From Polyangiaceae bacterium (GTDB lineage: Bacteria > Myxococcota_A > Polyangia > Polyangiales > Polyangiaceae): a stretch of 64,000 nucleotides of DNA. The notes beneath the pieces are model-generated. The model did no database searches. It saw nothing but the letters and a program-made list of their open reading frames with translations, and was not told where the DNA came from. A program made the translations under genes and the position numbers. The stretch lies in contig JALHPN010000016.1 of the NCBI GenBank assembly GCA_022842465.1, positions 1 through 64,000 of the forward strand, given 5' to 3'. This document shows positions 1 through 64,000 of this stretch, one piece after another (the first letter of the stretch is position 1; each line of letters starts with the position of its first letter).

Positions 1-884
1 AGCGCGGCGTGGGCGCCGAGCCGGCGGCGAGCGCCGAACGCGCACGACGCGGCCTCCTCCTCGCACGTCCGCGTGAAGCCCCCGCGCGGGGTGGGGTCGC
101 ACTGCGGGGCGGCGGTGACCTTGCCGTTCAGGACCGCGCGGTCGCCGTCGGGCCGGTAGACGGTGCAGATCCCGGTGATGTCGTCGTCGGTGAGGATGCG
201 CATCTTCGTCGACGGCGGATCGTACCGAGCGAACATCGTCGCGTCGGGCTGGTCGGAGTGGCCCATCCCGAGGAAGTGCCCGGCCTCGTGAGTCGCGACG
301 CTGAGGAAGTCGTACGCCTGCCCCTCGACGGGGTCCCGCAGGGCGATCGGCTGCATGTTGACCATGTTGATCTCCATGTCCGCGCCGAAGAGCTCGCCGG
401 TCTCGCGATCGAAGGACACCGTCGTGAGCCCGAGCACCTGCGGGCCGTACGTCCACTCGTCGTCGCGGAAGACGACGACGTTCACGTTCGGGGCGCCGTT
501 CCGCGCGTACTCGACCTTCCCGCACTCGACGGGGCCGAGGTCACGCACGTCGATGCTCGCGCGCGAGCGGCCGGTGCCGTCCGTCGGGCACGTCGCTCCC
601 GTCCAGCGGGTGAAGGCGGTCGAGAGGAGGTTCGACGCCTCCTCGTAGGCGACCTTCCGGCTCGCGCTCCCCTGGATGGAGTACCCGACGCACGAGTTCC
701 GCCAGAAGAGGGGCACGCCCTTGTCGAAGCACCCGCCGTTGGCGACCGCGTCGTAGTCCGCCGGCGCCCTCTCCGTCATCGTCCTGCAGAACCCGTGGGC
801 ACGCGAGGGCGAGGCCAGGACCGTCGCGGAGGCCAAGAAGGCCGCGGGGAGCGCCGGGAGGATGCGGCGCGAGGCGCGATTCAC
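1..884 (-). CDS. Secreted matrixin-like zinc metalloprotease (3' end outside window)
   Basis: The reading frame opens with GTG at 884 and runs off the left edge, so the C-terminus is missing. About 295 residues are visible. The first 25 residues form a signal peptide (basic MNRASRR start, Ala/Leu core, SRA cleavage region). Around residues 197-207 lies HEAGHFLGMGH, the extended zinc site HExxHxxGxxH of metzincins, preceded by a matrixin-like region (polar segment with VRDLG and a FRDDEW stretch). The protein is therefore predicted to be an exported zinc endopeptidase, probably acting in the periplasm or outside the cell. Seven or more cysteines in the visible part suggest disulfides. A TATCAT hexamer lies 8 bp before the GTG. 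The start is chosen because the signal peptide begins directly there. Family assignment is confident; the substrate is unknown. Confidence 0.8.
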   Translation of the reverse strand, partial: MNRASRRILPALPAAFLASATVLASPSRAHGFCRTMTERAPADYDAVANGGCFDKGVPLFWRNSCVGYSIQGSASRKVAYEEASNLLSTAFTRWTGATCPTDGTGRSRASIDVRDLGPVECGKVEYARNGAPNVNVVVFRDDEWTYGPQVLGLTTVSFDRETGELFGADMEINMVNMQPIALRDPVEGQAYDFLSVATHEAGHFLGMGHSDQPDATMFARYDPPSTKMRILTDDDITGICTVYRPDGDRAVLNGKVTAAPQCDPTPRGGFTRTCEEEAASCAFGARRRLGAHAA

Positions 885-892
885 GGTCCCGG

Positions 893-898
893 ATGATA
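893..898 (-). promoter_or_regulatory. Candidate -10 hexamer TATCAT, near-leaderless start
   Basis: TATCAT on the minus strand ends 8 nt before the GTG of the metalloprotease gene, so transcription would start about 2 nt before the start codon. No convincing -35 or ribosome binding site is seen. One of about a dozen similarly placed hexamers in the window. Confidence 0.35.
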
Positions 899-940
899 CT
901 CGCGAAGGGCGAGGTCGACGAGGCCGGTCTCGCAGGGGCG

Positions 941-1597
941 TCAGGCGACGTCGTCTTCGCTCTTCTTGCCGAAGCGGGACTTGAGGACGCCGTAGATGAC
1001 GGGAGAGACCGAGACGAGGATGACAATGTAGACGACCTTCTCGATCTGCTTCGCGTCCATGATCTTCCCGAGGAAGTACCCGAGGAACGTCATGGACATG
1101 ACCCAGCCCACGCCGCCGAGGACGTTGAACTGGAGGAAGCGCCGGTACTCCATCTTGCCGATGCCCGCGACGATCGGGGCGAAGGTGCGGAGGAAGGGCA
1201 CGAAGCGCGCGATGATGATCGTCTTGCCGCCGTGCTTCTCGTAGTAGCGCTGCGCGGCGAGGAGGCGATCCTTCCGGAAGAAGAACGACTGCTCGCGCTT
1301 GAAGAGCGCCGAGCCCGTGCGGGACCCGAAGGCGAAGCCCACGGCGTCGCCCGAGATGGCCGTCACCATGAGGACGACGTTCAGGAGGAGGAGGTTCGCG
1401 AACGGCGAGAGCCCGAACGGGTTGATCCAGTTGCCCGAGACGAGGGCCCCCGCGGTCACGAGCAGCGAGTCGCCCGGGAGGAAGAAGCCGAAGAAGAGGC
1501 CCGTCTCGGCGAACACGATCGCGATGAGGACGGGGTAGCCGCCAGCCTGGAGGATCGGGCCGGGGTTCCGGAGGAGCTGCAAGAGCCAGTCGAGCAT
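941..1597 (-). CDS. DedA/SNARE-associated family membrane protein
   Basis: 218-residue DedA family membrane protein, the usual length. The family signatures are present: FAETGLFFGFFLPGDSLLVTAG near the N-terminus, a glycine-rich segment GDAVGFAFGSRTG, and the conserved central block RYYEKHGGKTIIIARFVPFLRTFAP followed by a GVGWVMSMTFLGYFLG helix (each listed in fragments of a longer match). DedA proteins are undecaprenyl-phosphate/phospholipid flippases or proton-linked envelope homeostasis proteins of the inner membrane. The start at 1597 (MLDWLL) is chosen because the 29 residues of in-frame extension upstream are Arg-rich and unlike the family; GGGGGCACC lies just upstream as a possible ribosome site. 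Located 56 bp upstream of the metalloprotease in the same direction. Confidence 0.9.
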   Translation of the reverse strand: MLDWLLQLLRNPGPILQAGGYPVLIAIVFAETGLFFGFFLPGDSLLVTAGALVSGNWINPFGLSPFANLLLLNVVLMVTAISGDAVGFAFGSRTGSALFKREQSFFFRKDRLLAAQRYYEKHGGKTIIIARFVPFLRTFAPIVAGIGKMEYRRFLQFNVLGGVGWVMSMTFLGYFLGKIMDAKQIEKVVYIVILVSVSPVIYGVLKSRFGKKSEDDVA

Positions 1598-1711
1598 GGC
1601 GGTGCCCCCGTCTACCCGGAGTCCGGGTCGTCGTCCACCACGTCGCACGCCGCGGGGGCGACGTCGCGTGCGCGCGCGCGACACAAGGCGGCCGACGGGG
1701 CGACGGGCGAG

Positions 1712-2728
1712 CTACTTCTTCGCGGGAGCGAGGCCGGGGGAGGTGGGCTCGTCGGTCATGCCGAGGCCGTCCTCCGGCGCGTCCATCTTGGGGGGGCTCA
1801 TCATCGGCTGCGTGACGGTGCCGCCCATCGGCGGGGCCGTGTCTGCGCTCGCGGCCGAGCCCGAAGAAGGAGGCGCGCCCCCGGCGCTGGACGCTCTGGC
1901 TCTACCGCCCTCTCCGCCGCCCGAGGTGCCCGTGCTGCCGGACACCGCCATCGCCTGGTCGGGTTGCGCCTCGATCTGGATGAGCACGGCCGTGACGTTG
2001 TCCTCGCCGCCGTGCTCGTTCGCGCGCGCGATGAGCTGGGTGCAGGCCTCGCGGATGTCCGCGGCCCCAGAGACGATCCGGAGGATTTCCTCGTCCGTGA
2101 CCATCCCCGACAAGCCGTCGGAGCAGAGCACGTAGACGTCGCCCGGCCGCGGATCGTCGTGCTGGAGGTCGACCACGACCTGGTCCTGCATGCCGAGAGC
2201 GCGGGTGATGACGTTCTTCGGGAGCTCGCTGCGCTGCTCCTCGGTGAGGTCGGGCATCGCCAGCAGGTAGTCGTTGATGAGCGAGTGGTCGCGCGTGAGC
2301 TGCGCGATGGCGCCGCCGCGAACGCGGTAGGCGCGCGAGTCGCCGACGTGGCCGATGTACATCCGGCCCTTTCGCGGGCTGAACATGGCGCCCACGACCG
2401 TGGTGCCCATGCCGTGGTACTCGCGCGAGCGGCTCGAGCGCTCGAAGATCTGGCGGTTGGCGACGCGGATCCCCGTCAGGAGGCGGTTCTCCTCCTCCGA
2501 CAGGTTCGTGTCGAAGTGGAAGGGCCACGTGACGTCGTCGTTCGCCGTCGACTTGAAGAACTCGCTGATCGTCTCGGTCGCCAGCTTGGAGGCGACGTCG
2601 CCTGCGCGATGCCCCCCCATTCCGTCGGCGACGACGAAGAGGTCGTACTCCTTGAGGACGACGAAGGAGTCCTCGTTGTGCTCTCTCTGGAGCCCAACAT
2701 CGCTCGCTCCGGCTGCGATGGCACGCAT
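1712..2728 (-). CDS. PP2C-type serine/threonine protein phosphatase
   Basis: 338-residue PP2C phosphatase of the bacterial Stp/PrpC type, which removes phosphate from Ser/Thr-phosphorylated proteins using two metal ions. Metal-binding motifs are all visible: REHNED near residue 18, ADGMGGH (35-40), GDSRAY (129-134), CSDGLSGM (203-209) and GGEDN (240-244). The last ~75 residues are a Gly/Ser/Pro/Ala-rich tail without a membrane segment, so the enzyme is probably cytoplasmic. In Myxococcota such enzymes counteract the numerous Hanks-type kinases, but no kinase gene lies in this window. ATG at 2728 gives the normal family N-terminus (MRAIAAGASDVG); a TTG at 2785 would add 19 residues. It lies 141 bp downstream of frr. 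Confidence 0.92.
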   Translation of the reverse strand: MRAIAAGASDVGLQREHNEDSFVVLKEYDLFVVADGMGGHRAGDVASKLATETISEFFKSTANDDVTWPFHFDTNLSEEENRLLTGIRVANRQIFERSSRSREYHGMGTTVVGAMFSPRKGRMYIGHVGDSRAYRVRGGAIAQLTRDHSLINDYLLAMPDLTEEQRSELPKNVITRALGMQDQVVVDLQHDDPRPGDVYVLCSDGLSGMVTDEEILRIVSGAADIREACTQLIARANEHGGEDNVTAVLIQIEAQPDQAMAVSGSTGTSGGGEGGRARASSAGGAPPSSGSAASADTAPPMGGTVTQPMMSPPKMDAPEDGLGMTDEPTSPGLAPAKK

Positions 2729-2869
2729 CAGGTCAACGGCTCCGCTCAGGGAATCAGGCTCGCCCGTCAGGGTCAGGGCTGTCAAGCCCAGCCAGGGGAA
2801 GGCAGGAAGAGGTGCGACAGGAATGAAGGTCGGCAGCGCATGATCGTAGGGGGAAGTGCGACGCGGCGG

Positions 2870-3427
2870 TCACACCTCCATGATGTCCTTTTCCTTGGCG
2901 GCGACGATCTGATCGACCACCTTCACGGACTCGGAGACCGTCTCCTCGGCCTTCTTCTTCGAACGCTCGACGTCGTCCGTGCTCGCGCCGCCGCCGTCGT
3001 CGATCTCGGTGAGCATGTCGAGCGCCTCGTGACGAGCCTTGCGGATCGTCACCTTGCACTCCTCACCATACTTCTTCGCGATCTTCACGAACTCCCGGCG
3101 ACGCTCCTCGGTGAGCGGCGGGAGGGGGAGACGGATGATGTCGCCGTCGACCTGCGGGTTCAACCCGAGGTCGTTCTCCCGGAGCGCCTTCTCGACCGCC
3201 TTCATCACGGTCTTGTCCCACGGCTTCACCGTGATCATGCGGGGCTCGGGGATGTTGATGTTCGCCATCTGCGCGAGCGGCGTCATGGTGCCGTAGTAGT
3301 CGACCCGGACGCCGTCGAGGAGGTTCGCGCTCGCGCGCCCGGCGCGCAGCTTCGCCATGTCGCGCTTCAGCGACTCGTGGGCCTTGGCGATCGAGGAGAC
3401 CAACTCTTTGTGTACGTCGTCCAGCAT
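2870..3427 (-). CDS. frr: Ribosome recycling factor
   Basis: 185 residues, exactly the family length. The protein splits the post-termination ribosome together with EF-G. Diagnostic features are KLRAGRASANLLDGVRVDYYG near residues 26-46 (family hallmark split across the domain I/II hinge), TPLAQMANINIPEPRMITVKPWD in domain II, and the C-terminal helix ending VDQIVAAKEKDIMEV. A TAAGGT hexamer at 3455-3460 on this strand is a candidate -10. The usual partners tsf and pyrH are not upstream; instead a divergent Cys-rich gene begins 155 bp away, so frr heads its own transcript here. Confidence 0.98.
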   Translation of the reverse strand: MLDDVHKELVSSIAKAHESLKRDMAKLRAGRASANLLDGVRVDYYGTMTPLAQMANINIPEPRMITVKPWDKTVMKAVEKALRENDLGLNPQVDGDIIRLPLPPLTEERRREFVKIAKKYGEECKVTIRKARHEALDMLTEIDDGGGASTDDVERSKKKAEETVSESVKVVDQIVAAKEKDIMEV

Positions 3428-3582
3428 CGGGGTGAGCGCCTCCGCGCGGAACGCACCTTAGCCCCACTGGGCCCCCACGAGAAGAGGCCGAATAGGGCGG
3501 GGTGGGCGCCCGTCCATCGGGAGGCGGCGCCACCCGTCTCCTCCGGCTATAGAGGGGGCCAGGCCCTCCTTCGCGCCTCTGC

Positions 3583-4674
3583 ATGACGCCTCCTCCTCGC
3601 ATCCGGCCCGGTTCCGAGGGTCTTCGCGGCCGCGGGCCGGGTCCGCGCCGCGGCGCGTCGGTCGTCGCTCGCGTCTCGCTCGGTCTCGGGGTGGCGCTCG
3701 GGATCGCGGCGGCGATCGCGCCCGAGAGCGCTGCCGAGGGACCGAAGGGGCCTCCGGCGGCCCCCGCCCCCGACGGCGGCGCCTCGGCCCGCTTCGTCGG
3801 CACGGTCAGGCCGCCCGACCTCGACGACGTCGAGCACATGTGCGCGCTGCTCACGGGCTGCAAGGGGCTGCCGTTCCCTACGGGCTTCGTCCCACGTGAC
3901 CTGCCGGGATGCGTGAAGGCGCTCGCCGACGAGCTCGCGTCGCCGCGTGCCGCCTCCTTCTCGCTCTCCCTGAAGGAGTGCGGGCTCCGAGCGAGCTCGT
4001 GCGGCGAGCTCCGCACGTGCGCGCTCCGGGGCGCCAGGCCCGACGTCTGCGCTGGCCGCGGCAAGGCGGGGGCCGTCGACCACTGCGACGACGGAGGCCG
4101 CGCGATCACCTGCGCGGGCGAGAAGCCCGTGCTCGTGCGCGACTGCCCGCGCGGCGGCGAGCAGTGCGCGGTCGTCGCGGGGAAGGCGACCTGCGCGCTC
4201 GGTACCTGCGAAGCGGACGCGGAGGCGGACGCCGCGCCCGCCTGCTCGGCGTCGGGCACCCGCATCGTCGAGTGCCGCAAGGGCAAGCTCCTCAGCAGCG
4301 ACTGCAACACGTTCGGCCTCAAGTGCAGCGTGGGGCCGGACGGCCCGCAGTGCGTCTCACCGACCCCTGCGTGCGCGGGGGAGGGGACGACGTGCGACGG
4401 CAGCGTCGCCGTCTCCTGCTGGCGCGGTCACGAGGTCCGGGTCGACTGCGGCGCGGCCGGCCTCGCCTGCGGGGCGAGCGCCTCCGGCAGGGCGATGGGC
4501 TCGTGCGTCGTCCCGCCTCCGAGCGGCGCCGCGTGCGATCCGAAGGCGCCCGCCCGCTGCGACGGCGCCTCGCTCTCGTGGTGCGCCTGGGGCAAGCCGC
4601 GGTCGTATCTCTGCAAGTCGATGGGCCTCGCGCGCTGCGTCTCGGACGACAAGGGCGCGCGTTGCGCACCGTGA
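3583..4674 (+). CDS. Cys-rich exported protein, function unknown
   Basis: 363 residues. An Arg-rich N-terminus followed by a hydrophobic stretch (VARVSLGLGVALGIAAAIA) and an Ala-rich cleavage region suggests export through Sec, possibly with a slightly long n-region; a later start is possible. After residue ~75 the protein carries over 25 cysteines arranged in several ~45-residue units of the pattern C...GxxxxxCxxG...DC...GLxC, seen at about residues 150-190, 195-245, 255-300 and 305-363. These look like small disulfide-bonded modules. No catalytic motif is recognised. The gene is divergent from frr and 34 bp before the next lipoprotein gene. TATAGA at 3548-3553 is a possible -10. Function cannot be assigned. 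Confidence 0.7.
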   Translation: MTPPPRIRPGSEGLRGRGPGPRRGASVVARVSLGLGVALGIAAAIAPESAAEGPKGPPAAPAPDGGASARFVGTVRPPDLDDVEHMCALLTGCKGLPFPTGFVPRDLPGCVKALADELASPRAASFSLSLKECGLRASSCGELRTCALRGARPDVCAGRGKAGAVDHCDDGGRAITCAGEKPVLVRDCPRGGEQCAVVAGKATCALGTCEADAEADAAPACSASGTRIVECRKGKLLSSDCNTFGLKCSVGPDGPQCVSPTPACAGEGTTCDGSVAVSCWRGHEVRVDCGAAGLACGASASGRAMGSCVVPPPSGAACDPKAPARCDGASLSWCAWGKPRSYLCKSMGLARCVSDDKGARCAP

Positions 4675-4694
4675 CCGTCCCGCCTTCGCCGTGC

Positions 4695-4700
4695 TATCCC
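4695..4700 (+). promoter_or_regulatory. Candidate -10 hexamer TATCCC, near-leaderless start
   Basis: TATCCC ends 8 nt before ATG 4709. A weak -35 (TGACCG) lies 17 nt upstream of it, overlapping the end of the preceding gene. Confidence 0.3.
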
Positions 4701-4708
4701 CGCGCGGG

Positions 4709-6472
4709 ATGATGCGGGGAGGGAAGATCGCCGTCGCCGTCGCGACGCTCGCAGCGGTCGCCGTGACCGGCGGCTGCAAGGGCTGCCGCTCCGGAGACGA
4801 GCCCACCTCCCAGATCACCGACGAGACCGAGGTCCCCGCGCCGAAGGATCTGGTCGCGGAGATCGTGCTCGCGAGCCCGGGCACGACGTGGACGAAGCTC
4901 CAGCGTGGCCTCGGCGGAACGGTAGGGCTCCTGCCGCCGTCCTTCGCGAGCGCCGCGGTCCTCGCGATGGGCCTCGACCCCGTCCTCGCGGGGGAGATCG
5001 ACGCGACGACGCCGGGCTTCGCGGCGCTCGCGGGGGACCCGCTCGCCCCCGCCTGGGCGTTCGCGGTGCGGGCGTCCGACCCCCGTCACCTGCGCGCCGT
5101 CCTCGCGGGAGGAGAGACCGCGCGATACGACGCGCGCGACGTCGCAGGACTGACGGAGCTCGTCCCGAAGGTGCCCCCGCCGAAGGATCCCGAGCGGCCT
5201 CTGCCGCCCGTGATCGGCCTGACGAAGGGCGGGTTCGTCGTGGTCGCCGGCTCGAGCGCGGCGCTCGCGAGCATCGGACCCTACGTGACGCGGACGCTCT
5301 CGAAGCGCGCGCTCCCTCCGGCGTCTGCAGGCGTGGTCGACGTCTCCCGGGATGCGATCCGCGTCGTCGTCGCGCCGCGGGTGGAGGCCGCGTGGTCGTC
5401 GCAGAAGGAGCAGCTCCTCGCCCGTGACGAAGAGGCGAGGCGAGCGCACGGCGGGCGCGCCCCCGACTTCGGCGATCCGAAGGCGATCGTGGGCGCGCTC
5501 GATGCCCTCCTCGGCGATCGTGTGGCGCTCCTCGCCGACATGGAACACGCGCGGTTCGCCGTGGACGTCCTCGACGAGGATCTTCGCGTCGCTTTGACCC
5601 TGACGCCCACGGCGGCCGGAGGGCCGGCGTCCCGCTGGGTCTCCGCGATGACGGCCGCCGACGTCCGGGGGGCGCTCGCGATGCCGAAGACCTCTCTGCT
5701 CGCCGGCGCGTTGGCGACGCCGCGCTCCGCCGAGGTCGACGCAGGGGCGGACGCGATCGGAGGCGCGATGCTCCAGGTCATCGGCGGGCGGCTCTCGCCG
5801 AGCGACGACGCGCGGCTGCGGGACGCGATGACGGACTGGGGCAAGGCCCGCGGGGACCGCGTCACGTTCGCGGCGAGCTGGGCTCCGCCGCGCGGCGCGC
5901 TCGTCCGGCTCGCCGTGGTCGATCGCGAGGCGGCCGCGCGTGCGATGCGTGCGACGCTGGTGTCGGCGGGCGTCCCGCCCATGAGCGAGCTCTTCCACCT
6001 GAAGAGCGTCCGCATCTCCGAGGACGACGTCGTGCCGCTCGGGAAGGTGACGCTCGCGACGTTCGTGCGCGTCGCGGAGCGCGCGGTGCGGCGGCCCCCG
6101 CGAACCTCCGACGCCGGGGCCCCCGACGCGAAGGCGTCCGCCGACGGAGTTGCCTGGCTCCTCGACGGCGACACGCTCGTCGCCGCCGCCGGAGAGGAGC
6201 CGCTCGTCACGCTCCGCACGATGACGCGACCCGAGGCGACGCTGGGGGACGAGCCCGTCGTCAAGCGCGTGCTCGCGCTGGTGACCGAGGCCGGCGACAC
6301 GACCGAGACCTTCGTCGTCGCGCAGCCGTTCGAGCTCGACGAGCGCCGCGCACCCCTCCCGAGCGCGCCGATCGCGATGACCCTCGGTCGACGGGAGGGC
6401 GCCGCCGTCCTCCGCGTCGCCATGCCCTATGCGCTCGTCCGGGACGTCGGGCGCCTCCGCCTCTCTCCTTGA
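4709..6472 (+). CDS. Large lipoprotein of unknown function
   Basis: 587 residues from ATG 4709 (a second ATG follows at once; a GTG at 4691 would add six residues). MMRGGKIAVAVATLAAVAVTGGC is a lipoprotein signal with lipobox TGGC, so the mature protein is lipid-anchored; the residues after the Cys (KGCRSGDE) do not give a clear inner/outer membrane sorting signal. The rest alternates short hydrophobic strands with charged loops, with phrases such as LLPPSFASAAVLAMGLDP and GLTKGGFVVVAGSSAALASIGPYV that resemble periplasmic substrate-interaction or DUF3352-like proteins, but I cannot assign a family. It sits between a Cys-rich exported protein and a PhoD phosphatase on the same strand. Confidence 0.75.
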   Translation: MMRGGKIAVAVATLAAVAVTGGCKGCRSGDEPTSQITDETEVPAPKDLVAEIVLASPGTTWTKLQRGLGGTVGLLPPSFASAAVLAMGLDPVLAGEIDATTPGFAALAGDPLAPAWAFAVRASDPRHLRAVLAGGETARYDARDVAGLTELVPKVPPPKDPERPLPPVIGLTKGGFVVVAGSSAALASIGPYVTRTLSKRALPPASAGVVDVSRDAIRVVVAPRVEAAWSSQKEQLLARDEEARRAHGGRAPDFGDPKAIVGALDALLGDRVALLADMEHARFAVDVLDEDLRVALTLTPTAAGGPASRWVSAMTAADVRGALAMPKTSLLAGALATPRSAEVDAGADAIGGAMLQVIGGRLSPSDDARLRDAMTDWGKARGDRVTFAASWAPPRGALVRLAVVDREAAARAMRATLVSAGVPPMSELFHLKSVRISEDDVVPLGKVTLATFVRVAERAVRRPPRTSDAGAPDAKASADGVAWLLDGDTLVAAAGEEPLVTLRTMTRPEATLGDEPVVKRVLALVTEAGDTTETFVVAQPFELDERRAPLPSAPIAMTLGRREGAAVLRVAMPYALVRDVGRLRLSP

Positions 6473-6494
6473 GCCCTCGAACGGAATACGCTCC

Positions 6495-8054
6495 ATGACG
6501 AAGAGCAAGATCACGACCGGTCACGCCGTGACGAGGCGAGGCATCCTCGGCGCTCTCGTGACCGCGCCGGCGCTCGCCGCCCTCGTTCCCGGCTGCACGG
6601 ACGACGACGGCGACGCCACGCGATTCGACCACGGCGTCGCGAGCGGTGATCCGTTGCCGGATGCCGTGGTCCTCTGGACGCGCGTGACGGCGACGGACGG
6701 CGCGCCGCGCGACGTCTCCTTCGTCGTCGCCGAGGACGCCGCGCTCACGAACGTCGTCCAGCGCGGCACGTTCCGGACGGACGCGTCGCGTGACCATACG
6801 GTGAAGGTCGACGTCCGTGGCCTCCGCCCGGGGACGACGTACGCGTACCGCTTCGAGGCCGACGGCGTCGCCTCGCCGATCGGTCGCACGCGCACGGCAA
6901 AGGCGGGCGCCGTCGAGCGGCTCCGCTTCGCGATGCTCTCGTGCTCGAGCCTCGCGCACGGGTACTTCCACGTGTACCGGACCGTGGCCCAGCAGCTCGA
7001 CCTCGACGCGGTGCTCCACCTCGGTGACTACATCTACGAGTACGCGAGCGACGCGTACGGCGACGTGCGGATGTACGAGCCGCCGAACGAGGTCGTCACG
7101 CTCGCCGACTACCGGACGCGGCACGCCCAGTACAAGCGCGACCCGGACCTCCAGGCCGCGCATCGCCAGCACGCCTTCATCACGATCTGGGACGACCACG
7201 AGACCGCCAACGACGCGTACGTGGACGGCGCCGAGAACCACACGCCCGACGAGGGTGCCTTCGCGGATCGCAAGGCCGCCGCGAAGAAGGCCTACTACGA
7301 GTGGATGCCGATCCGGGAGACCCCGGATGGACGCATCTTCCGGAAGCTCGCGTTCGGAGACCTCGTCGATCTCGTCCTCCTCGACACGCGCCTCTGGGGG
7401 CGCACGAAGCAGAGCGGCGGCTTCTTCGGCCCGGCTCCGACGCCCGACTCGGCGCGGACGCTCCTCGGCGACGATCAGGCCGCCTGGATGGAGAGCGAGC
7501 TCCGCGCGTCGACGTCGCGCTGGAGGCTCCTCGGACAGCAGGTCATGGTCTCCGACGTCCTCCTCGACGCGAAGCAGATCGTGAACCTCGATCAGTGGCA
7601 CGGGTACCCCGAGTCGCGCGCTCGCCTCCTCGATTTCTTCCGCACGTCGGGGGTGAAGGACGTCGTCGTCCTCACGGGCGACATCCACAGCTCGTGGGCG
7701 AACGAGATCATCACGACGCCGCGCGATCCTGCCGCCTACGACCCGGCGACGTCGCGCGGCTCGCTCGCGGTCGAGTTCGTCACGCCCGGGGTCACGTCGC
7801 CGGGGCTCCCTGACATCCTCCTCGGCGTCGTCGAACAGGCGCGGCCGCTGAACCCACACGTGCGCTGGATCGACCCGACGAACCGCGGGTACATCGTGCT
7901 GGACGTCACGCGCGAGCGCGTCCAGGCGGCCTGGTTCCACGTCGACGACGTCACGCAGACGACGGCGAACATCACCTTCGCGAAGGCCTTCCGCGTCGAT
8001 CACGGGACGACGCGCCTCGTCGAGGACCCGGCCCCCGCGCCGCCGCAGGCCTAG
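6495..8054 (+). CDS. phoD: PhoD-type alkaline phosphatase/phosphodiesterase, Tat-exported lipoprotein
   Basis: 519 residues. The N-terminus has a twin-arginine signal (TRRGILGAL at 13-21) ending in a lipobox VPGC (Cys34), so the enzyme is predicted to be exported folded and lipid-anchored. The PhoD layout follows: an N-terminal beta domain (FDHGVASGDPLPDAVVLWTR), then the metallophosphatase core with HLGDYIYEY (~175), TIWDDHETANDAY (~230), a LLDTRLWGR segment and LTGDIHSSWANEI (~395). PhoD enzymes hydrolyse phosphomono- and diesters using Fe and Ca, and are typically used for phosphate scavenging. No Pho box was identified. ATG 6495 is chosen because it starts the Tat signal; an upstream in-frame ATG at 6429 lies inside the previous gene. 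Confidence 0.93.
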   Translation: MTKSKITTGHAVTRRGILGALVTAPALAALVPGCTDDDGDATRFDHGVASGDPLPDAVVLWTRVTATDGAPRDVSFVVAEDAALTNVVQRGTFRTDASRDHTVKVDVRGLRPGTTYAYRFEADGVASPIGRTRTAKAGAVERLRFAMLSCSSLAHGYFHVYRTVAQQLDLDAVLHLGDYIYEYASDAYGDVRMYEPPNEVVTLADYRTRHAQYKRDPDLQAAHRQHAFITIWDDHETANDAYVDGAENHTPDEGAFADRKAAAKKAYYEWMPIRETPDGRIFRKLAFGDLVDLVLLDTRLWGRTKQSGGFFGPAPTPDSARTLLGDDQAAWMESELRASTSRWRLLGQQVMVSDVLLDAKQIVNLDQWHGYPESRARLLDFFRTSGVKDVVVLTGDIHSSWANEIITTPRDPAAYDPATSRGSLAVEFVTPGVTSPGLPDILLGVVEQARPLNPHVRWIDPTNRGYIVLDVTRERVQAAWFHVDDVTQTTANITFAKAFRVDHGTTRLVEDPAPAPPQA

Positions 8055-8098
8055 CTCGACGAGAAGGCGAGCGCGCGCAACGGGCTGGCCGCAGGGGT

Positions 8099-8104
8099 TA
8101 TGCT
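8099..8104 (+). promoter_or_regulatory. Candidate -10 hexamer TATGCT, leaderless start
   Basis: TATGCT ends 6 nt before GTG 8111; a start site 7 nt downstream would coincide with the start codon itself. No Shine-Dalgarno sequence is present. Confidence 0.4.
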
Positions 8105-8110
8105 CGACGG

Positions 8111-8854
8111 GTGAGCCTCACGCCCGCGACGTGGAGACGGCGACCCTGGGACCTCGCCGTCCGCGCGAACGTGCTGGCGTTCGCATGCGTGGTCGCGTGC
8201 GGGCGAACCGACGCGAGCTCGAGCGAGGCGGCTGCCAGGTCGGCCGCGCCCGCCGCCTCGACCGTCGCGCCCGCGCCGTCGACGTCGACGTCGACGTCGA
8301 CGGCGGCGGTGCGCGCCTCGTGCGAGGCGTTCCCCTGGGGCTTCCCGCACAGCGCCCTCGTCGAGGCGGCACGGTGCCAGGCGCCGTCCGACTGCGCGGC
8401 CGTCGAGGTGGGCGGTGGCTGCGTCGCGACGAAGCGCGCCGGGCTCGCGGACGTCGCTGCGCTCTACCGCGACTGGGTCCGCCTCGGATGCCATCGCCCG
8501 AGCGGATCCCCGACGGCGCTCTCCGAAGTGCCCGGCCCCGAGATCTCCGCGCGCTGCGGCCCGGACGTCGCTTCCGTCACGTGCCAGGGCGGCACGTGCG
8601 AGCTCACGCCGAGTGACTGCGAATACCAGGGGATGCGTCGCGCTGCGTGCGAGGCGAAGGGCGGCTCCTGGGGCGGCTGCACGCCGGGGCGCGGGCGCCT
8701 GCCCGGCTGCAACCTCCCGACCACGGACGAGGGCAAGGCCTGCCGCGACAAGCGTGACTGTCAGGGGGCTTGTGTGAACGGCATGTGCTCGCGGCTTCGC
8801 GTCTACAAGGGCTGCGGCGCCATGATCGACGGCAAGCCGATGTGCGTCGAGTGA
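8111..8854 (+). CDS. Small Cys-rich lipoprotein, function unknown
   Basis: 247 residues from GTG. The N-terminus (RANVLAFACVVACG) is hydrophobic with a lipobox-like VVAC, followed by a 30-residue Ala/Ser/Thr/Pro linker encoded in part by a four-copy GTCGAC microsatellite. The mature part contains about 16 cysteines; the C-terminal half has phrases typical of secreted myxobacterial Cys-rich proteins (GKACRDKRDCQGACVNGMC). No catalytic domain recognised. It ends 33 bp from the convergent permease gene, with a small hairpin in between. Anchoring is inferred from the signal only. Confidence 0.7.
   Translation: MSLTPATWRRRPWDLAVRANVLAFACVVACGRTDASSSEAAARSAAPAASTVAPAPSTSTSTSTAAVRASCEAFPWGFPHSALVEAARCQAPSDCAAVEVGGGCVATKRAGLADVAALYRDWVRLGCHRPSGSPTALSEVPGPEISARCGPDVASVTCQGGTCELTPSDCEYQGMRRAACEAKGGSWGGCTPGRGRLPGCNLPTTDEGKACRDKRDCQGACVNGMCSRLRVYKGCGAMIDGKPMCVE
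8278..8301 (+). repeat. (GTCGAC)x4 microsatellite inside lipoprotein gene
   Basis: Four head-to-tail copies of the palindromic hexamer GTCGAC, encoding Ser-Thr dipeptides in the linker after the lipobox. Change in copy number would keep the frame. Confidence 0.85.
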
Positions 8855-8858
8855 CGCG

Positions 8859-8875
8859 CTCGCGGCCTTCGCGAG
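8859..8875. terminator. Small hairpin between convergent genes
   Basis: CTCGCG, loop GCCTT, CGCGAG: a perfect 6-bp stem in the 33-bp gap between the lipoprotein gene and the convergent permease gene. No T-run follows on either strand, so any termination role is speculative. Confidence 0.3.
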
Positions 8876-8887
8876 GAAGGGAAGACC

Positions 8888-9712
8888 CTACGGGGCGCCT
8901 CGCGCGACACGGCGGAAGCCGACCGCGATCGCGAACATCGAGGCGAGCGTGAGCACGATCGACGCCCCCTCGGGCCACTCGAGCTCGTGGGCGACGACGA
9001 AGCCGGTGAGCACGCCGGCGATCCCCGCGAGCATCGCCCAGCCGACGACGCCTCCCAGCGTCCTGCCGAGGAGCCGACCCGCCGCGGCCGGGATGACGAG
9101 GAACGCGCTGACGAGGACGACGCCGGCGAGACGGATCGCAGCGACGACGACCGCGGCGAGGAGGGCGAGGAGCGCGCTCTCGAGCCATCCGACCTCGATC
9201 CCGGAGAGGCGCGCGAGCTCCTCGTCGAACGTCGCGTAGGCGATCCGCGTCCACCCGAAGAGCATGAACACGAGGACGACGCCCGCGATCCCGAGGACGA
9301 TCGTGAGGTCGTCGGACCCGACCATGAGGATGTTCCCGAAGAGGAGCTGCTCGGGATCGAACGTGCTCTGGGTCCGCTTGGCCTTTCGGAGGAGCACGAC
9401 CCCCGCCGCGAAGCAGACCGCGAAGAGGATCGCCATCGCCACGTCGGAGCGGAGGCCCCCTCGTCGCCGGAGCGCCCCGATCGCGATGGCCGCGAGGGCG
9501 GTGAATGGGATCGCCAGGACGAGCGGCGTCGAGAGCCCGAGGAACATCCCGAGCGCGATCCCTCCGAACGCGGCGTGGGACAGCCCGTCGCCGAGGTACG
9601 CGAGGCCGCGCGCGGTGACGAGGACGCCGAGGAGGGCGAGGAGGGCCGAGAGGATGCAGCCGGCCGCGAGGGCGCGCTGGAAGATCGGGATCGTGAGGTA
9701 GCTGAGGTCCAA
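8888..9712 (-). CDS. Metal ABC transporter permease (ABC-3 / ZnuB-MntB family)
   Basis: 274 residues with about eight membrane helices. Family marks include the N-terminal RALAAGCILSALLALLGVLV, GLAYLGDGLSHAAFGGIALG (the conserved helix with Ser-His-Ala used for metal passage) and the C-terminal RLAGVVLVSAFLVIPAAAGRLLG. These permeases move Zn, Mn or Fe delivered by a periplasmic binding protein and powered by a cytoplasmic ATPase. Neither the ATPase nor the binding protein is next to it in this window: its downstream neighbour is a convergent lipoprotein and upstream is a divergent Cys-rich gene. Metal specificity cannot be read from the sequence. Confidence 0.92.
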   Translation of the reverse strand: MDLSYLTIPIFQRALAAGCILSALLALLGVLVTARGLAYLGDGLSHAAFGGIALGMFLGLSTPLVLAIPFTALAAIAIGALRRRGGLRSDVAMAILFAVCFAAGVVLLRKAKRTQSTFDPEQLLFGNILMVGSDDLTIVLGIAGVVLVFMLFGWTRIAYATFDEELARLSGIEVGWLESALLALLAAVVVAAIRLAGVVLVSAFLVIPAAAGRLLGRTLGGVVGWAMLAGIAGVLTGFVVAHELEWPEGASIVLTLASMFAIAVGFRRVARGAP

Positions 9713-9796
9713 GGCGGCGGCGCTGTCGATAAGGAGGGGCTACAGGCTACCGGGCCCGGCGACGTTCCGCTACGCTCGGGCGGAGAGGTCCCCCTC

Positions 9797-11740
9797 ATGC
9801 GTCTCGCGCCGGTCGGCCGCTTCTTCGCTTTCCTCTTCCTCGTCTTCGGCGTCCTCGTCTTCGTCGCGCCGGGATGTGGGCGCACGAGCCTCGAGCCCGA
9901 GTCGCTCGACGGCAGCACGACGCCTCCTGGATCATGCGGCCCGTCGACGTGCCCGACCGGATGCTGCGACGGCAACGGCACCTGCCGCACCGGCGGCGAC
10001 ACGCGCTTCTGCGGCTCGGGCGGCTTCGCGTGCTCCGACTGCATCGCGATCGGCTTCGACTCGTGCGGTGCGGGCAAGGTTTGCGGCCGGACGGTGAGCG
10101 ACTGCTCGCCCCAGACCTGCCCGAACGGATGCTGCACGACGGAGGGGGGGCGCGACCGCTGCCTCGCCGGCACCGCGGGGAGCGCGTGCGGTCGGGCGGG
10201 CTCCGAGTGCGTGGACTGCGCCGCCGAAGGGCGCGCGTGCGACGTCGGGAGCCGCACGTGCGGCCGCGGTCGGTGTGACGCGACGAACTGCGACGGTTGC
10301 TGCGTCGGGGATCAGTGCCTCTCCGGTCGCGACGCCGCGGCGTGCGGGACGCGCGGAGGCCAGTGCAACACGTGCGCGGCCGGCCAGACCTGCCGCGGGC
10401 AGATCTCGGGCGGCGGCCTGTGCGAGGGCACGCCGAGCTGCGGGCCGCAGAACTGCGCGGGCTGCTGCGCGCCGAACGGCCAGTGCGTGACGGGCGCCGA
10501 CGCGGTCGCGTGCGGACGGCAGGGCGCGGCGTGCCAGAACTGCGCGTCGAGCGGGCGGATCTGCGCGGGTGACCGCACCTGCCAGCAGCCGCAGACGTGC
10601 AACGCCGCGAACTGTGCGGGCTGCTGCGTGGGCAACAACTGCGTCATCGCCACGACCCCCCAGGCGTGCGGCGCGGGCGGCGTCGCCTGCCGCGCCTGCG
10701 GCGTGAACCAGGTCTGCAACGCGGGGCAGTGCGTCGCGGGCTCGACCTGCAACCCGGCGACCTGCGCGGGCTGCTGCATCGGCGACGTGTGCGCGACCGG
10801 CAACCAGAACACAGCGTGCGGCAATACCGGTGCAGAGTGCACGAATTGCACGGCGCAGAACCCGACCCGCGTGTGCCAGGGCGGGACCTGCCAGCTCCCG
10901 GCCTGCGGGCCGGCGAACTGCGCGGGCTGCTGTGCCGGCAACACCTGCGTCCAGGGCGTCCAGGACAACGCGTGCGGCCCGACGAACGGGCAGCAGTGCT
11001 CCGACTGCACCGCGACGAACCAGGTCTGCCAGGGCCGACAGTGCCGTGACAGGTGCGGCCCGGCGAACTGCGCGGCGGGTTGCTGCGGAGCCAACAACCA
11101 GTGCGTCCCTGGCTTCGCCAACAACGCCTGCGGCTCCGGCGGCGGCGCGTGCACGAACTGCACGCAGCAGGGCTCGACGTGCAACGGCCTCGTCGCCCCC
11201 CGCGTCTGCAACAACCAGCAGAACACGTGCCCGGCCGCCTACGGCGGGTGCCCCGCGGGCACGACGACGCCGGTGACGCCTGCGCTCCAGAACCTCTGCA
11301 CGGAGCAGGATCTCGACGCGCTCGGTACTGCCTGCCAGGGCGGCCCGACGACGGCGACGTGCGTCGCCGCGCGCCAGGTCGTCGCCGCGACGAACGCCGC
11401 GTGCGCGACGTGCGTGGAGCCCTTCGCGGTCCCCTTCGCAGAGCTCCGCGGCCTCTACCTCTGCGCCGCGCCGTTCGTCTCGGCCGCGTGCAACGGGTTC
11501 ACGGCCTGCGCCGTCGACTGCGTCGACGACAGCTGCGCCCAGTGCGTGGCGGCCTCGGTCGATCAGTGCCGCACGCAGGTCAGCCAGGGCGGTGGTCAGT
11601 GCTCGGCTGCCGTCAACCAGACCGCCTGCGTCGGGCCCGCCGTCGGCAACGGCCAGCTCTGCGGCCCGCAGACGTACGGTCTGAGCTTCGGCGGCTGGTA
11701 CCGCGCCGTCTCCGACCATTTCTGCGGCAACGGCCCCTGA
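9797..11740 (+). CDS. Cys-rich lipoprotein with eight tandem 10-cysteine repeats
   Basis: 647 residues. ATG 9797 is preceded by GGAGAGGT and starts a lipoprotein signal (FFAFLFLVFGVLVFVAPGC, lipobox APGC). From residue 47 to about 471 there are eight ~53-residue repeats with the pattern C-x4-C-x2-CC-x5-C-x8-CG-x5-C-x2-C-x6-C-x5-C, ten cysteines each, with a nearly invariant NCAGCC core. A C-terminal ~175-residue domain has another spacing of ~20 cysteines and ends in FGGWYRAVSDHFCGNGP. The design suggests a stiff, disulfide-bonded surface protein. The family is common in Myxococcota but unnamed; proteins of this kind can carry misleading automated names. A long in-frame extension upstream of 9797 is antisense to the permease and is rejected. 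Confidence 0.85.
   Translation: MRLAPVGRFFAFLFLVFGVLVFVAPGCGRTSLEPESLDGSTTPPGSCGPSTCPTGCCDGNGTCRTGGDTRFCGSGGFACSDCIAIGFDSCGAGKVCGRTVSDCSPQTCPNGCCTTEGGRDRCLAGTAGSACGRAGSECVDCAAEGRACDVGSRTCGRGRCDATNCDGCCVGDQCLSGRDAAACGTRGGQCNTCAAGQTCRGQISGGGLCEGTPSCGPQNCAGCCAPNGQCVTGADAVACGRQGAACQNCASSGRICAGDRTCQQPQTCNAANCAGCCVGNNCVIATTPQACGAGGVACRACGVNQVCNAGQCVAGSTCNPATCAGCCIGDVCATGNQNTACGNTGAECTNCTAQNPTRVCQGGTCQLPACGPANCAGCCAGNTCVQGVQDNACGPTNGQQCSDCTATNQVCQGRQCRDRCGPANCAAGCCGANNQCVPGFANNACGSGGGACTNCTQQGSTCNGLVAPRVCNNQQNTCPAAYGGCPAGTTTPVTPALQNLCTEQDLDALGTACQGGPTTATCVAARQVVAATNAACATCVEPFAVPFAELRGLYLCAAPFVSAACNGFTACAVDCVDDSCAQCVAASVDQCRTQVSQGGGQCSAAVNQTACVGPAVGNGQLCGPQTYGLSFGGWYRAVSDHFCGNGP
9935..11209 (+). repeat. 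Eight tandem ~160-bp repeats encoding 10-Cys modules
   Basis: Protein-level tandem repeats of about 53 residues with ten cysteines each. Nucleotide copies are diverged but share the core that encodes NCAGCC, so the array is old or subject to continual partial conversion. Confidence 0.85.
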
Positions 11741-11746
11741 GCCCGC

Positions 11747-12883
11747 GTGGGTCGTCCGGGTCAAGGCGAGGTCGTCCTCCTCACGGGCCTCCCGTCCTTC
11801 GTGGCGCGGAAGATGCTCGAGGAGCTCGTCCGTCCGCACGAGAACGCGGGCGCCCGGACGTTCGTCCACGCGGTGGTCCCCGCCGCGCGAATGGCGGACG
11901 CAGAGGCCGTCCTCGATGCCCTCCCGCCGGAGCCCCGGAGCCGGGTGAACCTCCTCGAGGGGGATGCGTCGTCGCTCGACCTCGGGCTCTCCGGCAAGGA
12001 GCTGAAGAGCCTCGCGAGCGAGGTCGACCGCATCCATCACCTCGCGAAGGTCTCGTCGTTCGGCGTCGACGCGAAGCGCGCGCAAGGCGTGAACCTCGGC
12101 GGCGCGCGCGAGATCCTCGAGGTCGCAGAGCTCTGCACGAACCTGAAGTGCCTCGTCTTCCACTCCACCGCCCAGGTGTCGGGGACGCGCACGGGGCTCG
12201 TCCTCGAGGCCGACCTCGACAAGGGGCAAGACCACAGGAACGTCGTCGAGGCGACGCTCGCGCGCGCGGAGAAGACGATGCGCGCGTCGATGTCCAGGCT
12301 GCCGATCTGCGTCCTCCGTCCGACGATCATCGTCGGGGACGCGCAGACGGGCGAGGTCGACCGGAGCGGAGGGTTCTACTACCTCGTCCTGCTCATCGTG
12401 ACGTCACCGCCGGAGCTCGCGCTCCCCATCGTCGGCAAGGGCGACACGTTCCTGAACCTCGTGCCCGCGGACTACGTCGTCCGCGCGGCGGCCAGGATCG
12501 GGCGCGACGCGCGCGCGCCGGGCCGCACGTTCCACGTCGGTGACCCGTCCCCGCTCACGGCACGTCGCGTCTTCGAGCTCGTCGCCGCCGCGGGCGGTCG
12601 ACGCACGGCGCGGAGCCACATTCCCGCGAACCTCACGAAGGCGCTCCTCCGCACGCCGGGGATCGACCGCTTCGCGAAGAGCCCGCGGGCGTTCCTCGAC
12701 GCGCTCGCGACCCCGGTGACGTACAGCTTCGCGAACACGACCGAGCTCCTCGCCGACACCGACGTGCGGTGTCCACCGTTCGAGAGCTACGTCGAGCTCC
12801 TCGTCGAGCACGTCCAGACCCGTCTGCGCGAGCGCCGCGCCCAGCGGGAGCACGACGAGGACGTCCTCGATCCGCTCGGGTGA
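11747..12883 (+). CDS. Extended-SDR-fold protein with degenerate active site
   Basis: 378 residues, GTG start 6 bp after the previous gene. The fold of NAD-dependent epimerases/dehydratases or fatty acyl reductases is recognisable from the order of motifs: VVLLTGLPSFVA (cofactor loop), RIHHLAKVSSF, NLGGAREILEVAE, LVFHSTAQVSG, LRPTIIVGD and FLNLVPADYVVRA. Two key features are altered. The TGxxGxxG loop reads TGLPSFVA, losing two glycines, and the catalytic YxxxK position reads NVVEATLARAEK with neither Tyr nor Lys. It may therefore be a non-catalytic or differently acting SDR. It probably shares a transcript with the upstream Cys-rich lipoprotein, so a role in the envelope is possible but unproven. 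Confidence 0.8.
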   Translation: MGRPGQGEVVLLTGLPSFVARKMLEELVRPHENAGARTFVHAVVPAARMADAEAVLDALPPEPRSRVNLLEGDASSLDLGLSGKELKSLASEVDRIHHLAKVSSFGVDAKRAQGVNLGGAREILEVAELCTNLKCLVFHSTAQVSGTRTGLVLEADLDKGQDHRNVVEATLARAEKTMRASMSRLPICVLRPTIIVGDAQTGEVDRSGGFYYLVLLIVTSPPELALPIVGKGDTFLNLVPADYVVRAAARIGRDARAPGRTFHVGDPSPLTARRVFELVAAAGGRRTARSHIPANLTKALLRTPGIDRFAKSPRAFLDALATPVTYSFANTTELLADTDVRCPPFESYVELLVEHVQTRLRERRAQREHDEDVLDPLG

Positions 12884-12890
12884 CCCCGCG

Positions 12891-13271
12891 TCACTCCCAG
12901 CCGTCGGCCTCGGCGGTGGCGCTCGACTGGTCGCGCAGGATCCGTCGCTCGAGGGCCGCCTCGACGCCACGCTCGAGGATCTCCTCCAGCGTCTCGTCGT
13001 CGAGCGCGGGGTCCACGTGCATCAAGAGCGCGCCCACCGCCGTCGCGCGGTCGGCGAGGAAGTCGCGCTCGTCGGCGCTGACCTCGCCGAGGACGAGGAC
13101 GAGCTGGGGCATCGCGACGGCGAGGCGCTCTCCGGCGGCGGGGACGTGTGCGGCGCGCACGACGCGGATGCGCGCCGCCTCGAAGCGCGCCGTCACGCGG
13201 TCCGCCATGCGCCCGCGCGGACCCACGATCATCACCGTCGTCTCGAAGGTGCGGACGATCGTGCTCTCCAC
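12891..13271 (-). CDS. Small receiver-like protein, function unknown
   Basis: 126 residues from GTG. The N-terminal half reads like a degenerate response-regulator receiver fold (strand TTVMIVGPRG, helix, strand RIRVVRAAHV, then QLVLVLGE), but the phospho-acceptor Asp is not clear; the strand that should end in Asp reads VLVLGEVSADE. The C-terminus is an acidic helix-rich tail. Ends 7 bp from the convergent SDR gene. It could be a stand-alone regulator, but this is a weak inference. Confidence 0.55.
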   Translation of the reverse strand: MESTIVRTFETTVMIVGPRGRMADRVTARFEAARIRVVRAAHVPAAGERLAVAMPQLVLVLGEVSADERDFLADRATAVGALLMHVDPALDDETLEEILERGVEAALERRILRDQSSATAEADGWE

Positions 13272-13326
13272 ACCATCACTCTAGCGCTTCCGGAGCGCGC
13301 GCGGGTGCGCTAGCAGGAGGTCCGTC

Positions 13327-13575
13327 ATGCTGCGGCGCGCCACTCCCCGCTCGATCCCGCCGCTCGTCGGCGAGGGGATGGTCACGAGGACCCTCCGGGT
13401 CCCGAGCCGGGAGGTCGTGTTCGTGAAGGGTGTGGTGGAGGCCCACGACGGCCTCGCGCAGCTCTTCGCCGAGCACGGCGGCGACCTCACGCTCGCCTCG
13501 CCGGCGGACCGGGAGGCGGAGCTCGACGAGCTCGTCCGAGACCTCGCCCGCGAGCTGGGCGGAGTGTGTGGCTGA
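13327..13575 (+). CDS. DUF4911 domain protein
   Basis: 82 residues covering one domain: residues 18-78 (MVTRTLRVPSREVVFVKGVVEA then GLAQLFAEHGGDLTLASP) match the small DUF4911 family known mainly from delta-proteobacteria, as I recall it. A GGAGG ribosome site precedes ATG 13327. The stop overlaps the GTG start of the FAD oxidoreductase by 8 bp, so the two proteins are probably made together. No function is known. Confidence 0.75.
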   Translation: MLRRATPRSIPPLVGEGMVTRTLRVPSREVVFVKGVVEAHDGLAQLFAEHGGDLTLASPADREAELDELVRDLARELGGVCG

Positions 13576-14791
13576 GCGAGCGGGCGTCTTGGCCGACTTC
13601 TCCTTCGATCTCGTCGTGGTAGGCGGAGGGCCTGCGGGCGCGACCACCGCCCTGCACCTCGTACGGCACGAAGGCATCGCGCCCCGGCGCGTGCTCGTCG
13701 TCGACAAGGCGCGCTTCCCTCGGGACAAGCCGTGCGCAGGCGCCGTCAGCGCACATGGGGTCAGGGTCCTCGCGCGGCTCGGGCTCGAGATCGGCGTGCC
13801 GCACGTCGCCATGTGCGGTGTTCGTGTGATGCTCGGTGACGCGGTGGGTGAATCGACGCTGGCGATGGGCATCGTCGCACGGCGCATCGAGCTCGACTCC
13901 TGGCTGCTCGACGTCGCCCGCCGGGACGGCGTCGTCGTCCGCGAGGGGGACGCGCTCACCGGGCTCGAGCGGATCGCGGGCGGCTTTCGTCTGACGACCG
14001 CGCGCGGCGAGGTCGTGACGACGCGCCTCGTGGCGGCGTGCGACGGCGCCGGCGGCGCGACGCGGAAGCTCCTCGGCCTCCGCGAGCCCGAGCGGAAGGG
14101 CCACCTCTACGTGCTCGAGACGGACGTGGCGCGCGCCGACGTCGGCGTACGGCGTGGCCTCGTCGACTTCGATCTCTCGGTGCTCGCGGACGGCGTCGAG
14201 GGGTATTACTGGGATTTTCCGACCGTCATCGACGGTCGGCCGGCCGTGAGCCGGGGCATCTACCACGCGAACATGACCGCGAGCCGGGAGGTGAAGGCCT
14301 CGCTCCGTCGCGCGCTCGCGCGTCGTGGGGTCGACCTCGCGAAGGTGACACCGCGTGCCTTCAGCACGCGACCCTTCGTGCGCGGCTCGGTGACGTGGGT
14401 GCCGGGCGTCGTCCTCGTCGGCGAGGCGGCCGGGATCGATCGGACGACGGGCGAGGGGATCGCGCAGGCGATGGCGATGGGAGGCCTCGCCGCGCGTCAC
14501 CTCGCCCGCGCGCTCCGCACGGGGAGCGGCACGTTCGTCGCTTATGACCACGACGTCAGGCGCTCGACCTTCGGACGACACCTCCTCGAGAGCGCGTGGC
14601 TCGCGCGCCGCGTGTACGCGCCCGCCTTCGCGCCTGCCCGCCGCTATCTCCTCCGCTCCGACTACGCGAGGAGGACGGCTCTCCGCTGGTATCGCGGCGA
14701 GAGCCTTCCGCTCGCCGCGAAGCTCCGCATGGCGCTGGAGCTAGGGGGCGACGCGGTGTCGGGCGGGCTCTCAGACCTCCGAGCGTCGTGA
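13568..14791 (+). CDS. FAD-dependent oxidoreductase of the geranylgeranyl reductase family
   Basis: 407 residues. DLVVVGGGPAGATTALHL (~15-32) is the Rossmann GxGxxG FAD site; DKARFPRDKPCAGAVSAHG is the signature of geranylgeranyl-reductase-like flavoproteins; GVVLVGEAAGIDRTTGEGI (~285) is the second FAD motif. The family reduces isoprenoid double bonds or hydroxylates/halogenates aromatic substrates, so the exact reaction is open. Start GTG 13568 overlaps the stop of the DUF4911 gene by 8 bp; this start puts the FAD motif at the normal distance from the N-terminus. Its 3' end overlaps the convergent rRNA-modification gene by 21 bp. Confidence 0.88.
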   Translation: MAERAGVLADFSFDLVVVGGGPAGATTALHLVRHEGIAPRRVLVVDKARFPRDKPCAGAVSAHGVRVLARLGLEIGVPHVAMCGVRVMLGDAVGESTLAMGIVARRIELDSWLLDVARRDGVVVREGDALTGLERIAGGFRLTTARGEVVTTRLVAACDGAGGATRKLLGLREPERKGHLYVLETDVARADVGVRRGLVDFDLSVLADGVEGYYWDFPTVIDGRPAVSRGIYHANMTASREVKASLRRALARRGVDLAKVTPRAFSTRPFVRGSVTWVPGVVLVGEAAGIDRTTGEGIAQAMAMGGLAARHLARALRTGSGTFVAYDHDVRRSTFGRHLLESAWLARRVYAPAFAPARRYLLRSDYARRTALRWYRGESLPLAAKLRMALELGGDAVSGGLSDLRAS

Positions 14792-16867
14792 GCCGACGTC
14801 GTCGTCGTCGGCCACGAGCTCGTCCGGCCGGAGCGACGGTGCACCCGAGTCGACGATGTCGATCGCGCTCCCCCTGTCACTCTGTCCGTCGGGCGGCGGC
14901 GGGAGGCTCGAGCCTCCGTGGCCGAGCGCGTTCTTGTGGTCGAGGAACCGCAAGGTGCCGGGGCCGCTCGTGCGCTCGAGGACGGCGCGGAGATCGCCCG
15001 GCATCGGCGCCTCGACGATCATGCGTTGCCCCGACGACGGGTGCTCGAACTCGAGGCGCACGCAGTGGAGGAACGTGCGATCGAGCGCGTTCTTCTCCTC
15101 GAAGTAGCGGTTGGTCGGCGGGTGCCCGTAGCGCTCGTCGCCGAGTACGGGGTGACCGATCGCGGCGAGGTGCCGGCGGATCTGGTGCATGCGCCCCTGC
15201 TCCGGGACGACGCGGAGGACGCTGTGCCCGCTCGCGACCGCGAGGCGTCGGTAGCGCGTGCGCGCGGGGAAGAGCTTCCCGTCCTCGCGGAGGTCCCGCG
15301 CGATCGCGCCCTTGCTGGGCGTGACCCCGCGCGCGCCGGCGACGTAGACCCTGCGTGACGTCTCCGCGTTGCTGACCGCCTGCCAGCGCGCGAGCGCGTC
15401 CGGCCGGCGTACGAACATCACGAGCCCGCTCGTCCCGACGTCGAGGCGGTGGACGGGCACGGCCTCGGACGACCCGGGCAGGCGCCTCACCCGCGCGAGG
15501 AGCGAGCTCGCGTACTCGCCCTGCGGCGTCGTCGGCTCGTGGGGCCCCTTGTCGACGATGACGAGCTCGTCGTCCTCGTACGCGATCTTCGCCCCCGGCA
15601 GCCCCACGCGGCGGAGAACGGCGATCGTCTCCACCTCGTCCGTGAGCGGGATCATGTCGAGCGGCCGAAGCGTCGACACGCTCCAGCCGAGGCGGACGAA
15701 GTGGTCGAGATCGCGCGCGAGCGTGTCGGGATCACACGAGACGTACGCGAGCGTGGGCACTTCGAGCCGCCCGAGCAGCTCTCGCGCGAGGGGGCTCATC
15801 CCACGGCGCGGAGGATTCACGACCGCGGCGTCGAAGGCGATCCTGCCGTCGACGAAGCGTCGCAGCGCCGAGGCGACGTCGCTCGCCTCCGCTCTCACCT
15901 GGAGGCCCTGGGCCTTGGCCGCCTGCTCCGCGTGGGCCGCGGCCGGAGCGAAGGACTCGACGAGGTGCACCTCCGCCCCCGCGTGCGCGAGCGACAGAGC
16001 GATCGCGCCCGAGCCGCCGTAGAGATCGACGACCTTCACCGTGCGGGTGCCGATGCCGAGCAGCTCGACGAGCGCGCCGTGCACGCGCTCGGCTTGCCCT
16101 CGATGCGCCTGCACGAAGGACCCGTACGTCGCCTGGTGCGTGGACCTGCCGAGGTGGTCGCTCGCGGCCGCGACGCCGTGGATGACGACCGTCTCGTTGC
16201 CGAGGATCTGCGGCGACTCGCCGTCGTGGAAGTTCGCCGCGACGCCGGCGACGGGCGCCATCGCCGTGAGGTCCTTCGCGCGTGCCTGGAGGACCTCCTC
16301 GCTCGCGGCCCGCCCGCGCTGGAGGACGAGCGTGACGAGGACGCGGCCGACGTCGCTGCCGGCGTCGCGCACCTCCCGGAGGTCGACCGCGCGGAGGGCG
16401 CCCTGGCCGGCGGGGTCGAACGGAGCGAGCGGACCTCCGGTCGCCTCGTCCTCGACCACGAGGGTCCGCACGGCGGTGGCCACCGCGGTGAGTGCCGGAG
16501 AGAGCACGCGGCAGTTCGGGATGTCGACGACCTGGTGGCCGCCACCCTTGGCGTAGAGGCCGACCCGGCCGCCGTGGGCGACGATCAGCTTGGCGCGCGT
16601 ACGGTACGAGACGATCGGCTCTGCCGGTGCGACGGGCTCCGTGTACGCGAGCTCGAGCGCCGCGTAACGCGAGGCGGACTGGACGACCCGACCCCGCTTC
16701 AGCGCGAGCTGCTCACCGTAGGGCAGCCCGATGATCGGGCAGCCACCGCAACGGTCGGCGTGCTCGCACGTCACGCGCTCGTACGCGCGCTCGCCGTCGA
16801 GGCCCGAGAGCCCCGAGAGGAGGCTGTCGGTCTCGCCTGGGAGACGAGGCCTGGACGGCGGCAGCAT
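14771..16867 (-). CDS. Fused 5-methyluridine methyltransferase / pseudouridine synthase
   Basis: 698 residues combining two RNA-modifying enzymes. Residues 1-~425 are a TrmA/RlmC/RlmD-type m5U methyltransferase: Fe-S cysteines C34, C40, C43 and C119 (CEHADRCGGC plus PNC), YGSFVQAH (~248), SAM motif DLYGGSGAIA (281-290), NPPRRGM (351-357) and nucleophile Cys378 in VSCDP. No TRAM domain precedes it, as in RlmC. Residues ~428-640 are an RluA-type pseudouridine synthase with no S4 domain: VHRLDVGTSGLV with catalytic Asp476, QGRMHQIRRHL (~557-567) and GDERYG. A 50-residue acidic, disordered tail follows. Both active sites are intact. ATG 16867 is preceded by TAGACT. The target is inferred to be 23S rRNA. 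Confidence 0.93.
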   Translation of the reverse strand: MLPPSRPRLPGETDSLLSGLSGLDGERAYERVTCEHADRCGGCPIIGLPYGEQLALKRGRVVQSASRYAALELAYTEPVAPAEPIVSYRTRAKLIVAHGGRVGLYAKGGGHQVVDIPNCRVLSPALTAVATAVRTLVVEDEATGGPLAPFDPAGQGALRAVDLREVRDAGSDVGRVLVTLVLQRGRAASEEVLQARAKDLTAMAPVAGVAANFHDGESPQILGNETVVIHGVAAASDHLGRSTHQATYGSFVQAHRGQAERVHGALVELLGIGTRTVKVVDLYGGSGAIALSLAHAGAEVHLVESFAPAAAHAEQAAKAQGLQVRAEASDVASALRRFVDGRIAFDAAVVNPPRRGMSPLARELLGRLEVPTLAYVSCDPDTLARDLDHFVRLGWSVSTLRPLDMIPLTDEVETIAVLRRVGLPGAKIAYEDDELVIVDKGPHEPTTPQGEYASSLLARVRRLPGSSEAVPVHRLDVGTSGLVMFVRRPDALARWQAVSNAETSRRVYVAGARGVTPSKGAIARDLREDGKLFPARTRYRRLAVASGHSVLRVVPEQGRMHQIRRHLAAIGHPVLGDERYGHPPTNRYFEEKNALDRTFLHCVRLEFEHPSSGQRMIVEAPMPGDLRAVLERTSGPGTLRFLDHKNALGHGGSSLPPPPDGQSDRGSAIDIVDSGAPSLRPDELVADDDDVGSRRSEV

Positions 16868-16875
16868 CGCGAACG

Positions 16876-16881
16876 AGTCTA
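16876..16881 (-). promoter_or_regulatory. Candidate -10 hexamer TAGACT, near-leaderless start
   Basis: TAGACT ends 8 nt before the ATG of the fused RNA-modification gene; predicted leader of about 2 nt. No Shine-Dalgarno sequence visible. Confidence 0.4.
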
Positions 16882-16927
16882 CCCGATATCGGCGGCCGTG
16901 GAGCGATCCCGAAGGCTTCGCAACCCC

Positions 16928-17587
16928 TCAGAACGTCAAGCGTGAGGCGATGGATGTGCTCCACATGCGCGTCTGCGGGATCGCGTTGTCGCTGCGCCCG
17001 TCGCGGACCAGCATGGTCGCGCTCGTCTCGCACGCGATCTGCCACGCCGGCGAGAGGGTGAGCTCGACGCCAGTCCCGAGCTGCGCGGCGATCTCGGTGT
17101 CGCGCGGCGTGAGCGGAAGGAGGTTCGGGTCGGTGCGCCACTGCCCGGCGCCCATTTGCACGAAGGGGACGAGCCGCGCCGACCCCGCGCTCGCCATCCG
17201 GACGCGCGACATCACCATGCGGGTCGACTGCGAGAGGCGGACGGCGTCCACCAGGCTCAGGCGATCGCCCGCCAGGCGGAAGGCGCCGCCCCAGTCACGC
17301 GCGACGAGCGTCACGCGCGGCGCGACCCCGAACCAGGCGTTCCCCGAATTCTGCACGACGAGCTGCGACGTCCGAACGTCTCCTGGCATCGGAGAAGGAC
17401 GACGTGACGTCTCCGCGCCCTTGCCGTGCCCACGCGCGAGCCCGTCGAGCTCGGTCACGAGCCGAAACCAATCCACACCGCCGCCCGCGCCGCCGCCCGA
17501 TGCGTCCGCGCGCACCTCGGCCGTGACGAGCGTCGCCGCGGCGAAGGCAGCCGCGAACACGCCGATCGCTTTTCCCATCCTCGGCAT
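16928..17587 (-). CDS. Exported protein, probably small outer-membrane beta-barrel
   Basis: 219 residues. A clear signal peptide (MGKAIGVFAAAFAAATLVTAEVRA) is followed by a Gly-rich linker and a polar region, then alternating hydrophobic strands (SARLVPFVQMGAGQW, AAQLGTGVELTLSP, WQIACETSATMLV) and a terminal Phe (SRLTF), the usual end of outer-membrane barrels. It lies 60 bp upstream of the fused RNA-modification gene on the same strand. No family is recognised and function is unknown. Confidence 0.7.
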   Translation of the reverse strand: MPRMGKAIGVFAAAFAAATLVTAEVRADASGGGAGGGVDWFRLVTELDGLARGHGKGAETSRRPSPMPGDVRTSQLVVQNSGNAWFGVAPRVTLVARDWGGAFRLAGDRLSLVDAVRLSQSTRMVMSRVRMASAGSARLVPFVQMGAGQWRTDPNLLPLTPRDTEIAAQLGTGVELTLSPAWQIACETSATMLVRDGRSDNAIPQTRMWSTSIASRLTF

Positions 17588-17885
17588 CGATTGGTATCCC
17601 TCGGGGCGCAGCCACGCGAGCCGTCGTCCGGCCGCGCTCGCGTTTTCGTGCGCATGTGTCCGCCGGTGTCGTTCGGGGGGAGCGGGCCGTCGTCCGCGTC
17701 CCTGCCACCGCGCGGGCTGGGTATCGGCTGCAACGCGTGTACCGCTCGGGCGCCGGTCCGGACCGCGGCGTGCTCGCGCGAGGGCTCGTCCGTCCCGAGG
17801 GTGAAAACCGCGCGCGGCGGGTTCGTCGGGCCGGCTGGCAGCTCGAGCGACCGTGAGCCGACCCAGCCTCGATGACCCCGAGCCT

Positions 17886-17907
17886 CCCGAGGACAGGGGT
17901 CCTCGGG
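17886..17907. promoter_or_regulatory. Perfect 9-bp inverted repeat upstream of ECF sigma gene
   Basis: CCCGAGGAC, loop AGGG, GTCCTCGGG. No T-tract follows. It lies about 95 bp before the sigma factor start and could be an operator, a 5'-leader hairpin or a terminator of an unseen transcript. Confidence 0.45.
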
Positions 17908-17986
17908 GCTGGGGAATCGTTCCACCAGGTCGGGCGTCGCGAAACCGACGCGCCGCACCGGCGTATCCGGTGCATGCTGCTCGCGT

Positions 17987-17993
17987 GGGAGGA
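17987..17993 (+). promoter_or_regulatory. Ribosome binding site GGGAGGA deciding the sigma factor start
   Basis: GGGAGGA with 7-nt spacing to GTG 18001. It favours this start over the ATG at 17974 and the far-upstream ATG at 17872. Confidence 0.6.
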
Positions 17994-18000
17994 CGCCATC

Positions 18001-18639
18001 GTGACGCGGCTCTCTCATGTCGTCCTTCGTGATACGAACGGCGCCGTGCCGAGGGACTTGACCGGGGATGGCGAGAGCGCGCTCCTCGACCGCGCGATGG
18101 ATCGCTACGCCGCGGGCGAGGACGCCTCCTTCGCCGAGGTGTACGACCGGCTCGTCCCTCGCCTCTACGGCTTCCTCCTCCGTCAGACGCGGGACCACGC
18201 GCGCGCGGAGGACGTCGTGCAGCAGACGATGCTCCGCATCCATCGCGCGCGTGACCGGTTCGAGCCAGGCGCGCGCGTGCTCCCGTGGGCGTTCGCGATC
18301 GCGCGGCGCCTGCTCGTCGACAGCTACCGGCGCGGCGGGCGGGAGGTCCTCGTCACGACGACGGGAGAGGACGACGAGGATCCCTTCGCCGCGATCGCGT
18401 CGGTGGACGCGCCCGCGGACGACGTCGCGGCCGCGCGCGAGCTCGCGTCGCGGATCGCGGCGGAGCTCGAGCGCCTGCCGGAGAACCAGCGCGTCGCCTT
18501 CGAGCTCCTCAAGCAGGAGGGGCTCAGCGTGGCGGAGGCGGCGGAGGCCCTCGGGACGACCGCGGCTGCCGTGAAGCTCCGCGCCCATCGCGCCTACGAA
18601 GCGCTCAGGGCTGCGCTCGGGATCGGAGAGCGGCGATGA
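18001..18639 (+). CDS. ECF-type RNA polymerase sigma factor
   Basis: 212 residues from GTG 18001. Region 2 spans about residues 35-100 (FAEVYDRLVPRLYGFLLRQ ... AEDVVQQTMLRIHRARDRF ... PWAFAIARRLLVDSYRR); region 4 spans about 155-205 (LERLPENQRVAFELLKQEGLSVAEAAEALGTT ... VKLRAHRAYEALR). There is no region 1.1 or 3, so this is a group IV (ECF) sigma factor that directs RNA polymerase to a specific regulon when released from its anti-sigma factor. The next gene overlaps it by 4 bp (ATGA) and encodes an NrsF-like membrane protein, the expected anti-sigma partner. Confidence 0.93.
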   Translation: MTRLSHVVLRDTNGAVPRDLTGDGESALLDRAMDRYAAGEDASFAEVYDRLVPRLYGFLLRQTRDHARAEDVVQQTMLRIHRARDRFEPGARVLPWAFAIARRLLVDSYRRGGREVLVTTTGEDDEDPFAAIASVDAPADDVAAARELASRIAAELERLPENQRVAFELLKQEGLSVAEAAEALGTTAAAVKLRAHRAYEALRAALGIGERR

Positions 18640-19298
18640 GCGCGGCGAGGCCTTCGGATGCTCTCCGCGCGCGCGTCCTCGGGGCGATCGCGAAGGAGCC
18701 TCTTCCGGCGAAGACGCCCCGGTGGCTGGTCGTCGTGCTCGCGCTCGGCGCGGTGCTGGTCTTCGTCGCGACGAGCCGGACGATGCACGGCGACGAGCGG
18801 CCTCGCGCGCTCGTGATCGCGACGTCGACGGCGGCGCTGCTCGCAGGGATGGTCGTCACCCGCGGTGTCGCGGGGCGATGGCCGTCGGATCGTCCGTCGA
18901 TGCTTCCGCCCGATCGGTCGCGCCTCGTCGCGCTCGTCCTCGGGGCGCTCGCCGCGCTCGTCGGCATCGCCCTGGCAGCGCGGATCGGCGCAGGGGCGTT
19001 CGCCGAGTCGGACGTCGTCGCGTTGAAGGGCCACGTCGCGTGCGGCGTCCTCTTCGTCGTGCAGGGGCTCCTCCCGCTCGCCGTGCTGGTCGTGCCGCGG
19101 CGAGGGCTCGATCCCCTGAGCCCTCCTCTCACCGGGGCAGCCCTCGGCGCCGCGGCGGGTGTCTGGGCCGGGATGCTCGCCTGGATCCGGTGTCCCCACG
19201 TCGACCTCGCCCACGGCGTGCTGGCGCATGCGCTCCCGGTGCTCGTGCTCGCGGCCATCGGCGCGGCGGTCGGCGGGAGGCTCGTGCGGATGCGGTGA
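18636..19298 (+). CDS. NrsF/DUF1109-like membrane anti-sigma factor
   Basis: 220 residues. The first ~30 residues are soluble (SDALRARVLGAIAKEPLPAKTPR) and can bind the sigma factor; six predicted membrane helices follow. HVACGVLFVVQGLLPLAVLVV and WIRCPHVDLAHGVLAHALPVLV place two conserved cysteines and histidines as in the NrsF family, where paired cysteines sense metal or oxidative stress and release the sigma factor. ATGA overlap with the sigma gene indicates coupled translation. Assignment rests on topology, context and the Cys/His pattern, not on a search. Confidence 0.75.
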   Translation: MSAARPSDALRARVLGAIAKEPLPAKTPRWLVVVLALGAVLVFVATSRTMHGDERPRALVIATSTAALLAGMVVTRGVAGRWPSDRPSMLPPDRSRLVALVLGALAALVGIALAARIGAGAFAESDVVALKGHVACGVLFVVQGLLPLAVLVVPRRGLDPLSPPLTGAALGAAAGVWAGMLAWIRCPHVDLAHGVLAHALPVLVLAAIGAAVGGRLVRMR

Positions 19299-19347
19299 GG
19301 GGCCGCGTGCTCGCGGTCGGCGCACGTGCGAGACTGCGCACGTCGCG

Positions 19348-20829
19348 ATGAGTCACACGCCGCGCATCCTCATGGTCTCCTCGGAGGTCGAGTCGCTCGC
19401 GCGCACGGGCGGGCTCGGTGACGTCGTCGAGGCGCTCTCGCTCGCCGTCGCGCGTGGCGGCGCGCACGTCATCGTCGTGACGCCGCTCTACGGAGTGTCC
19501 CGCGTCCCGAAGGAGCGCACGCGGTGGCCGCGCGCGGTGCCCGTCCGCCACGGGTGGGGAGCGGACGACGTCAGGCACCCGGGCGTCGTGGAGCTCGAGA
19601 CGACGCACTTCCCTTCCGGGGGCACGCGGCGCATCTGCTTGATCGACGACCCTGGGCTCTATGCCCGCTCCGGGATCTACGGCGACCCGTGGGGGACGTT
19701 CGGGGACAACGCGCTCCGCTTCGCGGTGCTCTCGCGGGGCGCGCTCGAGATCGCGGGCCGCGCGTGGGACGGCGGTCCCGACGTCATCCACGCGCACGAC
19801 TGGCACGCCTCGCTCGCGGTGATCTACGCGCGGACGGTGATGGGAGAGCGCTGGGCGCGGACGCCGTCGGTGTTCACGATCCACAACCTCTCGTTCCAGG
19901 GCGTGCTCGGCGAGCACATGGTCGACCAGCTCCACGTCCCGCGCTCGCTGCTCACGCCTTCGGTCCTCTGGCACGAAGGCCAGGTGAACCTGATGAAGGG
20001 CGCGACGGCGCTCGCGGATCGGGTCACGACGGTGAGCCCGACCTACGCGCGGGAGATCCTCACCCCCGAAGGAGGCTTCGGCCTCGACGAACACTTGCGG
20101 GCGCATTCGGCGAAGCTCGTCGGGATCGTCAACGGCATCGACACGGAGCGCTTCGACCCGGCGAAGGACGGCTGTCTCGGGTTCCGCTTCGACGCCGGCA
20201 CGGCGTCGCACGGGCGGGCCGCGTGCAAGAAGGCGCTGCGCGCGGAGCTGGGCCTCGCGGACGGCGACGGTCCGCTGTTCGCGACGGTGTCGCGGCTCAC
20301 GTGGCAGAAGGGGATCGACCTCGTGCTGCCGCTCTTCGCGGATCTCGTGTCTCGTGGCGCGAAGGTGGTGGTGGTGGGGCAGGGGGAGACCTGGCTCGAG
20401 GATCAGCTCGTCTCGGCGCAGGCGCGCTTCCCGGGCGACGTGGCCGTGAGGATCGCCTTCGATCCCGCGCTGTCACGGCGCGTGTACGCAGCCGCCGATT
20501 TCTTCCTCGTGCCGTCTCGCTTCGAGCCGTGCGGTCTCACGCAACTCTATGCGATGCGCTACGGCGCGATACCGATCGTGACGGACGTGGGAGGGCTCCA
20601 CGACACGGTGCAGCCCGCGTCCGCGGATGGCGGCGCGGGCACCGGCTTCGTCGCGCCGCGCGCCGAGGTGGGCGCGATGCGGGCGGCATGCGTCGCGGCG
20701 TGCGAGGTCTTCGGCGACCGCGAGGTCATGGCGAAGATCCGCTCGCGGGGGATGCAGGCGGACGTGTCGTGGAACGCGCCGGCGCGGGAGTACCGCGCGC
20801 TCTACGAGACGCTCCGGCGTCACGCCTGA
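19348..20829 (+). CDS. glgA: Glycogen (starch) synthase, GT5 family
   Basis: 493 residues, normal GlgA length. It transfers glucose from ADP-glucose to an alpha-1,4-glucan end. GT5 marks: N-terminal SSEVESLARTGGLGDV, DVIHAHDWHASL (~150), FTIHNLSFQG (~178), TVSRLTWQKGIDL (~312), and the C-terminal nucleotide-binding block SRFEPCGLTQLYAMRYG (~390). The acceptor loop usually reads KTGGL; here it is RTGGL, a conservative Lys to Arg change at a substrate-contact residue. No other glycogen gene is nearby. It follows the sigma/anti-sigma pair with a 49-bp gap, and its 3' end overlaps the convergent pseudouridine synthase gene by 10 bp. Confidence 0.93.
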   Translation: MSHTPRILMVSSEVESLARTGGLGDVVEALSLAVARGGAHVIVVTPLYGVSRVPKERTRWPRAVPVRHGWGADDVRHPGVVELETTHFPSGGTRRICLIDDPGLYARSGIYGDPWGTFGDNALRFAVLSRGALEIAGRAWDGGPDVIHAHDWHASLAVIYARTVMGERWARTPSVFTIHNLSFQGVLGEHMVDQLHVPRSLLTPSVLWHEGQVNLMKGATALADRVTTVSPTYAREILTPEGGFGLDEHLRAHSAKLVGIVNGIDTERFDPAKDGCLGFRFDAGTASHGRAACKKALRAELGLADGDGPLFATVSRLTWQKGIDLVLPLFADLVSRGAKVVVVGQGETWLEDQLVSAQARFPGDVAVRIAFDPALSRRVYAAADFFLVPSRFEPCGLTQLYAMRYGAIPIVTDVGGLHDTVQPASADGGAGTGFVAPRAEVGAMRAACVAACEVFGDREVMAKIRSRGMQADVSWNAPAREYRALYETLRRHA

Positions 20830-21497
20830 CGCGGCGCCGCTCCGGCGAGCCCCAGCTTCTCCAGCGCGCGGCCGAGGTCGTCCGGGAGCGCGGCGCTCAC
20901 CGCCACCTGCTCGCCCGTCATGGGGTGCGCGAACGTGACGCGCGACGCATGGAGCGCGAGCCGGTGGAGACCGTAGACGGCCCGATAGTGACGGTTGATC
21001 ACGCCCGACCCGTAGCGGACGTCCCCGACGAGCGGGTGCGTGATGTGGCGGAGGTGCCGCCGTATCTGGTGGAGCCTCCCCGTCCGCGGCCGGGCGAGGA
21101 CCAGCGAGCAGCGGTCGACGCTCGACGCGCCGAGGCGCTCGAAGTCGGTCACCGCGGAGACGCGTGGCCCGTCCTCCTTCTTCGGGATGGCGTAGTCGAT
21201 CGTCCCGGCCTCGGGCGGCACTCCGCGCACGAGGGCGAGGTACTCCTTGTCCACCGCGCGTTCCGCGAACGCCACGGAGAGCACCGCCGCGACCTCCGAG
21301 CTCCGCGCGAGGACGAGCGCGCCGCTCGTACCGCGGTCGAGCCGGTGGACCGGGTACACGTACTGGCCGATCGCGTCGCGCACGCGGAACATGGCGACGT
21401 CGTCGTCGTCGCCCCAGCCGCGGTGCACCACGAGCCCCGCCGGCTTGTTGGCGACGACGACGTGCTCGTCGACGTAGAGGAGCTCGATCCCGTCCAC
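20820..21497 (-). CDS. RluA-family pseudouridine synthase, TruC-like
   Basis: 225 residues without an S4 domain. VHRLDRGTSGALVLAR (~50) contains the catalytic Asp, TGRLHQIRRHLRHITHPLVGD (~140, split) is the RNA-binding loop, and YGSGVINRHYR followed by GLHRLALHA resembles TruC, which makes pseudouridine 65 in tRNA. It lies 7 bp after asnS on the same strand, so the two translation-related genes likely form one transcript. Confidence 0.88.
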   Translation of the reverse strand: MDGIELLYVDEHVVVANKPAGLVVHRGWGDDDDVAMFRVRDAIGQYVYPVHRLDRGTSGALVLARSSEVAAVLSVAFAERAVDKEYLALVRGVPPEAGTIDYAIPKKEDGPRVSAVTDFERLGASSVDRCSLVLARPRTGRLHQIRRHLRHITHPLVGDVRYGSGVINRHYRAVYGLHRLALHASRVTFAHPMTGEQVAVSAALPDDLGRALEKLGLAGAAPRQA

Positions 21498-21504
21498 CCG
21501 CCGC

Positions 21505-22920
<1,416 letters not shown>

Positions 22921-22979
22921 GGTGGTCCCCCCGTACCGCGGTTTGACGCTGGGCGGAAGGAGGTGCACCCTTCCTCTCC

Positions 22980-23387
22980 GTGAAGATCCTCCCGAAGCTG
23001 GTCTGGCTCTCGGTCCTCGCCGGCGCGACGACGCTCGCCCTCGTCGCGTGCGACGATCTCATCGCCACGAACATCGGGCCGCTCTCGCTCGACGGGGGCT
23101 TGAACGGCTTCGAGGCTTCGGTCCCGGAGACGACGGCGCCCGACGGGAGTTCGCCGAACCCCGACGCGACCCCGACGGTCGACGCTGCCGGCGACGAACC
23201 GGACGGCGGGACCACGACCCTTCCCGACGGTGCCACCGTCCTCCCCGACGGCGCCGTCGACCCGACCCCGAAGGACGCCGGGGCCATGAAGGACGCCGAC
23301 AACGCCGATGCGTGCGTCGACGCGGCAGTCGTGAACGACGGGATGGGGCAGCTGAAGGTCATCTGCTTCGAAGCGGTTCCGCTCTAG
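22980..23387 (+). CDS. Small Asp/Pro-rich lipoprotein
   Basis: 135 residues from [22 protein letters not shown] is a lipoprotein signal with lipobox LVAC; the mature part is a low-complexity run of Asp, Pro, Gly, Thr and Ala ([20 protein letters not shown]) and a short C-terminal end with two cysteines. It is divergent from asnS. No function recognised; the composition suggests a flexible surface-anchored linker. Confidence 0.6.
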
Positions 23388-23563
23388 CGTCGCTTCGCGC
23401 ACGACGAGCCCGGCTGGCCCGCAGTCGCTACGAGCCGACGGAGTGATGGGGCAGGCCATCCTCCGAGCTCGCGCGACGCGCTGCGGAGTCGAAGCCGCGG
23501 GCGGCCCGTGAATCAGGGGTTCGCCGCGTTCGTCTCTGGAGGACCTCTCACGGGAGACCTGCC

Positions 23564-24457
23564 ATGCGATCGACCTGCATCCTCGTCGCCACCTCCATCG
23601 TGCTGACCGCGTGTACCTCCATCTCGCTTCCCTCCACGTCGTCGTCGAGCTCCGGCGGTTCGACCACCACGATCGCCTGCGGGGCCACGGCCCTGGCCCA
23701 AACCGACGAACCGAACGACACCGCGGAGGCCGCCACGGATTTCAAGCTGCCGACCTCGGGTGCTGCAGGAACCTCCGTGCGGTCGTGCCTCCTCGAAGGC
23801 GACGTCGACATCTACAAGCTCACGCGTGCGACCAATTCGACGGTTGCTCTGACGCTGACCGCCTACGGCGGCGAGGCGCGCATGCGGCTGATGACCGACG
23901 GCGAGGACCGGTCGCTCCTCGAGCTTGCGGCGCCCGACGCCGCGACGGTGGATGGGTGGTTCCTCGCGGCACCCGGGCGGACCTACCGTCTCGAGGTCAC
24001 CCGGCCACCTGGGCCGGACGTATCGTTCACGGTCGCGGCCTCTGCGAGCACCTCTCCAGGCGACGAATTCGAACCCAACGACACCCGCGAGCAGAGCGCG
24101 ACCGTCCCGCTCGGAAAGCTGCGTGCGACCTTCGAAGGCCGTCTCGACGCGGTCGGTCCGCGCGAGCTCGTGACGGACGACTGGTACGTCGTGGACGTGC
24201 CCGGAACCACCTTCGCGGCAACGGTGGTGGAGTCCCCGCTCCTCGGGACGGTGAAGATGCGCGTCCTCGACGCGAGCGGCCAGCTCCTCGGCGAGCACCA
24301 GGCAGGTAGCCCCGGCCTCTCCGCAAGAGTCACCGGCCTCCGTCTGGCGAGCCCCGGGAAGGTGTATGTGCACCTCTCGCTCCCCGGCGCCGTCGTCGCG
24401 AGCGGGGAGACCAAGAAGGCGTTCGTCTACGACTACGAGCTCGTCCTCTCCGAGTAG
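23564..24457 (+). CDS. Lipoprotein with two EPNDT-type beta domains
   Basis: 297 residues, ATG preceded by GGGAGA. Lipobox LTAC at Cys17, then a Ser-rich linker and two beta-rich segments each opened by an Asp-Glu-Pro-Asn-Asp motif (TDEPNDTAEAATDF ~47 and DEFEPNDTREQSATV ~167). This motif starts bacterial pre-peptidase C-terminal (PPC) and related calcium-binding beta domains. Each segment continues DIYKLTRA / DWYVVDVPG as PPC domains do. No protease domain is attached, so it is a stand-alone surface lipoprotein. Neighbours do not define its role. Confidence 0.7.
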   Translation: MRSTCILVATSIVLTACTSISLPSTSSSSSGGSTTTIACGATALAQTDEPNDTAEAATDFKLPTSGAAGTSVRSCLLEGDVDIYKLTRATNSTVALTLTAYGGEARMRLMTDGEDRSLLELAAPDAATVDGWFLAAPGRTYRLEVTRPPGPDVSFTVAASASTSPGDEFEPNDTREQSATVPLGKLRATFEGRLDAVGPRELVTDDWYVVDVPGTTFAATVVESPLLGTVKMRVLDASGQLLGEHQAGSPGLSARVTGLRLASPGKVYVHLSLPGAVVASGETKKAFVYDYELVLSE

Positions 24458-24480
24458 TGGGAATGGACTCGGGGCACGAG

Positions 24481-24969
24481 CTACCGCGGGCGGGTCTCGA
24501 GCCGCGCGCGGCGCCGCGCCTCGCCGGCGGCCTGGGACGCCGCGACGTCGTCGCCGTCCATCACCAGCGGCGGGACCGAGGTTGGCTTCCGGTCGTCGTC
24601 GATCGCGACGAAGGTGAGGCGCGCGTCGACGCAGGGCCAGCGCTTGCCGGTCGCCGCGTTCTCGCCCTCGACGACCACCTCGATCTCCATCGACGTGCGG
24701 AAGACGGCCGTCACCTTCGCGTCGAGCCGCACGACCTCCCCGACGCGAACGGGGAGCTGGAAGGCGAGGTCGTCGACGAAGGCGGTGACGGCCATCCTGC
24801 CCGCGTGGCGCTGCGCGCAGATCGCGCCGCAGAGATCGATCCACGCCATGATCTGCCCGCCGAACACGCTCCCGAGCGCGTTCGCGTGCTGGGGGAGGAC
24901 GTACTCGGTCATCTGCGTCCGGCTCTGGGCCTGAGGACGGGGTGAAAGCTTCTCGGGCGACGTCGTCAC
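24481..24969 (-). CDS. Acyl-CoA thioesterase, hotdog fold (YciA-like)
   Basis: 162 residues. NALGSVFGGQIMAWIDLCG (~30-48) carries the conserved Asn/Gly and catalytic Asp of the 4HBT/YciA-ACOT subgroup, which hydrolyses acyl-CoA to free CoA and fatty acid. The remaining strand pattern (VTAFVDDLAFQLPVRVGEVV, SMEIEVVVEGEN) fits the hotdog fold. It lies 12 bp after the MopE-type lipoprotein gene on the same strand. Chain-length preference cannot be read from the sequence. Confidence 0.9.
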   Translation of the reverse strand: MTTSPEKLSPRPQAQSRTQMTEYVLPQHANALGSVFGGQIMAWIDLCGAICAQRHAGRMAVTAFVDDLAFQLPVRVGEVVRLDAKVTAVFRTSMEIEVVVEGENAATGKRWPCVDARLTFVAIDDDRKPTSVPPLVMDGDDVAASQAAGEARRRARLETRPR

Positions 24970-24981
24970 GCGCAGACTATC

Positions 24982-27138
24982 TCACGGATCCAGCACCCGG
25001 ACGTCGAGGTTCCACTGGCCCTTGTCGCCGTTGTACCCGTCGATCTGCAGCCAGTACGTACCAGGATCGAGCACGCGCTCGAGGAAGCTCCGCCCGAGGT
25101 TCGAGAACCCTGCCCAGCACGCGTCGGGCACCTCGATCCCGGGGCACGCCGCGCCCTGCCGGATCGCGAGGAGCGTCGTGTAGGTGGAGCCCGTCATGTC
25201 GAGGACGACGCGCTTCCGCGCCGTCAGGTCGAGGCGCAGGAGCTGATCGGCCGCGCCGCCGACGCCCGTCCCCGCCGTGTCGCACGCCGAGCCGAAGTCC
25301 GGCGTCTTGCCGGTCGTGTCACCCGTGAAGAACCCGCCGGCGGGTGGCACCACGGTCGTCCCCGCGCAGCCGTCCGACGCGCTCACCACCGTCGGCGCCA
25401 CGGTCGGTCGCACGAAGGCGGTCACCTCCGCGGAGAGGCCGACCTCGTTCGCGACGACGACGCGGTAGCTCCCCGGCGCCATGTTCCGCTTGCTCACGCG
25501 GACAGGCGTGGTCTGCTCGCGGCACACGAGCAGATCTGCGCTCGTGCAGAGCGGCCCGTTGAGGGAGACGCCGCCGGCGGTGCCGAGGACGAAGCGACCG
25601 ACGACGAGCACGTCGCTCGGCGCCGCGAGGTCGAGCGCGTACGCTGCCGCGAGGCCGCCGCCGAGGCAGCCGTTCTTGATCGAGTCCTCCAGCGACGAGA
25701 GGTCGACCGCGGTGCGGACGTTCGGCGCGAGCGCCGGCGCCGTCGCGCAGCTCGACGTCGGCGGCGCGGGCGTCGGGGCGTAGGTCTTCACGAGCACGCT
25801 CGCGTCGAGCTGCGTCGTCCCTGCGACGGTGAACACGTAGGTGCCGGCCGCGAGCGAGCGCGCGAACACGGGGGGGGCGCTGCCGGCGCGACACCGGAGC
25901 TCCGTCGCGCACGAGCCGTCCGCCGGATCGCGCAGGCTGACGACGGGGATCCCCTGACCCGAGAGCGTGGACGCGAAGATGCGCACGTCGCGCGTCTCGC
26001 CGAGCGTGAAGGAGTAGGCGAGCTCCCCGGTCTTCGCGCCGGCGCACGCCGAAGGCACGTCCTTCGCCGCGTCGATCAGGGCCACGTCGAACGGCGCGTC
26101 GAGCGCGATCGGCGTCGCCGACGCGCAGGTCTCGTTCGTCGGCCTCGGCCCCCCCTCGTCGAAGTCGACGCGGACGGAGACGTTCCCCTCCGACTGGGTC
26201 GTCACCACCGCGAAGAGGGACGTACCCGGCACGACCTCGCGCGCGATCGCCCGCGCCTCCGAGGTGGAGGGGAGCGCCGCGCATGCGATCTCCGTCCCCG
26301 CCGCGCCGCACGAGGTCTGGAGCGCGACGGCGACCTCGTTCGTCCCGTTCTCCGCGGTCGCGACGACGCGCACGTTCTTCTTCGGATCCGTCGAGACGCC
26401 GGGGACCCGGATCTCGACGACGACGTCGCTCCCCGCCGCCGGCGTCTTCACCGAGCACGACGTGGCGTAGTCCTTCTTGGCGGCGACGGTCGAGAGGAGG
26501 ACGGCGCCGGCCGACGTCACGACCCGCGCCGTCCCGCAGACGTCGCTCTCGGCGCGCGCGCACGGCTGCTCGTCGACGACGCCGTCGCAGTCGTCGTCCT
26601 TGCCGTTCTCGCAGACCTCCGTCTTCTGGCTGCTGACGGACGGGTCCATGTCGTTGCAGTCCCTGTTCCCGACGCAGTGGTCGTCGGGGTCGCCGTCGCC
26701 GTCGACGTCGCGCACGGCGCGCTCGCAGCCCTTCGTCGCCTCGACGCACGTGTCGATCGTGCACGGGTCGCCGTCCTGGCACGTCACGACGGGGCCGGGG
26801 CCACATCCGCGGCGCGGGACGCACACCTCCTTGCCGTTGCAGAACGTGCCGTCGTCGCACTGGGCGTCGTCCGGCACGTTGCGGCACCGCGCGATCGCCT
26901 GGTCGCACGTGTCGTAGGTGCAGGGGACTCCGTCATCGCACTGGGCCGTCTCGGTGCAGGGCCCGCCGAGTGTCGGATCGACCTCCGGCCCCGCCTCGCT
27001 CGCGGCGTCGCCTCCGTCCGCGCCCCCGTCGAAGACGCGGACGAGGAGCTCGGGGGGATCGTCTCCGCACCCGGCGTGGGTGACGAGGACGACGCCCGCG
27101 ATCGCGGCCGCCGCGAGGACGTGTGCGGTCGTCCGCAT
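24982..27138 (-). CDS. Large lipoprotein with MopE-type metal-binding motif
   Basis: 718 residues from ATG 27138. VLAAAAIAGVVLVTHAGC is a lipoprotein signal (lipobox HAGC). Residues ~55-150 hold Cys/Asp repeats (CDDGVPCTYDTCD, CDDGTFCNGKEVC, CQDGDPCTIDTCV). Then DVDGDGDPDDHC ... NRDCNDMDPSVS ... ICENGKDDDCDGVVDEQPC-like residues form the MopE putative metal-binding motif. Four ~110-residue beta domains follow with PPC-like features (FTLGETRDVRIFAS, FTVAGTTQLDASV, TYWLQIDGYNGD). MopE-type motifs bind copper or calcium in secreted proteins. Operon with zinc-ribbon gene upstream (8 bp) and thioesterase downstream (12 bp). Confidence 0.82.
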   Translation of the reverse strand: MRTTAHVLAAAAIAGVVLVTHAGCGDDPPELLVRVFDGGADGGDAASEAGPEVDPTLGGPCTETAQCDDGVPCTYDTCDQAIARCRNVPDDAQCDDGTFCNGKEVCVPRRGCGPGPVVTCQDGDPCTIDTCVEATKGCERAVRDVDGDGDPDDHCVGNRDCNDMDPSVSSQKTEVCENGKDDDCDGVVDEQPCARAESDVCGTARVVTSAGAVLLSTVAAKKDYATSCSVKTPAAGSDVVVEIRVPGVSTDPKKNVRVVATAENGTNEVAVALQTSCGAAGTEIACAALPSTSEARAIAREVVPGTSLFAVVTTQSEGNVSVRVDFDEGGPRPTNETCASATPIALDAPFDVALIDAAKDVPSACAGAKTGELAYSFTLGETRDVRIFASTLSGQGIPVVSLRDPADGSCATELRCRAGSAPPVFARSLAAGTYVFTVAGTTQLDASVLVKTYAPTPAPPTSSCATAPALAPNVRTAVDLSSLEDSIKNGCLGGGLAAAYALDLAAPSDVLVVGRFVLGTAGGVSLNGPLCTSADLLVCREQTTPVRVSKRNMAPGSYRVVVANEVGLSAEVTAFVRPTVAPTVVSASDGCAGTTVVPPAGGFFTGDTTGKTPDFGSACDTAGTGVGGAADQLLRLDLTARKRVVLDMTGSTYTTLLAIRQGAACPGIEVPDACWAGFSNLGRSFLERVLDPGTYWLQIDGYNGDKGQWNLDVRVLDP

Positions 27139-27146
27139 CGCGGTCG

Positions 27147-27293
27147 TCAGCCTCCGATCGCCTTCGCGAGCGGGATCTCGTGTCCCTTCTTGCAGGTCGC
27201 CTTCATCTTCGCGCTCGCCTCCTCCTCCGAGAGGCGAACGACCTCGCCGCACTCGGGGCAGGTGACCTCGATCTCGTGGGCGTGCTCGGTCAT
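27147..27293 (-). CDS. 48-residue zinc-ribbon protein
   Basis: Very small protein MTEHAHEIEVTCPECGEVV... with a CPEC knuckle and a second half-site KATCKKGHEI (Cys and His), giving a likely one-zinc ribbon; Glu-rich helix in between. It sits between the lipoprotein gene (8 bp downstream) and the divergent Get3-like ATPase gene (48 bp away). The reading frame, start codon and Cys/His pattern make it a credible gene despite its size. No partner is known; nucleic-acid or protein adaptor roles are possible. Confidence 0.7.
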   Translation of the reverse strand: MTEHAHEIEVTCPECGEVVRLSEEEASAKMKATCKKGHEIPLAKAIGG

Positions 27294-27326
27294 GGCCGAA
27301 GCGTAGCGCAGCGGAACGTCTCCTGA

Positions 27327-27332
27327 TACGAG
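27327..27332 (+). promoter_or_regulatory. Candidate -10 hexamer TACGAG, near-leaderless TTG start
   Basis: TACGAG ends 9 nt before TTG 27342. A TGA at 27324 in the same frame excludes any start further upstream, so the short leader is forced by the sequence. Confidence 0.4.
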
Positions 27333-27341
27333 TGTGGCTTC

Positions 27342-28259
27342 TTGAACCACCTCCTCGCCAAGAGAGCCCTGCTCGTCACGGGCAAGGGGGGCGTCGGCAA
27401 GACGACGGTGTCCGCCGCCCTCGCGCGCAGCTTCGCCCGCCAGGGCAAGCGCGTGCTCGTCGCCGAGATGGCGAAGGACGGGGACGAGTCCTCCGCGCTC
27501 GCCGAGGCGCTCGGAGTGGACCGGCTCACCGAGATGCCGCGCGCGTTCGAGCCGAACCTCTCGGCGATGCTCTTGACGCCGCAGGTCGGGCACCAGCAGT
27601 TTCTCCGCGACGTCCTGCCGATGAAGCTCCTCGCCGATGCGGCGATGAGGTCGTCGGCGATCCGCCGCTTCCTCTCCGCCGCGCCGACGTTCCCCGAGAT
27701 GGGCGTCCTCTACCGCCTCCTCGACCTCGTCCGCGCGAAGCGGCGCGACGGCGCGTTCGAGCACGAGGTGATCGTCGTCGACCTGCCCGCGACGGGGCAT
27801 GCGCTCGCCCTGGCGCAGATCCCCGCGTCGCTCCTCCGGGTCATCCCGACGGGGCCGATCGCGGACGCCGTGCGCGAGGGGCTCGCGTTCCTCCGCGACG
27901 AGTCGCGGACCGGCGCGGTCGTCGTCACGCTGCCGGAGACGCTCCCCGTGAGCGAGGCGCTCGAGCTCGTGCGCGGCATCCACGAGAACGAGATCCCGCT
28001 CGCGTCGGTCGTCGTGAACCGCGTCCCGTTCGATCCCTTCACGCCGGAGGAGCGCGACGCGGTCCACCGGATGCTCGACGATCGGCCGCCGACCCTCGGA
28101 GAGCGGACGGTCGAGCGCATCGACCGCGCCCGGGTCGCCCTCGCCCGCCTCGCGCGCGAGGTGACGGTGCCGATCACCGTCCTCCACGACGTGTGGCTGG
28201 AGGGGCCGCGTCTCGCCGAGGAGGTCGCGTCGCTCATGCAGGTCGAGGGCGCGACGTGA
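27342..28259 (+). CDS. Get3/ArsA-like ATPase, subunit with signature lysine
   Basis: 305 residues. Start is TTG 27342; an in-frame TGA at 27324 leaves only this one. GKGGVGKTT (14-22) is the deviant Walker A with signature Lys15, characteristic of Get3, ArsA and MinD. EMAKDGDESSALAEALG replaces the usual DPA switch I, and VVDLPATGHALAL (~145) is the switch II region. C-terminal residues 190-305 are helical. Family members drive membrane-protein targeting (Get3) or oxyanion export (ArsA). No arsB or Trc40 substrate is adjacent. It overlaps the next ATPase gene by 4 bp (GTGA), so they should be made in equal amounts. The pairing resembles the Rv3679/Rv3680 pair of Mycobacterium tuberculosis. 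Confidence 0.9.
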   Translation: MNHLLAKRALLVTGKGGVGKTTVSAALARSFARQGKRVLVAEMAKDGDESSALAEALGVDRLTEMPRAFEPNLSAMLLTPQVGHQQFLRDVLPMKLLADAAMRSSAIRRFLSAAPTFPEMGVLYRLLDLVRAKRRDGAFEHEVIVVDLPATGHALALAQIPASLLRVIPTGPIADAVREGLAFLRDESRTGAVVVTLPETLPVSEALELVRGIHENEIPLASVVVNRVPFDPFTPEERDAVHRMLDDRPPTLGERTVERIDRARVALARLAREVTVPITVLHDVWLEGPRLAEEVASLMQVEGAT

Positions 28260-29410
28260 CGAACCGGCCCCCCGACGTGAAGCCCCACACGGACGAGCCC
28301 TCGTACCTCGAGCAGCTCGTTCGGGAGAAGCGCGTCATCGTGTGCTGCGGCGCGGGTGGGGTCGGCAAGACGACGACCGCGGCGGCGCTCGGGGTCGCCG
28401 CGGCCGCGATGGGGCGCCGCGTTCTCGTCCTCACGATCGATCCGGCGCGACGCCTCGCGGAGGCCATGGGGATCCCCGCCGACGCCCGGGCGCCCGTCGC
28501 CGTGAGTCGCGAGCGTCTCGTTTCGCTCGGCGTGCCCGCCGACGGCGAGCTCTCCGCGTGGATGCTCGCGCCGGACGTCGTGTTCGAGTCGATGGTGAGG
28601 CGCCTCGCCGACGACGAGGCGCGCGTGAAGGAGATCCTCGACAATCGGCTCTACCAGCACCTGTCGCGCATCGTCGCGGGGATGCAGGAGTACACCGCGG
28701 CGGAGGCGCTCTATTCCCTCGCGAGCGAGGGCAAGTACGACCTCGTCGTGCTCGACACGCCGCCCTCGCGGAACGCGCTCGAGTTCCTGGAGGCGCCGCG
28801 CAAGCTCTCGATGTTCCTCGACGAGCGCGTCGTGGGCGTGTTCCTCCCCGGCAAGCGCGCGCTCTTCCGGGCCGCCGCCGAGCTGATCCAGAGCGTCTTC
28901 TCCAAGGCGTTCGGGCCGGGGTTCTACGAGGAGCTCCAGGGGTTCCTCGGCGCGTTCTCGGGGATGTTCGGCGGCATGCGTCAACACGCGGAGGCCGTCC
29001 GGAAGCTCCTTCTCTCCGAGGAGGCCACGTTCGTGCTGGTGACGAGCCCCGAGCCCGCCGCGTTGACCGAGGCCTCGTTCTTCCACGGCCGCATCGTCGG
29101 GCTCGGGCTCCCCTTCGCGGGGTACGTCCTCAACCGGAGCTGGGCCTACACGCGCGGATTCGTCGGTCCCGAGTCGATCGATCTCCCGGGCGACGCGCCG
29201 CTCTCGGACCAGATGGCGCTCGCGAAGCTCCGCCAGCTGGCGGACGCCGAGCGCTGGCGTGCGCAGCGCGATCGAAATCTCCTCGCGCGCCTGCGCATGG
29301 AGGCCGCGTCCGGGCAGGCGATCGCGACGCCGCACCTCGGGGGCGCGGTCGAGGACCTGGTCGGGCTCGCGGAGCTGGCGCGGAACCTGGTGCGTCTCGA
29401 CGCTGCCTGA
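28256..29410 (+). CDS. Get3/ArsA-like ATPase, subunit lacking signature lysine
   Basis: 384 residues, GTG start overlapping the preceding TGA. The P-loop is CGAGGVGKTT (31-40): Walker Lys38 is kept but the signature Lys that should follow the first Gly is Ala33. LTIDPARRLAEAMG is a normal switch I and VLDTPPSRNALEFLEAP a switch II of the type seen in the actinobacterial Rv3680-like subunit. A helical, Met- and Gly-rich segment (~225-255; GFLGAFSGMFGGMRQHAE) could form a hydrophobic substrate groove. The loss of the signature lysine suggests that its partner supplies it in a heterodimer. Expected in the cytoplasm at the membrane surface. Confidence 0.9.
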   Translation: MTNRPPDVKPHTDEPSYLEQLVREKRVIVCCGAGGVGKTTTAAALGVAAAAMGRRVLVLTIDPARRLAEAMGIPADARAPVAVSRERLVSLGVPADGELSAWMLAPDVVFESMVRRLADDEARVKEILDNRLYQHLSRIVAGMQEYTAAEALYSLASEGKYDLVVLDTPPSRNALEFLEAPRKLSMFLDERVVGVFLPGKRALFRAAAELIQSVFSKAFGPGFYEELQGFLGAFSGMFGGMRQHAEAVRKLLLSEEATFVLVTSPEPAALTEASFFHGRIVGLGLPFAGYVLNRSWAYTRGFVGPESIDLPGDAPLSDQMALAKLRQLADAERWRAQRDRNLLARLRMEAASGQAIATPHLGGAVEDLVGLAELARNLVRLDAA

Positions 29411-29473
29411 GCTCCGGTCCGATCCTGCTTGGTCGATGATGCGGTGACCGTTACCATCGCGAGCGGGCGAGGG

Positions 29474-31279
29474 ATGAAGCAGGTCGACTTCTATGCGCTT
29501 TCGCGCTCGATCCAGGACCGCTTCGTCGGGTCCGTGATGAGCGGCTTTCCGCCCGCGCCGCTCGCGGTGCTGAAGGCGGGCACGCCGAGGAAGCTGACGT
29601 GGCTCGGCGTGACGGCGGCGTCCTTCGTCGCGCTCCTCGTCTTCGGCCGCATCGGCTACGGCGATCTCGACAGCGCGCTCTCGCTCCACTCCGCGAAGGC
29701 GCTCGTCGTCTGGGTCCTGCTCGTCTTCGGCGTCGTGTTCGGTCTCGTGATGGCCTTCGCGCTGCTCGTCCGGGAGCGGGCGCTGCCGTATCCCGCCGGG
29801 ATCTACGTCTTTCCGTCGTGCGTCATCGACGCGCGGAGCGACATGTTCGCGGTCCATCCGATGCGCGACCTCGGGAGCGTCGAGGCCGCGGGACCCGGCG
29901 CGGTGAGGCTGTCGTTCGCGGGGGGGCCGTCGTTCGTGCTGCCCGTCGAGGCGGCCCAAGCTGCCCAGCTCGTGAAGGACATCGAGTCGGGGCGTGATCG
30001 CACGCTCCATGCGATCGCGACGGAGGACGCAGGGGAGCTCATCGCGGTCGATCCGCTCCACAACCCCCGCTTCTCGAGCCCGGTCGGTCCGCGCGAGCCG
30101 CATGCGATGCGCCTCCCGCCCTGGGGCAAGCGCGGGTGGGCCGTCGCCCTCGTCGTGGGCGTGGTCCTCGGACCTGCGTTCTGGGCCGCGCGCAACGCCG
30201 CGAGCGACGCACGGCTCTACGCGCGCGCGGTGCTCGCCGACGACGCCGGCGCGTACAAGCAGTACCTCGAGCGTGGCCGATCGAAGAGCGAGGAGGTCAA
30301 GGAGACGCGCCTGCCCCTCGCGGAGCTGCGCGAGGTCGTGCGCTCGGGGGACGTGGACGCGCTCCTGGCGTTCCAGGCGGCGCACGCCAGCTCCAAGATC
30401 GACGCGGAGATCGAGGCGGCGGTCCACACCGCGATGCTCGGCGAGCTCGAGAGCGCGAAGGCGAAGGGCTCGCTCCTCGCCCTCGAGGACTTCCGGAAGA
30501 AGTACCCGAAGCACGGCGTCGAGCGAGAGCTGCGCGAGGCGATCGACGCGGTCTTCGCGCGCGGTCTCGCGGCCTACAAGACGCGGGCGAAGGCGGACGA
30601 GGCCGCGCAAGCGTTCGTCGCCAAGCTCTTCGAGTTCTCCAAGAAGAACGGCCCCGACGTCGAGGTCCGGTTTCGCCGGAGGCCGAGCGAGTCGCTCGAG
30701 CGCGCGGACCAGTACATCCTGAAGACGCCGTCGTTCATGGGCGTCGTCTCGTACCCGACGAAGTACTTCGACGACAAGCACGCTGCGAAGCGTGAAGAGG
30801 CGCTCGGCAAGCTGCTCGTCGCGCGTCTCGACGCCGGGCTCTCGCCCGAGCTCTTCCGGGTGACCGTCGGCGCGCCCGCTCCCGTCGAGGGAGAGCTCCC
30901 CGAGGTGAAGGTGCCGACCCTCGTCATCACCCACCGCCCGGAGTGGTCCGGTCACTCCTATGCGTCGACACGGCCGCGCGGCGCCTACGTCGGGATCTCC
31001 TTCCTCTTCGACGCGACCTTCGTCATCCCGGGGCACCCGAAGCCGATGAAGGTGAAGGCGGACATCATGAAGCCCGCCGCGCTCGGCGTCCTCAAGGACG
31101 AGGATCCGATGCCCCCGCCGGGCATCGCCGAGGACAAGGTCTACGAGGCGATGGCGAAGGACGCGTTCGAGCAGTTCGCCAAGCGTGTGCTCGGACAGTT
31201 CTTCAAGGATCCGATGAAGGATCCGCACGCGGCCGTCGAGCCTGCCGCGACGACGCCCTCCACCGTCGCGACGCCCTGA
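29474..31279 (+). CDS. Three-helix membrane protein with large C-terminal domain, function unknown
   Basis: 601 residues from ATG 29474 (preceded by GGGCGAGGG; TTG 29429 would add 15). Two helices at ~34-56 and ~72-95 (LTWLGVTAASFVALLVFG; VWVLLVFGVVFGLVMAFALL), a soluble ~110-residue insert with a PH-like strand pattern, a third helix at ~218-240, then ~360 residues: a charged helical region (~245-390) and a beta-rich end with VITHRPEWSGHSYAS. No family recognised. It follows the ATPase pair by 63 bp on the same strand, so a partnership is possible. Confidence 0.75.
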   Translation: MKQVDFYALSRSIQDRFVGSVMSGFPPAPLAVLKAGTPRKLTWLGVTAASFVALLVFGRIGYGDLDSALSLHSAKALVVWVLLVFGVVFGLVMAFALLVRERALPYPAGIYVFPSCVIDARSDMFAVHPMRDLGSVEAAGPGAVRLSFAGGPSFVLPVEAAQAAQLVKDIESGRDRTLHAIATEDAGELIAVDPLHNPRFSSPVGPREPHAMRLPPWGKRGWAVALVVGVVLGPAFWAARNAASDARLYARAVLADDAGAYKQYLERGRSKSEEVKETRLPLAELREVVRSGDVDALLAFQAAHASSKIDAEIEAAVHTAMLGELESAKAKGSLLALEDFRKKYPKHGVERELREAIDAVFARGLAAYKTRAKADEAAQAFVAKLFEFSKKNGPDVEVRFRRRPSESLERADQYILKTPSFMGVVSYPTKYFDDKHAAKREEALGKLLVARLDAGLSPELFRVTVGAPAPVEGELPEVKVPTLVITHRPEWSGHSYASTRPRGAYVGISFLFDATFVIPGHPKPMKVKADIMKPAALGVLKDEDPMPPPGIAEDKVYEAMAKDAFEQFAKRVLGQFFKDPMKDPHAAVEPAATTPSTVATP

Positions 31280-31365
31280 GCCCGCGTAGAGGGCAAGAGG
31301 CCGCAGCCCGGGGGAACGTCGCGAGGCGTTGAATGCGGCGTGCTCGGGCTCCGTCTGTCGGCGCC

Positions 31366-31917
31366 ATGCGTAGCCTGTCCCTCCTCGCCCTCGTCGCTCT
31401 CGTCTCCGTCCCCGTCCTCGTCGCGTGCAGCGACGACGAGGAGGCGTCCACGTTCGATCCGAATCAGCCGGCCGCGGGCGAGTCGTCGTCCGGGGACGTG
31501 AGCTTGCCGCCGCCGTCGTCGACGGGCGCCGCGTCGAGCAGCGGCGGATCCAGCGGCACCCCGGCGGATTCTGGCACCACCGCCCCGGTCTCTTGCGAAA
31601 AGGCGCCCGCGATCGCGACGTCGGGCACGCTCGCAGCGCTCTCGGCCGCCGACAAGGGCATGGTCTGCGACTACGCCGCGTGCCCGTTCGGCGGGTACGG
31701 CAAGTCGAAGTCGTGCACGGACGGCGTCAGCGTGAAGGCGAAGGCGAGCCAGTCGGCGTGCCTCTCGGATCCGACCTTCGCGAAGTGTGGTGACGTACCC
31801 GTGAGCGACTACCTGGCGTGCCAGGTGGCGCTCAACGTCGACCCCTGCAAGGCGCTCGAGGTGCTCTCGGCCGACCCCGCGTGCGCCGCGGTGAAGGCCT
31901 GCGCCTTCGGTCCGTGA
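31366..31917 (+). CDS. Small Ser-rich lipoprotein with Cys-rich end
   Basis: 183 residues from ATG 31366 (an ATG 33 nt upstream adds an Arg-rich extension). LSLLALVALVSVPVLVAC is a lipoprotein signal with lipobox LVAC, followed by a Ser/Gly/Pro linker (~25-75) and a C-terminal domain of eight cysteines (VCDYAACPFGGYGKSKSC and later pairs). Its stop codon touches the stop of the convergent epimerase gene with no gap. No function recognised. Confidence 0.65.
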   Translation: MRSLSLLALVALVSVPVLVACSDDEEASTFDPNQPAAGESSSGDVSLPPPSSTGAASSSGGSSGTPADSGTTAPVSCEKAPAIATSGTLAALSAADKGMVCDYAACPFGGYGKSKSCTDGVSVKAKASQSACLSDPTFAKCGDVPVSDYLACQVALNVDPCKALEVLSADPACAAVKACAFGP

Positions 31918-33045
31918 TCAGGTGCTCGTGGCGCGCGGCAAGCAGCCGTGACCGCGGAGGACGGGGCGGAGGTCGAGTCGCTCGCCGTCCATGACGTAGC
32001 CGCCTTCGAACGGGTCGTCGGCGAGGAAGAGCGGCGTGTCGAGATCGACGATCGCGAAGCCGCCGAGGCCCGCGGCGAGGCACGCGCTCGTCCCCATCGC
32101 GAGCCGCGCCTCCACCATGCCGCCGATCATCGTCCGCATCCCGCACGCGCGCGCGACCGCGACGATGTCGAGCGCGCGCGCGATGCCCGACTTCATGAGC
32201 TTGACGTTGACGGCGTCGACCGCGTCCTCGTCACGCGCGCGGAGCACGTCCTCCGGGCGCGTGATCATCTCGTCGAGCGCGACGGCGACGCCGGTGGCCT
32301 CGCGGATCTCGGCGAGGGCGGCGTAGGCCTCGAGGACGCCGCCGCAGGTCCTCGGCGAGACGGGCTGCTCGAAGAGCTCGGGCACCGCGCCGTGCCGCCG
32401 TAGCTCGGAGGCGATCCGGATCGCGTCTTCGGCGGTGAGCCCTCCGTTCGCGTCGAGGAGGAGGCGCGCGTCGGGGCGGGCCTTGGCGACGGCGAGGACA
32501 CGTGCGACGTCGTGATCGACATCCGTGCCGCCGATCTTGATCTTGAGCGTCGAGAACACGTCGAACGCCCGGGCCTCGATCGCGGCCTCGGCGACCGTGC
32601 CCGTCGTGATGGTCACGTCCGTGACGAGCGTGTCCTCGGCGCCGCCGAAGAAGACACGGAGCGACGTGCCCATCGCGCGGGTGAGGGCGTCGAGCAGCGC
32701 TGTCTCGAGCGCGCAGGCGGCGCTCGCCACCTCGTGATCGAAGGCCGTCGCTTCGTCCCAGATGATCTCGGCCACGGCGCGCCACGAGGTCGCGTCCCGT
32801 CCGACGAGCACCTCGGACGCGGCGTCACATGCGGCGAGCGCGAGCGCCTGCGTCTCGCCGTTGAAGGCAGGGAAGGGGGCGGCCTCGCCGTAGCCGACCT
32901 CGCCCGAGTCGAGCTCGATCTCGACGAGGACGTTCTTCGCGTGCTCCTGCGCGCCGCCGGCGATGCCGAACGCCTTTCGCATGCCGATGTCCAGCGGCCG
33001 AGCCCTCACGTCGGTGATCGTCCGTCCGCGCACGCGACGCAGCAT
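31918..33045 (-). CDS. Dipeptide epimerase, enolase superfamily
   Basis: 375 residues. Muconate-lactonizing/dipeptide-epimerase subgroup: capping domain ending in VDDVTITTG-like strands, then the barrel with LKIKIGG (KxK general base, ~165), LLLDANGG (first metal Asp), LFEQPV (metal Glu), ALDEM (metal Asp/Glu) and NVKLMKSG (second Lys, ~275), ending VDLDTPLFL. Such enzymes epimerise L-Ala-D/L-Glu or other dipeptides at the second residue. It is 27 bp downstream of an M3 oligopeptidase, which fits a role in peptide or murein-peptide recycling. Substrate specificity is inferred only from the subgroup. Confidence 0.88.
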   Translation of the reverse strand: MLRRVRGRTITDVRARPLDIGMRKAFGIAGGAQEHAKNVLVEIELDSGEVGYGEAAPFPAFNGETQALALAACDAASEVLVGRDATSWRAVAEIIWDEATAFDHEVASAACALETALLDALTRAMGTSLRVFFGGAEDTLVTDVTITTGTVAEAAIEARAFDVFSTLKIKIGGTDVDHDVARVLAVAKARPDARLLLDANGGLTAEDAIRIASELRRHGAVPELFEQPVSPRTCGGVLEAYAALAEIREATGVAVALDEMITRPEDVLRARDEDAVDAVNVKLMKSGIARALDIVAVARACGMRTMIGGMVEARLAMGTSACLAAGLGGFAIVDLDTPLFLADDPFEGGYVMDGERLDLRPVLRGHGCLPRATST

Positions 33046-33072
33046 ACGCGACGAGCCCGCGGAGGGAACGCG

Positions 33073-35295
33073 CTACTCGAGCAGGAACGCCTTGTACGCG
33101 GCGTCGCTCGGCGGCCGCCCGAGGAACTTCTCGACGAGCTTCGCCTCGTCGTCGCTCGCGCCCGGGGCGAGGATCGCGGCGCGGTAGTCCGCCGCAGTCT
33201 GCGGGTTGAGGATGCCCTCCTTCTTGAAGCGCGTGAAGAGATCCCGCGCGATGGAGAGCGCCCACTGGTAGCCGTAGTAGCCGGCGTCGTAGCCGATGAG
33301 GTGCCCGAAGCTCGCCTGGAAGTGTGTGCCCTCGACGTAGGTGAACGGCGTGTACGCCTCCTGCACCTCCTTCAGGACCTTGGTCGTGTCGTGGCCGGGC
33401 GGACGCGTGTGGTAGGCCTGATCGAGCGCGGCGAGGAAGAGCTGCCGCTGCGTCGCGATCGCGCGACCGAAGCCCCGGGAGCGCAGCATCGCCTCGTGGA
33501 GCTGCGGCGGGAGCTTCTTGCCGGTCACGTGGTGTACAGCGAAGAGGTCGAGCGTCTCCTTCGACCACGCCCACTCCTCGAGCATCTGCGAGGGGGACTC
33601 GACGAAGTCCCGCGCCACGCTCGTCCCGGCGAACGTGGAGAGCTCCGACTCGCTGAGGACGTGGTGGAGCACGTGCCCGAACTCGTGGAAGAACGTGACG
33701 ACGTCCTGGTGGCTCATGAGCGCCGCGGAGTCGGCGCGGCCCCCCGGCTTCGGGAAGTTGCACTCGATCGCGGCGATGGGCACGAGCCGCGTGCCGTCCG
33801 GCATCTTCGCCGTGTCGCGGATCCCGAAGACGGCGGCGTGCTTGTACTTCCCCTCGCGCGGGTAGAGATCGAAGTAGAAGCGACCGAGGAGCTTCCCGGA
33901 CGCGTCGGTCACCTCCATCGGCTCGACGTCCGGGTGCCACGTCGGGAGGCTCGCCTTCCGGAAGCGGATGTCGAACATGCGCGAGGTGATCGTGAGGAGC
34001 CCCTCCTTCACCCGCGACACCTCGAAGTACTGGCTGACTTCCTTCGAGTCGAGGCCGTACCTGTCCCTCCGGACCTGGTCCTCCAGCCAGAGGCGGTCGG
34101 AGAGGAGGACCGGGTCGCTCGCCTTTCCCCCCTTCTTCTGGAGGACGCCGCGGAAGAGGGAGAGCTCCTCCTTGCCCTTCTTCTGGAGGTGCTTGCGGAG
34201 CCCCTCGAGGAAATCGGCGACGGTCTTGGCGTCCTTCGCCATGCGGGGCTCGAGGACGTAGTCGGCCCACGTCTTGTACCCGAGGAGCTTCGCCTTCTCG
34301 TCCCGGAGAAAGAGCATCTTCTCGAGGAGCGGGACGTTCTTCTCCGCCGCGCGGTTGTCGAACTGCTTGTAGAGCTCGAGCGCGAGCTTCCGGTCCTTCG
34401 CGTAGGTGACGACGGGGAAGTAGTCCGGGTAGTCCGTCGAGATCTTCACCTTGCCGTCGTCACCGGGCGGATGCGTCTTCAGCCACTCGGGCGGGAGCCC
34501 CTCGAGCTGCTTCGGCGTCGCCTCGACGTAGAGCTGGGACTCGGCGAGGTTCTCGTCGAAGCCCTGCGCGAGCTTCGTGAGCTCCTCGTTGAGCTCGCGG
34601 AGGCGCGCTTGGCCCTTGTCGTCGAGCTCGAGCCCGTTGCGGCGGAGCTCGCGGAGGACGCGCTCGAGCATCCGCGTCTGCGCGGTAGAGAGGTTCTCCG
34701 AGCGCGCCTTGGCGGCGTAGCGCTTCACGACGCTCGCGAGGACCTTGTCGAGCCAGAGGCTCGTCTCGAGCTTGTCGATCTTCGGCTCGCACCCCTTCGC
34801 CTTGTCGCGCACCGCCTGATCCGGATGCGCGACGGCGAGCAGCGCGGGCAGGTCGCCGGCGTTGCGCATCGCGAGGCGCGCGCGGTCCAGGTTCTCGAGC
34901 GTCGTGCTCCACGTGAGCGCGTCGTCCGAGGAGCCCGCCAGGGCGCGCACCTCGTCGAGCAACGCCCGGGCGCGCGCCAGGCTCTCGTCGCAGAGGCGCG
35001 TCACGCCGGCGGCCGCGCGGGCGTGATCGGTGGCGACACCGGGCGCGTCGGTGCCGAGGGCGGCGACGACCGGGTCGATGTCGAGCGGCGCGAGATCGGT
35101 GTCCGCGTCGGCGTTCGGCGGCGTCATCCGACCCGCGCCGGGCATGCCGCCAGGGGTGCGGCTGGAGACCTTCGTGACCGGCCCGCTGCCCGGGGTGGCC
35201 GTGGGCTTCGTGGCGCCGGACTCTCCCCCGCATGCGGCGGCAGAGGCCCACAGGACGAGCGCCCCGACGCGGGCGCGGAGAAGCGTTCTCGGCAT
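33073..35295 (-). CDS. M3 family zinc oligopeptidase, exported lipoprotein
   Basis: 740 residues. LVLWASAAACGG gives a lipoprotein signal (lipobox AAC) rather than the cytoplasmic start of Dcp or PrlC, so the enzyme probably works on the periplasmic side. A helical N-terminal half leads to FFHEFGHVLHH (HExxH, ~536-540) with downstream DFVESPSQMLEEWAW supplying the third zinc ligand, and IGYDAGYYGYQW near the substrate channel, all typical of thimet oligopeptidase-like M3 enzymes that cut short peptides. It is transcribed before the dipeptide epimerase with a 27-bp gap. In-frame upstream codons to 35544 are antisense to the next gene and are rejected. Confidence 0.92.
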   Translation of the reverse strand: MPRTLLRARVGALVLWASAAACGGESGATKPTATPGSGPVTKVSSRTPGGMPGAGRMTPPNADADTDLAPLDIDPVVAALGTDAPGVATDHARAAAGVTRLCDESLARARALLDEVRALAGSSDDALTWSTTLENLDRARLAMRNAGDLPALLAVAHPDQAVRDKAKGCEPKIDKLETSLWLDKVLASVVKRYAAKARSENLSTAQTRMLERVLRELRRNGLELDDKGQARLRELNEELTKLAQGFDENLAESQLYVEATPKQLEGLPPEWLKTHPPGDDGKVKISTDYPDYFPVVTYAKDRKLALELYKQFDNRAAEKNVPLLEKMLFLRDEKAKLLGYKTWADYVLEPRMAKDAKTVADFLEGLRKHLQKKGKEELSLFRGVLQKKGGKASDPVLLSDRLWLEDQVRRDRYGLDSKEVSQYFEVSRVKEGLLTITSRMFDIRFRKASLPTWHPDVEPMEVTDASGKLLGRFYFDLYPREGKYKHAAVFGIRDTAKMPDGTRLVPIAAIECNFPKPGGRADSAALMSHQDVVTFFHEFGHVLHHVLSESELSTFAGTSVARDFVESPSQMLEEWAWSKETLDLFAVHHVTGKKLPPQLHEAMLRSRGFGRAIATQRQLFLAALDQAYHTRPPGHDTTKVLKEVQEAYTPFTYVEGTHFQASFGHLIGYDAGYYGYQWALSIARDLFTRFKKEGILNPQTAADYRAAILAPGASDDEAKLVEKFLGRPPSDAAYKAFLLE

Positions 35296-35345
35296 ACGAG
35301 CCCGATCATGCTCTGAACGGGGGTCCCTTGGGAAGCCCGGCGCGG

Positions 35346-35351
35346 TAGAGT
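35346..35351 (+). promoter_or_regulatory. Candidate -10 hexamer TAGAGT, near-leaderless start
   Basis: TAGAGT ends 8 nt before ATG 35360; predicted leader about 2 nt. Confidence 0.4.
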
Positions 35352-35359
35352 CGACCGCG

Positions 35360-35695
35360 ATGGTCACGACGACGCGCCGCCGACGGTCGACAGCGGAGCT
35401 TCTCGGGCCGGTCGCCGTCGCCGTCCTCCTCGTCGTCTCCGCCGACGCGCATGCGCAGTATTCCCCGGTCGCCGACGCCGGCGCACCTGCGGCGCTCGTG
35501 CTCGACGCGGGAGCTACCGCGGCCGTGACGCCGAGCGCGACCACGGTTCAGGATCGGTCTCGCGGCCCCGCCGAGCCGTCGCTCCGCGAGCGGGGCGGGC
35601 GGACGCGCCGCGCGAACCCCGCGTCGGGCGTGTTCTTCGTCCTCGTCCTGGTCGGAACGCTCGGCTACTGGGTCCTGAAGCGCATCCGTCGCTGA
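35360..35695 (+). CDS. Small exported protein with C-terminal membrane helix
   Basis: 111 residues. Signal peptide (LLGPVAVAVLLVVSADAHA) cleaved before QYSP, an Asp/Ala/Thr-rich and then Arg-rich middle, and a hydrophobic C-terminal helix (GVFFVLVLVGTLGYWVL) followed by KRIRR. The mature protein would be anchored by its C-terminus with the basic tail in the cytoplasm. Divergent from the M3 peptidase and ending 10 bp from the convergent addA. No known family. Confidence 0.6.
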   Translation: MVTTTRRRRSTAELLGPVAVAVLLVVSADAHAQYSPVADAGAPAALVLDAGATAAVTPSATTVQDRSRGPAEPSLRERGGRTRRANPASGVFFVLVLVGTLGYWVLKRIRR

Positions 35696-35705
35696 CGGTA
35701 CGCTC

Positions 35706-38700
35706 TCACACGCGGAGGAGCGCGCCTTCCGCGGGCTCGCCCGTCGCCGCGGTGATCGCGCGGCAGTAGGCGTCGAGCTGGCGCGCGTACGCCTCCTTGC
35801 GCGGCCCGAGCTCCACGTCGGTCTTGAAGTCGACCACCGTCCAGCCCGAGGCCTCGCGGAAGGCGAGGTCCACCACGCCTTCGAGGAGCGAGCCGTCGGC
35901 CTCCTTCAGGATCATCGGCGTCTCGCGCTCGACGCGGGTGCTCGCGCGCGCGCGAGCGAGGAGGGGGTGAGCGAGCGCGGCCGAGGCGGCGTCGCGTGCG
36001 GCGGCGACCTCGTCGTCCTCTGCTCCGACGATGCGGCCCTGCACCTTGGCGATGTCCGCGAGCGTGGTCGCCCCCGCGTCGAGCGGGACCGTCGCGAGGA
36101 TCGCGTGGACGAGCACGCCGAAGCGCTTGCCGCTCGGCCGCGCCCCGGAGACGGCGCTCGTCTGCTCGATCCGGATCGCGGAGGCATCCCGGGTGACGTC
36201 GTCCTTCACGTCCGTGGGCGTCCTCACGACGACCGACGGAGCGGACGCGTTCGCGATCGCGTCGATGCGGGTGGCCTTCCACACGCCGTGGGCGGCGACC
36301 CCGTCCGTCGCCGCCCCGCGTGTGCCTGCCGCGTCGGCGCGCAGGATGCGATCTTGCCGCAGCCCGGCGTCGTCCTCTCGTCCGAGCGGGAGCGCCTTCG
36401 GGCACCAGACGACGACCTCGTGGTCGCCGGCGATCGGCGTGTGGAGGCCAGGCTTCAGCGCGGGCCCGCTCGGCCGCGCCTTCGCTGGCCGCTCGAGGAC
36501 GGTGTCGTCGCCGAACGGCGGACACCCTGCCGCCGGGCGCGGGGTGCGCCTCGACTTCGGGGTGATGACGTCGTCGAGCGGAGAGGTCCACCCGTCGCGC
36601 GCATCCTCCCGCGGATCTCCGACGACCGGCACGACGAGGAGCTCGCGCGCGCGTGTCGTCGCGACGTAGAGGAGCCGAACGGCCTCCTCCTCGTCCTGCG
36701 CGAGGATCTCGTCCTTGCGCGACGAGAGCTCGAACGGGGCCGCGCCGCAGAGTGGGAACGCGCACAGCTTCCGCGCGGCGTCGACATGGCGAGACGGCCT
36801 CTGGTTCTTGAGCGGCGCGGTGGGGTTCGCGAGGACGACGACGGGGAACTCGAGCCCCTTCGCCTTGTGGACGGTCATCATCCGCACCCCGTCGGAGCCC
36901 TCCTCCACCACGGGCGCTTCGTTCGCGCCGCCGCGCTCGGCCTCCTGCTCCATGTGGCCGACGAAGGCGCGGAACGAGGTGACGCTACGCTGCTCGAAGC
37001 GCCGCGCGACGTCGAGCACGCGGAGGATGTTGCCGAGCGCCTGCTCGCCCGAAGGCCAGATGGCGACCCCGGCGTGCGCGCGGGTCGTCTCGAGGAGCTG
37101 CGAGATGGTGTCCGCGATGGGGCGTCGGTTCCGTCCGACGTGGAGGCGCGCGAGGACGTCGAGCGCCTCGGCGACCGGCTCCACCAGCGCGACGAGCTCC
37201 GCGGGCCTCGGGCGGAGAGGGTGGAGGTGACCGGACGCCTTCTTGAACGCGAGCAGCTGATCGTCGCCGAGCGCGAAGAACGGGCCGCGAAGCGTCGCGT
37301 AGACGCTGAGCGTGTCGTCCGGCCACTCGATCGCCCCCGCCGCGCTCCGGAGCGCGATGACCTCCTCGCGATCGTGGAAGCTCCGACCGCCGACGAGCAC
37401 GTGCGGGATGCGCCGCACCTCGAGCGCGCGCACGTACGGCCTCGTGACGTCCTCGCCGAAGGACTGGAGCCGGCGGAAGAGGAGGCACACGTGGCGCGGC
37501 TCGATCTTCACGGGCTCCTCGCGGTCGCGCTCGGTCACCGTCCAGCCGCTCTTCTCCACGAGCCACTCGACGAAGGCGCCGACGGCGTCCGGGAGCGACT
37601 CCTCGATGATCCAGCTCGCGACCTTGCCGTAGTCCGAATACGGGCGCGGGACCGGGAGCGCCACGATCGCCGGTCGCCCGGTCGGGTCGGGCCGATGGGG
37701 AGCGAGCGCGACGTACTCTGCCTGCGAGCGCGTCGCGTTCGCCTTCATTCGCGGCTCGAACGCCGCGTTCACGAGCTTCTGGATCGCAGGCGCGCTCCGG
37801 AAGCTCGTCGTGAGGTGCACGAGCTTCGCGCCCTCGGCGAGGAGGCGCGCCTTGATGCGCTCGTAGAGCGACACGTCGGCGCGCCGGAAGCGGTAGATCG
37901 ACTGCTTCGGATCGCCGACGAAGAAGAGCTTCCCGGGGACGACCTCGACGCGGTCGGGGTCGGCGACGGCGGGGTCGCTCGCGGCGAGCAGGAGGAGGAT
38001 GTCCGCCTGCTGCGGGTCGGTGTCCTGGAACTCGTCGACGAGCAGATGGGTGAAGCGCGTCTGGAGCTCCGCCCGCACCTGCGCGTCCTCGCAGAGGAGC
38101 TTCTGGGTGAGGCAGAGGAGGTCGAGGAAATCGAGCTTCCCGGCGCGCGCCTTCAGGTCCTCGTAGGTCGTGACGACGTCACGGAGCTCCCCGAAGAGCG
38201 CGGCGGCGAGGTCCGCGTCGGCGAGCGTCAGGAAGGCCTCGAGCTCCTTCTTCGTCTCGTCGCGCATCGCGAGCACGCTCTCGCGCGCGAGGCCCTCGGA
38301 GCGGCTGTACCACTGGCCGGAGCCCTTCCAGCCCCAGTGCCGCGCGCGTGAGCCGACCGCCTCGCGGAGGAGCGCCTCGATGCCGTCGACGTCGGACGGA
38401 TCGCGCCGATCGATCTCGAAGACGATGCGCTCGAGCTCCTCGAGCGACTTCACCAGCCACCGGCCGCGGTCCTCGTCGTCCTTGGTGCCGACCGGCGCCA
38501 GGCGCGCGAGGGCGCGCAGCTTCTCGAGGACTCCGGCCATCGCGGCCGCGCGATCGAACGCGGGGCGCTCCCACGCGGTGGGGAAGTCGCGTTGCTCCAC
38601 CAGCGCACGTCCCGCGTGCCACAGGCTCTCGCGTGGCCCGTCCTGGTTCCGGTCGCGCGTCGCGCGGCGGAGGACGCGCGCGACTCCCTCCGGCGGCGAC

Positions 38701-39149
38701 GCGAGGGTCCTCTGGAACCAGCGCGTGAACGCCTCGTCGTAGAGGCGCTCCGACTCGTCCTCCGCGCAGACCTCGAAGAGCGGATCGACCTTCGCCTCCA
38801 CCGGTCGCCGGCGGAGGAGGTCGGCGCAGAACGAGTGGATCGTCCCGATGTGCGCGGCCTCGAGCTCCGCGAGCGCGGCGTCGAGGCGCTCGAGCTCCTT
38901 GCCCTTCGCCGTGCGCCGCCCCCGCTCGATCTCCGTGCGGAGACGGAGCTTCATCTCGCCGGCGGCCTTCTCCGTGAACGTGACCGCGACGAGCGACTCG
39001 AGCGTCGCCTTTCCCGCGCGGAGGAGCGCGAGGATCCGATCGACGAGCGCCGTCGTCTTCCCGGTGCCCGCGGCCGCCTCGACGACGAGGGTGACGTCGA
39101 GCGCCGTCGCGATCGTGTCGCGGGCCTGCTTGTCGACGAGCTCGGCCAT
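35706..39149 (-). CDS. addA: AddA-like helicase-nuclease (UvrD/Rep superfamily)
   Basis: 1147 residues. Superfamily 1 helicase motifs are complete: AAAGTGKTTALVDRIL (Walker A, ~27), AVTFTEKAAGEMKLRLR, LLVDEFQDTDPQQADIL (Walker B, ~375), FVGDPKQSIYRFRRADV (~415), and VRMMTVHKAKGLEFPVVVLAN (~705). The C-terminal nuclease domain has LLEGVVDLAF ... WTVVDFKTD (~1105), the GxxD and (E/D)xK of RecB-type nucleases. Together with AddB it unwinds and trims double-strand-break ends for RecA. ATG 39149 follows the addB stop by 1 bp, so translation is coupled. No recD-like gene is present, in keeping with an AddAB rather than RecBCD complex. Confidence 0.93.
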   Translation of the reverse strand: MAELVDKQARDTIATALDVTLVVEAAAGTGKTTALVDRILALLRAGKATLESLVAVTFTEKAAGEMKLRLRTEIERGRRTAKGKELERLDAALAELEAAHIGTIHSFCADLLRRRPVEAKVDPLFEVCAEDESERLYDEAFTRWFQRTLASPPEGVARVLRRATRDRNQDGPRESLWHAGRALVEQRDFPTAWERPAFDRAAAMAGVLEKLRALARLAPVGTKDDEDRGRWLVKSLEELERIVFEIDRRDPSDVDGIEALLREAVGSRARHWGWKGSGQWYSRSEGLARESVLAMRDETKKELEAFLTLADADLAAALFGELRDVVTTYEDLKARAGKLDFLDLLCLTQKLLCEDAQVRAELQTRFTHLLVDEFQDTDPQQADILLLLAASDPAVADPDRVEVVPGKLFFVGDPKQSIYRFRRADVSLYERIKARLLAEGAKLVHLTTSFRSAPAIQKLVNAAFEPRMKANATRSQAEYVALAPHRPDPTGRPAIVALPVPRPYSDYGKVASWIIEESLPDAVGAFVEWLVEKSGWTVTERDREEPVKIEPRHVCLLFRRLQSFGEDVTRPYVRALEVRRIPHVLVGGRSFHDREEVIALRSAAGAIEWPDDTLSVYATLRGPFFALGDDQLLAFKKASGHLHPLRPRPAELVALVEPVAEALDVLARLHVGRNRRPIADTISQLLETTRAHAGVAIWPSGEQALGNILRVLDVARRFEQRSVTSFRAFVGHMEQEAERGGANEAPVVEEGSDGVRMMTVHKAKGLEFPVVVLANPTAPLKNQRPSRHVDAARKLCAFPLCGAAPFELSSRKDEILAQDEEEAVRLLYVATTRARELLVVPVVGDPREDARDGWTSPLDDVITPKSRRTPRPAAGCPPFGDDTVLERPAKARPSGPALKPGLHTPIAGDHEVVVWCPKALPLGREDDAGLRQDRILRADAAGTRGAATDGVAAHGVWKATRIDAIANASAPSVVVRTPTDVKDDVTRDASAIRIEQTSAVSGARPSGKRFGVLVHAILATVPLDAGATTLADIAKVQGRIVGAEDDEVAAARDAASAALAHPLLARARASTRVERETPMILKEADGSLLEGVVDLAFREASGWTVVDFKTDVELGPRKEAYARQLDAYCRAITAATGEPAEGALLRV

Positions 39150-39150
39150 C

Positions 39151-42100
39151 TCAGCGCCTCTTCCGGAGCTCGTTCAGCATGGCGAGCCGCTTCGGTTGCT
39201 TCTTCTTGGTTCGGATCTCTTCGTACGGACCGCACACCGTCTTGAAGTCGCAGAACCGGCAGGCGTCCTTCGCCGGCGCGGCGGGGAGGAAGCCCTCCGC
39301 GAGCGCGTCGCTCACCGTCTTCGCGACCGCGTTCGCGGCGTCGCGCGCCTCGAGATCCAGCGGGATGAAGACGCGCTCGAAGTTGCCAGCCGCGGTGCAG
39401 TAGTAGAGGCGACCGCCCTCGACCTTCGCGCCGGTCGTCTGCGAGAAGAGCTTCTCGAGCACGAGCGCGTAGAGCACCGGCTGGAGCGTCTCGCCGCCGC
39501 CGATGACGGTCTGGTTGTTCTTCGCGCGGACCTTGCCGGTCTTGTAGTCGGTCGCGCGGAGGTGACCGTCGTCGCGTCGCTCGACGAGGTCGATGGAGCC
39601 GCGGAGCCGGAGACCGTTGTCGAGCTCGACCGGCTCGTCCTTGCTCTTCACGTCCTGCGCGCGGCGATCCTTCAGGCCGAAGGAGAGCTCGAAGTGCGCC
39701 GGCGTCCACGCGGTGTCCTCCGTCTGCAGGCGTAGCCACTCGCGGAGGTCGGCCGCGATCCCCTCGATCGCGTCGTTCCAGACGCGCTCGATCGCGGGGA
39801 CGAGCTTGTCCTTCTCCTCCTTCGCGACGCGAGCGAGCTCCTCCTCGAGGATGCGGCGCGCCTCTTCGAGGCGCGGCGGCGTGACGGGCAGCATCGCCGC
39901 CTCGGAGAGCCGCGTCAGCGTCGCGTACTGCACCTCGTGGACGAGCGACCCTCGCGTGAGCGGATCGAGCATCTCGATCGGCTCGGGATCCTGGCGCGGC
40001 GCGAGCCGGTGCACGGCGGAGAGGAAGAAGCGGTACGGGCACGACGCGAAGTTCTGGAGCGCCGTCGGCGAGTAGGAGCGCGCGGCGAGGGCGTGATCGG
40101 CGAGCGCCGCCATCGCCTCCGGCGCGGGCTGCACGAGCCCGTCGGCCGAGCGCCACGCGCGGTCCCACCTCGCCCAGCGGAAGCGTAGCGCGCGCGCGAG
40201 ATGCGGGTTCGACGTGAGGAGGTAGTGGGCCTCCCCGGACGTCTCGCCTTCGGGTTTCGAGAGGGCGGACTCGAGGAGGGCGAGGTCGAATTCGGCCTCG
40301 TCGATCGCGTCGTCGCGGTGCTTCGGCGCGGGCCAGCCGATTCGCGCGTGGGCGCCCTCGAGGGCCTCCTCGGCGAGATGCTCGAAGCCCCGGAGCTCGC
40401 CGTCCCGCACGCGGAGGACCTCGAGCCCGTAGAAGGAGGGCGTGCGCGGGCGCGCCTGCTCGACGTCGAGACGGGGGTAGGAGAGGACGAGGCGCCGAGA
40501 GGCGGCGCCGACCGCGAGGCGGAGGGCGAGCCGCTCGTCCTCGGCGCGATCCTTGTTCGTGGGGAGCTCCGCGCTGGTCGTCGCGCGCTCGCGATCGAGG
40601 AGGAGCGGATCCTCGACCACCTTCTGCGGGAAGATCTTCTCCGCGAGCCCGGGGACGAAGACGACCTCGAAGGCGAGGCCGCGCGCTTCCTCGATCGTCC
40701 CGACGAACACCTTGCCGTAGCGGCGACCCTGCGGTGGCACGACCGCCTGCGACAGGCGCTGCTCGAGGACGCTCCGCACCTCGCGGAGCTCGATCGGTCC
40801 GACCTTCGCCATCGGCTCGAGCTCACCGAGGACGGAGAGCACGCGCTCGGGGCGGCGGAGCGCGGAGCTCGCGAGCGTCGAGATCGCCTCGATCCAGTCG
40901 CCCCACGTCGCCGCCTGGGACGGGAGGTTCGCGAGCGTGCGGACGAGCGGGAGCGCGAATGCGCGCAACGTCGCGAGCGCGGAGAGGTCGCGACGCGAGG
41001 CCTCCGCGAGGTGCTCCTCCGCCTTCGCCTCGTAGACCTCGAGGTCCTTCGCGAGCTTCTCGTGGAGGCCGTGGAGTCGTCGCTCCCATCGCTCGGCACC
41101 GCCGATGACCGACGCGTCGACGAGCAGGCGCTCCCAGTGGCGAGGCGCGCGGAGGGTGCCCTCGTACGTCGCGCCGCCTGCGAGCGGCGGCTTCGCCGGC
41201 GCGGCCAGCGCGGAGGTGTCGTACGGATCCTCCGGATCGCCGCCGGCGGCGGAGGCCTCGAGCGCGGCTGCCGTGGCGCCGATGGCCGCGACGAGCGACT
41301 CTTCGTCGGGCGCGGCGACGCGATCGCCGCGGGGAAGGGGAGCCGGCGGCGCCCCCGACGCGTCCGGCTCCGGCACCTCGCCGAGGGAGAGGTACTCGGC
41401 GAAGCGTCGCGCGGAGAGACCCTCGGCCGCGCACGCGAGGAGCGCGAGGAGGGCGCGACCGGACGGATCGGGCTTCCGCGCCCCGCGCGCGAAGTGGGCA
41501 GGTACGCCGGCCCGGCGGAGGGCCTCGAGGACGTGAGGGCCGTACGCGGGCGCGCGGAGGAGGATCCCGATCCGGTCGAAGCGAGTCCCGCTCCTCGCCT
41601 CGGCGAGCACGAGGCGCGCGATCTCGACGCACTCGCGGCTCTCGCCCGGCGCCGAGAGGACGCGCACGGTGCCGTCGGCCGCTCCGGCGGCCGCGCGCGC
41701 ATCGGTCGCCCCGAAGAGCCCGCGCTGGAGCCGATCGAGCGCGGGGGCGTCCGGCGCCGCGCCGGGCTCGTCGTCCTCTCCGCGGCCCGCTGGTCCGAGC
41801 GCGCTGCGGAGCAGCGTCGTCGTTCGCTCGTCGCCGCGGGGCACCGTCGCGAGCGTCACGCGGGTCCGCGTCACGAGCGCGGTCACGAGCTCGCGCTCGG
41901 CCACCGTCCGGAGCGGCACGTCGGCGAGGAGGAGCGCGCCGAGCTCGTCGTCCTTCATCGCCTTCACGGCCTCCGTCGCCGCGGCGAGGATGGCGGAGCG
42001 GTCGGCGAGCCCGGCGCGCGCGAGCCCTTCGTCGAACGCCTTCGCGAGTCGCGTGAGATCGCGGTCCTCGACTGCAGGGCTGCCGGCGAGCCGGAGCTCT

Positions 42101-42489
42101 CCGAGCGTCCGAGCGATCGCGCGCGGCAGCCCCGGGAAGCCCTCGATCGGCGCGAGACGGCCGAGGGCGCCGCGGTGCTCGTGGACGACGCGCGCGCTCA
42201 CGGCCTCGAGCGCCAGGCCGCTCGCCGGCGCGAGCCCGCGGGCGGCGAGGATCGGGCGGGCGAGCGAGACGGCGAGCACCCCGAGCGTCGTCCGCTGCCA
42301 GCCGAAGACCGCCGGCCGGCCGGCGTCGCGCACGACGCGGCGGGCGACCTCCGCGGAGACCTCGAGCGTGGCCCCCACGATCGTCACGTGCGGCTCGGAC
42401 CGCTGCGCGAGCCAGGTCGTGGCGCGCGCGAGGCGCGACTCGGCGCTCGGGCTCGAGAAGAGGAGGCGATCCATCGACGGGACACCCAT
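39151..42489 (-). CDS. addB: AddB-like subunit with Fe-S PD-(D/E)xK nuclease domain
   Basis: 1112 residues. The N-terminal half is a divergent, inactive SF1-like helicase fold; the place for Walker A reads FSSPSAESRLARATTW with no GxGKS, so no ATP hydrolysis is expected here. The C-terminus holds a RecB-family nuclease: SYSPTALQNFASCPYRFF (~830), LRLRGSIDLVERRD and RATDYKTGKV (catalytic Asp/Lys), with four cysteines (one in FASCPY, three in CRFCDFKTVC) forming the Fe-S clamp of AddB-type nucleases. It forms the AddAB complex with the following gene. The N-terminus could start at ATG 42489 or the ATG five codons later. Confidence 0.9.
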   Translation of the reverse strand: MGVPSMDRLLFSSPSAESRLARATTWLAQRSEPHVTIVGATLEVSAEVARRVVRDAGRPAVFGWQRTTLGVLAVSLARPILAARGLAPASGLALEAVSARVVHEHRGALGRLAPIEGFPGLPRAIARTLGELRLAGSPAVEDRDLTRLAKAFDEGLARAGLADRSAILAAATEAVKAMKDDELGALLLADVPLRTVAERELVTALVTRTRVTLATVPRGDERTTTLLRSALGPAGRGEDDEPGAAPDAPALDRLQRGLFGATDARAAAGAADGTVRVLSAPGESRECVEIARLVLAEARSGTRFDRIGILLRAPAYGPHVLEALRRAGVPAHFARGARKPDPSGRALLALLACAAEGLSARRFAEYLSLGEVPEPDASGAPPAPLPRGDRVAAPDEESLVAAIGATAAALEASAAGGDPEDPYDTSALAAPAKPPLAGGATYEGTLRAPRHWERLLVDASVIGGAERWERRLHGLHEKLAKDLEVYEAKAEEHLAEASRRDLSALATLRAFALPLVRTLANLPSQAATWGDWIEAISTLASSALRRPERVLSVLGELEPMAKVGPIELREVRSVLEQRLSQAVVPPQGRRYGKVFVGTIEEARGLAFEVVFVPGLAEKIFPQKVVEDPLLLDRERATTSAELPTNKDRAEDERLALRLAVGAASRRLVLSYPRLDVEQARPRTPSFYGLEVLRVRDGELRGFEHLAEEALEGAHARIGWPAPKHRDDAIDEAEFDLALLESALSKPEGETSGEAHYLLTSNPHLARALRFRWARWDRAWRSADGLVQPAPEAMAALADHALAARSYSPTALQNFASCPYRFFLSAVHRLAPRQDPEPIEMLDPLTRGSLVHEVQYATLTRLSEAAMLPVTPPRLEEARRILEEELARVAKEEKDKLVPAIERVWNDAIEGIAADLREWLRLQTEDTAWTPAHFELSFGLKDRRAQDVKSKDEPVELDNGLRLRGSIDLVERRDDGHLRATDYKTGKVRAKNNQTVIGGGETLQPVLYALVLEKLFSQTTGAKVEGGRLYYCTAAGNFERVFIPLDLEARDAANAVAKTVSDALAEGFLPAAPAKDACRFCDFKTVCGPYEEIRTKKKQPKRLAMLNELRKRR

Positions 42490-42662
42490 AACCCGCCGCG
42501 CGTGCGTCCGCTACGGGCGGGCCGGAGACCTCCCCGCGACGTGGATCGCCCCGTGATCCGCGCTCGCCGGGGCGACGGGAGCGAGGCACGCGCGATCCAG
42601 GTCATGCCTCGTGTGGCTCTGCGAGCAACGTGGCGTCGCCGTGTTGTCGCGGGTGCGAGCGC

Positions 42663-42680
42663 GGCGCACCTCTTGCGAAG
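42663..42680 (+). promoter_or_regulatory. Sigma-54-like -24/-12 element with CTTGCGAAGA
   Basis: GG at 42663-42664 and GC at 42675-42676 are separated by 10 bp, the sigma-54 spacing, within a context reading GGCGCACCTCTTGCGAAG. The predicted start (~42688) precedes ATG 42706 and its GGAGG. The first base of the -24 box is C instead of T. Bioinformatic guess only. Confidence 0.35.
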
Positions 42681-42705
42681 ACGCCATGCACGGAGGTCGC
42701 CTGCC

Positions 42706-43554
42706 ATGTCCGCGTCTCGCGCTCGCTCGTCGCTCGTCGCCGCCCTCGCCGCCGCGCTCTTCGCGGGGTGCGCGGCGGAGGGAGTCGAGGAGGCGGACGA
42801 GCTCGTCTCCGACAGCGAGGCCGCGCAGACGGCGGGCTGGGCGACGCTCGGCACGGGCGTCACGTACAAGAAGATCGGCGAAGGCGACGCCGTCTTCGTC
42901 GCCTACGGCGGATGGTCCGCGAAGGATCCGTGGGTCCGGGCCTGGGCCGAGGAGCTCGTCCGCGCGAAGCTCGGCGCGATGGGCGTCGGTCACGTCTACG
43001 CCGTGCGAGGGCCCGCCGACCCTGGCTACCGTGGACGTGAGATCGGCAACCGCGCGCTCGGGGCCCACCTCGCGGCCGGAGCCGGACCGGACGCGCCCTT
43101 CGTCGTGGTCGCCGCGCACTCGAGCGGATCCTACGTCGCGCACGAGCTCTTCGATCAGCTCCGCGATGGTTCGCTCGACGCGAGCGGCGCGCTCCGGAAG
43201 AAGATCGTCTACGCGAACCTCGACGGGGGCGGCGGCGGGCTCGACCGCGACCTCGTGCGCTCGCTCCGCCGCGCGGCGTTCGTCTACGCCGTCGATCCGG
43301 CGCTCGCGTCGGGGCGCTCGGCGAACGCGGGGACGGCCGAGTCGCTCGCGTCGACCTACGGCAGCCAGCCGGTGCGCCTCTCGGTCCGTGCGAGCGGCTG
43401 CCGCTCGGGCGCGAAGTGGTGCCTCCACGATCTCCTGATCACGACGCGGCCCCACGACCCCGATCGCTTCGACCTCGCCCGCGACTACACGCAGTTCGCG
43501 GGGCGGCCCGTGCAGACGGGCTGGATCGACGCGGTCGCGACCGAGCTCCGCTAG
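42706..43554 (+). CDS. Lipoprotein with alpha/beta-hydrolase-like fold
   Basis: 282 residues, GGAGG 10 bp upstream of ATG. SLVAALAAALFAGC is a lipoprotein signal (lipobox FAGC). The body has VFVAYGGWSAKDPWVRAWAEE, then VVVAAHSSGSYVAHELFDQL (~145): a Ser between small residues after a beta strand, as in the nucleophile elbow of esterases/lipases (here HSSGS rather than GxSxG). A candidate Asp/His pair is less clear. It may be an esterase or an enzyme-like binding protein. Divergent from addB. Confidence 0.65.
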   Translation: MSASRARSSLVAALAAALFAGCAAEGVEEADELVSDSEAAQTAGWATLGTGVTYKKIGEGDAVFVAYGGWSAKDPWVRAWAEELVRAKLGAMGVGHVYAVRGPADPGYRGREIGNRALGAHLAAGAGPDAPFVVVAAHSSGSYVAHELFDQLRDGSLDASGALRKKIVYANLDGGGGGLDRDLVRSLRRAAFVYAVDPALASGRSANAGTAESLASTYGSQPVRLSVRASGCRSGAKWCLHDLLITTRPHDPDRFDLARDYTQFAGRPVQTGWIDAVATELR

Positions 43555-43567
43555 GGCGAGCGCTCCC

Positions 43568-43614
43568 GTCACGTGCCTCGTGACCGAGGTCACGGTGTGA
43601 CCGGCGTCGTGACC
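43568..43614. promoter_or_regulatory. Cluster of GTGAC/GTCAC half-sites with a perfect palindrome
   Basis: In 47 bp there are five GTCAC/GTGAC half-sites. CGTGACC-GA-GGTCACG at 43579-43594 is a 7-bp-arm inverted repeat; two more GTGACC copies follow at 43597 and 43609. It lies ~70 bp before the next gene and looks like a multi-dimer operator, but no regulator is encoded nearby. Confidence 0.45.
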
Positions 43615-43658
43615 CTCGGGCCGGGCCGTGAATCCGACACGTTCCGAGGGAAGCGTCC

Positions 43659-43677
43659 TGGCGTGCGGCTTGCGAAG
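43659..43677 (+). promoter_or_regulatory. Sigma-54-like -24/-12 element with CTTGCGAAGA
   Basis: TGGC at 43659-43662 and TTGC at 43670-43673 have the GG-N10-GC spacing and end in the same CTTGCGAAGA as the element at 42663. The predicted start site falls at ~43685, right at the ATG 43686, which weakens a sigma-54 reading. Confidence 0.3.
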
Positions 43678-43685
43678 AGTCTGTC

Positions 43686-44531
43686 ATGCCCACCCTCCGC
43701 CTCGTCGCCGCGTTCGCCGCCGCCGCCGCTGCCCTCCTCGGCACGTCCAGCGCGCGCGCGCAGCTGGCGCAGTCGACGACCGTGCGCATCGAGCAGCTCC
43801 GTACGGTGACCGCCGCGTGGTCGCCCGCCGCCGTCTCGGCGGGCGCGCCGGCGCGGGGCACGACGACGCGCCGAACGATCACCGTGAGCCTCCGGACGGC
43901 GCCGGCACGCACCAAGGGCGCGACGCTCCCGCTCTTCGTGTGCCGTGGCAAGGTCGCGCGCACGAGCATCCGTCCCGCCCCGGGCGCGACCGACGCGCTC
44001 TACACGTCGACCGTCACGCGCTCGTCCGGCGAGTTCTTCGCGAACGATCCGGGGTGCCTCGGTACCGGCGCAGAGGGGAAGCTCCTCGGGTACGTCGTCC
44101 GTCCGAGCGAAGCGCGCGCGTACGTCGCGCGCTTCGGCGGCACGCTCGATCCGCTCGTGACGTGCGCGCGCCACGTCGAGGTCGAGACCAAGGCCTTCGG
44201 CGACAAGGACTACGTCCTCGACGGGGAGGTGTGCGCGAAGACCGTGTTCGCCGGCTTCACGGTCGGCTTCGCCCTCGCGGAGACGAGCACCCCGGCGCAG
44301 GCCCGAGCCACCGAAGAGCTCGTCCCGCTCCCCCGCCGCCTCGTGGCGGGCGAGGGCCGCGCGCTCCGCATCATGACCGCGCTCGACGGTCGCGCCGTGC
44401 CGGCTTCGTGCGAGGCCCCCGCCGCGAGGGCGACCTCCGCTCTCGCGTCGTCGTCGTCCCTCCTCAATGCGCCGCTCACGGTCGAGGGCGCCTGCACGCT
44501 GACGGACGCCCTCCGGGAGCTCGCGCTCTGA
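43686..44531 (+). CDS. Exported protein, function unknown
   Basis: 281 residues. Signal peptide MPTLRLVAAFAAAAAALLGTSSARA cleaved before QLAQ. Beta-rich sequence with six cysteines (VCRGKVARTS, PGCLGTG, TCARHVE, GEVCAKTVFAGFTVGFA). No catalytic motif or known domain. A possible operator cluster and promoter-like element lie just upstream. Located between the lipoprotein hydrolase and the DUF362 gene. Confidence 0.65.
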   Translation: MPTLRLVAAFAAAAAALLGTSSARAQLAQSTTVRIEQLRTVTAAWSPAAVSAGAPARGTTTRRTITVSLRTAPARTKGATLPLFVCRGKVARTSIRPAPGATDALYTSTVTRSSGEFFANDPGCLGTGAEGKLLGYVVRPSEARAYVARFGGTLDPLVTCARHVEVETKAFGDKDYVLDGEVCAKTVFAGFTVGFALAETSTPAQARATEELVPLPRRLVAGEGRALRIMTALDGRAVPASCEAPAARATSALASSSSLLNAPLTVEGACTLTDALRELAL

Positions 44532-44722
44532 CCGACGAGGGTGACGACGGGCTTGCGGAACGGGCTCTGCCGGACCAGGATGCTGCGCGAAAGCGCATGG
44601 AAACGAGGAAGCTCGAGCACGTCCCTGTCGCCCCGTGTCGCGCTCTTGCGACGCGGCGCCCCGGGCGCTCGCCGACGAGCGGCTCCGTCTCCACCGACCG
44701 TTCGCGTCACCCCCGCTTCGAG

Positions 44723-44728
44723 TAGAGT
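44723..44728 (+). promoter_or_regulatory. Candidate -10 hexamer TAGAGT, near-leaderless start
   Basis: TAGAGT ends 9 nt before ATG 44738, with TTCGCG 16 nt upstream as a weak -35. Confidence 0.4.
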
Positions 44729-44737
44729 GAGAGAGCC

Positions 44738-46021
44738 ATGGCCAAGTCCGTCGTCTCCGTGTTGAAGACCAAGCCCTCGACCGTGCTCGAGGACTACCAC
44801 CGCCTGATGAACCTCGCCCGCTACCAGGACGTCATCGACAAGACGGCCGACACGGGCTTGAAGGTCAACATCTCCTGGCACTTCTTCTACCCGGGGTCGT
44901 CCACGACGCCGTGGCAGCTCGACGGCGTCATCCGGGCGATGAAGGCCGACGGCTACCCCTCCGAGCTCATCCACGCGTGCCACAACCGCACCGTCGTCAT
45001 CGACGCGCACCTCGGCGAGCGCGAGAACAAGCAGATCGACGTCGTCCAGGCGCACGGCCTCCGGAACGTGCACCTCTACGAGGGCGAGGAGTGGATCGAC
45101 GTGCGCGACGCCGTCGGCGACCTCACGAAGAAGTTCCTCTGCCTCAACGAGGTCTACCCGAAGGGCTTCTCGATCCCGAAGCGGTTCATCGGCGAGAACA
45201 TCATCCACCTGCCGACGATCAAGACGCACATCTTCACGACGACCACCGGCGCGATGAAGAACGCGTTCGGCGGCCTCCTGAACGAGCACCGTCACTGGAC
45301 GCACCCGGTCATCCACGAGACGCTCGTGGATCTCCTCATGATCCAGAAGAAGATCCACAAGGGTCTCTTCGCGGTCATGGACGGCACGTTCGCCGGCGAC
45401 GGCCCCGGCCCGCGCTGCATGGTGCCCTACGCGAAGGACATCCTCCTCGCCTCGCAGGATCAGGTCGCGATCGACGCGGTCGCCGCCAAGCTGATGGGCA
45501 TGGATCCGCTCCGCGACTGCAAGTTCATCCGCCTCGCGCACGACCTCGGCCTCGGCTGCGGCGACACGCGCGACATCGAGATCGTCGGCGACGTCGAGGC
45601 GGCGAAGGAGAACTGGCACTTCGACGGCCCGTTCAAGAACATGACCTTCGCCTCGAAGAACCAGCACCGCATCTACTGGGGTCCGCTGAAGAAGCCCCTC
45701 GAGTGGTCGCTCAAGACCTGGCTCGCGCCCTGGTCCTACGTCGCGTCGGTCGCGTACCACGACATGTTCTGGTACCCGCGCTTCGCGAAGGAGAAGATGG
45801 CGCCCGTCATCGAGAGCGGGTGGGGCAAGCTCTTCGCCAACTGGGGCAAGGTGAAGGACGACGGCAAGGGTTTCCCCGACGTCGGTCCCGCCAACCCCGA
45901 GCTCATCCAGCTCGGCGCGAAGCACTTCGCCGAGGGCATGCGCCTCGTCGGGATGGCGGTCGCCGAGTCGCCCGAGCTGAAGGCGCGCGCGCGCCGGAAG
46001 GCTGCCCAGTCGCACGTGTGA
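44738..46021 (+). CDS. DUF362 domain protein
   Basis: 427 residues, no signal peptide or membrane helix. The DUF362 core is visible: IHACHNRTVVIDAHLGERENK, IHLPTIKTHIFTTTTGAMKNAFGGLLNE (~155-185, split) and LASQDQVAIDAVAAKLMGMDP (~245). Proteins with this domain often accompany iron-sulfur or ferredoxin systems, but this version has no extra 4Fe-4S motif (few cysteines: HACHN, FLCL, PRCM, DCKF, GLGCG). Codon use is strongly biased and the gene is preceded by a good -10, suggesting solid expression. Function unknown. Confidence 0.85.
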   Translation: MAKSVVSVLKTKPSTVLEDYHRLMNLARYQDVIDKTADTGLKVNISWHFFYPGSSTTPWQLDGVIRAMKADGYPSELIHACHNRTVVIDAHLGERENKQIDVVQAHGLRNVHLYEGEEWIDVRDAVGDLTKKFLCLNEVYPKGFSIPKRFIGENIIHLPTIKTHIFTTTTGAMKNAFGGLLNEHRHWTHPVIHETLVDLLMIQKKIHKGLFAVMDGTFAGDGPGPRCMVPYAKDILLASQDQVAIDAVAAKLMGMDPLRDCKFIRLAHDLGLGCGDTRDIEIVGDVEAAKENWHFDGPFKNMTFASKNQHRIYWGPLKKPLEWSLKTWLAPWSYVASVAYHDMFWYPRFAKEKMAPVIESGWGKLFANWGKVKDDGKGFPDVGPANPELIQLGAKHFAEGMRLVGMAVAESPELKARARRKAAQSHV

Positions 46022-46174
46022 CGGCGCGTCGGGTGCGCTCCGCGTGACGCGGGGAGCTCCCGACGGCCCGCGTCGGCGATGACGCGCGAGCGCGCTCTCC
46101 GGGGAGGCCGCGCCGCGCGTCGCGCTCATTTCAGGCCTTCTCTCGCGCGGCGGTCCCCCGTGGCACACGTCCTG

Positions 46175-46180
46175 TAAGGG
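46175..46180 (+). promoter_or_regulatory. Candidate -10 hexamer TAAGGG, near-leaderless start
   Basis: TAAGGG ends 9 nt before ATG 46190. A TGGCAC lies just upstream (46161-46166) and could instead be a -24 box, but the -12 GC is missing (GT). Confidence 0.3.
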
Positions 46181-46189
46181 GCCCGCGCG

Positions 46190-47386
46190 ATGCGCACGCC
46201 CTCCACGACGACGACCCGGATGAAGCTCTCGCTCGGCGCGCTCCTCGCTGCCGGACTCGCCGGATGCGCCGCGGAGGTCATGAACGACCGCGCGCCGATC
46301 GACGGGGACGGCGAAGGCGGTGCGAGCGGATCGAGCGGCTCCACCGGGCCGAGCGCCGGCAGCGGCTCGAGTGGGTCGTCCGGGTCGAGCGCGTCGCTGC
46401 CGGACGGCGGTGTCGGTGGCGTCGCCGAGGCGACGTGCACGAAGGCGACGAAGCGCTACGGCGCCCTCGGGATGTACGCGTGCGTTCCGGCCGGAATGGA
46501 GGCGAAGACCGCGGAGCCCGCCGCGCTCGTCGTCGCGCTCCACGGCTACACGCAGGGCGTCGAGACCGCGACCTCGCCGAACGGCTCCTGGGGCTACAAG
46601 GCCACGACGGAGTGGGCGAAGCTCGCGCAGCGGCACCGCTTCTACGTCATCTTCCCGGACAAGGGCACGGCCGCGTTCCAGTGGTACTCGTTCTTCGGGA
46701 CGAACGGGATCGGTCGCTCGGATCTCGAGCCCACGTCGATCAAGAGCATGGTCGACGACATGCGTGCAACCTACAACATCGCCTCGGACAAGGTCTTCGT
46801 GAACGGCCTCTCGGCCGGCGCGTACATGGCCGTCGTGATGCTCGCGACCTACCCCGACGTCTTCGCGGCCGGCTCCACCTTCGCCGGCGGCGCGTACGGA
46901 TGCACGACCTCGTGCGCCGCCCTCGGCAAGAAGGGGCAGGGCTGGACGTGGCCGGGCAACCACGCCGCGGCGCTCGTCCAGAACGCGTACCCGACGGTGT
47001 GGAAGAGCCCGACGGCGAAGAAGCCGCGCCTCATGATCTTCCAGGGCGACGCCGACGGCGCCGTCACGCCCGAGAACCTCGTCGATCTCACGCAGCAGTG
47101 GAAGGGCGCGGCCGGGATCTCCGGCGCGGGAACGGCGAGCACGCTCAAGGGGCACGCGTACACCGAGTACACGAAGGACGGTGAGGTCGCGCTCGCGACC
47201 GTCGTCATGGCGGGGATCGGGCACGGTACGCCGGTCGACCCGGGGACGGCCCCGGATCAGGGCGGCTGGGATCCGAACCCGAGCAAGACGGCCTCGGCCG
47301 ACGCGAACGCGGCGCAGGACTGGACCAACTCCGCCGGCATCTACGGCCCGTACTACTCCGCGAAGTTCTTCGGCATCGTGCCCTGA
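46190..47386 (+). CDS. PHB-depolymerase/feruloyl-esterase-type lipoprotein hydrolase
   Basis: 398 residues. KLSLGALLAAGLAGC is a lipoprotein signal (lipobox LAGC), followed by a ~55-residue Gly/Ser linker. The catalytic domain shows the triad of Esterase_PHB enzymes: VNGLSAGAYMAVVML (Ser, ~207), FQGDADGAVTPEN (Asp, ~288) and GIGHGTPVDPG (His, ~345); VVALHGYTQGVE supplies the oxyanion region. The family cleaves short-chain polyhydroxyalkanoate or feruloyl/acetyl esters on plant polymers. Anchoring at the surface fits polymer digestion. Substrate is not decided by the sequence. An alternative start is the ATG 10 codons in. Confidence 0.88.
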   Translation: MRTPSTTTTRMKLSLGALLAAGLAGCAAEVMNDRAPIDGDGEGGASGSSGSTGPSAGSGSSGSSGSSASLPDGGVGGVAEATCTKATKRYGALGMYACVPAGMEAKTAEPAALVVALHGYTQGVETATSPNGSWGYKATTEWAKLAQRHRFYVIFPDKGTAAFQWYSFFGTNGIGRSDLEPTSIKSMVDDMRATYNIASDKVFVNGLSAGAYMAVVMLATYPDVFAAGSTFAGGAYGCTTSCAALGKKGQGWTWPGNHAAALVQNAYPTVWKSPTAKKPRLMIFQGDADGAVTPENLVDLTQQWKGAAGISGAGTASTLKGHAYTEYTKDGEVALATVVMAGIGHGTPVDPGTAPDQGGWDPNPSKTASADANAAQDWTNSAGIYGPYYSAKFFGIVP

Positions 47387-47425
47387 GCTCGCGCCCGTGG
47401 TCCGTGGCGTGCATCGCCGTCCGGC

Positions 47426-48643
47426 GTGTCGCCCGTCCTCGCGCTGGCCCAGATCGCGGCGCTCGCGGGCGCGGCGGGAGGTGGCCTCACGGATGCGCTC
47501 GTGCTCGGGCCGAAGTGGGCCGGCGCGCCGCGCCTCCGTGTCGCGCCCGTCGAGGCCGAGCTCGACTGTACGGCGGCCGACCGCGACGACGCGTGCGCCT
47601 TCCATGTCCGGCTCCGGGTGACGACGCGCGACGCGGCGCCCGCGCACGGGGCCTTCTTCGCCGCCGGCGCGCGCGACGTCGTCGTCGAGGTCGACGGGAG
47701 CCCTGCGCTCCCCGGCGTGGCCGCTCCGACCGAGCTGGACCGCTTCGAGGAGGGCTTTCGCGGTCCGTCCTTCGTCGCGCCGGGGGACGCCGATCCGGAA
47801 GAGGCCATCCCCTTCGTCGTCCCTCCCGCGGCCGCGGGCGCGACCGAGCGCCACGAGATCGTCCTCCGCGGTCGCGTCCGCCTCGTGGCGCTCGTGCGTA
47901 CGCTCTCCGAGCGCGTCACGTCCAGCGAGGCGCTCGTCGCGCGCCATCCGCTCTTCGGCGTCCCCGCGCCGCGTCGCGCCGCGGGCCTCGTCGTCGTCGC
48001 CCCGGTTCGCGGGATCGACGCCGTCCGCTCGCCCGCCGGTCTCCGCCACCACGGGGTCGTCACGGCCCGCTCGCCCACGTCGTGGACGCTCGAGGGGAGG
48101 GGAGATCGCGCGTGCCCGCTCGCCGTCACCGGGCTCGGCGCGTGCGGCGCGCCCGACGTCGTCGAGCGCGCCTCGGCCGACGGGCGGATCCACGTGAGGT
48201 ACGCGACGCCGCTCGGCACGCACCTCGTCCTCGGCGTGCGGGCCGAGACGCCGCCGAGCCCGGTCGCGGTCACGAGGGGCGGGCCGTCGCTCGCCGCCGG
48301 GTACGCGTTCGGGATGCGCGACGGCTTCCGCGGGCGTCTCGGCTACGACGCGGGCCTCGGCGCCTCCGGCGCGTGGATCGGATCGCTCGGGGTGGAGAGC
48401 GATCTCGCGCGCAGGGTGGAGGTCGTCCCCCTCGTCCTCTTCGGCTCACGCGCGCGGCTCCTCCGCCCGAGCGTCGGCGTCGGCGTCGGCGCCCCGGTCT
48501 CGCTCCTGCCCGACCCCGGCGTGAGCGGTCGCCTCCGGCTCGACGTGACGTGGGCCGGCGTCGGCCTCGAGACGCACGTCGACGTGCATGCGGCCCCCGC
48601 CTTCGGCGCGACGGTCGCCGCGCTCGCGACCGTCGGCCTGTGA
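47426..48643 (+). CDS. Predicted exported outer-membrane-associated protein, unknown
   Basis: 405 residues from GTG, 39 bp after the esterase gene. A short hydrophobic start (VLALAQIAALAGAAGGG) may be a signal peptide. Residues ~270-405 show regularly alternating beta strands (GFRGRLGYDAGLGASG, RRVEVVPLVLFGSR, GVGVGAPVSLLP, LDVTWAGVGLETHVDV), like a small beta-barrel. The middle has DACAFHVRLRVTTRD and similar beta segments. No family recognised. It precedes the ars operon promoter. Confidence 0.65.
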   Translation: MSPVLALAQIAALAGAAGGGLTDALVLGPKWAGAPRLRVAPVEAELDCTAADRDDACAFHVRLRVTTRDAAPAHGAFFAAGARDVVVEVDGSPALPGVAAPTELDRFEEGFRGPSFVAPGDADPEEAIPFVVPPAAAGATERHEIVLRGRVRLVALVRTLSERVTSSEALVARHPLFGVPAPRRAAGLVVVAPVRGIDAVRSPAGLRHHGVVTARSPTSWTLEGRGDRACPLAVTGLGACGAPDVVERASADGRIHVRYATPLGTHLVLGVRAETPPSPVAVTRGGPSLAAGYAFGMRDGFRGRLGYDAGLGASGAWIGSLGVESDLARRVEVVPLVLFGSRARLLRPSVGVGVGAPVSLLPDPGVSGRLRLDVTWAGVGLETHVDVHAAPAFGATVAALATVGL

Positions 48644-48650
48644 GGGAAGA

Positions 48651-48687
48651 ACTTGCATCTTTGATTCGACAATTCTAGAAGGACCGC
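48651..48687 (+). promoter_or_regulatory. Promoter/operator region of the ars operon
   Basis: An unusually AT-rich 37-bp stretch for this genome, containing TTGCAT (48653-48658), TTTGATTCGACAATTC and the palindrome TTCTAGAA (48673-48680) just before ATG 48688. TTGCAT and a TAGAAG 17 bp further could be -35 and -10; the palindrome and surrounding AT-rich dyad are the likely ArsR site, so bound ArsR would block the promoter. Confidence 0.5.
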
Positions 48688-48999
48688 ATGAGTCGAAAGC
48701 TCGAGGCCCACGCCGAGCAGCTCGCGGCGCTCGGCCATCCCGCGCGCCTCGCGATCCTCCGGCACGTGGTCAAGGCGGGGCCCGAGGGCGCTCCGGCGGG
48801 CGAGCTCCAGGCGAAGCTCGACATCCCGGCCTCCACGCTCAGCCACCACCTCGACCGCCTCGCGCGATCCCGCCTCGTCGAGGGTCGGCGCGAGGGCACG
48901 TTCATCTACTACAGCGCGGCGTTCGTGGCGCTCCGCGCGCTCACCGATTTCCTCTGGGAAGACTGCTGCCTCGGGGGCGGCAAGGATGCGTGCTGCTGA
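48688..48999 (+). CDS. arsR: ArsR-family arsenite-responsive repressor
   Basis: 103 residues. Winged helix-turn-helix: LGHPARLAILRHVV, GELQAKLDIPASTLSHHLDRL (recognition helix) and the wing REGTFIYYSA. The C-terminus carries Cys93-Cys94 and Cys102-Cys103 (DCCLGGGKDACC). Paired C-terminal cysteines of this kind are the As(III) site of the Acidithiobacillus-type ArsR, unlike the CVC helix site of plasmid R773. Binding of As(III) should release the promoter. First gene of arsR-acr3-arsH. Confidence 0.93.
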   Translation: MSRKLEAHAEQLAALGHPARLAILRHVVKAGPEGAPAGELQAKLDIPASTLSHHLDRLARSRLVEGRREGTFIYYSAAFVALRALTDFLWEDCCLGGGKDACC

Positions 49000-49000
49000 G

Positions 49001-50089
49001 ATGGGCAAGCCCGCGTCGCAGCTCTCGGTCCTCGACCGCTTCCTCCCGGTGTGGATTCTCCTCGCGATGGCGCTCGGCGTCGCGCTCGGCCACGTCTGGC
49101 CCGGGATCGGCCCTTCGCTGGACGCGGTCAAGGTCGGCGGCGTCTCGCTGCCGATCGCGTTCGGCCTCTTCTGGATGATGTATCCGGTCCTCGCGAAGGT
49201 CCGCTACGGAAAGCTCGGGGCCGTCTCGGGGAACGCCAGGCTCTTCGGCGCTTCGCTCGTCTTCAACTGGATCCTCGGCCCGGTCCTCATGTTCGCGCTC
49301 GCGTGGCTCCTCCTGCCGGACCACCCGCACTATCGGACGGGCCTCGTGCTGATCGGCCTCGCCCGCTGCATCGCGATGGTCCTCATCTGGAACATGCTCG
49401 CGAAGGGCAGCGGCGAGATCGCGGCGCTCCTCGTCGCGCTGAACTCCGTCTTCCAGATCCTCTGCTACTCGGTGCTGGGTTGGTTCTTCCTCACCGTCAT
49501 CCCAGGGTGGCTCGGCGCGGAGAGCACGGCCTTCCACGTGTCGATGGCGGAGATCGCGAAGAGCGTCCTCCTCTTCCTCGGCGTGCCTCTCGTCGCCGGC
49601 GCGGCCACGCGGGTCCTCCTCGTGCGGTCGCGCGGCGAAGAGTGGTACGAGCGGAGCTTCGTGCCGAAGGTCGGCCCCGCAGCGCTCGTCGGCCTGCTCT
49701 ACACGATCGTCCTGATGTTCGCGATGCAGGGGGACAAGATCGTGCGGCTCCCGCTCGACGTGGTGCGCATCGCGGTCCCGCTCGTCCTCTACTTCCTCCT
49801 CATGTTCACCTCGGCGTTCCTCGTCTCGAAGAAGCTCGGCTTCTCCTACGAGGAGACGGCGTCGCTCTCGTTCACCGCCGCGGGCAACAACTTCGAGCTC
49901 GCGATCGCGGTCGCGATCGGCCTCTTCGGGATCTCCTCGGGAGAGGCGCTCGCCGGCGTCGTCGGGCCCCTCGTCGAGGTGCCGGCCCTCCTCGCGCTCG
50001 TCTACCTCTCGCTCTGGTTGAAGGAGCGGCTCTTTCCTGGCTCGGAGACGCATGAAGGCGGCGCTCTCGGAGGGTCGCCCGATGTCTGA
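49001..50089 (+). CDS. acr3: Acr3-family arsenite efflux transporter
   Basis: 362 residues from ATG 49001, 1 bp after the arsR stop (ATG 48986 would overlap it). About ten membrane helices. Acr3 signatures: [40 protein letters not shown] with the essential Cys, [18 protein letters not shown] and [19 protein letters not shown], the conserved Asn-Asn-Phe-Glu helix. It exports arsenite (and often antimonite) using the proton motive force. Translation is coupled to arsH by an 8-bp overlap. Confidence 0.95.
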
Positions 50090-50804
50090 TCTGCCCAACG
50101 TCGCGCCTGCTCACCTCGACGTGCCGACCCTCGACAAGCTCGGGTCCACGGGGGCCACGCATCCGCCGCGGATCCTCCTCCTCTACGGCTCGCTCCGCAC
50201 GCGGTCCTACAGCCGGCTCCTGACGCTGGAGGCCGCGCGTCTGCTCGAGCGCTTCGGCGCCGAGGCGAGGGTCTTCGATCCGGCGGGGCTTCCGATGCCG
50301 GACAGCACGCCGCCCGATCATCCGAAGGTGGCAGAGCTCCGCGCGCTCTCGGAGTGGTCCGAGGGTCAGGTCTGGTGCAGCCCCGAGCGACACGGGACGA
50401 TCACCGGCGTCCTGAAGAGCCAGATCGACTGGCTCCCGCTCAACGTCGGCAGCGTGCGCCCGACGCAGGGGCGGACCCTCGCCGTCATGCAGGTCTCGGG
50501 CGGCTCGCAGTCGTTCAACGCCGTCAACGCGCTGCGCCTCCTCGGCCGCTGGATGCGCATGTTCACGATCCCGAACCAGTCCTCGGTCGCGAAGGCGTTC
50601 CAGGAGTTCGACGACGACGGCCGGATGAAGCCGTCGAGCTACTACGACCGCGTCGTGGACGTGATGGAGGAGCTCGTGAAGTTCACCCTCCTCCTCCGTG
50701 ACCGCGCCCCCTATCTCACCGACCGCTACAGCGAGCGGAAGGAGGACGCCGCCAAGAGCGAGGCCGCCGCTCTCGCCGCCGCCGCGATGCGCCACGAGAC
50801 CTGA
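50082..50804 (+). CDS. arsH: ArsH, NADPH-dependent FMN reductase of arsenical resistance
   Basis: 240 residues from ATG 50082, preceded by GGAGGG and overlapping the acr3 stop by 8 bp (an ATG 30 nt upstream is possible). [23 protein letters not shown] is the flavodoxin-like FMN site; [20 protein letters not shown] and [20 protein letters not shown] are hallmarks of ArsH. ArsH oxidises trivalent organoarsenicals to less toxic pentavalent forms and reduces quinones or azo dyes in vitro. With no arsC in view, arsenate reduction must be encoded elsewhere. Confidence 0.95.
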
Positions 50805-50948
50805 CGCGAAGACGGCCGTCGAGAGGCACCTTCCCGTTCTGCGGAGCGCGGGGTGTCAGTTCGAGAAGAGCGTCGCGTCGCGATCGCCGAAAATCGCGGT
50901 GACTCTCGCGGAGGGCCGCGAGGCACGTGGCTTGCTCGAGCTCTCGGC

Positions 50949-51929
50949 ATGCGCCCTCGTAGCGTTCTCCTCGTCCTCGCGGCCGTGGCCCTCGTCCCCT
51001 CCGCCGCGTTCGGCGCGCCGCCCCCGGTGGCGTCCGCCCCGAAGGCCGTGGCGAAGCCCGCGCAACCGGTCGCGGTGCCGAAGGCCGCGGCTCCCCCCTC
51101 GCGCGGAGCCGCGCTCCCGACGACGATCGCTCTCGGGACACGGAAGCCGCCGGCGTCGCCCAGGACCGCGTCGACGAAGACCGTGACGACGGCCCGCGAA
51201 GCACCTCCGGTCTCCACGGCCGAGATGGGAGAGGCCTCCGCGTGGGTGAAGCGCCTCGCCCCGAGCCCTGGATTCGCGTACGGCTTCGACGCCTACCAGA
51301 GGCTGAGCGAGCCCGCGAAGGCCGTCCTCGGCTCCTTCGGTAAGATCCGGAACTACGTCCTGCGGATCGCGGGCGAGCACGGCGTCGGCGACGTCGTGAC
51401 CGAGCACACCGTCGAAATCGATCCGAACGAGATCATGGCGGACCTCGACCAGGAGCTCGCGAAGGCAGGGCCCCAGGGCCGGGCGTCCCCGTACACCTCG
51501 GCGGACGCGGCGACCATCCTGCGCAACGCGGCGAAGCGGCCGGGCACGGATTCGCTGATGAAGAAGGCGCTCCTCCAGGCCGCCGACACGTGGGAGTCGA
51601 GGATCGACGAGGGCGCCTGGGTGACCGCCCTGAAGATGAAGCCCAAGCCGCCTGCGGCCGTCGCCCGGCCGCAGGGATCGGGTGCCTACGAGCAGCAGCT
51701 CCGTGCCCGGGCCGACGGCGAGTGGTCGCGCGGCCGCCAGGCGATCGGCTGGGGCCCCGAGTGGCGCGAGTTCGACATCCAGTACGAGCTCCACCCCCAC
51801 GCCCAGTCCAACATCCGCGCGTTCACCTACGACATGTGGATGCGCTTCCGGACCGCGAAGCTCCGCGAGCAGGACGAGCAGCGCGCGTACACCGATCTCT
51901 TCTCCGGTCCGGCGCGTCACCGCTTCTGA
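50949..51929 (+). CDS. Exported protein with Pro/Ala linker, function unknown
   Basis: 326 residues from ATG 50949. Signal peptide (SVLLVLAAVALVPSAAFGAPP), a ~60-residue Ala/Pro/Lys/Thr linker, then a soluble, mainly helical domain with YGFDAYQRLSEPAKAVLGSFGKIRNYVLRIA (split) and a C-terminal block of charged residues with FDIQYELHPHAQSNIRAFTYDMWMRF (split). No recognised family. Separated by 144 bp from arsH with its own promoter probably in that gap. Confidence 0.65.
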   Translation: MRPRSVLLVLAAVALVPSAAFGAPPPVASAPKAVAKPAQPVAVPKAAAPPSRGAALPTTIALGTRKPPASPRTASTKTVTTAREAPPVSTAEMGEASAWVKRLAPSPGFAYGFDAYQRLSEPAKAVLGSFGKIRNYVLRIAGEHGVGDVVTEHTVEIDPNEIMADLDQELAKAGPQGRASPYTSADAATILRNAAKRPGTDSLMKKALLQAADTWESRIDEGAWVTALKMKPKPPAAVARPQGSGAYEQQLRARADGEWSRGRQAIGWGPEWREFDIQYELHPHAQSNIRAFTYDMWMRFRTAKLREQDEQRAYTDLFSGPARHRF

Positions 51930-51932
51930 TCG

Positions 51933-51945
51933 GAGCCAACGGCTC
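51933..51945 (-). terminator. Weak hairpin 3' of tRNA-Arg
   Basis: GAGCC-GTT-GGCTC on the minus strand starts 5 nt after the tRNA 3' end. Five-bp stem without a T-run; possible terminator or processing signal. Confidence 0.3.
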
Positions 51946-51949
51946 GCTG

Positions 51950-52026
51950 TGGCGTCCCCAGCATGATTCGAACATGCGACCCCAGGTTTAGGAAACCTGT
52001 GCTCTATCCAGCTGAGCTATGAGGAC
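51950..52026 (-). tRNA. tRNA-Arg (anticodon CCU)
   Basis: 77 nt on the minus strand. Acceptor stem GTCCTCA pairs with TGGGGAC (one G-T). D loop AGCTCAGCTGGATAGAGC is standard. Anticodon stem-loop CAGGT-TTCCTAA-ACCTG has a 7-nt loop with CCT at its centre, reading AGG arginine codons. T loop GTTCGAATC is intact. The discriminator base is G and the 3' CCA is encoded. A single complete gene, not part of a cluster. Confidence 0.95.
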
Positions 52027-52119
52027 GTGTCGCGCGCGCCTTTGCGCACGCGAGCCCCTCACGTAGCGTAGGTCGGGCGCGCGCTCAACAGCCGAAATGG
52101 GCCCCGGGGCGCGGGCGGC

Positions 52120-54015
52120 TCACCGCCGGAGCTGCCGGGCGCGGTCCTCGTCGATGCGATCGCGCGTTCCCGGGCGGCGTGGCAAGAACTGCGTCCTGCC
52201 CACGCCGGGGAGCACCACCTCGGCGGCGGGAGGCCCGAAGCGCGCGTGGAACTCGGCGAGGCACGCGGGCGCCTCCCGGTCGACGTGCAGCTGGATGCCC
52301 GCGAAGTCGCCCGACTCATAGAAGGCCGTGAAGAACGCCCAGCCGCGCTCGTCGAAGCACCGGGTCTGGCGCGTCGCCCGGTGTGCGTCCGGCACGTCGG
52401 GCGCGAACATCGCGGGCCAGCCTCCGGAGACCCACGGCGCGATCTGCGACGGGTGCGTGCGCGAGAGGTAGAACCCGGGCACCGACTTGCCGTGGAAACG
52501 GCGCCACGCGTAGCTCGTCGACTGCTTCGTGTAATAGGGACACAGCTCCTCGGTGCCCACGCCGTTCGCCCCCGCGATGCAGAACGGCCAGTCGAGCACC
52601 GCCTTGCCCGGCGCGTCGCGCACCGCGGCCATGTACGCGAGGATCGGCGCGCGGTCCCGGACGGGGCGCCACGGGTGGACGAGACCGTAGGCGGTCGCGA
52701 TCTCGACCGCCGCGATCGCGCCGATCACGAGGAGACGGCGGTCCCGCGTGCGCTCCGTCGTCTCGCCGCGGCCTCGCGCGTCCCGGCCGAGCGCGAGGAG
52801 CCCGAGGAAGAGCGGGAAGAACATCGTCCCCCGCCCTGCGACCCGATTGTAGAAAAACCACGGGAACACGCGCAGGGTGGGGAGCCTCGACGGGTGGAAC
52901 GCGAGCGCGAGCCCGAAGGTCAGGAGCAGCGGGACGAACGCGCGGAGGCGCTTGCCTGCCCACGCATCGCGGACGCCCCACGCGCCAGCCAGGAGCATCG
53001 CCCACCCCGGGCTGAACTCCCCTGGCCCCTCCGCCCTGCCGAAGATGGACACGAGGAGGTCCGACTCGGGGTGCACGCCCGGGAAGAACGGCACGAGCAT
53101 GCGGAGCTGGTTCGCCCAGAACACGCCGCCCGGACCCTCGAACGCGTACACGCGGCTCCCGAGCACGACGGCGAGGTCGAACGGCACGTAGACGAGGCAC
53201 GCGACCGCGAGCAGCGCGCTCCAGGCCGCGAACGCGAGCGGTCGCGCGCGCACCTCGGCGAGGGGGGCCTCGGGCAGGAGCGCTCGGAGGCTCTGCCGGT
53301 CGCGCACGCAGACAAAGACCACGAAGGCCGTCGTCGTCGTGAACGACACCAGCGCGAACCCCGCCACGTACGCGATGTCGAGCCCCACGGTCAGCCCGAG
53401 CAACGTCACGCGTACGAGCACGAGCAGCGCCGAGAGTCGCTCGCGAGCGAGGACGCGTCGCACGAACAGCCAGTCGACGACGATGCTCATCGAGGCCCAG
53501 TGCAGCGCCGAGAGGTTCAGGTGGAGAGGGAACTTGAACGCCGCGTAGAACGCCATCACGGACGCGGCGAAGGCGACGCCCGCGGCGCGCCGCGGCCCGA
53601 CCTCGCCTCGAAGGAGCGCGTACGTCCCGAACGCCGTGAGCGCATCGCTCGCGGCGACGTACAGCTGGAGCCACGGCCCCGGCCCGAACGAGCGCAGGAG
53701 CAGGGCATGCAGCACGTCGCGCTCTGCGCACCAGGAGAGGAAGACGATGTTCGTGCCGAAGGGGTAGGCGACCTCGTCGGTCGAGAAGTCGAGCCGGAGC
53801 GGCAGGCCCCAGCGGAGGTGGCCGGCGACGTAGTGGCCGAGGTACTCGAAGTAGTTCGCGTCGCCCGCGGCCACGAGCGGGCCGCCGATGTCGCGAACGA
53901 CGACCGCGGCATGGAGCAGCACGGAGAGGACGAGGATCGGGACGACGACGCGCTCGTCCCGCCGGCCTCGCGCGTCGACGCTCACGCCGCGCTCCGTCCT
54001 CGCTGCGCCGACCAC
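52120..54015 (-). CDS. Polytopic membrane protein, GT-C glycosyltransferase-like
   Basis: 631 residues with about eleven predicted helices (VVVPILVLSVLLHAAVV, LTLLGLTVGLDIAYVAGFALV, AFVPLLLTFGLALAF and others) and a C-terminal ~150-residue periplasmic domain. After the first helix comes AAGDANYFEYLGHYVAGHL, an acidic first loop like the catalytic Asp region of GT-C enzymes that use lipid-linked sugars. Two similar membrane proteins follow on the opposite strand. No clear family; it may transfer sugar to a cell-envelope lipid or protein. Signature matches are weak. Confidence 0.65.
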   Translation of the reverse strand: MVGAARTERGVSVDARGRRDERVVVPILVLSVLLHAAVVVRDIGGPLVAAGDANYFEYLGHYVAGHLRWGLPLRLDFSTDEVAYPFGTNIVFLSWCAERDVLHALLLRSFGPGPWLQLYVAASDALTAFGTYALLRGEVGPRRAAGVAFAASVMAFYAAFKFPLHLNLSALHWASMSIVVDWLFVRRVLARERLSALLVLVRVTLLGLTVGLDIAYVAGFALVSFTTTTAFVVFVCVRDRQSLRALLPEAPLAEVRARPLAFAAWSALLAVACLVYVPFDLAVVLGSRVYAFEGPGGVFWANQLRMLVPFFPGVHPESDLLVSIFGRAEGPGEFSPGWAMLLAGAWGVRDAWAGKRLRAFVPLLLTFGLALAFHPSRLPTLRVFPWFFYNRVAGRGTMFFPLFLGLLALGRDARGRGETTERTRDRRLLVIGAIAAVEIATAYGLVHPWRPVRDRAPILAYMAAVRDAPGKAVLDWPFCIAGANGVGTEELCPYYTKQSTSYAWRRFHGKSVPGFYLSRTHPSQIAPWVSGGWPAMFAPDVPDAHRATRQTRCFDERGWAFFTAFYESGDFAGIQLHVDREAPACLAEFHARFGPPAAEVVLPGVGRTQFLPRRPGTRDRIDEDRARQLRR

Positions 54016-54146
54016 GCCATGCGGTCGCGGTCCTCACCCCGGTCCTTCCCGGCGTCAAGGCGCGCCATGGCGCGCGCGGGAGGGGAAGGCCGCCCGCCGA
54101 CCGGTGCTGACGCGCGAGACGGTCGATGTTATGCGAGCCGCCCGCG

Positions 54147-55583
54147 ATGCGTGCGCTCGTGACGATGGCTGCCGCGGTGGTGCTCCTCGCGCTCGTCGCG
54201 ACGCTCGGCTGGGACATCGCGACGATCGCGACGCGTCCGCTCGACGGCGTCGAGGGGGACGTCCTCTTCGAGGCCTCGCGTGTTCGGTCCGGGCTTCCGC
54301 TCTGGGTCGACCCCTCCGTCGGCGCGCGTGACTACGGCGCGGTGCCGGCGCGGTACTACGTGCTCTACCCTCCGCTCTGGTCGGCGCTCCTGTCGCTCGT
54401 CCCTGCGGGCGCGGCTCCCCTCGTCGCGCGCGTCGTCGCCGCCGCCGCGTGGCTCGGCGTGCTCGTCGTCGCGGCCGCGAGCGGGTCGTCGCTCGAGGCG
54501 CGGCGTGTCGCGCTCCTCCTCGCCGCCTTCGCTGCGGGGGCGTGGGTGCTCTCGTTCTACGGGATGTCGGGGCGCCCCGACGCCCCCGCGGTCGCGCTGG
54601 CGGGGATCGCGCTCCTGCGGTCCGCCCGGCGAGGTCGTGTCGACGCGCTCGCGGGCGCGCTCTTCGCGCTCGCAGCCTGGGTGAAGCCGAACGTCGTCGG
54701 CGCGTTCCCCGGCGCGATGGTCGGCACGTGTGCCCTCGCGTTCGCGGCGCGGCGTCGGCTCGCCGATGCCCTCCGCGCCGCGGTCCCGGGGATCGCCGGC
54801 GCCGCGGCGGTCACGATCGCGGCGGCGCTCGTCCTCACGCTCCTCTCCGGGCGCACCTGGCTCGTCCACCTCCTCGCGTCGACCGGGCAGCCGCCGAGCC
54901 TCGCGCTCTGGACGGAGCAGCTCGCGAGCCGCGCGCCGTTCTTCGCGGCGCCGCTCGCCGTCGCGCTCGTCGTCGGTCTCGCTCGGAGGCGCACGGTCGC
55001 CTCGTACGCCCTCGTCACGAGCCTCGCGTGGTGCGTCCTCTCCCTCGCGAAGATCGGATCCGCCGCGAACTACTTCCTCGAGCCGTTCGTCGTCGCGGTC
55101 GTCGTCGTCGCGCAGCTCGACCTCGCGACGCGAGCCGTGCGCCCCTCCGTCCTCGCCGGAGTCGCGCTCGTCGTCCAGGCGCTCTGGACGGGGGTGGCCA
55201 GCGTGCGGAGCTCCTTCGAGCACGTCGGCCTCGCCCGCGAGCGGGCCGCGTTCCTCGCCAAGACGCGTCGGACGTGCACGGGCATCGTCATGGCGGACGA
55301 GCCCGGCCTCGAGCTCGCCCTGAACGGCCGGATCGTCGCGACGCCCTTTCAGTCGACACACCTCGCACGTCGCGGCGCGTTCCCGCTCGAGGCGTGGCTC
55401 GAAGACGTGTCGCGCCCCGAGATCGCGTGTCTCGTGATGCAAGACGATCTCCTCGAGCGGCCCCTCACGACCGTCTCCCTCGAGCACGATCGCTTCGGCA
55501 CCGAGCTCCGCGTCGCGCTCCGGGCGCATTTCGTCCACGTCCTCGAACGCGGCCGATTCCACCTCTACCGTCGCGTCCCGTGA
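54147..55583 (+). CDS. Polytopic membrane protein, GT-C glycosyltransferase-like
   Basis: 478 residues from ATG 54147 (an ATG at 54126 would add seven); TATGCG at 54130-54135 lies 11 nt before it. Helix 1 (TMAAAVVLLALVATLGW) is followed by an acidic loop (PLDGVEGDVLFEASRVRSGLPLW, with DYGAVPARYYVLYPPLW) that matches the usual GT-C layout of a helix, a catalytic Asp/Glu loop and a Tyr-Pro-Pro-Leu start of helix 2. About nine more helices and a ~120-residue soluble C-terminus follow. Adjacent to a divergent gene of the same type upstream and one of the same strand downstream (34 bp). Confidence 0.7.
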   Translation: MRALVTMAAAVVLLALVATLGWDIATIATRPLDGVEGDVLFEASRVRSGLPLWVDPSVGARDYGAVPARYYVLYPPLWSALLSLVPAGAAPLVARVVAAAAWLGVLVVAAASGSSLEARRVALLLAAFAAGAWVLSFYGMSGRPDAPAVALAGIALLRSARRGRVDALAGALFALAAWVKPNVVGAFPGAMVGTCALAFAARRRLADALRAAVPGIAGAAAVTIAAALVLTLLSGRTWLVHLLASTGQPPSLALWTEQLASRAPFFAAPLAVALVVGLARRRTVASYALVTSLAWCVLSLAKIGSAANYFLEPFVVAVVVVAQLDLATRAVRPSVLAGVALVVQALWTGVASVRSSFEHVGLARERAAFLAKTRRTCTGIVMADEPGLELALNGRIVATPFQSTHLARRGAFPLEAWLEDVSRPEIACLVMQDDLLERPLTTVSLEHDRFGTELRVALRAHFVHVLERGRFHLYRRVP

Positions 55584-55600
55584 GGTCGCCCGAACCGTGC

Positions 55601-55606
55601 TAAGAG
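55601..55606 (+). promoter_or_regulatory. Candidate -10 hexamer TAAGAG upstream of GTG 55618
   Basis: TAAGAG lies inside the longer version of the next reading frame (GTG 55597) and 11 nt before GTG 55618, which favours 55618 as the true start. Confidence 0.3.
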
Positions 55607-55617
55607 CGCCTGCCACC

Positions 55618-57375
55618 GTGGTCCGGCGCTTACGCGAGCACGCCCGAGCGTTCTACGGCGACCTCTCGCGGATCGAGCGCGGCCTCCTCCTCGCGGTGCT
55701 GCTCCTCCACGGCTTCGGCTTCTGGTGGGGCCTCCCAGCGTCGGAGGGCTGGGACGTCGACGGCGTCGCGCCGCGCGATTTCCTCCCCGGCGTCGCGAAG
55801 ACCTTCACGCCCGGCGACTATTTCACCTATCCGCCGCTCCATCTCCTCTTTCTCTCCGTCCTCACGCTCCCGGTCACCGTCGTCCAGGCGCTCCGCGCGC
55901 CGTCGCTCCGACCGGAGGACCTCGTCCAGGCGTTCATCGACGTGCGGGTGATGACGACGTTCGCGGTCGTCGCACGCCTCGTGAACCTCGCCATGTCGGT
56001 GGGGATCGTGCACACGATGGGCCGTCTCGCGGCGATCGTCTTCGGGCGGCGAGCGCGCGCATGGACGTTCGCCGTCGCGGGCGTGGAGGCGGCGTGCACG
56101 TACTACGGGCACACCTCGAACCTCGACGTTCCGGCCTTCTTCTGGGCGTCGCTCGCGCTCCTCGGGCTGGCCGAGGCGATCCGGGACGACGACGAGGCGA
56201 AGCTGCGTCGGGTCGGGGTGCTGGCCGCGACGGCGATCGCGACGAAGGATCAGGCCTACGCCGTCTTCGCCGTGTCGATGCCGCTCGCGCTCGGCGCCTG
56301 GCTCGTCCTCCGCGCTCGGCGCGGCTCGACCGCCCGCAGCGCGGCGAGCCTCGCCCGGCGCGTCGTCGTCCTCGGCCTGACGACGGCGGGGCTCACCCTC
56401 GTCCTCGACGGCGCGCTCTTCAATCCGACCGGCTTCCTCGCGCGCGTCCGCTTCCTCACCGGGCACGCGAGCCAGGACTTCGCGCAGTACGCCGACGACT
56501 GGGCGGGGAGAGGGGCGGCGCTCGCGGATGCGCTCCTCTTCCTGCCGCTCCACTACCCGTGGCTCGTCGGAGGCCTCTTCGCGGCGGGGCTCGCCCTCGG
56601 GCTCGCCGGCCCGCGGCCCGAGCGAGGACCCTTTCCCCGTCTCGTCGCGCTCGTTCCCGCGCTCGGGATGCTGTCCTTCACGCTCGCCTTCAACTGCGTC
56701 GCGCGCCGCGTGGAGGAGCGGTTCATGCTCCCGCAGATGCAGCTCCTCGCCGTCTACGCGGGCGGAGCCGTCGCGGCGATGATCACGCTCGCCGAGGAGC
56801 GTCGGGCGACGTGGGGCGTGTGGCTCGCGCGCGCGCTCGGGACCTCTGCGATCCTCCTCGGTCTGCGCCTCTCGCTCACGGTGCTCGTCAACATGCTCGA
56901 GGACCCTCGCTACGACGCCGAGGCCTGGGTGAAGGCGCACACGAAGCCCGGGGACGTGGTCGAGGTCTACGGCGGAAACGTGTATTTGCCACGTTTTCCG
57001 CCTTCGCTCGTCGTCGAGCGCGTCGGTCCGACGCCGCCCCGCTCGAGGAATCCGATGCCCGGCATCGTCGAGCGGCAGGACGCCTACACCAACATCGTCC
57101 AGCGTAATCCGCGGCTCGCCGTCTTCAGCCAGTGCTTCGTCTGGCGCTACGTGCAGCCGAAGCGCGGCGAGGATCAGGGCCGGATCATGCCGGAGGCGCA
57201 GCGCGCGGTCCTCGAGGACGTCGATGCGACAACCCACTTCCGGGCCCTCTTCGACAACGCCTCGCCCTACCGACTCGCGTACATGGCAGAGTACGAGGCC
57301 ACGAAGCTCTTTCCGCGCCGCCTCCTCCACGGCAGCCTGGGCTGCGAGGTGTGGGTCTTCGCGAAGCCCCCCTGA
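55618..57375 (+). CDS. Polytopic membrane protein of the PMT/ArnT type
   Basis: 585 residues from GTG 55618; GTG 55597 would give 592. IERGLLLAVLLLHGFGFWWGLP is helix 1, then the acidic loop SEGWDVDGVAPRDFLPGV and YFTYPPLHLLFLSVLTLP opening helix 2. This Asp loop plus YPPL order is the layout of PMT/ArnT-type GT-C enzymes that move sugars from a polyprenyl carrier to lipid A or protein. About ten further helices and a ~170-residue C-terminal periplasmic domain follow (EVYGGNVYLPRFPPSLVVERVG). It ends 18 bp from the convergent gene. Substrate unknown. Confidence 0.75.
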   Translation: MVRRLREHARAFYGDLSRIERGLLLAVLLLHGFGFWWGLPASEGWDVDGVAPRDFLPGVAKTFTPGDYFTYPPLHLLFLSVLTLPVTVVQALRAPSLRPEDLVQAFIDVRVMTTFAVVARLVNLAMSVGIVHTMGRLAAIVFGRRARAWTFAVAGVEAACTYYGHTSNLDVPAFFWASLALLGLAEAIRDDDEAKLRRVGVLAATAIATKDQAYAVFAVSMPLALGAWLVLRARRGSTARSAASLARRVVVLGLTTAGLTLVLDGALFNPTGFLARVRFLTGHASQDFAQYADDWAGRGAALADALLFLPLHYPWLVGGLFAAGLALGLAGPRPERGPFPRLVALVPALGMLSFTLAFNCVARRVEERFMLPQMQLLAVYAGGAVAAMITLAEERRATWGVWLARALGTSAILLGLRLSLTVLVNMLEDPRYDAEAWVKAHTKPGDVVEVYGGNVYLPRFPPSLVVERVGPTPPRSRNPMPGIVERQDAYTNIVQRNPRLAVFSQCFVWRYVQPKRGEDQGRIMPEAQRAVLEDVDATTHFRALFDNASPYRLAYMAEYEATKLFPRRLLHGSLGCEVWVFAKPP

Positions 57376-57393
57376 CGCGCACCTCGCCCGAGC

Positions 57394-58428
57394 TCAACGT
57401 CGCGGCGTGGGCTCTCGCTTCGCCTTCTCGGCGGCGGGGAGGGTGGGCGGCTTCGGCATCGGACGACCGGTGACCTTGTCGATGGCGTCGAGGGCTTGCG
57501 AGAGGCTCATCACGCGGTCGTCGAGCCGCGCCTCCACGCCTTCGAGGCGACCGGTGAGCACGGCATTCACCCGAGCCTGACGCGCCTCGGACTCTCGCTG
57601 GCGCGTCGCCTCTGCGCGCTGGGTGCTCTCCAGGTCTTCCTGCCGCTTCGCGAGCCCCTCTGCGACGCGCTCCCCGTGCGCGATCTTCTCGGCGTGGGCA
57701 TCGAGTACGGCGCGCGTCTTCACGAGCTCGTCGCGGATCTCGGTCTGCTCGCGCGCCACGTCACCGACCACGGACTTCATCTCGACGACGGGCGCCAGCG
57801 TGTGCGCCGACTCGCGACGTACCGCGACGCTCGCCGCCCCCCCTGCGGCGACCAGCGAGACCACGAGCGACACGCCGACCTGCAAGAGCGCGCGCGCTCG
57901 CCCCCGAGCCCGCGCCGGCGCCACCTCGCGCGCGGGCGCTTCCTCCACGAGCTCCGCGCACGCCGCCCAATCCGTCGACGTCGGCTCCGCTTCCGTCCCT
58001 GCGTCAGCCTCCGCCGCCGCGCTCGCGTCTGGCTCGGGCGCCAGAGCTGCGTCGGCTTCGGGCGCCGCACGTGCGTCTGCCTCCGCGCATGCGTCAGCCT
58101 CCGCCTCCGCCACCGCACGTGCGTCGGGCTCCGCGCCTGCGTCAGCCTCGGCCGCCCGGCGCTCTTCCTCGACGGCGTGAAGCCCCGACGTCTCCGCCTC
58201 GGCCACCTCCGCGCGCAGGTACGCCGCGAGCCTCTCCGCCGTCCTCCCGTCGACGCCCTTCACCGCGCGGAGGCTCTCCACGTCCACGAACGGCCCGCTG
58301 CGCGTACGATGCCTCACGATCCAGAAGGCCAGCCGCGTCCCGAGCTCCGGCATCGCCGCCTCGAGCTCCGCGGCCGACGCCGTGTTGAGATCGAGCCCCT
58401 CCGCGAACGCCTCGCTCGTCTGCGCCAT
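57394..58428 (-). CDS. Membrane protein with HhH domain, acidic repeat and coiled coil
   Basis: 344 residues from ATG 58428 (ATG 58470 would add 14). Residues 11-72 read LDLNTASAAELEAAMPELGTRLAFWIV then VESLRAVKGVDGRTAERLAAYL, a ComEA-like pair of helix-hairpin-helix motifs used for DNA binding. Residues 90-150 are an Ala/Glu/Asp-rich repeat (period about 5-6: AEADA). A membrane helix lies at 181-203 (LLQVGVSLVVSLVAAGGAA), preceded by RARGRARA, which by the positive-inside rule puts the N-terminus in the cytoplasm. Residues 222-325 form a coiled coil. This order (HhH inside, coiled coil outside) is unlike ComEA, where HhH lies outside. Possible nucleoid-to-envelope link; inference. Confidence 0.75.
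   Translation of the reverse strand: MAQTSEAFAEGLDLNTASAAELEAAMPELGTRLAFWIVRHRTRSGPFVDVESLRAVKGVDGRTAERLAAYLRAEVAEAETSGLHAVEEERRAAEADAGAEPDARAVAEAEADACAEADARAAPEADAALAPEPDASAAAEADAGTEAEPTSTDWAACAELVEEAPAREVAPARARGRARALLQVGVSLVVSLVAAGGAASVAVRRESAHTLAPVVEMKSVVGDVAREQTEIRDELVKTRAVLDAHAEKIAHGERVAEGLAKRQEDLESTQRAEATRQRESEARQARVNAVLTGRLEGVEARLDDRVMSLSQALDAIDKVTGRPMPKPPTLPAAEKAKREPTPRR
57979..58155 (-). repeat. Ala/Glu/Asp repeat region in HhH membrane protein gene
   Basis: GC-rich near-tandem repeats encoding a 60-residue acidic stretch of EADA/EPDA/AEAD units. Copy number is likely to vary between strains. Confidence 0.7.
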
Positions 58429-58494
58429 GGCTCGGAGAACGACCCTCCGGCGCACGACTTGAGCGCGCATCCCGGCCGGCCGCGCTCTCGTGGC

Positions 58495-60003
58495 TCACCG
58501 TCGCGCGGCGGGCGCCGGGCCGTCGAAGATGAGCGGGCTCTCGCGGCTCTCGGGGCAGTGGGGCGGGTCCGCGTAGGCGCTCGCGATCTTCTGGCCGATC
58601 TTCATGAGGAAGCCGGGCTCCTCACCTTCGAGGTCGTGGAGCCGGAGTCGTGAGTGGCGCGAGCGCGCGAGGGCGTCGAGGCGCGCGACGAGCCCCTCGG
58701 GCGCGAAGAGCGCCTCGTCCACCTCCGCCCCGTCCTCCGCGCCGAGGCCTACGTGCTCCGACAGGAGGCGCGCGCGGAGGGCGCGGATCGCCCGAGCGAC
58801 GGGCTCGTCGTCGGTCTCCGCCATCCACGCGGCGTTGAGCTCCGAGTCGAGGCTCATGCTCCGGTTGTTGAGGTTGGCGGAGCCGAGGGTCAGCGCGCGA
58901 TCGTCCGCGATCAGCAGCTTCGAGTGGATGTAGACGTAGAGGCCCTCCCCCTCCTCCTCCTGCGGCACGCACACGTTGTAGATGCCGAGGCGGTGCCCTG
59001 CCGCCGCGGCCGCCTCGGTCAGCTCCGCGACGACCTCCGCCTGCGTCGCGCCGATCGCGAGCTCCTCCTTCAGCGCCTCGGGCCTCTGCGGGAGCATGAC
59101 GACGACGTCGAGCGGTCCCCGCGTCGGGTCCGCCAGCCGCGCGAGCAGCGCGTCGCGGATCACCTCCGAGGTCAGGTACTGCGTCTCGACGTAGAGCAGG
59201 CGCTCGGCCGTGCGGATCATGTCGACGAAGAGGTCCTTCGCCTCGCGCACGGGCGGCCGACCCAGGCGATGCGGCAGCTGACGGTAGAGACCCACGGAGG
59301 CCTCCGGCATCGGGAACGTCACGCGCGTCGGGAACGGCGCATCGCTCGGCGCGACGAGGGCCTCGGGGTCGAGCGTCTCGCCGGTCGCATCTCCCCAGCG
59401 CTCGACGAAGAGGTCGACGAGCGAGCGCGCGGCGGGCCCGGTGAGCGCGGCCTGCACCTCGTGATAGGGCTTGCACGCCTGTCCCGTGCGTCCGACGCGT
59501 AGCGGATCGCCACATCGATGCGCTGAAGTGTCCCACCGATCCTGGGCGATGTCGTTCGATCCGACGAAGCCTATCCGACCGTCGACGACGGCGACCTTCT
59601 GGTGGTGGGCGCCGTACTCGGAGACGGTGGAGTCCGTCTCGAAGAAGAAGTTTTTGCTGGTGCGGAGGGCGAACGCGAGCTTCTGCAGCATCTCGCGCTC
59701 GAGCGAGAAGAAGAGGCTGTGATCCCAGGCGAGGACGCGCACCTCCAGCTCCGGGCGCTCGGCGCAGAGGTCGTCCAGGAACTCGAGGAGGGTCACGTCC
59801 TCGGGGGCCGTGTCGGGCGGCAGATCCTCGCCCCGCACGAGCTGGACGTCGCTGTCGAACTGCCAGCCGAGGAGCAGGATCGAGCGGCGAGCCTGGCGTG
59901 CCACTTCGTAGAAGGCTCGGTAGTAGTCCCGCGCGTCGATGAGGATCCCGGCGCGGGTCTGCGGGTGGACGCGCCAGGCGAGCGGCTGAGCCCTGTCGGC
60001 CAT
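58495..60003 (-). CDS. Phospholipase D-like protein (cardiolipin synthase type)
   Basis: 502 residues from ATG 60003 (ATG 60048 would add 15). Two HKD motifs are present: HHQKVAVVDGRIGFVGSND (~138) and IHSKLLIADDRALTLGSANL (~358). The pair forms one active site that transfers or hydrolyses phosphodiesters. No N-terminal membrane helix is seen, so it is a soluble or peripheral enzyme of the PLD/cardiolipin synthase type, in between phospholipid turnover and nuclease members. It lies in a run of envelope-related genes on the same strand. Confidence 0.92.
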   Translation of the reverse strand: MADRAQPLAWRVHPQTRAGILIDARDYYRAFYEVARQARRSILLLGWQFDSDVQLVRGEDLPPDTAPEDVTLLEFLDDLCAERPELEVRVLAWDHSLFFSLEREMLQKLAFALRTSKNFFFETDSTVSEYGAHHQKVAVVDGRIGFVGSNDIAQDRWDTSAHRCGDPLRVGRTGQACKPYHEVQAALTGPAARSLVDLFVERWGDATGETLDPEALVAPSDAPFPTRVTFPMPEASVGLYRQLPHRLGRPPVREAKDLFVDMIRTAERLLYVETQYLTSEVIRDALLARLADPTRGPLDVVVMLPQRPEALKEELAIGATQAEVVAELTEAAAAAGHRLGIYNVCVPQEEEGEGLYVYIHSKLLIADDRALTLGSANLNNRSMSLDSELNAAWMAETDDEPVARAIRALRARLLSEHVGLGAEDGAEVDEALFAPEGLVARLDALARSRHSRLRLHDLEGEEPGFLMKIGQKIASAYADPPHCPESRESPLIFDGPAPAARR

Positions 60004-60060
60004 GCTGCTCGCCTTGCACCTCCCGCGCCGCACGGTCCGCCGCGGCACCGTGCCCGTGCT

Positions 60061-60600
60061 TCAGTCGTCGATGTCGACGACGGTCCCGTCCGGAACACGC
60101 CGCGCGATCTCGCGGATCTCTTCCTTCGTCACGGCGATGCAGCCCAGCGTCCAGTCGCGGCCCTGGAGCGCGAGGGCCTGGTCCTCCGGCGTACCGACGG
60201 GAGGACCATGGATGCCGATGTCGCCCCCGATCGCCGCGTCCTTCGGGATCGCGCCCTCACGCTTGAGCTCGGCGAAGCGCGCCCAGTCCGCCGCGTTGGG
60301 GTAGTCGAGGCGGAGGAAGATCTCGTACTGCGAGGGCTGGTGCATCGTCACGTGGTAGCGCCCGACCGGCGTGCGCGCGTCGCCCTCGCGCCGCTTGGGC
60401 CCGCTGCCCCCCATCCCCATCGACGCCACGTAGGACGCGACGCGCTCCTCTCCGGCGAAGAGCTCGAGGAGGTGTCGGCTCTTCACGATGTGGACGCGGG
60501 TGATCCTCGGGGCGCGAGGGGGCCCGTCGGTCTTGGCATCCGAGGGCGAGGGCACGGCGAGGAGGGCGAGGAGGAGAGCGGCGAGGGGAGGGAGGCGCAT
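60061..60600 (-). CDS. L,D-transpeptidase of the YkuD family
   Basis: 179 residues. Signal peptide RLPPLAALLLALLAVPSPSDA. The YkuD catalytic region is GIHGPP (His131) and WTLGCIAVT (Cys154); the usual Ser-x-Gly-Cys-(Val/Ile)-Arg reads TLGCIAV, so the Arg after the catalytic Cys is missing (Ala). The domain is otherwise full, with the YHVTMHQPS strand. It likely makes 3-3 peptidoglycan cross-links or attaches proteins in the periplasm, though the changed Arg leaves some doubt about the reaction. Confidence 0.85.
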   Translation of the reverse strand: MRLPPLAALLLALLAVPSPSDAKTDGPPRAPRITRVHIVKSRHLLELFAGEERVASYVASMGMGGSGPKRREGDARTPVGRYHVTMHQPSQYEIFLRLDYPNAADWARFAELKREGAIPKDAAIGGDIGIHGPPVGTPEDQALALQGRDWTLGCIAVTKEEIREIARRVPDGTVVDIDD

Positions 60601-60658
60601 CGCAGCCTCCCGTCGGCCGCGGGAGCGCGATCGTGACCAGGAATCGTGCGACGAGGGG

Positions 60659-61345
60659 CTAGGGCGTGACGGACTGCGTCCGGAACCGCAGCGTCCGGTC
60701 CGCCGTCCCGAGCTGTCTCACGAAGAGCCCCACGAACGATCCGAAGAGCGCATCCCCAGGACCGATCCCCGTCGATCCGGCGGGGCGCGACACCCACCTC
60801 CGCATCTGCTCGACCATCTGCGGGCTCACGGGGTTCACTTCCACGATCACGCCGAGGAAATGTGGCTTTCCCTTCGCGAGCAGCGATCGGTCGGCGACGG
60901 GTAGATCCCGCGCCTCCACGCACTGGCGAAGGACGCCCTCGAGGTTCAGCGCCGCCGTGTCTCGCTCGCCTCCCGGCCCCGAGATCTTGAGCCGGTACAC
61001 CTCGTCCCACAGGTCGAACACCACCCTGCACGTGCGCACGGCGAGGGCGACGGGATCCGCCTCCCCCTCGCGCAGCACGTAGGCGCGCATGGCGATCACG
61101 GTCGGGAGCCCGCTCGCGAGCTTGTCGGCCATCGGGCGGTCGATGACGTCGCGGAACGAGAAGCTCGCGCGGAGCAGCGTCGGCGCCTTCGAGCCCGGCT
61201 CCGGCTTGTCCCACGCGAAGTTCGCCTGGCGTCGCGGCAGGGCCTCCTGCTTCGGCGGATCCTCTGCGAGCGCCTCGCCGGGCGCGATCGCGAGGGGCAG
61301 GGCGAGCGCGACGCTCGCGGCGATGCCGCGGAGGAGGCGCCTCAC
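60659..61345 (-). CDS. Exported protein, DUF4390-like
   Basis: 228 residues from GTG, overlapping the stop of the Omp85-type gene by 4 bp (GTGA). Signal peptide LLRGIAASVALALPLAIAPGEALA. The mature part has SFSFRDVIDRPMADKLASGLPTVIAMRAYVL, resembling the start of DUF4390 proteins, then CRVVFDLWDEVYRL and further beta strands. Its tight coupling to an Omp85 protein suggests a joint task in the outer membrane. Family assignment is tentative. Confidence 0.65.
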   Translation of the reverse strand: MRRLLRGIAASVALALPLAIAPGEALAEDPPKQEALPRRQANFAWDKPEPGSKAPTLLRASFSFRDVIDRPMADKLASGLPTVIAMRAYVLREGEADPVALAVRTCRVVFDLWDEVYRLKISGPGGERDTAALNLEGVLRQCVEARDLPVADRSLLAKGKPHFLGVIVEVNPVSPQMVEQMRRWVSRPAGSTGIGPGDALFGSFVGLFVRQLGTADRTLRFRTQSVTP

Positions 61346-62985
61346 TGGGCCTCTCCTCGGATCGGAATGAAGCCGATCAGGTTGGCGATGCCGATCGCGA
61401 AGCCGCCCGCCGCCGTGTCGGCGCGGAGGCCGAGGTTGAACGTGAGGTCGACGGGGATGCGGGAGAGCCCGTCGTACCCGCGCGCGGGACGCTCGAGGTC
61501 TCTCCGGTTCGCCACCGCGTAGAAGCCTACCGACGTGAACGCGTCGACGCCGTAGATGCTCCGACGGCCCCGGTAGAGCGGGAGGCGGTACTCGGCGTTC
61601 GCACGGGCCGCGTAGTCGCCGTAGCGGACCTCGGCGATCGCCGTGTTCAGGAAATTCGGGGCCGCGCGCCGATCGAACGCGAGATCGAGGGCGCGATGGG
61701 GCCGGAGGTCGGTGTAGTCCCCGACGTAGAACTTCTCGAACAGTGGCGCGTCGCCGAACACGCTCCCGAAGATCCCTTCGAGGCGTAAGACGTGTCCCCA
61801 CGGGAGAGCCATCCAACGCGACCCGCGAAGGACGAGCTTCGCGTACGGGTAGTCGCTCCCGAGCGGCGTGAGCGAGGCCTCGGCGAGCGCGAGCAGGTGG
61901 ACGCCGCGGGTGGGAAGGAAGGGCTCGTCTCGCGTGTCGTGGACGAGGGTGGCCGACACGGTCGAGAGGACGCTCGAGCCGCCGGGCAGGTCGAAGTCGA
62001 TGGGCTCGACGTCGAGCCCTCGCTTGTGGCTCGCGCCGAGCGGGAGGCTCGCGTCGATCTTCTCGAGGCGGTAGTCGACGAAGAGGCGCGTCGACACGCT
62101 GCCGAGCTCGTGGCCCGCCCCGAGGAGGCCGCCGAACCGCTGGTAGCTGACGACGGCGTAGTCGCGCTGCGCCGTCTGGACGGGATCCTCGACTAGCACG
62201 TCGCGGTTGCCGAAGAAGTCCTTCGCGTTGTTGAAGAGGAGCTGCGCCTCCACCGCCCACGAGCTCTTCAGGAACTGCGGATCGCTGAAGCGCGTGCGGA
62301 GCGCGAGCTGGCGGTCGGCGAGGGCGATCGCCCCGCCGAGCGCGATCCCCGTTCCGGCGAGGTTCGTCTCCGAGACGTCGAGCCCGCCGTAGGCGGTGAG
62401 GGGGCGCGACGCGCCGTTCGGCTCCGCGTCGGTCGCGAGCCCCAGCCACACGTCGTTGACGACGACCGTGTTGCGTTCGACGACGTCGACGACGAGCACG
62501 ACGGCGCCGCGCCGGGTCCCCTTCCGGAGCGAGAGCTGGACGTCGCGGAAGAAGCCCGTCCCGAGGAGCCGGAAGCGCGTGAGCGCGAGCTCCTTGTCGT
62601 CGACGTCGAGCACGTCGCCCGGTCGGAACGGGACGAAGCGGAGGATGACGCGCGCGAGGGTCGCCGTGTTGCCGCGGATCTGGACGCCCTCGAGCTCGTA
62701 GCGGAGCCCGACGCGGCCCGGACGAGCTCGCGGCCCGGCGCTGGCCTCGGCTCCTTCGTGCGGCTCTCCACGCGGCTCGTCGCTGCTCTCACCCGGACCC
62801 TGCCCGACGGGGGTACCGATCCGCGACGGGGGCGGCGGGGGAGGGACCGGCGTGGCCTCCGCGGCGGCCCTGCCCTCCGGGCCCTTCGGCTCCTCCCCCC
62901 ACGTGCGCAGCGCCTGCGCGGCGGCGGGGCGCGCCAGCATGGTCACGAGCGCGACGAGGACGGCTCGAGCCGCGGTGGGCCTCAC
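61342..62985 (-). CDS. Omp85-type outer-membrane protein with one POTRA domain
   Basis: 547 residues from GTG 62985. Signal peptide (VLVALVTMLARPAAAQ), a Pro/Glu/Gly-rich linker to residue ~90, then one POTRA domain (~95-172: YELEGVQIRGNTATLARVILRF ... GTGFFRDVQLSL ... VVLVVDVVERN) and a 16-strand-size barrel with repeating beta strands such as FDLPGGSSVLSTVSATLVHDTRD and GYAVVSYQRFGG. BamA normally has five POTRA domains; a single POTRA resembles TamA-like or two-partner-secretion transporters. No passenger or BamBCDE gene is in view. Followed directly by the overlapping DUF4390-like gene. Confidence 0.88.
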   Translation of the reverse strand: MRPTAARAVLVALVTMLARPAAAQALRTWGEEPKGPEGRAAAEATPVPPPPPPSRIGTPVGQGPGESSDEPRGEPHEGAEASAGPRARPGRVGLRYELEGVQIRGNTATLARVILRFVPFRPGDVLDVDDKELALTRFRLLGTGFFRDVQLSLRKGTRRGAVVLVVDVVERNTVVVNDVWLGLATDAEPNGASRPLTAYGGLDVSETNLAGTGIALGGAIALADRQLALRTRFSDPQFLKSSWAVEAQLLFNNAKDFFGNRDVLVEDPVQTAQRDYAVVSYQRFGGLLGAGHELGSVSTRLFVDYRLEKIDASLPLGASHKRGLDVEPIDFDLPGGSSVLSTVSATLVHDTRDEPFLPTRGVHLLALAEASLTPLGSDYPYAKLVLRGSRWMALPWGHVLRLEGIFGSVFGDAPLFEKFYVGDYTDLRPHRALDLAFDRRAAPNFLNTAIAEVRYGDYAARANAEYRLPLYRGRRSIYGVDAFTSVGFYAVANRRDLERPARGYDGLSRIPVDLTFNLGLRADTAAGGFAIGIANLIGFIPIRGEAQ

Positions 62986-63011
62986 GACGGGTGCAGCATA
63001 CCCGAAGCCGG

Positions 63012-63662
63012 TCAGGGCTTCGCGTCGGGTTGCGCCTCGGGGGCGGCCGCGGCCACGAAGGGCAGCGCCGTCGCCGCGTCGTTCGCGCGCCGGACGCGGG
63101 GAAAGGGCTCGAGGTCGATCCCGTACCGGTTCGCGGCGTAGATCTGCGGTACGAGGAGGACGTCGGCCATCGTGAAGCGCTCGCCGTAGGCGAACGGGCC
63201 GCGGAGCCCGAGCTCGCCCTCGTAGCGCGCGAGGAGCGCCTCGAAGGCGCCGAGGCCGCGGCCGATGAAGTGGCGGAGCCACGCGAGGCGCTTCTCCTTG
63301 TCCTCGCCGACCTGCTCGAGCACGACGAGGTTCTGGAGCGGCTGGATCCCCGCATTCACGAACTGCACGAGGGCGCGGACGCGCGCGCGGTCCGCCGGAT
63401 CCTCCGGCAGGAGCGCGGGCTCGGAGAACCGCTCGTCGAGGAGCTCGAGGATCGCGACGGACTCGACGTAGGGCACGCCGTCGAGCACGAGGCACGGTAG
63501 GTACCCCATGGGGTTCTTCGCCTTGTACTCCGCGCTCCTTTGCTGGCCCTCGAGGAGGTTCACGAAGACGGGATCGTAGGCGAGGCCCTTGTAGCCGAGC
63601 GCGATGCGCACGCGATGGGATGCCGACGAGCGCCAGTACGTGTGGAGGACGATCGAGCCCAT
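63012..63662 (-). CDS. maiA: Zeta-class glutathione S-transferase / maleylacetoacetate isomerase
   Basis: 216 residues from ATG 63662 (ATG 63680 would add six). LHTYWRSSASHRVRIALGYKGL (~5-25) is the zeta-class active-site region with the catalytic Ser pair; NPMGYLPCLVLDG and VESVAILELLDERF make the rest of the thioredoxin-like half, and LVPQIYAANRYGIDLEPFP is in the helical half. Zeta-class enzymes isomerise maleylacetoacetate in tyrosine breakdown or detoxify small halogen compounds. The partner genes (hmgA, fahA) are not present here. TACCGA lies 8 nt upstream. Confidence 0.9.
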   Translation of the reverse strand: MGSIVLHTYWRSSASHRVRIALGYKGLAYDPVFVNLLEGQQRSAEYKAKNPMGYLPCLVLDGVPYVESVAILELLDERFSEPALLPEDPADRARVRALVQFVNAGIQPLQNLVVLEQVGEDKEKRLAWLRHFIGRGLGAFEALLARYEGELGLRGPFAYGERFTMADVLLVPQIYAANRYGIDLEPFPRVRRANDAATALPFVAAAAPEAQPDAKP

Positions 63663-63670
63663 GAGTCGGC

Positions 63671-63676
63671 TCGGTA
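63671..63676 (-). promoter_or_regulatory. Candidate -10 hexamer TACCGA, near-leaderless start
   Basis: TACCGA on the minus strand ends 8 nt before the ATG of the GST gene. Confidence 0.3.
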
Positions 63677-63695
63677 GCACGCCCGCCGGGAGGCG

Positions 63696-64000
63696 TCAGG
63701 TCCGGGACGAGCGCGGAACGGGCGAGGAGAGGACCGCGCGGAGCTCGCGGGTCGGGACGCCGAGCCAGCTCGCGAGGGTCGCGTCGTCGGGGCGATCGTT
63801 CCCGTTGGCCGCCGCGACTCGCGTGAGCGCGCGATCGAGCACGTCGGCGCGGATCGCGCGCGCGCCGAAGACCGGGTAGCCCATCGCCGCGTAGGCGCGC
63901 GGGTCGACGTGACGCGCGGGGACGAACGAGACCGCGCCGCGTGCCGGCGCGGCGAGCGGCGAGCGCGCCGCGTGGAAGGCCGTCGCGAGGGCGGCGCGTG
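63696..64000 (-). CDS. Partial gene, C-terminal part of unknown protein
   Basis: An open frame enters from the right edge and stops at 63696, about 100 residues visible, including PARGAVSFVPARHVDPRAYAAMGYPVFGARAIRADVL-type sequence (split) and an end rich in Pro and Ser. No family recognised. It precedes the GST gene on the same strand by 33 bp and may share its transcript. The start lies outside the window. Confidence 0.55.
   Translation of the reverse strand, partial: RAALATAFHAARSPLAAPARGAVSFVPARHVDPRAYAAMGYPVFGARAIRADVLDRALTRVAAANGNDRPDDATLASWLGVPTRELRAVLSSPVPRSSRT

Follow-up and report, generated by a model that had tools for sequence, protein, structure and literature searches.

In E. 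coli, m5U747 of 23S rRNA is made by RlmC (RumB), a methyltransferase without a TRAM domain. The related RlmD (RumA, m5U1939) and RlmCD (m5U747 and m5U1939) are TRAM-bearing, and none of these enzymes carries a pseudouridine synthase (PUS). The usual m5U54 enzyme of tRNA is TrmFO. Among the RluA-family synthases, RluA of E. coli, which is not fused, makes psi746 of 23S rRNA and psi32 of tRNA, and E. coli TruC makes psi65 of tRNA. To our knowledge, few proteins combine two enzymes of rRNA modification. RlmKL (YcbY), a fused bifunctional 23S methyltransferase, offers a precedent for such a combination in a single chain, but it joins two methyltransferases, whereas the fusion described here joins a methyltransferase to a PUS. 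A literature search of open-licence papers found no published description of an m5U methyltransferase-PUS fusion.

Architecture of the fusion protein

The window analysed is a stretch of 64,000 nucleotides of a Polyangiaceae genome (GCA_022842465.1, contig JALHPN010000016.1, positions 1 to 64,000). Positions 14771–16867 of its minus strand hold a single open frame of 698 residues, with the ATG at 16867 and the stop codon at 14771–14773, supported by full-length homologues and a predicted model. A complete m5U methyltransferase is followed, after a gap of about six residues, by a complete RluA-family PUS. The methyltransferase half (residues 33–420, minus strand 15608–16771) was delimited by domain and profile matches, trees and fold comparison and starts at the Fe-S cysteine motif, with C34, C40 and C43 aligned at 16739–16768 and C119 at 16511–16513. 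Its core has the nucleophile and base of an RlmC-type enzyme, Cys378 (15734–15736) and Glu413 (15629–15631), the latter aligned to E443 of S. pneumoniae RlmCD. A domain search found no TRAM match in the fusion protein, in which the Fe-S motif is already reached at residue 34.

The PUS half (residues 427–632, minus strand 14972–15589), recognised by domain and profile matches, tree and fold comparison, has no S4 domain. Its RluA-family membership is apparent from the fold and from the catalytic Asp/Tyr/Arg motifs: Asp476 (15440–15442), Tyr508 (15344–15346) and Arg564 (15176–15178) align to D64, Y96 and R165 of RluA, and the HRLD-TSG, Tyr and GRMHQIR motifs are all complete in the alignment. L595, R597 and H601 belong to a conserved segment of this half. 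A C-terminal extension follows (residues 640–698, minus strand 14774–14950), in which LRFLDHKNALG is conserved among near kin and residues 655–698 are predicted to be disordered (pLDDT <50). The predicted structure of the whole fusion reached a pLDDT of 86 and a pTM of 0.84. Frame, alignment and homologues confirm, at the sequence level, the two-enzyme protein and the catalytic and Fe-S residues listed in a first-pass annotation of this DNA, with both residue sets intact in the window genome.

Occurrence in Myxococcota

A methyltransferase of the fusion type with a PUS-derived tail occurred in at least 74 of the 377 Myxococcota genomes in the sample, and the spread proposed in the first-pass annotation was borne out. 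This count comprises 60 genomes from one survey and 14 read separately; G150 was assigned by alignment alone, and G352, with an N-terminal piece only, was left out. In a scan of named genomes, 10 of 43 loci matched both halves among the matches listed; six of these 10, again among the matches listed, bear Myxococcota names, and L045 is labelled Myxococcota in the trees. None of 164 matching plasmid records covered 80% of the fusion. In one genome of the same genus (G036), both the fusion and a clear RlmD were missing, so the enzyme is dispensable.

The window genome is a draft in 431 contigs, as would suit two genes joined erroneously in assembly or annotation. The identical architecture was, however, present in genomes of one or two contigs (G177, G339 and G355) and on the complete chromosome of Minicystis rosea. 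The artefact was rejected on these grounds, with a probability that we regard as negligible, and the sequencing join that the first annotation had named as grounds for abandoning the fusion is not what these genomes contain.

For comparison of the two halves, 104 loci were read, of which 77 had a tail longer than 100 residues. Excluded beforehand were L035, L044, L047 and L050–L053, on contigs apparently shared with other loci, as well as L046 (a Sorangium MAG) and the N-terminal fragments L125 and L126; for six short loci, longer sequences (L171–L176) were used instead. Four of the 77 tailed rows are near-identical (L019, L020, L022 and L023).

Relationships of the methyltransferase half

The methyltransferase half reached 158 of 558 bits with the curated RlmC model and 149 of 183.55 bits with that of RlmD, both below cut-off; the RlmD score is nearly equal to that of the RlmC models, and the fusion of G276 exceeds the RlmD cut-off with 185.2 bits. 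TrmA was the weakest among the m5U models listed (28.5 bits) and among the m5U folds listed. By sequence and by fold, the nearest solved structure is that of S. pneumoniae RlmCD. In a tree with 42 of the 77 tailed rows, the tailed proteins formed a clade of their own, placed outside RlmC in the best tree and, weakly, nearer to RlmD (70/65), while their grouping with RlmC was not rejected by the AU test (p 0.31). Orthology of this half to RlmC or RlmD is neither established nor rejected by these comparisons.

The fusion resembles RlmC in its m5U chemistry, Fe-S cysteines and absence of TRAM, and also in the NPPR motif and the long linker A of the central domain, but RlmC has no PUS tail and the tailed proteins stand apart from it in the tree. 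With RlmD and RlmCD it shares the superfamily and the catalytic residues; those enzymes have TRAM and no PUS, whereas the fusion has a PUS and no TRAM. As points against U747, the U747-specific residues of RlmCD (F145, Q162 and N249) are not kept in the fusion and are absent from E. coli RlmC too, and NPPR, although common to the fusion and RlmC, also occurs in the TRAM-bearing free enzymes L108, L109 and L111. The central-domain linkers were rejected as evidence for U747, as linker A, although it has the length seen in RlmC and RlmCD, is short in several tailed relatives, and linker B does not discriminate.

Relationships of the PUS half

With the curated models the PUS half scored 53 of 286 bits for RluA and 76.8 of 328 bits for TruC, both below cut-off, TruC being the best of the NCBIfam equivalogs. 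The TruC, RluC and RluD models all scored higher than that of RluA, which ranked last of these four E. coli equivalogs; in fold comparison RluC and RluD were nearest, and tied. In a tree with 35 of the 39 intact tails, the fused PUS formed its own clade, outside the RluA and TruC clades of the best tree, and AU tests did not reject its union with RluA (p 0.33) or with TruC (p 0.45). The sequences hence neither demonstrate nor reject orthology to RluA or TruC. The RluA-family fold, catalytic D/Y/R and absence of S4 are shared with RluA, the RRH and NR motifs C-terminal to the active site with TruC. The window also contains a separate, unfused TruC-like gene at 20820–21497 (TruC, 209 bits), which groups with E. 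coli TruC, and the tree places L007, a free PUS of the window genome, beside E. coli RluD (97/15).

The score and the unrejected union with TruC would suit a tRNA T-arm enzyme, in which the methyltransferase makes m5U54 and a TruC-like PUS half makes psi65 (or psi55). We consider this reading very improbable: TrmFO exceeded its cut-off in 39 of the 41 genomes of the family, among them the window genome, which makes a role at m5U54 unlikely, the window has its own free TruC-like gene, and TrmA ranked last among the m5U models and folds listed.

Unequal conservation of the two halves

What is new here is that the two halves are unequally kept, the methyltransferase being retained and the PUS decayed in relatives of the window protein. 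Among the 72 of 77 tailed proteins with a whole methyltransferase half, Cys378 and Glu413 were invariant in the alignment (72/72), and the Fe-S cysteines were found in 67 (C34, five gaps), 70 (C40 and C43, two gaps each) and 72 (C119). The PUS triad, by contrast, was broken in 38 of the 77 tails, a low count of losses, since tails with Asp, Tyr/Phe and Arg all present were scored as intact and L018, L031, L037 and L090 passed despite other motif damage. The Asp itself was absent in 34 tails and present in 43. The idea in the first-pass annotation that both activities matter together fits poorly with so many relatives in which the triad is broken and the methyltransferase intact.

Mapped on the methyltransferase tree, the PUS changed between intact and dead states eight times. 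Such repeated loss might suggest that the PUS half of the window protein is already inactive, a structural remnant as in its relatives, but this seems quite improbable in view of its complete motifs, its confidently predicted fold and the conservation of intact tails: among kin with an intact PUS, the PUS half was more conserved than the methyltransferase half. For this comparison dead tails were split at 185 residues, which places the half-deleted L175 among the long ones.

In one tailed clade the PUS is reduced to its conserved C-terminal half, with the motif T..FF..K.GL.R.F.H ... PLHGDL. Pfam gave no match to this remnant in 20 of 20 cases. Against the four E. coli enzymes the short tails matched weakly (hhalign probability 37%, E 3.5e-4), and their tie to the PUS family goes via the fused PUS sequences. 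Annotation by family models would label some dead PUS as live and overlook the short remnant.

Candidate target sites

A separate RlmD was over cut-off in 18 of 32 fusion genomes, and the four of these placed in the tree (L201, L203, L204 and L209) cluster with RlmD of E. coli (98/98); a true RlmC was present in just one of 96 genomes of the order. Because TrmFO covers U54 of tRNA, RlmD is often separate and RlmC is rare, elimination favours U747, in helix 35 of 23S rRNA, as the most likely target of the methyltransferase. The elimination fails in G115, where the fusion coexists with RlmD and with a true RlmC (L230, 45% identity to the E. coli enzyme) and may act otherwise. A profile search of the window genome found no separate RlmD over cut-off, and the fusion might therefore serve U1939 too.

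The latter result would also suit a pair of RlmD and RluD type, making m5U1939 and one of psi1911/1915/1917 in one stretch of domain IV, as would the nearly equal RlmD score, the position beside RlmD in the best tree, the RluC and RluD folds nearest to the PUS half, and the identity to E. coli of positions 1939 and 1911/1915/1917 in all six of the seven genomes readable there. We nonetheless judge such a pair improbable, as many fusion genomes have a separate RlmD, the window genome has the free PUS L007 next to RluD in the tree, and the fusion is without TRAM, which is reported to help hold the RNA in RumA (PMC6235398).

Both U746 and U747 were present in the 23S rRNA of all seven Myxococcota genomes read; the window genome's own 23S rRNA was not found in its assembly. 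The first-pass annotation had paired the two halves with the targets of RlmC and RluA; the analysis supports this in part, and orthology to either enzyme could not be demonstrated. On that reading the protein would be bifunctional, forming psi746 and m5U747 of one 23S rRNA loop each time it binds, and the benefit of having both activities would explain why they were fused. The intact catalytic centres of the window protein agree with this, and no RluA match over cut-off was obtained in the 96 genomes of the order, with a cut-off that is narrow (E. coli alone of 14 controls passed it). Psi746 is thus unclaimed by any free RluA seen, and its assignment to the PUS half is a guess. We regard this proposal as rather unlikely, though the likeliest of the alternatives. 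The bases of helix 35 were rejected as target evidence, as G150, with a dead fused PUS, has U746 and U747 as well; RluA orthology is undemonstrated by tree and AU test; and the triad is broken in about half of the tailed relatives with the methyltransferase retained. In addition, two active sites that lie apart can hardly take up two adjacent flipped-out nucleotides simultaneously, so that modification in one visit would presumably require a hand-over.

The PUS tail as a putative docking module

On balance we lean towards an rRNA m5U methyltransferase that would act on U747 and whose PUS tail serves mainly for RNA docking, perhaps being catalytic as well in the window genome. The single protein, the one tailed clade, the intact residues here and the decay elsewhere are read from sequences and models; target sites, docking role and activity are what we infer from them. 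In a common ancestor, a PUS would have joined once to the C-terminus of a TRAM-less rRNA m5U methyltransferase. The tailed lineages would have retained the methyltransferase function, in which Cys378 of the Fe-S-containing enzyme attacks the uridine, SAM gives the methyl group and Glu413 acts as base. The PUS domain would most likely be, first of all, a module for docking and positioning of the RNA, predicted to be still catalytic here and dead in many kin. With the full triad and strong constraint in the window genome, it probably also converts one uridine to pseudouridine close by on that RNA, with U746 as the obvious candidate. In many relatives the catalysis would have been lost, and in one clade the domain shrunk to its C-terminal half.

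More tentatively, and with slightly less than even confidence, we suggest that an rRNA methyltransferase acquired a PUS as its RNA-recognition domain and that the catalytic function of this PUS was afterwards lost on several occasions, the C-terminal half left in one Myxococcota clade being a new PUS-derived domain, invisible to Pfam, that steers a TRAM-less methyltransferase; the window protein would be a still-bifunctional form. With natural variants that carry an intact, point-broken or half-deleted PUS on the same methyltransferase, the family lets one ask if it is catalysis or RNA grip for which a modification enzyme is retained.

The tail as a substitute for TRAM is weakened as an explanation, because TRAM-less methyltransferases without a tail exist, namely E. 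coli RlmC, L228 (G249) and L229 (G258). A tie between TRAM loss and the tail was likewise rejected, L228 and L229 having neither. L231 (G387) has 75 residues ahead of its match and no tail.

Distribution of the fused gene

The gene at 14771-16867 (minus strand) encodes a 698-residue protein in which an m5U methyltransferase is followed by a C-terminal pseudouridine synthase (PUS) half of the RluA family. A protein search of 377 sampled Myxococcota genomes found homologues over both halves in many families, including genomes of one or two contigs (G177, G355 and G339). The complete chromosome of Minicystis rosea also carries the fusion, as do Sorangium and Byssovorax MAGs. It is therefore a genuine single fused gene and not two genes joined in sequencing. 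The first-pass annotation had asked how widespread the fusion is; loci read and a tail-profile search, combined, gave at least 74 of the 377 genomes with this methyltransferase bearing a PUS-derived tail, so it is widespread in Myxococcota. In the window's own family we read it from the homologue search in 30 of 35 genomes. In a plasmid collection, none of 164 matching records held the fusion at 80% coverage. No m5U methyltransferase-PUS fusion was described in the literature found by full-text search, mostly outside subscription journals, and we rate the protein as an undescribed union of known enzyme families with an unusual history.

In genome G036, of the window's genus and 98% complete, the fusion was not found and no clear RlmD is seen; a single weak TIGR00479 match (E 1.1e-7) is all that appears. 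In G168 the gene lies in two pieces (L125 and L092) on two contigs, neither near a contig end, and the N-terminal piece leads into a Ser/Gly-rich repeat.

Catalytic residues of the two halves

The two halves have fared unequally. The methyltransferase Cys and Glu are retained in 72 of 72 tailed proteins having the whole methyltransferase half. Of 77 tails aligned with E. coli RluA, RluC, RluD and TruC, 39 have the full PUS triad Asp/Tyr/Arg, and in the other 38 it is broken. Broken tails are either long with damaged motifs, or short (about 130-195 residues) with the HRLD-bearing lobe deleted. According to PMC7822408, the catalytic Asp is the one residue that is conserved without exception and essential in every known pseudouridine synthase, and mutating it inactivates P. 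putida RluA. On the methyltransferase tree the intact and dead labels require eight changes, which we read as repeated losses of the triad because regain of a deleted catalytic lobe would be unlikely. Two genomes have two tailed methyltransferases each (G314, L031 and L096; G163, L037 and L099), one copy long-tailed with a damaged HRLD, the other with a dead PUS.

Judged by their alignment, the short tails are conserved and not noise, with a mean identity of 61% and 17 invariant positions. Their match to the intact PUS of the fusions has an E of 1.3e-18, whereas that to E. coli RluA, RluC, RluD and TruC is weak (E 3.5e-4, probability 37%). Pfam PseudoU_synth_2 was detected in all 22 long-tailed members of the fusion alignment and in none of 20 short-tailed ones. 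Over the 377 genomes the short-tail profile gave 62 matches at E<=1e-8 (22 of them the profile's own members), every one at a tailed-methyltransferase locus and none a free-standing PUS; a new one, in G203, proved on reading to be a short-tailed methyltransferase.

The window's PUS half carries HRLD-TSG, Tyr508 and GRMHQIR. Upon comparison of each relative with the window's protein, the median ratio of PUS-half to methyltransferase-half identity was 1.18 in intact relatives (n=34), 0.78 in dead tails of at least 185 residues (n=13) and 0.92 in shorter dead tails (n=24). The Mann-Whitney p of 1.6e-4 for intact versus dead long tails is optimistic, as the rows are related. Motifs and ratios together indicate that the PUS half here is under constraint and probably active.

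Origin of the fusion

A careful tree built from 68 methyltransferase domains placed all 42 tailed ones on one side of a branch (support 96/98), which separates them from the free-standing enzymes and from the RlmC proteins of E. coli, Vibrio, Georgenia and Actinomyces. Among 74 RluA-family domains in a second tree, the intact PUS domains of 35 fusions grouped as one clade (support 100/99). The simplest reading of both trees would be one fusion event followed by inheritance. The best tree places the tailed methyltransferase beside RlmD with weak support (70/65), and none of the kinships tested was rejected: methyltransferase with RlmC (p 0.31), PUS with RluA (p 0.33) or PUS with TruC (p 0.45).

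Putative targets

TrmFO scores above its cut-off in 39 of the 41 genomes of the family, including the window's, so that no other enzyme is needed for tRNA m5U54. For bacterial rRNA, PMC6235398 names U747 and U1939 as the only m5U sites. A separate RlmD over cut-off is present in at least 18 of 32 fusion genomes. Another six have a weaker second match among the matches listed, in three (the window's, G276 and G041) no second match stands out, and five were left unclassified. A true RlmC (E<=1e-45 to E. coli RlmC) occurs in one of 96 genomes of the order, G115. By elimination, U747 is our best guess for the methyltransferase target in most fusion genomes; in the window's genome U1939 is a candidate too. 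U746 and U747 are present in all seven Myxococcota 23S genes read, that of dead-tailed G150 among them. At E. coli position 955, a RluC target uridine, the 23S genes of G339 and G292 (L162 and L163) have A and that of G150 has C.

The RluA model, whose cut-off was built for E. coli-like RluA and was passed in one of 14 control genomes, had no match over it in the 96 order genomes. This leaves psi746 unclaimed, yet does not assign it to the fused PUS. Of the earlier proposal that the protein could make m5U747 and psi746 in one visit to a single 23S loop, the U747 part is the best guess for most fusion genomes, and no target can be derived for the PUS half.

A free-standing TruC-like pseudouridine synthase lies 4 kb from the fusion at 20820-21497 (minus strand); it scores 209 bits with the TruC model, below the cut-off of 328, and shares 35-38% identity with the PUS half of the fusion. 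In G226 a free RluA-family enzyme (C124:5386-6036) adjoins the fusion on the opposite strand.

G115 has RlmC, RlmD and the fusion. Its RlmC (L230, G115:C12:462792-463901), 45% identical to that of E. coli and the sole E. coli-like one in the 96 genomes, was perhaps acquired from outside. The HRLD motif of its fusion (L090) is damaged and the branch is the longest in the fused clade; as a single case and no proof, this would fit a fusion made redundant by RlmC.

A possible role for the tail

The PUS domain may have taken over RNA docking in a methyltransferase without TRAM. Docking would account for a tail retained after catalysis is lost, for the C-terminal half being the part that stays, and for the unbroken methyltransferase; it would not require both reactions in one binding event. 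Against docking stand L228 and L229, TRAM-less methyltransferases of the window's order without any tail, and E. coli RlmC, which lacks TRAM (PMC6235398) yet, unlike the fusion, is tailless: a TRAM substitute is not strictly needed. For the reading as a whole, a methyltransferase probably acting at U747 with a docking tail, the evidence pulls both ways: the near-absence of RlmC counts for it, the tailless TRAM-less enzymes and G115 count against it, and its odds do not shift.

Gene neighbourhood

A geranylgeranyl-reductase-like flavoprotein gene (13430-14791, plus strand) is convergent with the fusion gene, its 3' end overlapping the end of the latter by 21 bases. Upstream of the fusion and divergent from it lies a gene for an ECF-type sigma factor (17872-18639, plus strand).
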